Shown here: in pieces, positions 1 through 64,000 of the stretch | Position numbering within the stretch: position 1 is the stretch's first letter | Layout of the letters: every line of letters starts with the position of its first letter | Assembly: GCA_030141605.1 (NCBI GenBank) | Contig: JAQGDQ010000509.1 | Span: forward strand, 1 to 64,000 | Direction: 5' to 3' | Source of the DNA: Tubiluchus corallicola | Lineage: Eukaryota > Priapulida > Priapulimorpha > Priapulimorphida > Tubiluchidae | DNA: 64,000 nt | The notes under the pieces: generated by a model | Told to the model about the DNA's origin: nothing | What the model saw: only the letters and a program-made list of their open reading frames with translations | Database searches by the model: none | Program-made: the position numbers and the translations under genes

Positions 1-339
1 TGATATTCTACATCAATGTGGAAAACTGGTAAGGTTACTTTTTTGTGGCAAGCTTTGCAGAAGGGCAATATATAAACGTCATATTGGTTTTTATTGGTGA
101 CTTGTTTAATTTTACAGTACACCTAACTGGAAGAATTTCTTGTATATTTTCAGGAAGGTTTGCTGTCTAGTTTAACTAAATTATCGAGTTTGACCATATC
201 TAGGAATGCATTTACAGCCTTTCCAATGGGAGGTCCAGCACAGTTCTGCTCTGTACACGTATGTAATCTTTTTTCTGCTAAATGTAAATGTTTATTACAG
301 CTATTGAAAAGGATTTTATAGTGTTTTCTCATTTTATTT
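1..339 (+). repeat. Left arm of long inverted repeat (continues off window)
   Basis: Positions 1-339 equal the reverse complement of 2044-1706 with one difference seen (268 versus 1777). Homology runs to base 1, so the arm extends beyond the window. It ends sharply after 'attttattt' at 339. The arm includes intron sequence on both sides of the SHOC2 exon. Confidence 0.92.
154..258 (+). pseudogene. Inverted duplicate of a SHOC2 LRR exon
   Basis: This 105-base segment is identical to the SHOC2 exon at 1891-1787 but lies on the opposite strand, with the same acceptor (ttttcag) and donor (gtatgt). It encodes 35 residues, including 'PMGGPAQF', a hallmark of SHOC2 near the middle of its repeat array. 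It lies in the left arm of the large inverted repeat. No adjoining SHOC2 exon is visible to its right on the plus strand, so as assembled it is an isolated exon. If the assembly folds back on itself, it is simply the same exon counted twice. Confidence 0.85.
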
Positions 340-1705
340 CATTATCTTACTTGTGGAATTAGCTATAACCTGTTTATTATATTAAGGCAAGTTGCATACA
401 AGAATAGCAATATTTATTCAGAAAAGCAATTAGTTTTCCTTCAGCATCTGTAAAATGAAATTATTTTCAAATAGGTAAATGTGAAATAAGAGATGAAGAA
501 TTTTTTTTAACCTAATACTCAAGTTTTGTAAATGCTTTAAGGTCAAGAAAATCGGTGAAGTAGGTTTCAGAAAAATCGACTTAAAAATTATATTAATTTA
601 TAGCAATCTTAAGCGTATATCATACTCACACTAAAAGAAATTCCCACTGTCTTTTATTTTAAATCTCCGGCAATACTGTTCCAACTGTGCCATTACGTCA
701 AGCACCCACAACCTAAATCTTTAAACTACATGCACACATTGCACAGTATTGTACACCCAGCAAATTGAAAGACTTCATGATTGAGTACTTGTTGTTGGCG
801 GTGTGCACATTGTGGGAGATTGTACAGTACTTCCTGAAATTTCGCGAGTAACTTTTATCGATTTCTGATTGTCTAAAGTCATTTGGTTGGCGGGTTGAGT
901 TGCAAATTATTGTTAAAGACTACCGATTCATCCAATGGCGGCAAGGAAGTAGTAATAACATCTCGTCTGTGATTCACTCAGTGACACAGGAACTTCATTT
1001 TCAATTTCAGCTTAAATGGGGGCTCTTGGAATGACAGCTGCTGTGAACTTGATTCAAGTAGCAGCGAAAGTCTTGACTGTAAAATTTTATGCATTCACAT
1101 TTTATATTAACTTTTTGTTAGATTTGCACTGAAGATTTAAAAAAATGTTATTTTAGGTTTCTTTATCACGTAGATTTTTTTAAAACCTATAGGCCTTTTA
1201 CCCGAGGAAGCACTGCTTTAATTAGATATCGATGCATTACTAACATGTATTTACTTTTTAGGGTTTCACATTTTTTCATAAAAAACCATTATACTTTGAC
1301 TGAAATGTGTTCAACTTTCAGTCAATTATCATTTTCCTTTTACACTCCCTTGAGACCAAAGTTTTGGGTGATTTCGTTGTCAACTTGTTTGTCAAAATTT
1401 TTTAATGAATTAACTCACCTGAAGACACCGTGAGTAATTTTTATAAAAAGTAATTATTTTTTTATCAATTTACTACATACATGCAAGACTTTTGATTACA
1501 AAACACATTAGCAAGGAGTAACAATGATGTCCAGTTAAATTTAATGACAACTGACAAATAAAATAGCCTAATAATTTTGGTTGCCACTGGGCTTATTGCT
1601 GCTTGTGTCATCTAAACTAGATCCAACAATATCAACAACTTTGCAAATTAACAGTTATTATTCGAGCATTTATATTACTCATGTTTGGTTAACAAGCACA
1701 TGTGT
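340..1705. other. Spacer between inverted-repeat arms
   Basis: AT-rich sequence of 1366 bases. I searched both strands by eye for the next SHOC2 repeats and found none. Short open frames (for example 1245-1433, plus strand) have no recognisable domain or splice context. The stretch 660-960 is somewhat richer in GC but I can assign nothing to it. Confidence 0.5.
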
Positions 1706-2044
1706 AAATAAAATGAGAAAACACTATAAAATCCTTTTCAATAGCTGTAATAAACATTTACATTTAGCAGAAAAAATATTACATACGTGTACAGAGCAGA
1801 ACTGTGCTGGACCTCCCATTGGAAAGGCTGTAAATGCATTCCTAGATATGGTCAAACTCGATAATTTAGTTAAACTAGACAGCAAACCTTCCTGAAAATA
1901 TACAAGAAATTCTTCCAGTTAGGTGTACTGTAAAATTAAACAAGTCACCAATAAAAACCAATATGACGTTTATATATTGCCCTTCTGCAAAGCTTGCCAC
2001 AAAAAAGTAACCTTACCAGTTTTCCACATTGATGTAGAATATCA
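1706..2044 (-). repeat. Right arm of long inverted repeat
   Basis: This is the reverse-complement partner of 1-339. It contains the SHOC2 exon 1891-1787 in the orientation of the rest of the gene. Beyond 2044 the sequence continues as a normal SHOC2 intron up to the exon ending at 2536. Confidence 0.92.
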
Positions 2045-5000
2045 TATAAACGACTTAACCTTAAGTCCTTTATCAAACATTACACTTTATACTACATGAT
2101 ATAGTATAGAACTATCAAGATCACTACCCAAAAAGTTTAGTCTCAGTTCTTAAGGTTCTGGCTATTTAAAATGCATTTTTGGTAACTAAATGCCCTTAAA
2201 TTTGAGTCTGCATTCAAACCGTACACTCCACTCCAAACTGTAAATTTATTTTCTTTGTGTAAATATAATGTATGCAAGTACATATAATCATTGAATGGCT
2301 CAAATTAGTTATTAGAATAAAGATAACACCCAATTTTTAAATATTCATGGGTCATTGTTTATCTAATTCTGAGAGCCATTTGAAATATACATTGACACAC
2401 AATGTTATTTAAAAATTTATAATGCAATATAAATCCTGATCAACAATTGGTAATTTCTACAACTTGACACTAGGTCACCTTTGCGACAACATTTTGTTAA
2501 ACAAGTTACCAATTGTTGACACAGAGGCAACTCACCGGTAATTGTGAAATATTGTTTCCTTCTATGTTAAACTCTTCCAAGTTGACACAGTTGCTCAGAG
2601 TGCTTGGAACAGCATTTAGTCTGTTGTATCTATAATAATAAAAAATTAAGTAATATTCAACTCTTACAAATAAATAAGTGGTGTCTACCAGACATTAGGA
2701 ACACGATACATTATGTGTATCCGTTATAGATAAAAATCAGTTTATATTATTTTCAATGAACTCATTTATCAGATCTGCATATGCATTATTTTTTCCGCAG
2801 CTATTTCCTTTTGATTTTTAATGATTTCACATTCTTCTTGTAACTTCCAGGCACTAATAAAAGTTGATAAGTTATTTCCATTCTTTTCATATTTAAAGGC
2901 GAACAGGCAAAAATTAACTCACCTTAAGCCAAGTCTAGAAAGAGATGTAAGATTCCCTAAAGAATCAGGGATATCTCTGAGTTCATTATGTTGCAGGTCT
3001 AATGATGATGTGTGCTGACATCGTCCAATTTCTGAAATTTATTACACAGTAAAACAAACCATTAAATCTACATGACAAATGTGTAACACAAAGTGTAAAT
3101 TAATAATAAAGTAATGGGATTAAGCCTACTAAGCTCTTGCACAATTTAAACATAGGTTAAGAGACAACAACAAAATTTTGTTTTTCAACTGAAACAAAAG
3201 CAAAGAAAAATCTGAAAAGTGCAATGGTCAATCAACAGAAATCTCAAACATTCCACAACGTTCGAAATTTTCCTGACAATTTTTTTAGATAGCAAATCAA
3301 AATATCAAGGCATCACAAAACACCATTAAAATGCAATCATTATACATATATAATATTTCGGTTGTTCACCAGCCTTTCCCAAATGATAAATAACAGAAAA
3401 AAACAAATGCAAAGATCAGTTTGAAATCTTAAAACATTTAATGCAAGATATAATAGAACAATATATAAAAATTATTAAATTATGATGCAAATTGTAAGAA
3501 CAAAACACAAATTCACTATAGTAATGAGTAAATTTCCTCTAATGCTCAATTTTTGAATTTGATAACGGATTATTAACTGTAATAATTTATGCATGCTTCT
3601 TTGATCAAAAATTCGAATTAATTTCTGAGAGACTTGCAGTATAACTACATGTCTAAATTTGTCTGAAGTGATTAGTTCATTACAAAAAGTTAGATGTGCA
3701 ACACTTAATTAACTATTTCTATGTTTGCGTTCATAATTTGATTACCTAGTTGCGTTATAGTCTGACCTATATGCTGATTGTTGGAACTAAGACATCTAAA
3801 CTATATATCACATTGGCAAGACGAAAATTATGACAAGGAATATCTTTTTCTCTGAAACATAAAGATGTGAACATATTCTTTGTATTGATAGAAATTGGCT
3901 TCATTATATTAGCAGCCCGAAAAATAAAGCTAATGTTATTTGCTCTTACACTGCTGATAAATGGCAATTTTGCACATCCAAATAGAATTATTTTAAGGCT
4001 TGATTATTGGAACTAATTAACATCTTGAATACTAGTAGCAGTTGTAGTAGGATCTGCAACAGACATGTTTGTAAGATTTCAAAAATTTCTATTGTTTACA
4101 TTATTTGAGAAGGCTAAAGAACAACCAAAAGTTCAAAATGTCATGCCAACATTCCAACATATTTACATTTAATTTTTTAGAATATGAATTAGGAATGTGC
4201 ACAAATAATTGATTATCCTATGTACAGTGTACTGACCATACGATCAATACCACCAGCTCATTTACGGAGGCAAAAACCAACATACTGTCTCGACAAAAAC
4301 AATCTGCAATCTTGCCACCTTTGCCTTGTCGTAGACAAAGAAAAACAGTCATTCCACAGTCTTGATAATTGCCGCCTGGGATAAATCACGAGGGAATTGG
4401 ATATACTGTATATACTTAGTCATCACTATGAAATCAAAGAGCTTGGTCAGAGAACCTTATGGAAAAATTAATTCAAACACTGCAGAATATTCATTCCACA
4501 GTCAGCTCACTGCCTTGCGTAATTCACTGGGAAATTGGGTATACTGCATATACTGAGTCGCCATTATGAAATCAAAGAGCTTGTTCAGAGAACCTTATGG
4601 AAAAATTAATTCAAACACTGCAGAATATTCATTCCACAGTCAGCTCACTGCCTTGCGTAATTCTCTGGGAAATTGGGTACACTGTATATACTGAGTCGTC
4701 ATTATGAAATCAAAGAGCAAGTCTAGCTAGAAATTAATCAGTAGAAATATGAATAAAACTCATAATACTTTTAATTTATGTGATCTGAGCAGCAATGATT
4801 TTTGCCTTTGGAATATATCTCAATTCTTTGCGTCGTAACTTAACACCATATTTTGCTGGAACACAATAGCATTGTAAAAATGAGGACTTACTATATACAA
4901 GTTTAGAAATTTAGGACAGGACAAAAGTCAAGGTGGCTTTACCAAGCTGTATGTAATAAAGTTCTACCTTCAGGTAAATGTTCTAGGTGGTTGTGGGCAA

Positions 5001-8000
5001 CATCGAAATTTACTAAGTTCACTAGTCGACCGATAGCTCGTGGCAATTCTTTGATTTTATTTTCTCTCAGACTCAACATACTCAAATGCTGAAAATATAA
5101 TTAAACAAATAAACAAATAAAAACTTAAAAAGAATCTTTAACAGCAAGTTTGCAATAAGTTCATTTCAAATACTAGTAAAAGTCTAGGACCTAGACAAGT
5201 TCACCTTGTCCATTTTTATTAAATACCAAAATATTTTCTTTGCTTTTCTCATTGGTAGAAACAGAATCATCTAATAAACAATAAATGTGATGTTACCCTA
5301 CAGCAACATATAGTACCCATTTGATAAACCACTTTGATCCAATAAACAATGATTTGCAACTGCAATAACTCATGAATGTTTGTTATGATTTACAACCTAG
5401 ACAAGGCATCTACCAGAACAAAATATGCTTGCTTTTAGGGAATTAGTGCATTTATAAGCCATTTTGAAAATCAATGGCTTACTATTTCGTATTTTGAAAT
5501 ACCTGATACAAGTCAGAGATAATATGACTTCACACAGAATAATATGACATTTTATAACTTTATTATAAAAAATGAATTAATTCCTTCAAGAAGGGCATGT
5601 CAATGTCAAACCTTGCATATTTATCTCCATCAAATGTCATTGTGATATTTAATTCATAAGATTTGGATAAATTTGTTTCTTGCACCATGTGCATTCGTCT
5701 TAAAAAAACATACGTTTTTGTTTCAGATATTTCATAATTGTTTTATGCACTTCATTTCGTTTTTGCAAAAGCATGGATATTTGCTTCTTATATAACAGGT
5801 TATTTATTTCATATAATCAAACACATTTTTTATTTTTATACTGTTCAAAAATTACATGTATTTGTTTCTTAAATCACATGTATTTATTTTAAACAGTTTT
5901 CTGTTATGAATTCTGAAATAACTCATGCAGTCACACTGTAGAAATTGTCTCTATCAGTGTGGACCCAATAATTATTGTAAATGCTTTTTAGTGCTAATGA
6001 TTCATTTACAGCTGTTTGACAACAGGCAAGAAAAATGACAAGAGTGGTGATAGTATATGCTTTTAAACTCACAATGTTGCGCCTGGTTGGGCATGGATGG
6101 GTAATACCAGGAAATCACTTTTGGAAATTTTATGTACTTCTTTGAGGCAGAATGTATAAGACAGAGCAGTATCTGTTAAATCATCATCTCATCTTAGATT
6201 AGTTTTCATAAAGAGGTAAGTTGTGGTCATGACTACATCGTTTCTGTTTGCAATTTGAAATGTTTGATCTTTACTCATGCATTAATCTACCCAAAATAAA
6301 AAGTAGCTTCATTAATGATATAGCAAACATTCAACTTACCACCAAAGAACCGATTTCGTCTCCAACTTCTTTGATTCGATTAAATCTAAGGAAGAGCGTC
6401 GTCAGTGATGTTAATTTGTACACTACGCTTGGTATCTAGAACAAACGGTAGTTTTCTATTAATTATTGAATTAGCATCACGATAATGATCTTAGGGTGAG
6501 CTAGCAATGAATTAAACGGAATAACCTCCTCATTGATTCATTCACTGAAATCCTATCCCACATTCCTGTGCAACAAAGGCATTAATAAACTGCTAATTTC
6601 TTGTAGATCTGTCAGTTTATTATGTGTTAAGCTAATAATATATTTGATTGTTTATGTGCAATACCTTCATTTCCACGAAATGGCAAACATGTGGTGTACA
6701 ATATAAATTTGTGCAAAGCTGCAATCACAAGTAGTTATAATCTTGCATAAACAGTAACATTATACAATCACTTCTTTACTTTTTTATTATCTATTTTTAT
6801 TTTAAACAAACTAGTTACATGCATATTACTTATAAACATACACAGAGAAAAAGGAAAAAATATGAAGCAATGAAGACCTAATAAAGTAGTAAAACACTGC
6901 TGTTTTATTGGTTCACTCACCTCTGTAAGTTTGTTATGTCTTAAATCAAGCACCCGTAGCTGTCGAAGATTTACCAAACTTTCCGGGAGACTCATTAACG
7001 AGTTTTCACTAAGTGCCAGAGTCTGCAAGTTTACCAACTGTCCTATTTCCGTCGGAAGAGTTGTCAATTTGTTGCCATACACATAAAATTCTACTAGGTG
7101 TTTAAGCTCTTTCACGGAAGGTGGCAAAGCAGAAATCTGCAAAAAAAATTTCAAACCTCCCAATTTTTGACAAAACACTGATAAATTTTGGACTTCTATG
7201 TGAAATTCTATCTAATTTAGTGACACTTTTACTCCCAAAAGAACATTCATCAATTGAGTTTAATTCTAATTATTTGCACTGCAAAAAAAGAACAAGAATG
7301 AAGTTATCTCTTGCATCACACATTTTAAATACTATCACGCAGTGGTTCAAGATTCTGGGTTCAGCATTCAAGATTATGCCTGTAACTGTTATAAACAACA
7401 ATTCTAAAACTTCTTTATTCACATCAAAAAATAATAATAGATAGTCACAATTCAATATGTCACATTCATGGCAGGAAAACCTATAGTGAAAAAAAAAAAA
7501 ACAACAAAGACCGGACAAGCCCACATATTTAAAATGTGAAGTTGCAGCAAACAGAATTTAGTCTTTTGTTTTGCTTTATAGTCTCAGAATTTTACTCCAA
7601 GAATTCTGTAAAACCAAGAACACCTGCTGCATAAATTACCTATATTTGATCATTGAATTCCTCACAGTTTTGGAGCATTAAGTTAAACAATTTGCAAAAA
7701 AAGATAAATTTATAAACTCAATATGATATTTCAATATACAGTGAAATAAAAAAAATGGCAAATCAATTGATCTATTACAGCTGGATATACTCTAGCTGAT
7801 CAAACCATGAAGCAGTTGTTTCCAACTTCAGATACTAAGTTAATTATATAAACTAGTAAAAAAGAACAAAATTTTAGCAAAAACGTGTAGCAACCAATTG
7901 AAGCAGTGATAATAATATGATGAATGTGATGAACTTACACTTGATTTACTTAAATCTATCCTAGTATTTCCCTCTTCTTTACATCGGCTAAATTCTTTGG

Positions 8001-11000
8001 AAACATCCTGTTAAGAAACAAAAGTTATTTACTAAAAGTGAAATTAACTACCAGGAAATGATGTGGCGGACATTTAAAGATCTTTTCAACACAACTTAAA
8101 TGCACTTCCGCTTGTACTTGCATGTGTGAATGCATGTGCTTACATACAAGTTTGTGACAGTGACTTTTTATAATAAAATAAAAATGGATAAACAGATAAC
8201 ATGTCGTTATACAGCTTTTCAGAATAAGATCAATAGTGGCATGAATGCGAGCAATATAAAGTCATGCTGCAATTAAAAGATATTGATGTCAGACATTTTA
8301 ATATTTTAAAGAATATGACAAAGACGTTCCAGCAATGAAAAGAAACTATTTCCCAATTTCAATGGCAAGAAGTAACGTGACATATGAAATAATGCTGCTG
8401 GTGTGCACACTTGCATACATTTTCATGTCTCAAACGTCTGATGACGAATATAAAAATATATTTTCATATCATACCAAAGATTTTTACACATAGAAAACTA
8501 TCTTTATTACTTGTAATAAAAAAAGTTCAGGTGGGCCAAATAACTTACTAGGTCAGCTGTGGCAAAAGCCTTCCCCTTTTTAACTGTTGGATTTGTAGGT
8601 TTGGCTTTGTTAGAGCCTGGTTGTGATACCATGACTTGTCGAGGTCGTGTTGGGTCAGGTTGTGAAGTAGTAGTCATGCTCGGCTTCTTCTCCTGCAGTT
8701 AAATAAACATATTTATTTATGCAAATATTACTTACTTTATTTACTGCATGTATTGCAGTAGATTCAAGACTGCATAGAATTACGATTTAGATCTAAGGTT
8801 GGTTATATGACAGGCAATAAGTAATTAGTGTTTGGTTAAGTATATTATAATAATTTACTTAAATAAGTCCTAAATAATTATTATCAGTTATGGTAACTCT
8901 TTAGATATTCAGCTATTTCACCTATATATCCAACGAAACGATAAATTATTATACTCAGCTAAAATTTATGTTTTTCTTAAACATTCATTACTACACCAAG
9001 TGTTTTATAGGCTTAAGAATTTTAGTTGCAGGTAAATAATGAGCCTACTAGTAATTCAGCTTACCAGCTGAATGTGCTACTTTTTGCAGCTATCGCTAAG
9101 TTACCGTTACATGAAATTCCCACTGATAGCTGTGCTATTAGCAGTAGAGCTCAAATCATGGTCGTGGTAACCACAGAGTCTCAGGGGTCCAGGGATCATA
9201 CTGATACTGGCATTGACACTATGGGGATAATTTAGGTTATCAACAGTACCTATAGTTTGATTTGTCAGGCTTTACAGGCTCTGTAATGTTGTTAAGTTAG
9301 TGTGAATGTAGTGCCTTTACTATAGCACTCATATCTCGGTTTGCAGGACCTCGTTTTTATGGATATCGAAAAAATCGGACAAAATCTGGACCGTTAAAAG
9401 TACAGCATATTACAATCCGTTGTTTCGTGTGCTGACCGCTAGTTGGCGGGCTGTCACTTTGTTTACATCATTACGTCAGTACAACTGTATACTTTGTATG
9501 TTAGGAAAGGCCGGTACTAGATGTTTATGATACATTAGGCAATTACTCTACATTACCGTGAATCTTATACACAGCACCTACTGTATTAGCTTAGTATCGG
9601 CAAATATGGACAATCAGCAAATTTGAACCGACGTTTTCCCACTTTTCTCTGGCAGACCGAGATATGAGTGTACAACCACTAAATCCACTGTTACAAAGCA
9701 GCCATGAGAACTAACTGTGTCGTGCCTATGCATAATTTTTCCATATATTTGCATATAAAAGCTTTATTAGTCATTTTACAAAATAAGACATTGCAACTTA
9801 TGCTATATAAACCCAAACTTCGTCAGAACAAATCCTCAGTGAACATCACTAAAGTCATTTAAGTGCAGACAAAATGCTTTTATCATGCCTCAGTCTGCAG
9901 TGACACCAGCTGGCAAAAAGCCAACACTGCAGTACTCGTGAATTTAAACAAAAATTTTTGCATTTGTTCCTTACTTAAACATCAGCCAATGCCTGTTGGA
10001 GATTAATAAGTTTTCCAGCAGTCTAACCCACCAATGGTCAATCATTATCATGGGACTTAATGCATAAGCTAGTTGTGATGATACAATGAGCACACAATTA
10101 TTTTAAGTTTAGTGAAAGAAAAGTCAGTATCGAATATGAAGCTGGAATATTATATTGCCCACAGCCCTTCATGACACAGGCAGCTTTTAGCTCAATAATT
10201 TTTCCTGTACTGGTGGGCCACAGTAGGTGCACACGAAATTAAATAGCCTTATAAGTGGTTATATCCTGGCAACAGTGATAAAAATAAGTGGGATATACAT
10301 ACATTACTCTTACATACATTACTTCATAAATTATATGTAACACCTGCATCTTTAAAATAAAATGGACAGAAAGTAGAATGTGGGATATACATACATTAGT
10401 CTTACATACATTACTTCATAAATTATATGTATCGCCTGCATCTTTAAAATAGAATAGATAGAAAGCAGAATACAACAGAAAATCTTTGCTGCATACTGAA
10501 TGTTTACCATCCAGTTTTCTTGTTAAGTGAAATACAGTAACAAAAGTTTTAAGTTGTCTGCTAGCTGTAGTAACTATGGCAGCATGCTATAGAAATAATT
10601 ATTGAAAGAATGCAGAGTATTAAGTGTAGGCAGGGCACGTGACTTATGTTTCATAAATCTATACATCTGCTTGGTCAGCAGTGAAGTATATTGTCAAGCA
10701 TCTGCCGTGTAAATTAACGCTAATGACCACCTTGCATCTAGGAATCTAATTTTTTTTTAAATCAGAAATATAGGAAAGTTTCATATATTATGCATAAATG
10801 ATCAAAAACGACGCATTATTAACGTAAGCGAAAATTTGAGATATGTGATGCGATTTTAAATGATTTTTTATGTGTATTAGCATAGGAGCTCAACGGGACT
10901 TTTAAATGTGATATGAAATAACCAAAACTACAAATTTATGAGATAAGTGATAAGTGGAGTTAAAATGTATCCATTTTCTAGCTAGTATTTGAAAAGTCCA

Positions 11001-13825
11001 GTACAAAATAGCAGCACACTAGATGAAAGTACACAAAACTAACCAAACAACAAAATATGTGTGAACAAACAAACCTTGTGTCTATCAGCAGATGTGCTAG
11101 GTAAATCAACCTCATGAATCTCCATACCATGAGTAGCACTAGGACTACCAGCCATCTCTTCGGGAGAACTGGGTGTAGTTGGGCTATTCCCTGTAACAAA
11201 GTAAGTCAGTTAGCCCGGGTTTTCAAATGAGAAAGTAAGGGCTGCAGAGAAATATATTTAAGTCAAGTTATAGCTCAGTTATAGGGTTTAGAAAATCATT
11301 AACAAATGCATTTCATATTGTGTTAAAATATGTTGTGAACGCAGTTTTTACGTGTTCCTGAGCCTTCGCTAGTCTATCTTAAATGGCAGGTAGAATATTT
11401 AAATGGAAAACGTATTTGACTCACTTCAGAAAGTAGCCTACTGCAACTGAGTGCATCACCACAAAAATAACAAGACAATAACAAAGAATTCAGATGCAAA
11501 TCCACGTGCGTAATGTCGTGACAGTGTTTATACCAGACTATACCTGGTCAAGTGCCTTTAAACTATCCTAAGTTTTTTACACCATTGTCTGAGTCCCTAT
11601 TTCAGATATCTGTCTAACAAGTTTTGTAACTCAAGTTACTACAGTTTTAGAGTTATTCAATGTTATGCATTACATTTTGCCTCTTATCTCAGGCCCTTGA
11701 ACAGTATCAGCTTTCATAACCATATCATTGTCTGAGCACCTACCCTACCTCCCGAAATGTTTCGTGGCTCCAGCTATTATAGTTTTAAAGTTATTCAGTG
11801 TTATACATTTTGGCTCCTATCTCGGGTCCTTAAAGAAACTTAGCTTTTTAAAAGCCCAGGTACACGTGTACCTCTCAATAACTAAATACTTATGAAAAAA
11901 ATTCGAATGTAACCCAAAGCCCTATGACGAACGGCACGATGAATGGCAATCGAAAAACGACTGACGTCCAGTGTCCTTGATCTCTTAACTCAGGTCATCG
12001 CTGACCATATTACTTTCAATGCTCCTACCCCAGGAATCTCTACCTTGCAAGTTTCGTTACTCTGCATTTGCAAGTTAAAATGAATCAAAACTGGGAAAAT
12101 TGAATGCGTAACACAATGAAAATCATGATATAGGTTCTCTTAGATCTACAATAAAAGCACTTGGGAATAAAAAGTGCACTGGTCATTTTCCTGCTGAATA
12201 CAGAATCTACAGAAGATCTTAAAAGTGCCATTTTTTTGTACTCAGCATAAATGGAATACAAAGGGACAAAAGATTTTTCATTTTGCAAAAGTGGAAAGCA
12301 ATCAAGAAAGTGCTATCGTTTCTTTCTTTTCTACAAAGGTTAGAGAACCGCATCCTTTACAAACTAACGCCACACTTAGAAAAAATTATGAAAAGATATT
12401 ATAACTGCTAAGTTTTTGTCAGTAGTTAAAAAACAAATTAAGTGAAAGTTAAAATATTGTACACACTATCCACTTTACTTACAACCAAATTATGCTTCAA
12501 TCACATACCAACTACAACAATCTGATTCATTTAATCTACCACTACATAAAGCTTACTAAAGTAAAAACTACATTATGTAGAAACAAACAATCAAAGTCAT
12601 TGTATATCTAGCAGTACACTCACTTCAATAATATCTACGTGTATATGTGAAACTTAAAAAACACTGTCAGCCTTTATTCACATCATTACAAGGTAATTAA
12701 CCATGTTAATATACTCCTATTAGTTAATATACGAACAAGTTAAGCTATACACGGAACACACAGAATTGGTTCCAGACAAGTCAAAAAGCGTACTCCCGAA
12801 TTACCAGATTATCATCAAGTAGGACAACAGATTTCAAAATGTGAATTTATTTAACTCATCAACTGTTAGGGTGTTTGCAACCGATAAAAGTAAAAAATCC
12901 TTTCAGAAGGAAATGTTTTAGTCGATATCATCAACAAGTGAATTTATAAACAAAGAAACAAACAAATAAGCGAGTCTCCTCAAATCACTCACACAATGGT
13001 TCTCCAATAATTTCACTTAGTACACATTTCAGGGATAAAACCTTAAGTAACGCAGTACTTATTTCCAAGGTGGTCCCGATTATTGTAACCCACATGTTAC
13101 TTCGATAAACCTGCGCACTTAGTTCGAAAAAGCAGCAGTACCATTTTTAAGCCTTTGGAATGACTTCATCAAAAGTTGAACCCACAAACTCCCGTGTGGG
13201 AAGCAAGCATACTACCACTGGGCTATATTACTCAGGTTAAGAAACCCAAGCAGGAATACTCAAGAAAAAAGGATGAAAAATTATTATAATTCTTACTTGT
13301 TAGTCAACGATACTGACCTAACTTACCTTTTAAACTAAACTAAACTAAACTAATTAAGGAAGAAAATCCAACTAGAATTTGTTTTAATTTTGCTGGGCAT
13401 TTATTGGAAAAATGCAATCACAAAAAAACCATGATCGAATGTTGATCAGCGATCAATATATGCATAATGATTCCAAGTATCCACAGAGATGCATAAGAAC
13501 TGAAACATTTCTGTAGTAAAGAAGCACAACAATGTTTGGCACTCCAAGCACAGTTGAACAAGTTGACAAATAGCAAAATAAGAGCAAATGACCAACAAAC
13601 GTGAATTTCTTGCTATCAGTAATAGCTGCAATTATGCATTTCAACTATTCTTATATTCATTTTTACCTTACTGTATTAAAACAGGAAAATATAAAAAAGT
13701 GCCATAGTACACATACTGGTTAGCGGAGGGTGGGTCTCTCCTCGATAATCTGCCAGTCTTGCAGCTGCTTCCATATTTTGTTGTTCTACTCCTTTGCCTT
13801 TTCCACTTTTTTTAACTTGGGACAT
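1787..13825 (-). CDS. SHOC2: SHOC2 leucine-rich-repeat scaffold protein (3' part missing)
   Basis: Coding exons in transcript order are 13825-13717, 11190-11075, 8692-8549, 8007-7939, 7136-6921, 6435-6340, 5088-4968, 3031-2923, 2629-2536 and 1891-1787. All join in phase with GT-AG introns and give 393 residues. Residues 1-123 are a low-complexity, Lys/Ser/Pro-rich tail. From about 124 the product matches SHOC2/SUR-8: a '[14 protein letters not shown]' entry segment, then about eleven leucine-rich repeats of 23 residues with conserved 'LALSENSL', 'LDLRHNKL', 'LRFNRI', '[10 protein letters not shown]' and '[11 protein letters not shown]' stretches. In known animals SHOC2 scaffolds MRAS and PP1 phosphatase to remove the inhibitory phosphate on RAF. 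The start is the ATG at 13825, just inside an exon whose acceptor lies at 13876-13877, so a noncoding 5' exon is expected upstream. The family is about 560-580 residues with about 20 repeats; the last 190-220 residues are not found, because the sequence runs into an inverted repeat at the left edge. Confidence 0.93.
3032..4967 (-). other. SHOC2 intron holding a tandem repeat
   Basis: Intron between the exons at 5088-4968 and 3031-2923, in minus-strand order. Apart from the 138-bp repeat at 4393-4720 it is plain AT-rich sequence; open frames such as 3767-3967 have no recognisable content. Confidence 0.6.
4393..4720. repeat. 138-bp tandem repeat, about 2.4 copies
   Basis: Near-identical units begin at 4393, 4531 and 4669 (marker 'gaaattggg', with a variant in the first copy). 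The third unit stops near 4717. Units differ at only a few positions. The first unit and a half form an open frame (4362-4556) that is a by-product of the repeat, not a gene. Confidence 0.9.
9326..9670. mobile_element. MITE with 20-bp terminal inverted repeats
   Basis: The left end 'cactcatatctcggtttgca' (9326-9345) matches the reverse complement of 9651-9670 at 18 of 20 positions. The 345-bp element has no coding capacity I recognise. It lies in the SHOC2 intron 8693-11074. Its superfamily is unclear because no convincing target duplication can be read. Confidence 0.65.
10288..10471. repeat. 92-bp tandem duplication
   Basis: Two adjacent units, 10288-10379 and 10380-10471, both start 'gtgggatatacatacatta' and differ at about seven positions. 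They lie in the same SHOC2 intron as the 9326 MITE. Confidence 0.88.
11580..12090. repeat. Divergent repeat, period about 140 bp
   Basis: Units recur around 11581, 11724 and 12004. They share the order 'attgtctgag', 'cctacc', 'gtttcgt', 'agttttaaagttattca', then a 'tatctcagg' box. The third lies at about twice the spacing, as if an intermediate unit had decayed. Intronic to SHOC2; no coding signal. Confidence 0.5.
13168..13240 (-). repeat. tRNA-like sequence, probable SINE head
   Basis: Read on the minus strand, an A-box-like 'tagcccagtggtag' (about 13225-13212) is followed about 28 bases later by a B-box-like 'gggttcaact' (about 13183-13174). This is the internal Pol III promoter spacing of a tRNA. 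The flanking stems do not pair well enough for a functional tRNA, so a tRNA-derived SINE head is likelier. It is intronic to SHOC2. Confidence 0.42.
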
Positions 13826-13875
13826 TTTAGTTGCTGTCCTATGACTAGTGCATGATAATTGATAAAATACTGTTT

Positions 13876-16060
13876 CTGAAAAATAATTTAAATTCTTTAT
13901 TATTTCAAGTAATTTTGGCAAATTTCATCTTGGCCTTTATACAAACATAATTAATAGACATTTAAAAAGTATATCAAGAAATGTCATTTAAATGAAAACA
14001 AAATTATACTTATTAAAACGCTTACTTCTGATAGAAAAAAAACTAAGATTCACAACATGAATCGAGCCATTGAGAAGTTAAATATACAGTTACACTACCA
14101 TGTTAACCATATCCAAATTCACATAACTTACCTACTGTTTAATCTAGCTGAAAATCAAAAGGCATTGTATTCAACTTTTGGTTAGAAAATCTTAGACAAT
14201 TCTTTGTAATATACTTTTGTTTTACAGCAAAGATATTATACATACAAAAGTAAATCGATCGGCAAAAGCAGATGACAAAAATGCACTACATGTGTGATGC
14301 AGTTATTATGACTTATTCATCTCATTCCTAGTATATGAATCCTGCAAATACAAAAATACAGTGATTCAGTAGTAAATTGCGGACAGGTTAAATCTGAAAA
14401 TTTAGCAGCAACTTTATAGTGAACATATAGTAAATCACTTTGCTAGATAATTTGGGTCCATGGTTGTAAGTCGTTGTTACGAAAATGGGAAACGCTCATC
14501 TATTTATCGGCTTTTCCTGACCTTCTAATTTTTTAAATAAAGCAAGCAGTTAAAAAGGTCAGAGATGAAGCTTTTTAGGGCAAAGAATTTTTAGCCAGAC
14601 TTTTTTTAATTATAACTTATTGTTGCATCTATAACACACACTAGAAGTAGAACACATTGTTACTAATTAATGTGCATGATATGGGGGTTCGCAGTAACCA
14701 TTTTTAGATCCACCACACAGAAACTTTTTCGAAATTTCTACCCAACACTGTGTACAAAAACTTTAGGCACTTTGCAAAATCTTAAATGAAGTTTTGTGTT
14801 CTTTGGAAAGAGAATAAACTGGGTTACAAGGTGACATAAATCTTTTTCAGGATACTTAACCAGTGCCTACTGGTCGTATAATTCAAGGGTGAATTTCACT
14901 AAAGCCTCACTTCTAGTGGTGAGCATACAATTAGTAGTAGTAGTAAACTATTGCTTCGATTATTTACCCTCTCGATTATTACTTCTGGTATTAATTACTT
15001 TGTTAAGTATTCGAATAATAAGTGAGTACGTTTTTATTAACAAATTTATAACAATCTGAAATGTGAAAAATACAAACTGTCAAAGTAAAGACCCTCAAAC
15101 ACAAAAGCTCGCATAGCTCCACATTCAGCAATTCAGTTAACATTTAGCATGAACTGGGAGCACACGTTTGAATTAGCTACCCCTGCTTTGAAACAGGTGC
15201 TGACGGGCGTTTTCAGTAATCGATTACTAACTAAAATTAGTCGACAGTCACGATTCCTTTCAGAATAATTTTGGCTTCTTAAAGCATGATTACTTGAAAT
15301 CAGCGGTATCGTCCACCACTGCTGGCTTGAAAAACTGAAAACACTCAGCAAAAGCTGTAAATGTACAAAAACAATCAAAGACAAATACATTCAATAGGTA
15401 TTTTAATTCGATAATTCCTACATGAAGGCGACAATGATCTCTTACGTAGGTACAAATTATTTACCTTCTGGTACTGGCAGTTCTTGAAATTTCAAACTAC
15501 CCAGTAATATTAACAGAAAATTTCAAAGACTTATAAACTCTGGTGCTTACTGGTAATACCGTGTTTACTTTCGTTTTAACATAAGTTTAGGCTGCGACTG
15601 TCATTCATTTAAAATAGAGAATTTCTAGAGCGCCTGAGAAATTCAAGGGCGGCTGCCCTGGATTTCCAAGACTCAGATCACATCACAGAAACTAATAGCA
15701 TTAATAACGTAATCTAGCACAGTCGATCGTATGCAAAATACAATCATCTTTATTTTAACTGTACCACACATACTGAAGGGATGTTGGGCTAATAAATTTA
15801 AATAAGTAGCAGTAAAAAAAGACTTAAATTGCGCTGCAACACATACCTCCATGGAACTCACTATGCACTGTAAAAATACTACAGCCACACAGCGCTTGCG
15901 CAATAGATGTCATAAAATGGCAAAGGCGAATATTCCAAACCAAAGCAAAGTGTTGACAAGCATTGTGTTGACAAGTCATGATGTCAAGCATTGACAATTT
16001 ACGTCTAACATAATGTCATTCATTTTCGTTGACTGCCCTATCAGCGTGCAAGTTATTTCA
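13876..16060. other. Upstream region of SHOC2
   Basis: It starts at the splice acceptor of the first coding exon, so at least one noncoding 5' exon and the promoter should lie here or beyond. I could not fix the exon or start site. Small open frames at 15133-15390 and 15673-15903 (minus) show no domain. The 15.9 kb area repeats 'gttgacaag' in short form. Confidence 0.4.
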
Positions 16061-16241
16061 CACACCTGCAGAGCTTAATTAACGCAGGTACGTTCGGGAC
16101 TTTTAGTTACAGCTCCCTCTAACACTGTTATGAAAAATGCTCAACTTTTCATTAAATAGCGGGAGAAATATTGGCCTGGTTCTAGATTTTATTATTGTCA
16201 ATTGAAATTGCAAGTGAATTAGTGGAAATATATAGTAAATG

Positions 16242-17637
16242 GTGTAGTGTTACTGGTATAGAAGTATGAGTCACCAGCTTAGTATGCACTGCAAAGGTTT
16301 TTTAATGAATTTTGGTAACAAAGTACAGTCGGCCCTCGTTAAACCGGACCCCGTTGGTCCGGATATCTGATAAGACGGACATCATCCGTGGTAAAGGAAA
16401 CTGAAACGAGCCGGAGCGCTAAACACAACACGGCCTACCAACTCAACATGAGCCGAAGCGGCTTGCGGTGCCACCCAGGCTGCTACGATTCCCGCTAAAA
16501 TTCAGTTTGCTTACCCCAGCGACAGCACTGGTAAATAGATATTTATACGTATACTGTACTTTTTCATTATTTAAACTGTACAATAATTTGTTTGTCCTCA
16601 CAGGTTAACTATTTTAAAGTAATATACAGTATAGTATATAGTGCAATGTATATAGGCCTTATTAAGGTGATTATTCCTGTATAATATAGACCATATATAG
16701 GCATATCGGATAAATCGGACAATCGGCTAAACCTGACCCCCCCCCCCTAATTAGTCCGGTTTAACGAGGGTTGACTGTAATGCCTAAATTCTTTTGTGCA
16801 GTTAAAAATTAGAATAAATATTTTAAATTATTGATTTATACAAGTGAATTAGCAATAAATTAAAAAGTATACTATTCTAAATCACACAAGTCTGTTTATT
16901 TGCAAAAACTAAAAAAATTCTTTCAAAGTCGGCTGCTTCATTTTATTATGAAGAAGTTGGCCCACAAAGTTCTCATAATGATAAAAACGTTGAAAATCTG
17001 TTGTTGTATGATGCACAAATTCTCATAAAATACAAGTCTTAGTGCTTGGCATGCTTAAACTGTTGGTGGTGCCCGTGTTTCCCCGCAAGTAGCTTCGTCT
17101 GTAATTTCGTCTAAGCTCCCGCTTGCTATAATTGTGACGTACATACTGTACTGTACCTGGGTCCCTGGCATAACAGCAACATCTAACTGATTAAACTTTC
17201 CAACAAAGACAGTCAGAGCTTCAAAAGCAAACGGCTAGGCAAATGATAAAAATGTTTAGCTTAAAGGAATTCTTGGGGAACGAGTTTAATAGCAGTGGGC
17301 GGGCGGGTCAAAGCAAACCATTAAGGTAGCATACGATAAAGGTTCTTGCTTACAAACAAAATGGTACTTAGTATGATTGTTCTATGTATATTATAGGACA
17401 AAAGCGAACTAGATGATATAAAAGTCATAAAAGCTTATTAGTCACAGGGAAGTATCTTATTGAAGCATGTGAAGCAAAAATATTGAGTAAATTATGCGGA
17501 GTATTTGAGTCAATTACCGATAGTTTTTACGTACATTTGAATAGAAGCGACCGCCCCCCCCCCCCCGTACCAGGGGTTTTTGAGCCAATTAAGCGATTGA
17601 GTCTATTAACCGTGGGTCTATTAAGCAGCGCCTACTG
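16242..17637 (-). mobile_element. TA-target DNA element, family 1, copy B (nested host)
   Basis: The right end reads '...cagcgcctactg' followed by TA at 17638. Read on the minus strand it follows the intact copy at 32724-33691 almost base for base, in the same order. At 16324-16779 a smaller MITE interrupts it exactly at a TA that is uninterrupted in the other copy. The left terminal inverted repeat is absent, so this end is truncated near 16242. A 14-base C run lies near 17555-17568. It has no intact transposase frame. Confidence 0.7.
16326..16777. mobile_element. Small Tigger/pogo-like MITE nested in copy B
   Basis: Terminal inverted repeats 'cagtcggccctcgttaaacc' (left) and the reverse complement of the right end 'taacgagggttgactg' match over about 20 bases, flanked by TA on each side (16324-16325, 16778-16779). 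The 452-bp interior has no frame. TA duplication and 'CAGT...' ends are typical of Tc1/mariner-pogo relatives. The empty target is visible as 'agtaatgcc' near 33520-33535 on the minus strand. Confidence 0.82.
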
Positions 17638-17760
17638 TATTTGATGAACTGTAAACCTCAATGAGATCTTCACAGTCAAAGTTAATTCAAATGTGGTCAA
17701 AACCTATAATATACATCAATGTAATCTTAGTTAATTTACGTTATTCTTCTGGTTATAATC

Positions 17761-17940
17761 ATGGTTAAAAGATGCCGTTGGGACTTATGTAACTCGAGCA
17801 ATCAATTTAAGGGTCGTCGATGGAATGGAATAATCACATTTATTACATTTCCGTAGCGTAACAAACGGAAAAACAAAAAACTGAATAAATCTTGCAAACG
17901 AGCATGATCAGTTAATATAGAAAAAAGGCATGCATGATGT
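17761..17940 (+). pseudogene. Degenerate THAP-domain exon
   Basis: From the ATG at 17761 the frame opens with Met-Val-Lys-Arg-Cys, then Cys-x4-Cys ('CRWDLC') followed by 'NS', and reaches 'ITFP' before a TAG at 17854. This is the N-terminal signature of a THAP C2CH zinc finger (Cys-x2-4-Cys, later Cys-x2-His, with a 'FPxP' stretch). Downstream, in shifted frames, remnants of the second half remain ('SCKRA', 'VNIEK', 'RHA'). THAP domains bind DNA and occur in P-element transposases and many invertebrate repeat families. Stops and shifts show that this copy is dead. A matching relic sits at 57841-57980. Confidence 0.6.
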
Positions 17941-18488
17941 TCGTATGTTTAAAGGCAAGAGAGACTTCATATTTTTGTTGCTCATTTATTGTAAAGCTAG
18001 GCAAACTGGCTTAGTTGCTTTAATACACTTACATCTCTGTATTTGGTAGTGCTTTGGAACTTCGTCTCTACAGTCTGCTTAAATTGAAAAGTCATTTTTT
18101 GGCTACTTGGCGTGTTAATTTCGTGCAAAAATAGCTGCTGCTCTGCAAATTTGTGTATATGAAAAGTGCAATCAGTTTATCTGCTGATTAGACATTAGTT
18201 GTGACTGTCGTGTTGTTTAGCTTAGTTTACAGTTTTTACACAGTTGTTGTCCAGCGTGAGCTGTTGTCCCGAATGCCCCTGAGCGTGCTTACGTTAGAGC
18301 GAAGGCGGAGCGCGATAGATCAATTTGTTTGAAGTCAATTTGGTATTTGGCACGAACTCTCGGGAACAAGACATTTAGGCACAGGAACACTTGGGCATCA
18401 ATTATAAATTCTTAACTTTCACAATATTTTTTTAAGAATCATCGCTGCACTAATATATGATAATTAGTGGCCACTCGTATATAGGCAC

Positions 18489-18499
18489 TGTGGAACTGT
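18489..18499. repeat. Target-site duplication (left) of 5S-SINE
   Basis: 'tgtggaactgt' is repeated exactly at 19060-19070 and brackets the SINE. Confidence 0.8.
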
Positions 18500-19059
18500 T
18501 GTTGTTGTTGTTGGCATCCTTCTGTCTCGGAAGAGAATGGAGTGTGCGCCAAGAGAGTCAGTTATTGATCGCATTGATGGAGCTGCAGCGTCGACTGTGG
18601 TTGAGCAGTGCGATCCTTGGACGTCTCCAGGGCGCACGCCTGGGCAATGTGTATGGAGATCCTGAGTTGCCCAGACAACAGGAACCCCCTCTCTTCCTCG
18701 CTGGTGTAGTCCAAAGGAAAGCGGAGCGACACGTTTGGCACCAGGTTGGCTGGAGGAGCTGCCGGAGTCAGTGAGCATGCTGCACTGGTCCGCCTTCGGG
18801 GCTCCACTCCTGATTTGGAAGGTTTACTCCTCTACACATGGCTGTTGGGTCACTTGACCTTCTCCGCCCTCTAGCCGTTGGCTGCTTATGCAGCTCCCTC
18901 CGCCTAGTGTCGAGATACAGCGTGGGCATCCCGCAAGCCTACAGCACCTGGTATTCCTAGGCGGTCACCCATCCAAGTACTAACCAGGCTCTACGTTGCT
19001 TAACTTCGGTGATCAGACCAGAACCGGTGTTTTCAACGTGATTTGGTCGTAGTCTGTAG
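18500..19059 (-). mobile_element. 5S-rRNA-headed SINE (SINE3-like)
   Basis: Read on the minus strand this 560-bp insert starts with a 5S rRNA-like head (19054-18937), continues with a GC-rich body of about 420 bases, and ends in a short (CAA)n tail next to 18500. It is flanked by an exact 11-bp duplication, 18489-18499 and 19060-19070. That combination is diagnostic of LINE-mobilised, Pol III-transcribed SINEs whose promoter comes from 5S rRNA (SINE3 class). The body is open in several frames because it is GC-rich, but I recognise no protein. Base composition is clearly unlike the AT-rich surroundings. Confidence 0.8.
18937..19054 (-). rRNA. 5S rRNA-like sequence (SINE head, probably not a gene)
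   Basis: On the minus strand it carries nearly the whole 5S rRNA: 'cacgttgaaaacaccggttc', 'gatcaccgaagttaagcaac', and the internal control region with 'cttggatgggtgaccgc' and the 3' 'ataccaggtgctgtaggc'. It is 118 bases long versus the usual 120, with substitutions in the first 20 bases. No T-run terminator follows, and the sequence runs on into the SINE body, so this is a retroposed head rather than a ribosomal gene. Confidence 0.85.
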
Positions 19060-19070
19060 TGTGGAACTGT
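19060..19070. repeat. Target-site duplication (right) of 5S-SINE
   Basis: Exact copy of 18489-18499. Confidence 0.8.
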
Positions 19071-19573
19071 AGAACCCCCTATTTTTACTCAATATTATCC
19101 AGAGTATTCAATATAATAAGTCTTTTTTCTTTATACTTGCACAGAACCAGAGCACGTGAGAGTAATGCGCTCCAGCAACGCAGCCTTTGGCTGTTGTGCA
19201 CATGCGGTCATGTGCACATGTCTTGATCCAAGTAGAGAAAGTACTGTCGCTCACGCAGTTTGTTGTCAGCTGTTGCATGCTTACTGTGAATGAATCAAGC
19301 TTGAACTGCGACAATTTAGACTATAAATGAGCAAAAAACATTCCTTGTTTAGGATTTCACCAAGTTTATGTATAAACTTTCTTATGTTTGTTTGTTTTAA
19401 ATTACAACATTAAAATTATCCAATTATGTTTATTTCGTTTTACATAGTTTTTAAACGAACTAAACAAAAACGCATTACATTAGCATTTTATTAAAATGTC
19501 TATGTAATTTGTTTTATAGAATATAAAATTTGTTTATACGCATATGTTATATGCGTATAAACATATATGCCTA
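19071..19573. other. AT-rich spacer before the LTR element
   Basis: No gene seen. An imperfect palindrome ('ttatacgcatat' ... 'atatgcgtataa', about 19534-19561) sits just outside the LTR; similar 'gcgtatat' strings continue beyond the other LTR, so the element landed in an AT-rich palindromic tract. Confidence 0.5.
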
Positions 19574-20662
19574 TGTGACGCCGGGTTTTACTTGTTGGTT
19601 CTCTGTTCTTTATTTAAACCAGATTTACTTCAACAATTCCCAAACTAGTACTCCTAGCCGAGCGGTGAGGTAGTAGCACACAGATGTTAATAGTTTAGAA
19701 ACTGAATCAGTTTCTCATAGGTACCTCTACGGGGCGTACCTTGAGATAAAAGATGTTGGTTCGAATCACGAGTGGGATCTTAAGTGTCGGCCTTGAGTTG
19801 CTGTTATTGTGTTTAGCTAACAAAGTGTGAACTATTCATAATATTTTTACTATTCAAATACTTTTTAAACGTTCACAAAGAAACGCATTCCAAGATACAT
19901 ATTTTGTGTATAAAGAACAATCAAAATTTAATTAACAAATTTGTGATGATATGATCAAAAAGATAATTTTCAAAAGCAATCAGATAAATACGAGGCAAAA
20001 CCCAACTAAAGATAAACAAATTAAGATTCTAATACACTAGGTACTCACTAATTACCCTTTCCCTGGGAGGTGCACCGAATAACCTGTCCACGCTGAGGCG
20101 GTTCACTGTCCATTAACGTCTTGGCATGCCACATAATCACTGGTGACGTCACTGGAAACGAAGTCTGCACTATCCAGTAGATGAGGTAGGTGAGGTGACA
20201 TCGTGAATGGTTTAACTTTCTCAGAGGCTGGCGTCAGGTAAATTTATGCGGCGATATTCAGTCCAACCTTCCACATGAACAGTAGTAACCCCATAACGGC
20301 TTAAGCAAACTGTCCCAAGTGTCCGTTTGGCTTTAAATTCCGACAGTGCACAAAATGTATCACAACATATCTGGACTGCTCAAAAACGTTACTGTCCTTT
20401 AACTGTAATCACAGTTATAAAATGCTAAATGCCAAACTGCAACAAATTACATAGTCCGCAGGTAACACGTACCGAGAAAACGTTTTACTTCATAGCTATA
20501 AACGTGCCGACTGAAACCGTCGAAATAAACTAGGACGACAACCTGGTTTCCAACTTATGCATTTGTTGAAGGACAGGTGTGTGGCTTTCCCATCCCGCAG
20601 TACTTACAGTACCTATTCGTAATACTAGCTAGACATTCATGTATAGTAAACTGTTCATAACA
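19574..20662 (-). repeat. 3' LTR (element orientation)
   Basis: Begins TGTGACGCC and ends TAACA on the plus strand, thus with TG...CA ends. It is 1089 bp. Compared with the other LTR it has an extra 8-bp 'taggtgag' step near 20185 and scattered substitutions concentrated after 20330. Confidence 0.92.
19664..19770 (+). other. tRNA-like Pol III boxes within the LTR (antisense)
   Basis: 'ctagccgagcggtgagg' (A-box like, class II tRNA type) is followed about 95 bases later by 'ggttcgaatcac' (B-box like), with a hairpin 'agaaact'...'agtttct' between. The order and strand resemble a tRNA-Leu/Ser gene with an insert, or a SINE captured by the LTR. The same array occurs in the other LTR at 24784-24890. 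The acceptor stem is not convincing. Confidence 0.4.
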
Positions 20663-20674
20663 TTCGCCCCTCCT
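20663..20674 (-). other. Polypurine tract
   Basis: On the minus strand 'aggaggggcgaa' abuts the 3' LTR directly, the expected site for plus-strand DNA priming. Confidence 0.7.
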
Positions 20675-20857
20675 AAGAGAGTATCTGCATGACAGTGTAA
20701 ATAGCATCAGATACTCAAAAGATACTCCAAGTAGATGGGCATATATTTAAAAAAAATGGTGCTAGTGGGTGCAAATGCATTGCAGTGCAACATATTTTAT
20801 GTGTGAGTGCACCCTCAACAGAGCCATACTGAGAAATATTTGTGTCTCCATCAAAAT
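20675..20857 (-). other. Deletion scar: end of RT remnant to polypurine tract
   Basis: RT homology stops abruptly after 'RAYRIP..HKRAEV' near 20858. The fingers/palm motifs, YxDD box, tether and RNase H are all absent. The remaining sequence has no match I recognise and is probably 3' noncoding sequence of the element. Confidence 0.65.
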
Positions 20858-22378
20858 CACTTCTGCACGTTTGTGGGCTTGTGGAATCCGGTAGGCTCTC
20901 TGATGTACAGGTTTGCAATCTTCATGTGCTAACAGGATCTTGTGCTTAATCAAGGAAGTGCGTCCAGGGATATCTGTAAAAATATCACTGTAATCTTGAA
21001 GCACCTTTTGGAGTTCTATCTTTTGTTCTGCAGACAAGTACTTGGGGGTGGCTACATCATGTACAAATTGTGTTTGCTGGGCTCCTGGCGTAAATGCTTC
21101 TTCTGGCAGGTGGGCAGCTTGGAGCATGTCAGCGAAAGAGTCAGAAACTTGGGTGTCTGAGTGCAAATCATCGACCCCTGGGAATTCATATCCTGATTCC
21201 AAACACTGAGAGTACAAAGCAAAACTCTCCGAGCGTCTGATATACGGTTTGAGGAGATTGATGTGGAATGTCTGAGTTCTTTTCTTTCTGCCACGACCAG
21301 TAATGGCGACTTTATAAGTATGCTCAGAAATTTTGTCCACTACCTGATAAGGTCCGCGCCACTGTTTTGACAGCTTGTTGTGAGCCTCGGGAAGTAGTAC
21401 TAATACTTCTTGGCCAACTTCTAATGCATGCGTAGTTGTGAGCCGATCATACCAACGCTTCTGCGCCAACTTTGCTTCCTGTAGAGCAGTATGAGCATCT
21501 TCTGTTGTTTGCTCAAGCTCATTGATAACACGATGGACGTAGTCGTCTACCTGTTCTAGTGTTGGTGGATCCAGATCGCCCCACTTGCGACGTAATGCAG
21601 CCATGGGGCCTCTCACAGGAAAGCCATAGACAAGGTCAAATGGGCTGTATTTCAATGATTCCTGAGGGACCTCACGATAGGCAAATAATACAAAGGGTAT
21701 CAACTCATCCCATTCCATCGAGCGCTGGGTTTGTAAAAGTTTTCGTATCGAATTCTTTAGTGAAGAGTTAAATCTTTCTGTCACTCCCTGAGATTCTGGG
21801 TGGTAAGGTGTTGAGAAAATGCCTTTCACACTGAGTGCTTGCTCAAGGTCTGCAATAAGAGTAGATGTAAATTGTGTCCCTCTGTCCGACTGTATTGTTC
21901 GAGGTACACCATGCCTGCAGATGAATTGAAGCAAAGCTTTTGCAACTTCACTAGCAGATTCTGTCTTCAATGGATATGCATCTGGGTACCTGGTAGCTTG
22001 GTCAACTATAACCAATGCGTACTTGTGTCCAGCTTTAGTCCTGGGCATTGGCCCAATAAGATCAATGCATATAGTAGAGAAAGGTTCTTTAACTACCGGA
22101 TGTGGCTTCAAGGGTGCTCTATCCCTTTTCATGACCCTGGAAGTCTTCTGGCAGGCTGGACAAGACTTAACATAGCTTTCTACTTGCTTGCGCATTCCAG
22201 GCCAACAGTACTGACTTGCAATACGATCCCAAGTCTTCTTTTGACCTTGGTGAGCAGAAGTTAGTCCATCATGAGCCAATTTGATGACTTCTTGACGTCT
22301 GGCTTTAGGTAGTGCCAAACGATGTAATATTGTGCCACGAGCTCTTCTAGATAGTAGCCACTTTTGCTCTCGATGCAT
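20858..22378 (-). pseudogene. int: Ty3/gypsy integrase with GPY/F module, fused to the start of RT
   Basis: Counting from the Met at 22378: HHCC zinc finger with His36, His43, Cys73, Cys76; catalytic D,D35E triad at Asp106 ('CIDLIGP'), Asp165 ('QSDRGTQF') and Glu201 ('GVTERFNS'); GPY/F module 'WRGPYQV' at 340-346. From 447 the frame enters the N-terminal part of a gypsy reverse transcriptase ('LSAEQ', 'DIFTDIPGRT', 'CKPVHQRAYRIP'), ending at about residue 507. After 20858 the reading is unrelated sequence of about 180 bases up to the polypurine tract. The integrase would insert element DNA. Its catalytic residues are intact, but the upstream frameshift disconnects it from gag-pro. Confidence 0.9.
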
Positions 22379-22686
22379 TCGTTTTTAGGCTTAACGTGAT
22401 CTAGCCAGTTGCGTAACGTTACGTCGGCTTTCTGTTCTTCTGCGAGCTTGGCCTTGCTCAGTGAGTCCAAGACTGATTGTTGCTTACTGGCAGTTTTCTC
22501 CTTTATGACTGGTAGTGGCACATCTCGTTCATTCTGCATTCGAGTTCTGGCCTCAGCTTTTGCATCTTCAGTCAGTATCTTTGCTTTAGCTCTTGTCGTC
22601 ACCGGCAGCACAAAATTTAAAGTTTGACCTCTCTTATTTGGGTGAGAACGTTGCCTTTTCCTTTTGGTTTCACCTTTCACAGCCAT
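22379..22686 (-). pseudogene. Protease-integrase linker segment
   Basis: Open frame rich in Lys, Arg and Glu, ending in a hydrophobic 'LRNWLDHVKP' stretch. It is joined to the protease by one frameshift (near 22680) and to the integrase by another (near 22380). I recognise no domain. It sits where a Ty3/gypsy element of ordinary order would carry reverse transcriptase, and it holds none. Confidence 0.55.
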
Positions 22687-23207
22687 TGCATAAGTTGCTT
22701 TCTGTGCGCTGGGATCCTCAACTGTATTGTTGGGCTTTTCTTTACATCAGCAGTTAAGGGAGACCGTATTGGCTTATTCAGGCATGTTTCTCCAGCCATC
22801 ATCGGCTTTATCTCTGCCATAAAATCATTACCAAGTATCAGAGGTACTGGGCTGCTTGACACAACAGCAATGGTTAAGAATCCTGTGGCATATGGACTAG
22901 ACACTTCAACCACCGCCACTGGGCATGACTTATTACAGTCGTGGATGCATCTAAGATCGTGGTAAACATCTTTGAGATATTGATCATCTCTTACATAGCT
23001 TGGGTTAGCCACACTTCTAGAAGCTCCTGTATCACGTAGGCCCAAAACATTAACTCCATTTAAAGTAGCATGGAAATAAGGGTGCCCTGTTACACACTGA
23101 GTAGGTCCAACTTCAGCAGTAGCTAACATTACAGCTTCACTTGGTTTTAGAGCTAAAAGTTGCTTGTATGGTGTTTTTGGTTTCTCAGGAGGAGTTACAC
23201 CAGTTCG
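22677..23207 (-). pseudogene. pro: Retrotransposon aspartic protease
   Basis: It continues in the gag frame after the TAA at 23208. The catalytic motif 'LRDTGASRSV' is at about 23040-23011 (Asp-Thr-Gly at 23033-23025), with a flap-distal 'PLILGNDFM' segment about 80 residues later, typical of retropepsins ('iLGxDfl'). It would cut the gag-pol polyprotein. The frame closes at 22679-22677, and the linker to the integrase continues in another frame from about 22686, so a frameshift separates them. Confidence 0.85.
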
Positions 23208-24497
23208 TTATGCTCTTTTCAGTGAACAGGCATTAGACATGTGACCCACTTTTCCACAATGGTAGCAAGTCACGTTAGGATTAGCCGCAGGTAGACTAAA
23301 GGTATTACGCTTACTGTCAGAAAATTGTCGCCTGCGATTATCTGGTGCTGGAGGTTTAAATCTCGACAATGAGGACCGAGGATTTTGTGCAGACATGTAT
23401 GCATCAGCTCTCTCAGCTGCCTCATCAAGGTCGTACATGGCGTTCTTCTTGAGCTAAAGTGCTACTTCTGCAGGCAGAATAGCCATGAATTGCTCGTATA
23501 CCAGAAGATCAATGGCTTCCTCAACTGTGCTAACTGAAAGTGATTTGCCCCAATTCTTTGCAGCTTGCCTTAGCCGTACCAAAACTTGTGCACATGTCTC
23601 ATCCTTTTTCTTTATAAGGTCACGAAAGGTCACACGATAACTTTCCGGACTGATTAAGTAAGCCTGAAGAATTGCTTGTTTGACCTTCTCATAATCCTGC
23701 AGATCTTCATCGTCTACGAGCTGGAAAGCATTGCACGCTTTTCCAGACAAATGAGGAGCCAAAGACGCACAATAGCGAGTCATAGGGATGTCATTGACAG
23801 CGCAGGTTTTCTCAAAGTACGTGAGCCATTCTAAAATGGTTTCACCTTGTCCCTCTTTATAGGGTCTCAACTTCAAGCGTTTCTCATTAACTGCTGAAAA
23901 GTTTCTCTCATCCGGAGTGGGGGTTAAAGCCGCTGTAGCTGCTGAACGGTGCGTCCTTTCAGCCATCCTTAGCTCATGCTCCCTACACTCTCTACGTTCT
24001 CTTAGCTCCAATTCACGCATGCTCAGTTCATTCTCTAACCTCATTTTCTCCAGTTGAAGGACAAGTGTGGCTTGGTCCTGTGTTTGGACACCTGCCAAAT
24101 CATAATTCCCTGCTACGTTCGCACCAGAAAATGTTCCTCGCCCTCCTCCTTTAGATAGTGGTGTAGGCGCAATCCTTGAAAGTTCTGGTGGACCTGGAGG
24201 TGTCATCAATGCTGCATCCAATGTCTCTTCTTCTGTTTCATCCTCTTCTTCTTCCTTTCCTTCTCTGTCTTCTTCTTCATTTTCTGTGAGAAGCTTCTCC
24301 ACTGCACTATGCCCAGTTACGCTCATCCCAGGGCCCTGAAGGGAATTTAGCATTGCCTGCTGTTTCAAAATAGCATCTATTAAAGTAGGCTTTGTTCTGG
24401 GAAGGACTGATATACCGATTTCACGTGCAATTACTTTAAGTGTTTCAACAGTCTCATAATTCAATGAAACAGGGGTGTACGTCGCCTTATGAGACAT
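23208..24497 (-). pseudogene. gag: gag: capsid with SCAN-like domain and zinc knuckle
   Basis: The likely start is the ATG at 24497 ('MSHKATYTP'). Residues 20-55 form a helical segment, followed by a Glu-rich stretch and a long charged coiled coil ('LENELSMRELELRERRE'). The capsid follows. Its C-terminal part, about 23651-23400, resembles the vertebrate SCAN domain ('SYRVTFRDL', 'LLVYEQFMAILP'), which is thought to descend from a Gmr1-like gag. A CCHC knuckle 'CYHCGKVGHMSNAC' ends the frame. One in-frame TAG at 23456-23454 splits the SCAN-like region, and a TAA at 23210-23208 precedes the protease in the same frame. Gag would package element RNA. Two clean stops without frame loss suggest recent decay, or less likely readthrough. 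Confidence 0.85.
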
Positions 24498-24672
24498 GAC
24501 ATTTAGTGGGAAGGGTTTACATAATCGTAGAGTAACAATGTTTACATGCACCAAAACTGAGGGTGTCTACTTTAATTCTGATTATGAAACACCCGTTTCA
24601 ATAGTGCAATACTTTACTCAAAGCGTTCTATTAATCAACTGTATAATAACCAGCAGCTCAATAACTGACAAG

Positions 24673-24690
24673 ATCCCACCGCTGCCACCA
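24673..24690 (-). other. Primer-binding site, tRNA-Leu type
   Basis: Three bases inside the 5' LTR, the minus strand reads TGGTGGCAGCGGTGGGAT. Its complement ATCCCACCGCTGCCACCA is, as I recall, the 3' end plus CCA of animal tRNA-Leu(AAG). An 18-base match at this position is what minus-strand DNA priming requires. Confidence 0.78.
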
Positions 24691-24693
24691 AAA

Positions 24694-25772
24694 TGTGACG
24701 CCGGGTTTTACTTGTTGGTTCTCTGTTCTTTATTTAAACCAGATTTACTTCAACAATTCCCAAACTAGTACTCCTAGCCGAGCGGTGAGGTAGTAGCACA
24801 CAGATGTTAATAGTTTAGAAACTGAATCAGTTTCTCATAGGTACCTCTACGGGGCGTACCTTGAGATAAAAGATGTGGGTTCGAATCACGAGTGGGATCT
24901 TAAGTGTCGGCCTTGAGTTGCTGTTATTGTGTTTAGCTAACAAAGTGTGAACTATTCATAATATTTTTACTATTCAAATACTTTTTAAACGTTCACAAAG
25001 AAACGCATTCCAAGATACATATTTTGTGTATAAAGAACAATCAAAATTTAATTAACAAATTTGTGATGATATGATCAAAAAGATAATTTTCAAAAGCAAT
25101 CAGATAAATACGAGGCAAAACCCAACTAAAGATAAACAAATTAGATTCTAATACACTAGGTACTCACTAATTACCCTTTCCCTGGGAGGTGCACCGAATA
25201 ACCTGTCCACGCTGAGACGGTTCACTGTCCATTAACGTCTTGGCATGCCACATAATCACTGGTGACGTCACTGGAAACGAAGTCTGCACTGTCCAGTAGA
25301 TGAGGTGACATCGTGAATGGTTTAACTTTCAAAGAGGCTGGCGTCAGGTAAATTTATGCGGCGATATTCAGTCCAACCTTCCACATGAACAGTAGTAACC
25401 CCATAACGGCTTAAGCAAACTGTCCCAAGTGTCCGTTTGGCTGTAAATTTCGATAGTGCACAAAATGTATCACAACATATCTGGACTGCTCGAAAACGTT
25501 ACTGTCCTTTAACTGTAATCACAGTTATAAAATGCTAAATGCCAAACTACAACAAATTACATAGTCCGCAGGTAACACGTACAGAGCTAACGTCTTTACT
25601 TCATAGCTATAACGTGCCTACTGAAACCGTCGAAATAAACTAGGACGACAACCTGGTTTCCAACTTATGCATTTGTTGAAGGACAGGTGTGTGGCTTTCC
25701 CATCCCGCAGTACTTACAGTACCTATTGGTAATACTAGCTAGACATTCATGTATAGTAAACTGTTCATAACA
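24694..25772 (-). repeat. 5' LTR (element orientation)
   Basis: 1079-bp partner of 19574-20662, with the same termini. Transcription of the element would start within it, reading leftward. Confidence 0.92.
24784..24890 (+). other. tRNA-like boxes in the second LTR
   Basis: Copy of 19664-19770. Here the B box reads 'gggttcgaatcac', one base closer to consensus than in the other LTR. Confidence 0.4.
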
Positions 25773-26921
25773 GCGTATATGTTATATGTTATATGTTATA
25801 CGCATATACGAATATGTAATTTGTTTTATACGCTCTCTCTAAACGTATATTTACTTGTATACTACGCTGCTGGTAACTTATAAATTTCACTCTTTTGATT
25901 TTGTAATGATTTTTTATGCCTTGGTATTGCAGTGTCATAAACGTGCTGATAACTTCGTTTGCCTATAGTTTTTGGCATTGATAATGGCACTTTTTGCCAA
26001 AACGATTATCTAGAGATGTACTGTATGTAACTGATAAACAGCATATAAATGGTGTATTCTTACCAAACAGATGGCGCTCTTTCTTGCTACTACAGTATAA
26101 TGAAATTAAAAAATTTCATGTTAACCAGTAGCGTTTGTACATAAGTAATTTTCGGTGACAGGCTGTGCGTAAACGAGCCCCATCCCCCATTATAAAATTA
26201 AACACAGTATTAAGAACAGCTAAGGCATATTTGGGCACGGCCCGTTTTGACGTGAAAATGGGGCGCGAGACATTTGTGGGCTAGCGCTGATCGACGCACA
26301 AGTTAATTACGTCCCCCGTACGTGTTTCTGCTTTGGCCTACAAGTCACGCTGCCTATGAGCAGTAAAATTATTGTGGGATCCTCGTCCAGTGCCTAATTA
26401 CCATGTTAAACTTAAAACGTCTTTTGGTGGAAAAGAAACAATTATTTTCGTGTAAGCATAAGCATATGTATCATTATTGTAGTTAGTTGACTTTCTAATG
26501 GCTCTAGCTAGTCGCGTTCGAGTTGGCAGTTGGTAAGCAGCTGATGAACTTAACGCGTTCTAGATTAGTTTCTTTTAAAGCAGGCTAAACCCTCAATCGT
26601 TCAATAAATATAATATTGTGGTATAATACTAGTTAGTAGTTAAATTACTGCACAGTGTACTAGTTATACCGACGCTAAATTTTGGCGTGAAGCGATTTTT
26701 TGTGACGCACATTTCTGTTATACTGCTTCTGTGATGTACTGGATATTTCTGAAATAAAAATTCTGTCATATTTTAATAAAATGCCAATGTAAACTTATGG
26801 TTGTTAAAAGCGACACATAAAATACAGGTGAATAAACAGAAAATGCATGTCAAGCGCAAGTGGTTGATTTTACTTGTGATAATCATCAAAATATACATAT
26901 TATGTGCTGCATATGCTTATA
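25773..26921. other. Intergenic AT-rich stretch
   Basis: Starts with short 'ttatatg' tandem units (25775-25805). The rest has no frame or structure I can name. Confidence 0.5.
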
Positions 26922-27365
26922 CAGTAGGCGCCGCTTAAAATACTCACGGTTAATAGACTCAACCGCTTAATTGACTCAAAAACGCCCGGAACGGGCCGCT
27001 TCTATTCAAATACACATAAAAACTATCGGTAATTGACTCAAATAACTCCGCATAATTGACTCAATATTTTTCTTCACCTACTTAAAATAAGAGATTTGTA
27101 TGTATCCAAAGATCCTTTCCTAGTTTTATGTAATGTTTACTTCCCTTTTGTGCACTATGTATACAGAAACAATCGTGTAAAGAACCGTTTTGTTTGTAAG
27201 CAGGTACGTCTATCATGCCGTAATGCGCTAGCGTAGAGGTTTTGCTTTGAATCTGTTACCCGCTCGCCCACTGTTACAAAAAGATTTCTGGAAGCTAAAC
27301 ATTTAGTCACTTGCCTAACGGTTTCCTTTTGATGCTCTCGTTGACGGCTATGCTTTCCGACAGGT
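26922..27365 (+). mobile_element. TA-target DNA element, family 1, copy D (truncated)
   Basis: Starts with 'cagtaggcgccgctta' after TA at 26920 and matches the first part of the 32724-33691 copy ('gggccgcttctattcaaat', 'tcggtaattgactcaaat', 'ccgttttgtttgtaagcagg'). The match is lost near 27365, so the right half and terminal repeat are missing. It lies about 400 bases upstream of the sorting nexin start. Confidence 0.7.
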
Positions 27366-27755
27366 TAAAGAAAATAAAACAAAGGAATTTAATAAAAAAA
27401 GTCTAAAGTAATGCACGAAATATGAGAAATTTAGAGCATATTTTACAGCCACAGGGCTGTACTTTAGGGTACATATTAAACCAACACGGCAAAGAATAGC
27501 ATCTACCAGGGCAATATCGTTTAATTTCATTTTTATATGAACTACTTGGCTTCACATTTGTCACAATATACTTATGTTGTGCGGAATATTCAATCTTGAT
27601 TAATGGCATAATAGGGACAACCGGTAACATTGCAAATTTTCGTAACCTGATATTCGTCTAACAGAGTGGGCGCAGAGAAAAACACAAAGGCCACTTATTT
27701 ACACCGTATTTACTTTTATGACACACAAAGTATTGGTCATGTGACCAAAATAACG
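27366..27755 (+). promoter_or_regulatory. Presumed promoter/5' region of sorting nexin gene
   Basis: Lies between the truncated MITE and the ATG at 27756. No TATA box at a convincing distance. Short frames on the minus strand have no homology I recognise. Assignment rests on position only. Confidence 0.3.
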
Positions 27756-47745
<19,990 letters not shown>

Positions 47746-48170
47746 CAATTTAGTGTATTATTCCATGTATAAGTTTATGGATTACTGGTAAACAAAGGTT
47801 TGTATGTCTAAAGACCACTTAGCAAGTCAGTTTGGTATGTTTTAATGCTAAATTTTCACATTCTCATCTATGATGTAAAAGAATTTTATGTGGTGAATGA
47901 ATTTGCTTCTCACTACCAGACATTGTTTTTGTTTTAACCACATGCTGTCAAGTTTCCCTAAATATATTCTGAAAGGTAACCAAATTACTAGCACACTGCT
48001 TGAAATTAAAGTAGATCTTGTTTCCTCCAATGTAATGTGAAACCATGTAATTTTGGTCAGAAGAAATTGTGGTCAATCCTTTTTTCAACATAAACTAATA
48101 TTTGAATGTACAAAATATATTTACTGTAAAATGGTTTCCGAGGCTTACGAAATAAAATTGTAATTGAGGC
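47746..48170 (+). other. Probable 3' UTR of sorting nexin gene
   Basis: Follows the TGA at 47743-47745. A candidate poly(A) signal AATAAA is at 48151-48156. Other AATAAA strings at 48421 and beyond could serve instead. Confidence 0.4.
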
Positions 48171-48416
48171 TTTAATCAAAATCAAATATTGTTTAATAAT
48201 GCGTTAGATTAGCATTTTAATAAGATGAAAAACGGTATTAGTTAACACTTACCCAGTGCATTATATATAATTGTATTTTGTCATTGAAGTTATTGTGTGT
48301 GATATTTTTATATAAAAAGAAATGGGCAACATTTACTGCATATGTGTAGCTTTGACAGATTTTATTAATTTTTACTCAAGTTACAGAACTCTAAATTTGA
48401 TTCATATTTTTGTGGT

Positions 48417-48492
48417 AAGAAATAAACAATGTTCAGTGCATGTCCAAGATCTTGCTTAGTCTTGGACATGCACTAAACATTGTTTATTTCTT
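48417..48492. repeat. Hairpin: 33-bp arms, 10-base loop
   Basis: 48417-48449 and 48460-48492 are reverse complements over 33 bases with a single mismatch. The size (76 bases) is in the range of a microRNA precursor, but the near-perfect stem, and an AATAAA in the arm, fit a small palindromic repeat equally well. It could lie in an extended sorting nexin 3' UTR. Confidence 0.85.
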
Positions 48493-51400
48493 CATTTCAA
48501 TTTTTTGTTTTTCACTAAACTATAGTTTAATGTTTCAGTACAAGAAATGTAAAATAAAAAACTCATTGGACATGATTCACATTGTGATTTTATTAGGTAA
48601 AAATGCTTTACCTCAATTATGAAAAAGTGAGCTGTGTTCTGACATTTTAATATATAGTTAGCCATGTTATAATGCCCCGTTTACAAATGCCAAACCTCGC
48701 TTTGGCAAAACAAAGTGTCTATATCTGCTTAGACTTGTGTGTATTAATGCAACTCGTCATAATGCCAAACTCTCCTAACATCTACTTTTTTGCTGTCCCA
48801 AAGTAGGTGGTATAAAGAGGTTTGACTGTACTAGTAACATGGTACCATAGTAATATTTACAATATATTTGTGTTTGTGTAACACACTGAATCTTAGAAAT
48901 ATGAGTAAAATGAAAGCATTAGAATAATTGCCTTAAATCACATCTTCAAATAGACATGATGTATTGTTAATGAATGATTGCTTTATCTGAATTAAATAAC
49001 TTGGTTATTGTTATGTGTTCCATTATGTGTTTCAGACATTTATAACCTTCAAGTTGTTTAAATGGTTTCTATAAACATGTTTTGCATATTTTTACATTAA
49101 TTGTTGAACTGTAATGTTAATTGATTTGTTACTAGTTAATTTGTGATAAGTCTGTGATGAGTTATAGTATTTTTTCACCGTCCGTTTTTAGTATGCAGTG
49201 TCATTACTTCTTGCAGTGATGCAGGAATTAGCTTGCTAAATGTTGTGTTGTCCTGGGAATTAATTACTGGTGTTGGTACTAGTTTCATACAGGTGCACTG
49301 TTGCAGAATTTGACCCTTGTCCTCATAAATTGCTGGTTTGGTTATTAAAAACATAAAAAGTTGTCATACTAGAATGTTGTCTAAACAGCCAGGATTTTTA
49401 GATAAAAAAGGATGAATGTCTGGATACAGTATTCATGCCAATTGAAGTTCCCAAAGATCTACTTATCAGTTTAGAAGACTTCGTGTCATTTAATACACGT
49501 ACATTGATAATCCACTTGCGTTAACTACTTTTTATGAGTACGAGTGTATAATATCTGTTTGCTTGTATACATTAGCAATAAACTTTAACATTAGTAATAT
49601 TGAGTGATGCAGTGTATTTTTTTCTGATTCTCATTCTGTAACCCTGTAACAATGTTGCCTTTTGTTTTTGTGGATCTAATTAAATCTCTATTTTGTATTA
49701 TTTCTTTGTAAATAAATATGGAAATATCAGAAAGAGTAATCTGATCACCTTAATAACATGAACTTTTATAATGAAAAGGGAAGTTGTATATAGTGCTGGG
49801 CTTGTCACATGAACTGTACAGTGTTCACATTTATTTTTTATTGAGCATCAATTAATTCAAAGTTGCCATTACTCCCACCTTGTGTGCTAGATTTGCTGAA
49901 CTTATAGATATACATCTTGAATTCTGGTACTTTAATTTAAGTGTAACATTATTGTAGTGACAATAGTATGAAATTATTATTATAGCAAAAATTTTATTGT
50001 TTGTAATTTTTAATAATTATAGCCAATGAAAATGTATTGTTCCTATTCGTTTAACTCAAATTTGAACCAAATAAACTTTACTAATATAACTTCTGGTGAG
50101 TTTATGCTGGTAAGACTGACAATAGCGAGCTTTTAGCAACACAGAAATTCACAAATCCACTGCCGGAGTGAAGTAGAGCTGAGTTAACTAATAGGTGAAT
50201 GAGCGACTACCAGGGAATCTATTTGCTCTAATCTGTTTCTTATATGTGTCATGCGGCCCGGGCTATTTACCTCGTTGAGGGAGGATCCGAAGGCGTATTC
50301 ACCTCCATAAAAGTTACTAATACTGTTTCCTGGATCTGTCACTAACTAATTATTATGCACATTCATTAAGCTCAGTCATTGAGTTATGAATTTCGGTTTT
50401 CAGAGTGCGCACTGTTTAAGAAAATATTTTGGAAATCCAAATAATTGCTAAAATTCTGAAGTAACTTAATAGCTTAGTAGTCTAAGTAATAACACTGCAA
50501 TAACATGATCACGCAAAAAATCCCAATATATAAACGCTGGCGTTACGTATGTAGGTGTATATATGACAGGGTTCGCAATGCACCAAACCTCTGAGAATAG
50601 TAATGGTATCAGCTGTACAATTTGGCTATGGGTTTCTGAATTTCTGAGAGATAGGAAACCATGGACGACTACGCAGAGTTTATGTACACTATACGCTGTA
50701 TGTACTTGAGCATTGTACACTGTACGCATTTGAGCAAATAAAATTCAATTGAACTGTATTGTTTTCTATATCTCAGAAATTGCACTTTAAATATCACAAA
50801 ATAATAGTTACGTAATTATATATCCAATGACCACTGACCGGGCGCCAAAAAATGTGGCCAAGTTTTAGTCATAATGCAGTATTATAAAAGAAATAGCGGA
50901 ATCGCTTGAAAATTACCAAACTGTTACAGATGTTGGTGTATAAACGCTAGAAACTTTAGGCCATTCATTCAGATAAAAAGTTGCCGCAAAAAGATTTTGT
51001 GCCAGTCTTGCTAAAATTAGCTGCAAGAGCTCTACGTGTTTGCCAGTTTCATTGCAAACTAGAAGAAGACATTTTTTCCTACAGCCGGTACATTTTCCCC
51101 TTAATTCAATTAAGGTTTGAATTTGATTCCAGCCCTCATCTAGGTTTTGTCTTCAACTCGGGCACAGGTCAGATTACCATCAAACTTCTGATAAACTATT
51201 AAAAATAGAGCTGTTCTCCAGTTTTTATATGGACTTATTTGCAGATGATACCAAAATAATGGTAAGTCAACAGTTCAGATTGATATTCAATGTAATGTCA
51301 ATGCAGCGAGCCGCTTGGTAAGTGAATTAATGTTGTCCAGATACGTAAATGCAGACTGAATGTATAAATTCACGATTTTATACAGATGTTTAGCTCATAC

Positions 51401-53589
51401 ACAACATTCCCGGAGCGGATTGGTGCAAAACTTCAGTCATTTTAAGGCTAATTAGCAAACCAGAACGTGTGGATGTAACTGAAAAGATCTGCCTCCAAGT
51501 GTGCAAACAGAGCCCTATCATCTGTGTACTTTATCTCGCGAAGCAGCACAACGACAGACTTTGTTTTAGCCTTCAACCCAGCCAGATTGAACCACTCCTC
51601 CTTCAAAAGACTTGAAGGGGCCTTGGATTCAACAGGTTACCATCAGTGGAAAAACAGATGTAGTGGTCTTAGCCATTTGAACAACCCTCAAGCTTCAACA
51701 AAAATTGCCGTCAGAAAAGCACAGAATCATAATTATACAAGTCCGTGAACTATCCTTCAAAATTTGTTCATCGGAACTTACCCATTCGAGGGTCAAGCAT
51801 GTTTCCAATGCTATTTTGAAAGGGCACATATCTCAGGTTGTCAAAAATGCATGCTGTGGCGCAGTTGTATAGGCACAGTATAGGCCCATTTGTGGGGCCA
51901 CCCTAAAAAGCTACATTTGTGCAAATTTGTACAAGGCAAGGATGAGGCAGCACGTACAATGCAACATCCTCAAGTTTTAAGCATTTACTTTATCTAGTCT
52001 CATGCCGTAACCACGTCCCAAAAGCTTTGCTACCGTAAATATATTTAGGTGCAAATAAAACATTAATCGGTTCCACTACATTCCAACATTACACTACACA
52101 TTGCTACGTTTAGATAGTTACGTTATTATTATAATACTACATTGCATCATTTTTTGTTTAATTATGGCTCTTTGGTTAAAGAATGCATACTCATCTTACT
52201 AAAACACCATTCCAGCCTAGTTTTTTTTAAAGAAGCCACCACTTATACATTTTTACAGTTTTTTACAGGTATCTTTGCAAACTAGGTTGACAGATTGATG
52301 ATGATTCGCTAGATCATTTTGCTCTAAATAATTAAAGTAAAGGTTCTGTATAAGTCTGTTGCAGATGCATTTTTGACTATGTAGGTGTAGGTGAGACCCT
52401 TCAAGAAACGATTCCATCCTTTATTTGAAAATATTGAACAGAGGATTCTACGGCTGAGTAGTCATCACGAACAAACGTACTCATCAAGGCTTCAAGAAGT
52501 TGGTATAACCACACTTATAAGTACAGGTACTCCAGACCAGACATGACGCAAGCATAATACATGTAAAATTATTATTATCATAGGATTCCGCGTACATGGT
52601 ATTGACGAAAGACACGATTAATGAAGTTTGACAAATGATTAATCATTGTGTTTAATAGGGCACACAGTGCTCTGTAGGCGGAAGGGGCACTTATTCATCC
52701 ATCCTATCTACTGCAAGAGTTGTAAATCCCTGGAGTGATTAAGCTCTTAGCATGTTATTGTTGAGGCAGCAAGCGAAGCAGCATCTTTGCATGCATTGGC
52801 AGCAAAACTTGGTCAAATTCACAAATCTCATATTGGCTCAGTGGGAACAACATGCCCAAATGCCGTGTTTATCTCTATATATTGGACGATTCAACATGCA
52901 AATCACCAGTTGGAGCAAACTCAAAAGTTTATTTATTTAAGATAACACGATCGTTTATTTGTGTTATTATTTAAGGAAATTATATAAGATAACACAATCG
53001 TGTACTAATTACCATTATTCGTTCGCACTCAGGTACAATAACGGAATTATGTACAATTAAGAACTAAATAACAATAAAGGTTAAATAAATAAGGTTAGTT
53101 AAAAATACAGATATAATACATAGTGCATCAAAATGTGTGTACAACATGACAATACTTAAAAAACAAGTGTCATAGTAATATAGACGATAGACCCAAAACA
53201 TAATAAAACTTGTTACCCATGAGTATAATATGGATTTTGGACTATGGTTATAAGTGTTAAATTAATTATTTTAGCTAAGCCTTTGTCAGTAAAGTTTATT
53301 ATTTGTTAACAAAAAATATTATGTATTACTTTATAGGACCGGTTTCCATTTTTATTGAAATTAGTAATTACTTTTAGATGCTTGTCCTCTTTTTTGGAGA
53401 ATTTTGCAAAAGCATTCGTAAAAAACTTGGAAATCATTTGAAGCAGTGCTGCATAGTAGACAACAAAGATTTCTTCTTTTGCTCGCAGCCTATCACCCGA
53501 CTCGTGGAGGAATTGAGTGCAGTTTCGTACAGAGAACAATTTTACAATAAAGAGAAACTAAATATTGAAGCATTTTAAACAAAATCAAC
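48493..53589. other. Intergenic region between sorting nexin and CCT1
   Basis: AT-rich. No gene seen. Weak LINE trace at 51180-51300 (annotated separately). Open frames at 50981-51202, 51524-51748 and 53378-53578 lack domains, splice context or homology I can name. The CCT1 promoter must lie just left of 53590 but shows no clear core motif. Confidence 0.5.
51180..51300 (+). mobile_element. Weak LINE reverse-transcriptase trace
   Basis: One frame reads 'LFSSFYMDLFADDTKIM'. Phe-Ala-Asp-Asp followed by Thr-Lys is the usual form of the RT catalytic box in many LINEs ('LFADDTK'). Neighbouring motifs are not recognisable, so this is a decayed fragment at best. Confidence 0.4.
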
Positions 53590-56500
53590 ATGAGTTCTGG
53601 CGGAAGTGGACTTTTGACTATACAGGGGGAGAGAACTTCAGGTCAAACTGTTAGAACGCAAAATGGTAAATGTGCCGAATTTATGTCAGTGTAGTGTAGA
53701 TTTTGTCATATATCAAGCTTTATAAACTTATAATATTACAACAATCTTTAATAATGCAATTACTAATGTTTTACTCAGAAAAAAACAAATATAAACAGGT
53801 GATACGTCCTCCTGTTGGTGCATGAAGTGTGCGTGTGGCGTTCGACACGAATCTATGTGGCGTAGTGTAATGCAAAACGGCTTTGTACCTCGATTCGAGT
53901 CATTCTAGTGTCACACGTGTTTATTTATTCTGCATTCTTTAGCATTTTGTCAGATTCACCGCCATTCAATGGAGTGAAGAGTAAAACTAGTATATTGCAG
54001 ACTGATTCAGACCAAAGTAGGTTGTGTATAGATTGCAAACTTTTCAGGTGCCATACTCGTCAACTTACGTTTACTCAGCTTTACGACCGACTATAACTAG
54101 ATTAATTAATCCTACAATACTTATTTTAGTTTGTTTCCCTCTATTTTTAAGCGAAATAATTATCCGTATGCACCGTTGCTTTCGATGAATTCATCCTTAA
54201 GTGCCACCTTACTTAGTGCTCGTACACCCACAACATCTTATGTGTAAGGCGTGGTTTTTTAACCTTGGTGTCAGGACCCATTTGGGGTTGCAAAGTAAAT
54301 TTTGTGGGCTCGCAAGCATTTTCTTGTTATGTAAAAAAATTGTACATTTTCAGTAACTGTCTACGCTCAAAGGATAATCTGCGAACAGTCATCTTTCTCT
54401 TTCATTGTATGCCTGCCCTCAAAGAGTAAGCTGCGAACAGTCGCTGATATTGTTGAATGCCTTAGTAACCTTAACTGTTCCCTTCAATTTCGAGAAGCCG
54501 ACCTCATAATTTTTCATGGTAAACTTCTTGGAAATTTGTAATTACTAAAAGAGACAGTGGCTGCTAAATGTTTTACCCTATTGCCTCACCTGAATGAGCA
54601 TTTAGAAGTCTCCAAATGCAAAGATAGCGAAATCGACAGTCTTGGGAAATAACGGTCATATTCGGTCACTCATTGAAGAGTTTGAATACTACTTTCTTGA
54701 GATGGATGTACAGTCTTTTGCAGTAGTACGTGACATTTTCAAAACTCGATTTCTGATCTGGAGGAGCTTGTCCAGCTGCAGCAAGATACAGGAGCATAGA
54801 TTTCTGCACAATCACTTTCACTGCCATCATTCTGGCTGAAATTTGTTCCCTTCATACCCAACCTTTGCAAGACATTCCATCAAAGTTTTACTGCCTTATC
54901 CTTCATCCTATTTTTGGGAACACTCATTCTCTACTATGATGGTTGTCAAAAACAAGTACATAAATCGATGACTACAACGAGAAAAGCTGAAAGCTGCTTG
55001 AAGATACAGGTCCAACTTGTTTTACAGCCAATCAGCTGGAATTATGTGTAGTTGTAAGTCGACGACTACTTATTTTTTATACGTATTTCTGCAACTAAGA
55101 CGTTGAGGCACAAGTATTTCAAAAAAAGTACATTAAAGTTTGCCTATTCTAATTAATTACCTGCAATACATTCTGCATGTAAATAGCAGAGAGATGGCAA
55201 GCTGTTACAGTTTGGAAATAGTGAGTAAATGTGGTTGGCTCTTATCTTCACAGCAAACCTAGTAAGTCGATTTTTGGGCAAATGGTGTTATTGGTATCAG
55301 AACATTCTTAATACCATGCTGCATCTTACCACTAAACCAATTGATAATCTGAAGTTTACTAAATGAGTTAGAATCGATTATTAACGAATAAAAAACCTTC
55401 AAGTCCACGAGAGCAGGCTATTCAACACTTTACTGGCGTAATATATGTGAACCTCAAAATAGTAACTAATTGATACTTTTACTTTTCATTTTAATTTGGC
55501 AATAGAAAAAAATAATTCATTTTGTTTTTGGTATACCAATTTGCCAGGGTCGAATTTGTGGCCTGTAACCCGTAACTTGTAAGGCCAATCCAGAAAGCAT
55601 AAGCCGTAGTGTTAACCTCTGACCGGTATTCTACTAATTTCCCAATTTTGCTTCCCTGTTGAGCATACAGAAAGTTTCTTGTAATAAACTACGTGCTGTG
55701 TGTACTTGTGATTAAACACTAAGGCAGCATATAAGGCACTTACAAGAAACGGGGGGTGCTTGTTTAATAATAATTAAGGCGTAAGCTGTAAGGAAAAAAA
55801 GCCCCCTCATGAACACATGCTAATCAGTGGTCTCTGTCACATAATCCATTTGTCATCTTCTGCCAACCTCGGTTTGCCTACAATAAGCCATCAGCGATAA
55901 TCCGGGGTAGGCTCCTCACAAGCCGTTTTGAGCAGTTCATAAAGGTGCCTTTTGAATTTGGCCATTAATTTATTTTGCCATGAGGCATTTTTAGTACTCA
56001 GTAACAGGATAATTAGCATATTTGTGGTTTTTACAGCATTCAATTCATTTGTATCATAAGAATTCATAACAATGATGTACTATAAGCATAAAAAACCATT
56101 TTAGGCCACAACACGTATTTAATATTGGCGTATTATTATAATGCACATAAGAAATGTGTACTACATGCAGGACACAGCATACCAGTCATTCACATTATAC
56201 AATGTATGCGATTGACAAATTGTTATTCCTGTAAAATGATTTGACAGACATTCTAGTGTAGTTGAAAAACTATCTGTTATCACTCTTAATTGTTTGAAAA
56301 TAATGTCGCGAATTCTCCTTCACTTCACCTACTGCTATAAATGGGTTTAACCTATATTTTTTGTTGCACTATTTAGCACGCTGTATTATGAATCATAAGG
56401 CAACAGGATCCAGTGCCAATGCATTTTCGACACTTTGAGTAATCCAGAAAACTGATTTGTACCTCCCGCCAAAAAACAGATTAGGGCAAAATTCCTTGCT

Positions 56501-58651
56501 AGTTACACAGAACAGGGCGCACACCGCAGATTACGATATGTGCCTTACTGAAGATGGAAGACGCCTTATGGCTTACGTACTATGCTTTATGGCTTGCTTC
56601 TTACGGTTTTCTCTGTGTGACATGGGCTTTAATAAGCTTATGTGTCAACTTTTTGAACTTGCAAGTTCTCACATGAACATATTTGGTTGAAGAGTAATAA
56701 AAATTTAAGGTCTTTCCATTGTGTATATAAATTAGCTCATTTGCTACACTCTAAACTGACGGGAGGATTGTTGGACAAGTCAGGCATAAAACGGTTAAAC
56801 CTTTGAGTGCCAAACACAATAAAGAACGTCTGGACTAGCTTTGATCATTTTGATAAACATAGTCTCTTGGTGCTTTGTAATATGCGTGAAGTGCAAATTC
56901 AAAATGTAATTGTGGACTTGTTAGACTACAGTCAATACAATTATTTAAAATATTTTTGAAAGGGTTTTTTATGTAATAGAACACCACACAATTAACATCA
57001 ATCAGAACGTCAACTATGCTCACTAAAGCTCTCCTGACAGAAAGTTTTTTTCACACACCTGTAGAAAATATGTGTCAGCATTTTTTTGGGAGATGAGCTG
57101 CAGTTATGTTTTGCAGGTCATGTTATACTGCTACGAAAAATGCTCAGCTTTTCATTAGTTCTTGGGAGAGGCATTGGCGTGGTTTTGGATTATGTTATTG
57201 TCGATTAAAAAGTATTGCAATGAATTAGTGAAATTATATAGTCTAATTTCATTCTTTTATTGGTCTGTGAGTTGCTAATTAGTTTTGCTGGGAAAAATAT
57301 GCAGTAAAAATTACAGCCTGAACGCCTCTATGTAGATTTGCGCAGGTTGTAGAAACCAGAATAAACTAGTCAACAATAGTGTAAATGAAACGCCTAGCAA
57401 TAGTTTTGAGCTCATTCACAGGAATTCGTGACAAGTGTTGTGGCTAGGGGGTACACGAGCACACATAGAAAACACATATTTCCACATTTTTTTCCACAAA
57501 GGAATGGTCAGTTAAAGATGTGCACTTTGCTAGGATTGATGCGACAATTACCGTGGCAGTCACATTATTTCATTTATTCACTACTCTCACAGTAAATGGA
57601 TAATTATGAATGTCGAGACGTGACCACTCTTTAAAAAGTTTTAAACTATGCCCTCTAGTTTTTGAACCACAACTAAATTAATGAAATTTTCAGGCAAAAT
57701 ACTGGTCAGTATTTTATAAACCATACATTATAAAGATCTCTGCAACATCTTCTTAATTCACCTGTGGTCAAAATTTATATTACGTATCAGTATTATATCC
57801 CAAAATAGTTAAAAAATGCCAGGGGGTTTACATAACTTAGGCAGTCACTGTAAGGATTGTCTATGGAATGGACCAATCAAATTTGTTCCATTTCCGCGGT
57901 CTTACAAACAGTTGAAAAAATGCAAAAGGGGGTAAAAGCCTGTGGACGATCACATGGTCAACTAAATGTGAAATAGTATGTGACAGTCATGATATATATT
58001 CATATGTTCAGAGGCAAAATAGACTTTAGTAAATATATTTTTTTGCAAATGAGGGTTTGTTGCCCATTTAAAGCTATTAGTCTTAAAGCTAGGCTTATTG
58101 GCTTAGTTCAGTTATAACGATCAAATTTGGCTCTCACATCTGTGCATTTTGCAGTTCTTTGAAATTTTGTCGTTACATTTTGCTTAAATCATGATGCTGT
58201 TTTTTGGCCTTGAAGTTTTAATTTTGTGTAAAAGTAATTGCTGTTTTGCAACTTTTTGTGTTTGAAAAAGTTTATACTGCTAATCAGAATAGATGTCATG
58301 TTCTTTACCAAAGAGAGTTTTTGTCCCAGTTTCCTAACGTAATTGGCCAATATGCTTGATGTTATTTGCAACAACAGTTGAATTTCCTCTTTTTAAAGTA
58401 ATGTACAACTGCTATGCAGTACTTTGTTTTCTGGATCCTCTCTCAATAATAATAAGCCCAATCCATACGCCTAATCCGTAACCCATACACTGGTATTGTA
58501 ACCCATACATTAAAACCAACCCATTATGGTGCACATACTACTAGCCAATCTCTATATATTAATTTCAGTGGTATAGGGCATTTGCTGTAATCTGATTTAT
58601 ATTAAGATTACGTGCTGTAATCTGTATTTATATGTATTAACCTGATATATG

Positions 58652-58687
<36 letters not shown>

Positions 58688-61600
58688 GTATTAATCTGTA
58701 GCCTAATATGTAATCTGTATTTATATTAAGATTCAATGCTACAGCTTAAATGAAGGCACCATTTTCGGCACTCTACATGTCAAAAAAAGATCTCGATCTA
58801 GTGTCATCTCATTGGTGTTTTTTTAATCGGGCTTACCAGAAGGAACGAGGGCAAAAAACCTCCAAAATTGGCCCTTTTGAGCTTTAAATTGTAGTAATGT
58901 TTTGCTCGTAGTGCTGCACTTTCAGTGGTGCAGACCTGTGTTCTGTGGTCTTTGCGAGGGATTAAAAGTAGTTTGACTAATACCAGCTAGAGAGCATGCA
59001 GAAACCTAGTACGTCCTACTTTTTTGAAAACAAGCAGCACATAGTAGAGGAACATTTTCATTTGCACTTAGTAAGTCCATTAATTTAAAAATTGCTTCAA
59101 ATGTTTTTTACAAAATAATAAAGCACCTTTTAGTGAGTATTTATTTGGAATTTTAAGTTAATCCATCAAACCATTATTTGTTGATAATAGAAAACAGCTT
59201 CTTCAGTTCTTCTGAAAACTAGCTGAAGTGGACTTACAGGGTATTAGCAGAAAACAGGAGTTTGGATTATGGCTTTCTTGAAGAAAATACCCGAGAAATT
59301 TATCACATTTATTGCAATATTTCCAGTATCTTTTGTAATATAGCAACAATAAAAAATGTCAAAATTACTAAATATTTATATTTTCTTTTTAGTTATGGCA
59401 GCAGTCTCAATAGCTAACATAGTAAAAACTTCACTAGGACCAGTTGGCTTAGACAAAATGATGGTTGATGATGTTGGCGTAAGTCATTTTTTTATATGTG
59501 TACACATATACTCTATTGTTACCATCAGCAGTGTAAGTGAATATAGTTTATAAAAGTTCAGAATCGCGTGTAAAAATATTTGGAAATAATTACCTTTTAA
59601 GATTAATACAGGTAGTTAAATCTGTAATTAGGTGCATTATACTTAAAAATTTTAGCCATTGCCAAAGTTGCAACACCTAAACCAAGTATTTAAAATAACC
59701 ATATACATGCATCTTGTGCTGATCAGCGTACTTAAGTGAATCAATTAGTTTAATATTTTGTTGTTGTAATATGTGATTAACTTAGCCAGCCATTTAACAA
59801 TTTTAATTTTTTAAATTTACATAAATTTTTTTCTGCATATAAAATGTTCAATTATTTTGGGAACTGTGCTTTAAACTTGTCCCATGTTGTATGACTATGT
59901 GTGTTCTGTGCTATTTTTTAGGTCAACTATTGTAAATCATTTGAATGCATAACATTAACTTGCTTGTCATTTTCATGTCTGTTATATTGTGGGAAAAACT
60001 TAGTGTGGAACAAAATTATATGATTATGTACAATAGGATGTGTTGATCACTAATGATGGTGCCACTATATTGAAACAGCTGGAAGTGGAGCATCCTGCTG
60101 CAAAGGTACTCTGTGAATTAGCTGATCTGCAGGATCAAGAGGTAACTGTTTGCTTACATTATAATGTATTTGTACAAGTCGTGAAACTGTATTGCCATGG
60201 AGCACGCAATGCTTGCTTGAACTAGAATTATCTATACGGAGTGATTATACAATTAACTAATTGCCACACAGTTTAAACTCTGTCCAAGACATGTGGTAAG
60301 ATGGGAAATTTCATTGAGACCTCTAACAGCTGTAATTTTTAATATTCATGTACAGTGTGCATGGATTCTTGTGGAGTAATGTAAAATTTATTTCTGCAGC
60401 ACATTATTTAAAGTCCCTGCATGCTGAGCACTAATATGCATTTAGAATTCATAAGATACATTAATATTTAAAATACATTAAAAATACAGTAAAATTAATT
60501 CACTGCAAAAAGTGCAATATTTGTTTTAAGCTGTCATTTAAAATAATCTAACAAGTTTACAGAGATTATGTCAACAGGCTAAGCTGTGCCTGTGGAGACA
60601 TGGAGCACAGACATATGAGTTTTACATGAATCTCACCTAGATTGAATCCACTCTCTAAACGACTAACTAATAACAAAAACGGCAGTTGCCCACTGCTAGC
60701 TAGCATTTGCAGCCACTGAGATCACTTCTGAGCTATATCATCATACAACTTCCAGCTTTTTACGGACGAGAACCACTTTTTCCTTTATGCCTTTTTTGTT
60801 TCACGTATCTCTGCTTCTTGTTTTCCATTTTATGCGATACTCTTATCACATGTTTCAAAGTCTATTTCACTTAGTTGGCCAGCCAATTTAACAAACCGTT
60901 TTTGATTTCTTTGTCACCTACTGACAAATATTCATTGTGCCTACATCGTGTAACATATCCAAAAAATTTTACTTATGCATCTTTCCATTGGCCCATTTGA
61001 AAATGATTTAACGTGTTTTGGTATTTTCGTTTTTTTACCAGAGAATACTGTATTTGGAACTGGCTGATGTAAATTAATCTGTCAATTAGCATTAGAACGG
61101 AATGCTTTGGCCTATATTACAGCATACGAAAAGATCTGTGATATGTACAGGTGTCAAAGCGCATAGTAGGTGATGCAAAGAATTTAAATTGAATCCATGG
61201 CTTTATCATTAGCTTTATATACAGTTGTTATTATTTTGTATTTTGTTAATTACATTAAAAAATTCAATAATAGCAATTAATGGAAAACATCTTCCTGAAT
61301 AATCTTTAATCATCTTCCTCTTGTCGACAAATGTTTAGCATTATGTTATAAATATTTAAAATGCACAATTTTCAAACTTTAAAACGAGCTATTTGCTATA
61401 TATAATTATCCCCATTACGTAAATGAGACAAACACCCATCATACCTATTAAGTCTTGCCTTTAGGAACATATTGTGAAGGGTGGATTAAATTATTAGTTT
61501 TCTTTGTTAAGGCAAGAGAGGCAATTCCATCTTATAGACACTAAGGTTTAAAATAAATCAAGCTCGTATAGGCAAGTTAAGTATTAATTCCAGGGCAGAT

Positions 61601-63574
61601 GTGTTTATGCATGTGAAGATGTGTACTTATAAGTATGTTAGATATTATTATTATTATTATTGTTATTATCACAACACGTATTCTTATCATCATCATCATT
61701 ATTATTGTTATTATTATTATTATTATCATCATCATCATCATTGTCGTTGTTGTTGTTGTTAATTTTTATTATTGAAAATATTATTATCTGACAAATAATT
61801 TTTTCTATTGAAAATGCAAGTGCTGTATAGAAAATTATGTTTTTCATGGTTTTGCAGGTTGGTGATGGAACAACATCTGTTGTTCTTGTAGCTGCTGAGT
61901 TATTGAGAAATGCTGATGAATTAGTGAAATGTAAGATTCATCCAACGTCAATAATCTCTGGATACAGGCTTGCTTGCAAGTATGTCACATAGTTACACTC
62001 TTTTTAATAAATTATTTATAAGATACGTGTGTATAAGTTCTTTGTATTTTACATTTTGGTTGTGAAAAAACATTTTCTCTGACTGAAATTTTTAACGTTC
62101 ATAAATTTTATTAGAAATTGTTATAATATTAGATTGGTATTTGTTAATTTTTTCAGAGAAGCTTGTCGTTATATTCAAGATCACTTGACCCTTAATGTTG
62201 ATGATTTGGGCAAGGAAAGTATAATCAATGCGGCCAAGACTAGCATGTCAAGTAAACTCATCGGACCGTATCTTTTTCACTATTCTTAACCAAGGTCTCC
62301 TCAAGCCTCATCAGTGCTTTTGTTATGCATATACTGTATGCATTAGTTTTATTATATGGAACCAAAACATTTCCCACTGCAATTCTAGTTCAAACAGGCT
62401 TGAGTATTTAATGGCTAAGATACCAATTTTTATTTGTACAATAGTTTTTAAAAAATTGAGCAGGTTTTCTCTTAGTGAATTATGTCAAATGCTGACTGGC
62501 ATGTACCTAAATTGTCATTAGTATTGCTTACGAACTTTTGCTATTACTGAATTCATGGAAAGAAATTATCGTTCTGTGTCACACATGAGGCCATTATCAA
62601 AATTTTGTGAGTGGAATGATAACTTATAAACCTTTAAAATTGTAGTTTTCACTCACTTTTTCTTTCATTTTTGACATTAGACTCAGCTTATGATTTTGTT
62701 AGTACTACTCGTATTATGTTTCAGGATTTTATAATTCTTTGATTTCATGAAACTTGTTGGTTACTAGAATTCTGTTGCCGTAATAACTATATTTTTTAGT
62801 TGTTTTAATTTTAGTCAACTCACCTACCTCTAATAGCTTCTTGAGTTCTTGTGCAGGGATTATTTAAGACATTCGTTCTGTCCCAGTTCACTGAGTGATG
62901 GTAAAATATCACGTGCTCAGGATAACAACAGTTTGGTGTTTTGGATAACAGTAAATAAGAATAACTCAAGAGGTTCAAGTTTCCAAACTTCTTCACGCAC
63001 AAAGTTATGCATTTCAATAACATGATAAACTGCCTTTTAAATTTGCTTAGTAATTTGTGAGTTTCTTTCCTGAATGAATTTTTTTAGAGATTCTGAATTT
63101 TTTGCTGACATGGCTGTGAATGCAGTGTATGCTGTAAGAACTCCCAATGGCAAAGGTGGTTATAAATATCCCATTACTGCAATCAATGTTCTAAAAGCAC
63201 ATGGTCGTAGTGCTCGTGAAAGTGTACTCGTGCAAGGTAGGGTAATATTTATGTACAATTACCAATTGGGATTGCCCACAAAGACCAATTAATTAATTTT
63301 TCATGTAACGTCTTTCTTGAAGCTTAAGTGTCATATCGCACAAAGAAGAGCAAAGCTTTTGGCATTGCATGTAACTCACTTCCATCAAAAGAAAGGATTG
63401 TTTTTATGTTTTAGGTTATGCTTTGAATTGCACAATTGCTTCTCAATTGATGCCCAAGAAAATCATTGGTGCAAAAGTTGCTTGTTTGGACTTCAGCTTG
63501 CAGAAAACTAAAATGAAACTTGGTGTTCAAGTCGTAGTTGAAGATCCTCAGCAGTTGGAGAAAATACGGGAAAG
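53590..63574 (+). CDS. TCP1: T-complex chaperonin subunit alpha (CCT1), N-terminal half
   Basis: Seven coding exons: 53590-53665, 59393-59478, 60037-60141, 61858-61979, 62157-62267, 63088-63236, 63415-63574. They join in frame to 269 residues and end at a GT donor, so the gene continues past the right edge; the family is about 550 residues. It contains the equatorial ATP-binding motifs 'LGPVGLDKM', 'TNDGATILK' and 'GDGTTSVV' (residues 91-98), then the intermediate domain ('[10 protein letters not shown]') and the start of the apical domain ('HGRSARES', '[10 protein letters not shown]', '[16 protein letters not shown]'). These identify the alpha subunit rather than other CCT subunits. In the cytosol the 16-mer TRiC/CCT folds actin, tubulin and WD40 proteins using ATP. 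The start is the ATG at 53590, giving 'MSSGGSGLL...[14 protein letters not shown]', a good match to the family N-terminus. Intron 1 is 5.7 kb and full of transposon relics. Confidence 0.95.
54245..55030 (+). mobile_element. hAT (Charlie/ZBED-like) transposon relic
   Basis: The left part, 'tggttttttaacct' then 'gacccatttggggt' (54250-54300), resembles the ends of Charlie-type hAT elements. Downstream, one main frame gives '[13 protein letters not shown]', 'FAVVRDIF', then 'FVPSYPTF' in a second frame and '[16 protein letters not shown]', the C-terminal dimerisation region of hAT transposases and their ZBED5/FAM200 descendants. Stops and shifts break it, so it is dead. The 3' terminal repeat was not found. 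It lies in CCT1 intron 1. Confidence 0.65.
55031..57049 (+). other. CCT1 intron 1, unassigned middle part
   Basis: No gene or clear repeat seen. Short frames (56457-56690 plus, 56835-57023 minus) have no recognisable content. Confidence 0.5.
57050..58370 (+). repeat. Old dispersed repeat with dead THAP exon, copy 2
   Basis: Co-linear with 16061-16255 plus 17640-18225, but without the DNA element that splits that copy. Middle 57260-57700 has no counterpart I can align. Located in CCT1 intron 1. Confidence 0.58.
57806..57980 (+). pseudogene. Degenerate THAP-domain exon, copy 2
   Basis: Two frames give '[23 protein letters not shown]' broken in pieces, then '[13 protein letters not shown]' (57932-57970). 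The second is the well-known middle of a THAP domain (W-x-x-A-C-G/R-R-x-H). The first cysteines are altered and one frameshift separates the halves. Confidence 0.62.
58655..58686. repeat. (TA)n microsatellite
   Basis: About 16 TA units in CCT1 intron 1, between two related 'taatctgtatttatat' strings. Confidence 0.9.
60142..61857 (+). other. CCT1 intron 3
   Basis: 1.7 kb. Contains the (ATT/ATC/GTT)n microsatellite near 61645-61770. No other feature seen. Confidence 0.6.
61645..61770. repeat. Compound trinucleotide microsatellite
   Basis: Runs of ATT, ATC and GTT alternate. The minus-strand open frame here (poly-Asn/Asp) is only the repeat translated. Confidence 0.9.
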
Positions 63575-64000
63575 GTGGGTCAAATTGAGTATGAACAGCT
63601 TGAAAAAGTAGTTTTGTTTCTTTGTTCTTTACAGTTAACCAACCAGAAATAGTTTTTCTAAATGTTTCTAGACATGTACCAGGGTCCTTAGAAACACTAC
63701 ATTTCTTTTCCTGTGCTAAGATAACATTGTGTTTTGAGTTAGTTATTGTTGTTATGGCTTACATTTTGTGTTTTTTTCTTGTAGTCTTTACTTACTGTAG
63801 ACTCTAGGTTTAATTCCCGAGTGCCAGCTTGGCCCCTAGAAAAAAATTTGGTGATTCTTTCACTCACTAAATCTATCCGTCATATCTCTCAATTTCAGAA
63901 GTATTTATCCAATTGAATTGAATTTGGTAGGATGATCAGCTAGGATGATCTTGGTTACAAAAGACTGTAGTAATCCCTTCGTTATTTAATTAATTAATTA
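63575..64000 (+). other. Start of CCT1 intron 7
   Basis: Begins with GTGGGT donor. No exon is seen before the window ends, and the final bases are 'taattaattaatta'. Confidence 0.6.

Follow-up and report, generated by a model that had tools for sequence, protein, structure and literature searches.

Structure of the element

We identified an LTR retrotransposon on the minus strand of the window (the whole 64,000-nt stretch of Tubiluchus corallicola DNA that was analysed) at positions 19574–25772; all of its parts described here lie on that strand. The element is bounded by two LTRs that form a direct repeat and are 97.5% identical. The 5' LTR (24694–25772; 1,079 nt) starts with TGTTATG and terminates in CACA, and the 3' LTR (19574–20662) is 1,089 nt long. 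The 5-mers bordering the LTRs, GCCTA and GCGTA, match at four of five positions and are possibly an imperfect target-site duplication. A perfect duplication (CTTAG) is found at L004, one of ten related loci (L001–L010) that were fetched for close study.

A primer binding site (24673–24690) lies 3 nt inside the 5' LTR and is complementary at 18 of 18 nt to the 3' end of a tRNA-Leu. The corresponding tRNA 3' end is present at three places in the genome, and the one occurrence fetched sits in a tRNA-Leu gene (ARAGORN). The same 18-nt site adjoins the 5' LTR in L001, L003 and L010 and is also present in L002, where the LTRs were not delimited; 12 of its 18 nt are present in L004 and L007. No stretch of the site of at least 12 nt was found in L005, L006, L008, L009, a divergent element described below (L038) or seven ordinary Ty3/gypsy elements of the same genome. 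At the other end, a purine-rich tract read directly from the sequence (20664–20679) precedes the 3' LTR and is likely the polypurine tract. The same stretch lies ahead of the 3' LTR in L001, a close relative with 1,087-nt LTRs that are 99.5% identical.

The open part of gag (23454–24566) encodes 370 amino acids. The SCAN/CA-CTD domain of gag (23385–23648; PF02023, E 1.1e-9) covers positions 1–87 of the 90-position profile and contains one in-frame TAG. The three solved chains found to match this domain are all SCAN domains (ZNF174, E 0.001; ZNF42, 0.005; PEG3, 0.008). Next come a CCHC zinc knuckle of the nucleocapsid type (23223–23270; PF00098, E 2e-6) and an aspartic protease (PR; 22806–23084) with DTGA in its translation, which narrowly passes its Pfam cut-off (PF00077 RVP, E 3e-4, 21.3 bits against 20.7). 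A piece 92% identical to this protease is found immediately before the integrase in L001.

The integrase (INT; 21245–22309) consists of the H2C2 zinc-binding region (PF17921, 7e-23), the rve core with its DD35E triad (PF00665, 3e-16) and an Integrase_p58_C/SH3 tail with the GPY/F motif (PF22938, 8e-9). Residues D88, D147 and E183 as well as G324-P325 are invariant across ten aligned integrases, and the G-P-Y/F motif is present in all ten. By translation, the following stretch (20873–21244) is a linker and the first part of a gypsy-type reverse transcriptase (RT), in frame with the integrase and upstream of the RVT_1 domain. The initial annotation had placed an integrase with a GPY/F module directly after the protease and had joined integrase and RT in a single frame, and both statements hold. 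It had confined the feature to 20858–23207; the feature is real, but the element is larger, with LTRs on both sides and gag upstream of PR. The RT part that it named is present as well, but only as the stretch upstream of RVT_1, and both RVT_1 and RNase H (RH) are missing.

No Pfam match to RVT_1 was obtained in the window copy because approximately 1.25 kb has been deleted. In blastn alignments with L001, window positions 20870–25772 correspond to 996–5928 and positions 19574–20873 to 7176–8471, so that the flanking alignments share 4 nt and place the deletion junction at 20870–20873. The L001 sequence between 5928 and 7176 is absent from the window copy. Since in L001 RVT_1 starts at 6019 and the reading frame ends at 7143, both within this gap, the whole RT catalytic domain and RNase H have been lost. 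The junction was not seen among the loci examined, and two near-identical copies, L002 and C2304, are truncated at contig ends. In addition, the stretch from gag to PR is interrupted by two in-frame stops, and the reading frame shifts twice on the way from PR to INT. The last two domains do not share a frame in the window copy, whereas the L001 frame is open from gag to RNase H. Judged from its sequence, the window copy is dead and non-functional and cannot make RT. Given the RT–RNase H deletion, the window alone cannot prove the domain order; other copies do.

Several other features were noted in the window and the genome. A full-length 5S rRNA-like sequence (18936–19054, minus strand; Rfam RF00001, 101 bits) lies about 0.5 kb from the 3' LTR of the element and may be a gene or a pseudogene, or may belong to a 5S-derived SINE. 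Positions 6771–7211 form an open stretch, again on the minus strand, that resembles leucine-rich repeats by eye and is perhaps a host gene exon. A homeodomain search of the genome returned 118 rows, 20 of which were fetched. Several read like what we take to be Hox genes, one of them presumably AbdB-like, which marks the host as an animal, and contigs C2085 and C2308 (L028, L032, L033) carry three homeodomains that we assume to be Msx-like. Two of these three lie on C2085, roughly 25 kb from each other and in opposite orientations. Searches of the genome for COX1, molluscan haemocyanin, innexin, bindin and arthropod cuticle families returned 0 matches; COX1 was recovered in 8 of 14 control genomes, whereas the four animal families matched in no control, which makes their zeros uninformative.

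Integrase precedes reverse transcriptase across the genome

The genome (343.5 Mb in 2,344 contigs) was searched with the integrase-to-RT-start piece of the window, which gave at least 90 integrase rows. The integrases of L001–L010 are 49–98% identical to that of the window, L001 being the 98% match. Pfam was run on 28 of the 30 overlapping tiles possible for these loci, all but the gag tiles of L007 and L008. INT lies upstream of RT in all ten, as it does in the divergent L038, giving 11 of 11 loci. RH is found downstream of RT in nine of these; L002 reaches a contig end, which cuts its frame at 1,357 aa, and the 1,494-aa frame of L003 stops before RH. A protease piece lies directly ahead of INT in 10 of 10 loci by tblastn with the window protease, while Pfam lists the protease in some loci only, that of L001 being split by tile edges.

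The initial annotation had called for a genome search for full-length copies with the same LTR. L001 is bounded by LTRs, has the same INT–RT order and contains one open frame of 1,641 aa running gag-PR-INT-RT-RH. Pfam identifies SCAN, CCHC, INT, RT and RH in that order, and tblastn places PR between CCHC and INT. A single frame of 1,471–1,652 aa extends through RH in eight of the ten loci, and the seven full frames (L001 and L005–L010) measure 1,613–1,652 aa.

Pairing of 90 integrase rows with 115 RT–RH rows placed RT downstream within 2.5 kb in 60 and on neither side in 30. The INT–RT spacing is 136–166 nt in 45 of the 60 paired rows. Among RT rows of at least 50% identity, 58 of 79 were paired with an integrase row and 21 were unpaired; eight of the 36 rows below 50% were inspected and comprise seven elements with RT before INT and one, L038, with INT before RT. 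Rows do not equal copies in these counts, as C1556, C2104 and C541 each yield two integrase rows from one stretch, and some rows whose coordinates nearly coincide on separate contigs (such as C1787 and C2264) may reflect duplicate haplotypes.

The INT–RT order is therefore real and common to every examined relative in which both domains can be placed. The order protease, integrase, RT that the initial annotation had claimed is visible in the window as PR, INT and the start of RT, and its proof comes from the other copies. Intact copies with RT between PR and INT, which that annotation had named as contrary evidence, were not found: no RT row lies within 2.5 kb upstream of any of the 90 integrase rows. 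The 1.25-kb deletion, stops and frame changes of the window copy could be read as signs that the order came about when an ordinary Ty3/gypsy element was rearranged in this copy or in a few copies, but we consider this vanishingly unlikely and reject it, given that upstream count, the open frames of 1,613–1,652 aa in seven of the ten fetched loci and the same order in single-frame, LTR-bounded copies such as L001, L006 and L008. The copia-like order is instead a stable, inherited trait of a diverse lineage with SCAN-type gag in this genome.

Relationship to ordinary Ty3/gypsy elements

The enzymes of the relatives are of the Ty3/gypsy type. Their RT consists of RVT_1 with RT_RNaseH or RT_RNaseH_2 in Pfam, and among solved chains it is closest to the Ty3 RT–RH (E 6e-72). 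The nearest solved chain to the integrase profile is the Ty3 polyprotein (E 1e-55), and RVT_1, RT_RNaseH, Integrase_H2C2, rve and Integrase_p58_C were found in most INT–RT loci. No copia RT family was listed at E 0.01 in the relatives, in which RT is of the RVT_1 type only. By these domain assignments the element belongs to Ty3/gypsy and not to copia, its copia-like order notwithstanding. A Ty1/copia element, in which PR-INT-RT would be the normal order, has domain order as its one point of agreement and next to no probability, and it was rejected on the gypsy-type RT, RNase H and integrase of the open copies, the last with both H2C2 and GPY/F.

Seven ordinary gypsy loci of the same genome (L011–L017) were analysed by the same method as controls. 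Their RT, RNase H and integrase domains are of the kinds seen in the window family, and their RT–RH is 36–42% identical to that of L001. However, RT–RH precedes INT in all seven, the opposite of the window family. This agrees with the statement in the initial annotation that ordinary Ty3/gypsy elements place RT–RNase H before integrase. The control loci have an extra frame upstream that overlaps pol in most of them, and none of the seven has a match in a genome-wide SCAN search.

Trees were built from elements of this genome only and hold no Gmr1, mag or Cer references. In the integrase tree, 11 INT–RT and seven RT–INT integrases were compared, and a branch with 100/100 support separates the INT–RT class from the other. 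The same division is found for RT–RH pieces (10 INT–RT and seven RT–INT; 100/99). When L038 is added the INT–RT class still lies on one side of the branch, with weaker support (94/91 for INT and 95/91 for RT). The tree program issued a long-branch warning for the RT tree without L038 and for the INT tree with it. The groups L001/L002/L003, L004/L005/L007 and L006/L008/L009 appear in both trees, and INT and RT have thus travelled together. A scan of viral_contigs with the integrase alignment produced 13 pattern matches, none of them a relative.

SCAN-type gag and a divergent lineage

The genome-wide SCAN search returned 112 matches. SCAN is above the Pfam cut-off in the window copy, in nine of L001–L010 and in L038; in L009 it is below the cut-off, with no match in the genome-wide search. 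The SCAN domain is said to come from the gag of Gmr1-like elements in the cited part of one report (PMC3424704), and it is reported, in the cited part of another, from over half of frog Gmr elements only (PMC4131045).

Seven SCAN loci with no co-located integrase row were fetched (L038–L044). L038 (G000:C1958:295500-304500) encodes SCAN, CCHC and protease in one frame of 529 aa and INT-RT-RH in another of 1,042 aa. The two frames are separate and overlap, and the integrase is 38% identical to that of the window. L038 looks like an old sister lineage that has the order and the SCAN domain with gag and pol unfused. Only the first part of the integrase is kept in L039, L040, L042 and L044. L041 has SCAN, CCHC and protease with no INT or RT match, and L043 has SCAN, CCHC and a scrap of H2C2.

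Some SCAN loci have shortened frames. L039 (G000:C177:1763000-1772000) is another deletion derivative. Its frame of 821 aa contains SCAN, PR and an incomplete integrase, shortly after which comes the end of RNase H. An 821-aa frame with SCAN also occurs in C1534, C2041, C2189 and C246, making five rows in total, of which L039 alone was read. Frames of 979 aa with SCAN were observed in G000 contigs C1862, C2091, C2163 and C1082, with a late RT–RH match in the first three. The room in these frames is too small for a full integrase, and they are possibly an integrase-deleted derivative.

We consider it highly probable that the feature in the window is a Gmr1-like LTR retrotransposon of the Ty3/gypsy (Metaviridae) type, present as a dead copy with an internal deletion. 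The Gmr1-like identity proposed in the initial annotation is supported by the order in 11 of 11 loci, the gypsy-type RT and INT, the SCAN gag and the concordant INT and RT trees. Because those trees hold no Gmr1, mag or Cer reference, membership in Gmr1 rests on order and SCAN and not on phylogeny. This leaves some room for an independent Ty3/gypsy lineage outside the Gmr1 clade in which the INT–RT order arose convergently, a reading with which the diversity of the INT–RT elements here, including the deep L038, would also be compatible. However, both the SCAN-type gag and the order agree with Gmr1-like elements, and in both trees a single branch separates all INT–RT elements tested, L038 among them, from the others. 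We therefore regard convergence as improbable and retain the Gmr1-like assignment.

Derivatives lacking reverse transcriptase

One of the 30 integrase rows with no RT row is the window copy, and 15 of the other 29 were checked through their downstream flank. RT/RH remnants were found downstream in 12 of the 15 flanks, although those in L051 belong to an inverted neighbouring copy. The other three are L055, with the integrase tail and the RT start, L057, with the integrase tail only, and L050, with nothing. In 11 of the 15 flanks the match starts at or after position 144 of the RT–RH queries (approximately 354 aa). The whole RT is present in L058, in two frames.

A single junction, joining L006 positions 5001 and 5735 with 16 unaligned nt, is common to seven of seven L006-related loci: L045–L049, L051 and L059 on contigs C390, C1249, C1927 (twice), C1845, C1977 and C2207. 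It differs from the deletion junction in the window. All of RVT_1 (5125–5607, Pfam) is gone from this derivative, and RNase H and integrase are kept. The net loss is 717 nt, a multiple of three, and the frame from INT through RH is open in three of the six loci checked (L046, L048 and L049) and not in L045, L047 and L059. When the distal 1,500 nt of six loci were compared, similarity in 15 of 15 pairs extended over no more than the first 168 nt and stopped at the end of the LTR. The downstream flanks are unrelated beyond that point, and the six loci are therefore separate insertions.

These observations suggest that the RT-less L006-group derivative spread by means of RT provided in trans. More generally, we lean towards the view that RT-deleted derivatives retaining Gag, PR and integrase have arisen from the Gmr1-like clade in this genome and have spread in trans. 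With integrase placed ahead of RT, the Gag-PR-INT polyprotein can remain uninterrupted when part of RT is deleted. The derivatives thus suggest a simple consequence of the INT–RT order, namely that deletion of RT spares the integrase.

Relatives whose frames are open encode one Gag-PR-INT-RT-RNaseH polyprotein. From what is generally known of LTR retrotransposons, the RNA would be packaged in particles of SCAN-type Gag, tRNA-Leu would prime synthesis, RT–RH would copy the RNA and the integrase would insert the product. PR would have to excise the integrase from between PR and RT. The window copy presumably arose by insertion followed by, or together with, the RT–RH deletion, with stops and frameshifts also acquired.

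Comparison with Gmr1-like elements

The copia-like order is already known as the hallmark of Gmr1-like elements, with published examples from fish, frogs, tunicates, crustaceans and an annelid. Gmr1 of Atlantic cod was reportedly described by Goodwin and Poulter in 2002. In the portions of the literature cited here, Gmr1 and Gmr1-like elements are Gypsy elements with INT upstream of RT (PMC6238403, PMC8220671, PMC2582038, PMC2774666). The initial annotation had described the clade as known mainly from deuterostomes and scarcely characterised elsewhere. The second part of this description is dated, as the cited sections of two reports place protostome elements in or near the Gmr1 clade according to their authors: GyRex4, Gychoro2, GyMaja1 and GyLiva4 of crustaceans (PMC3587641) and LGF3 of the annelid Lamellibrachia luymesi (PMC8220671). 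GyRex4 and GyRex5 are described there as partial sequences (PMC3587641). The shown portion of a mollusc survey table contains no Gmr1 row (PMC6238403). In this setting, the copies with near-identical LTRs and the deep unfused lineage found here would help to time the change of order and the fusion of gag and pol.

The elements of this genome share with Gmr1-like elements the PR-INT-RT-RH order, gypsy-type enzymes and a SCAN-like gag. They differ in that the window copy has no RT–RH and in that gag and pol are unfused in L038. The seven full frames resemble in length the fused Gag-Pol of tetraodontiform Gmr families, which is given as 1,506–1,634 aa in the cited part of that study (PMC11117352). 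Fusion is not diagnostic of Gmr1, however, because Mag families in the same table also have a fused Gag-Pol, of 1,330–1,365 aa (PMC11117352). The LTRs of the window element (1,079–1,089 nt) are longer than the 337–518 nt tabulated for tetraodontiform Gmr elements in that portion of the study (PMC11117352). The SCAN domain is also shared with vertebrate SCAN-domain zinc-finger genes; here, however, it is part of a retrotransposon gag and not of a host transcription factor.
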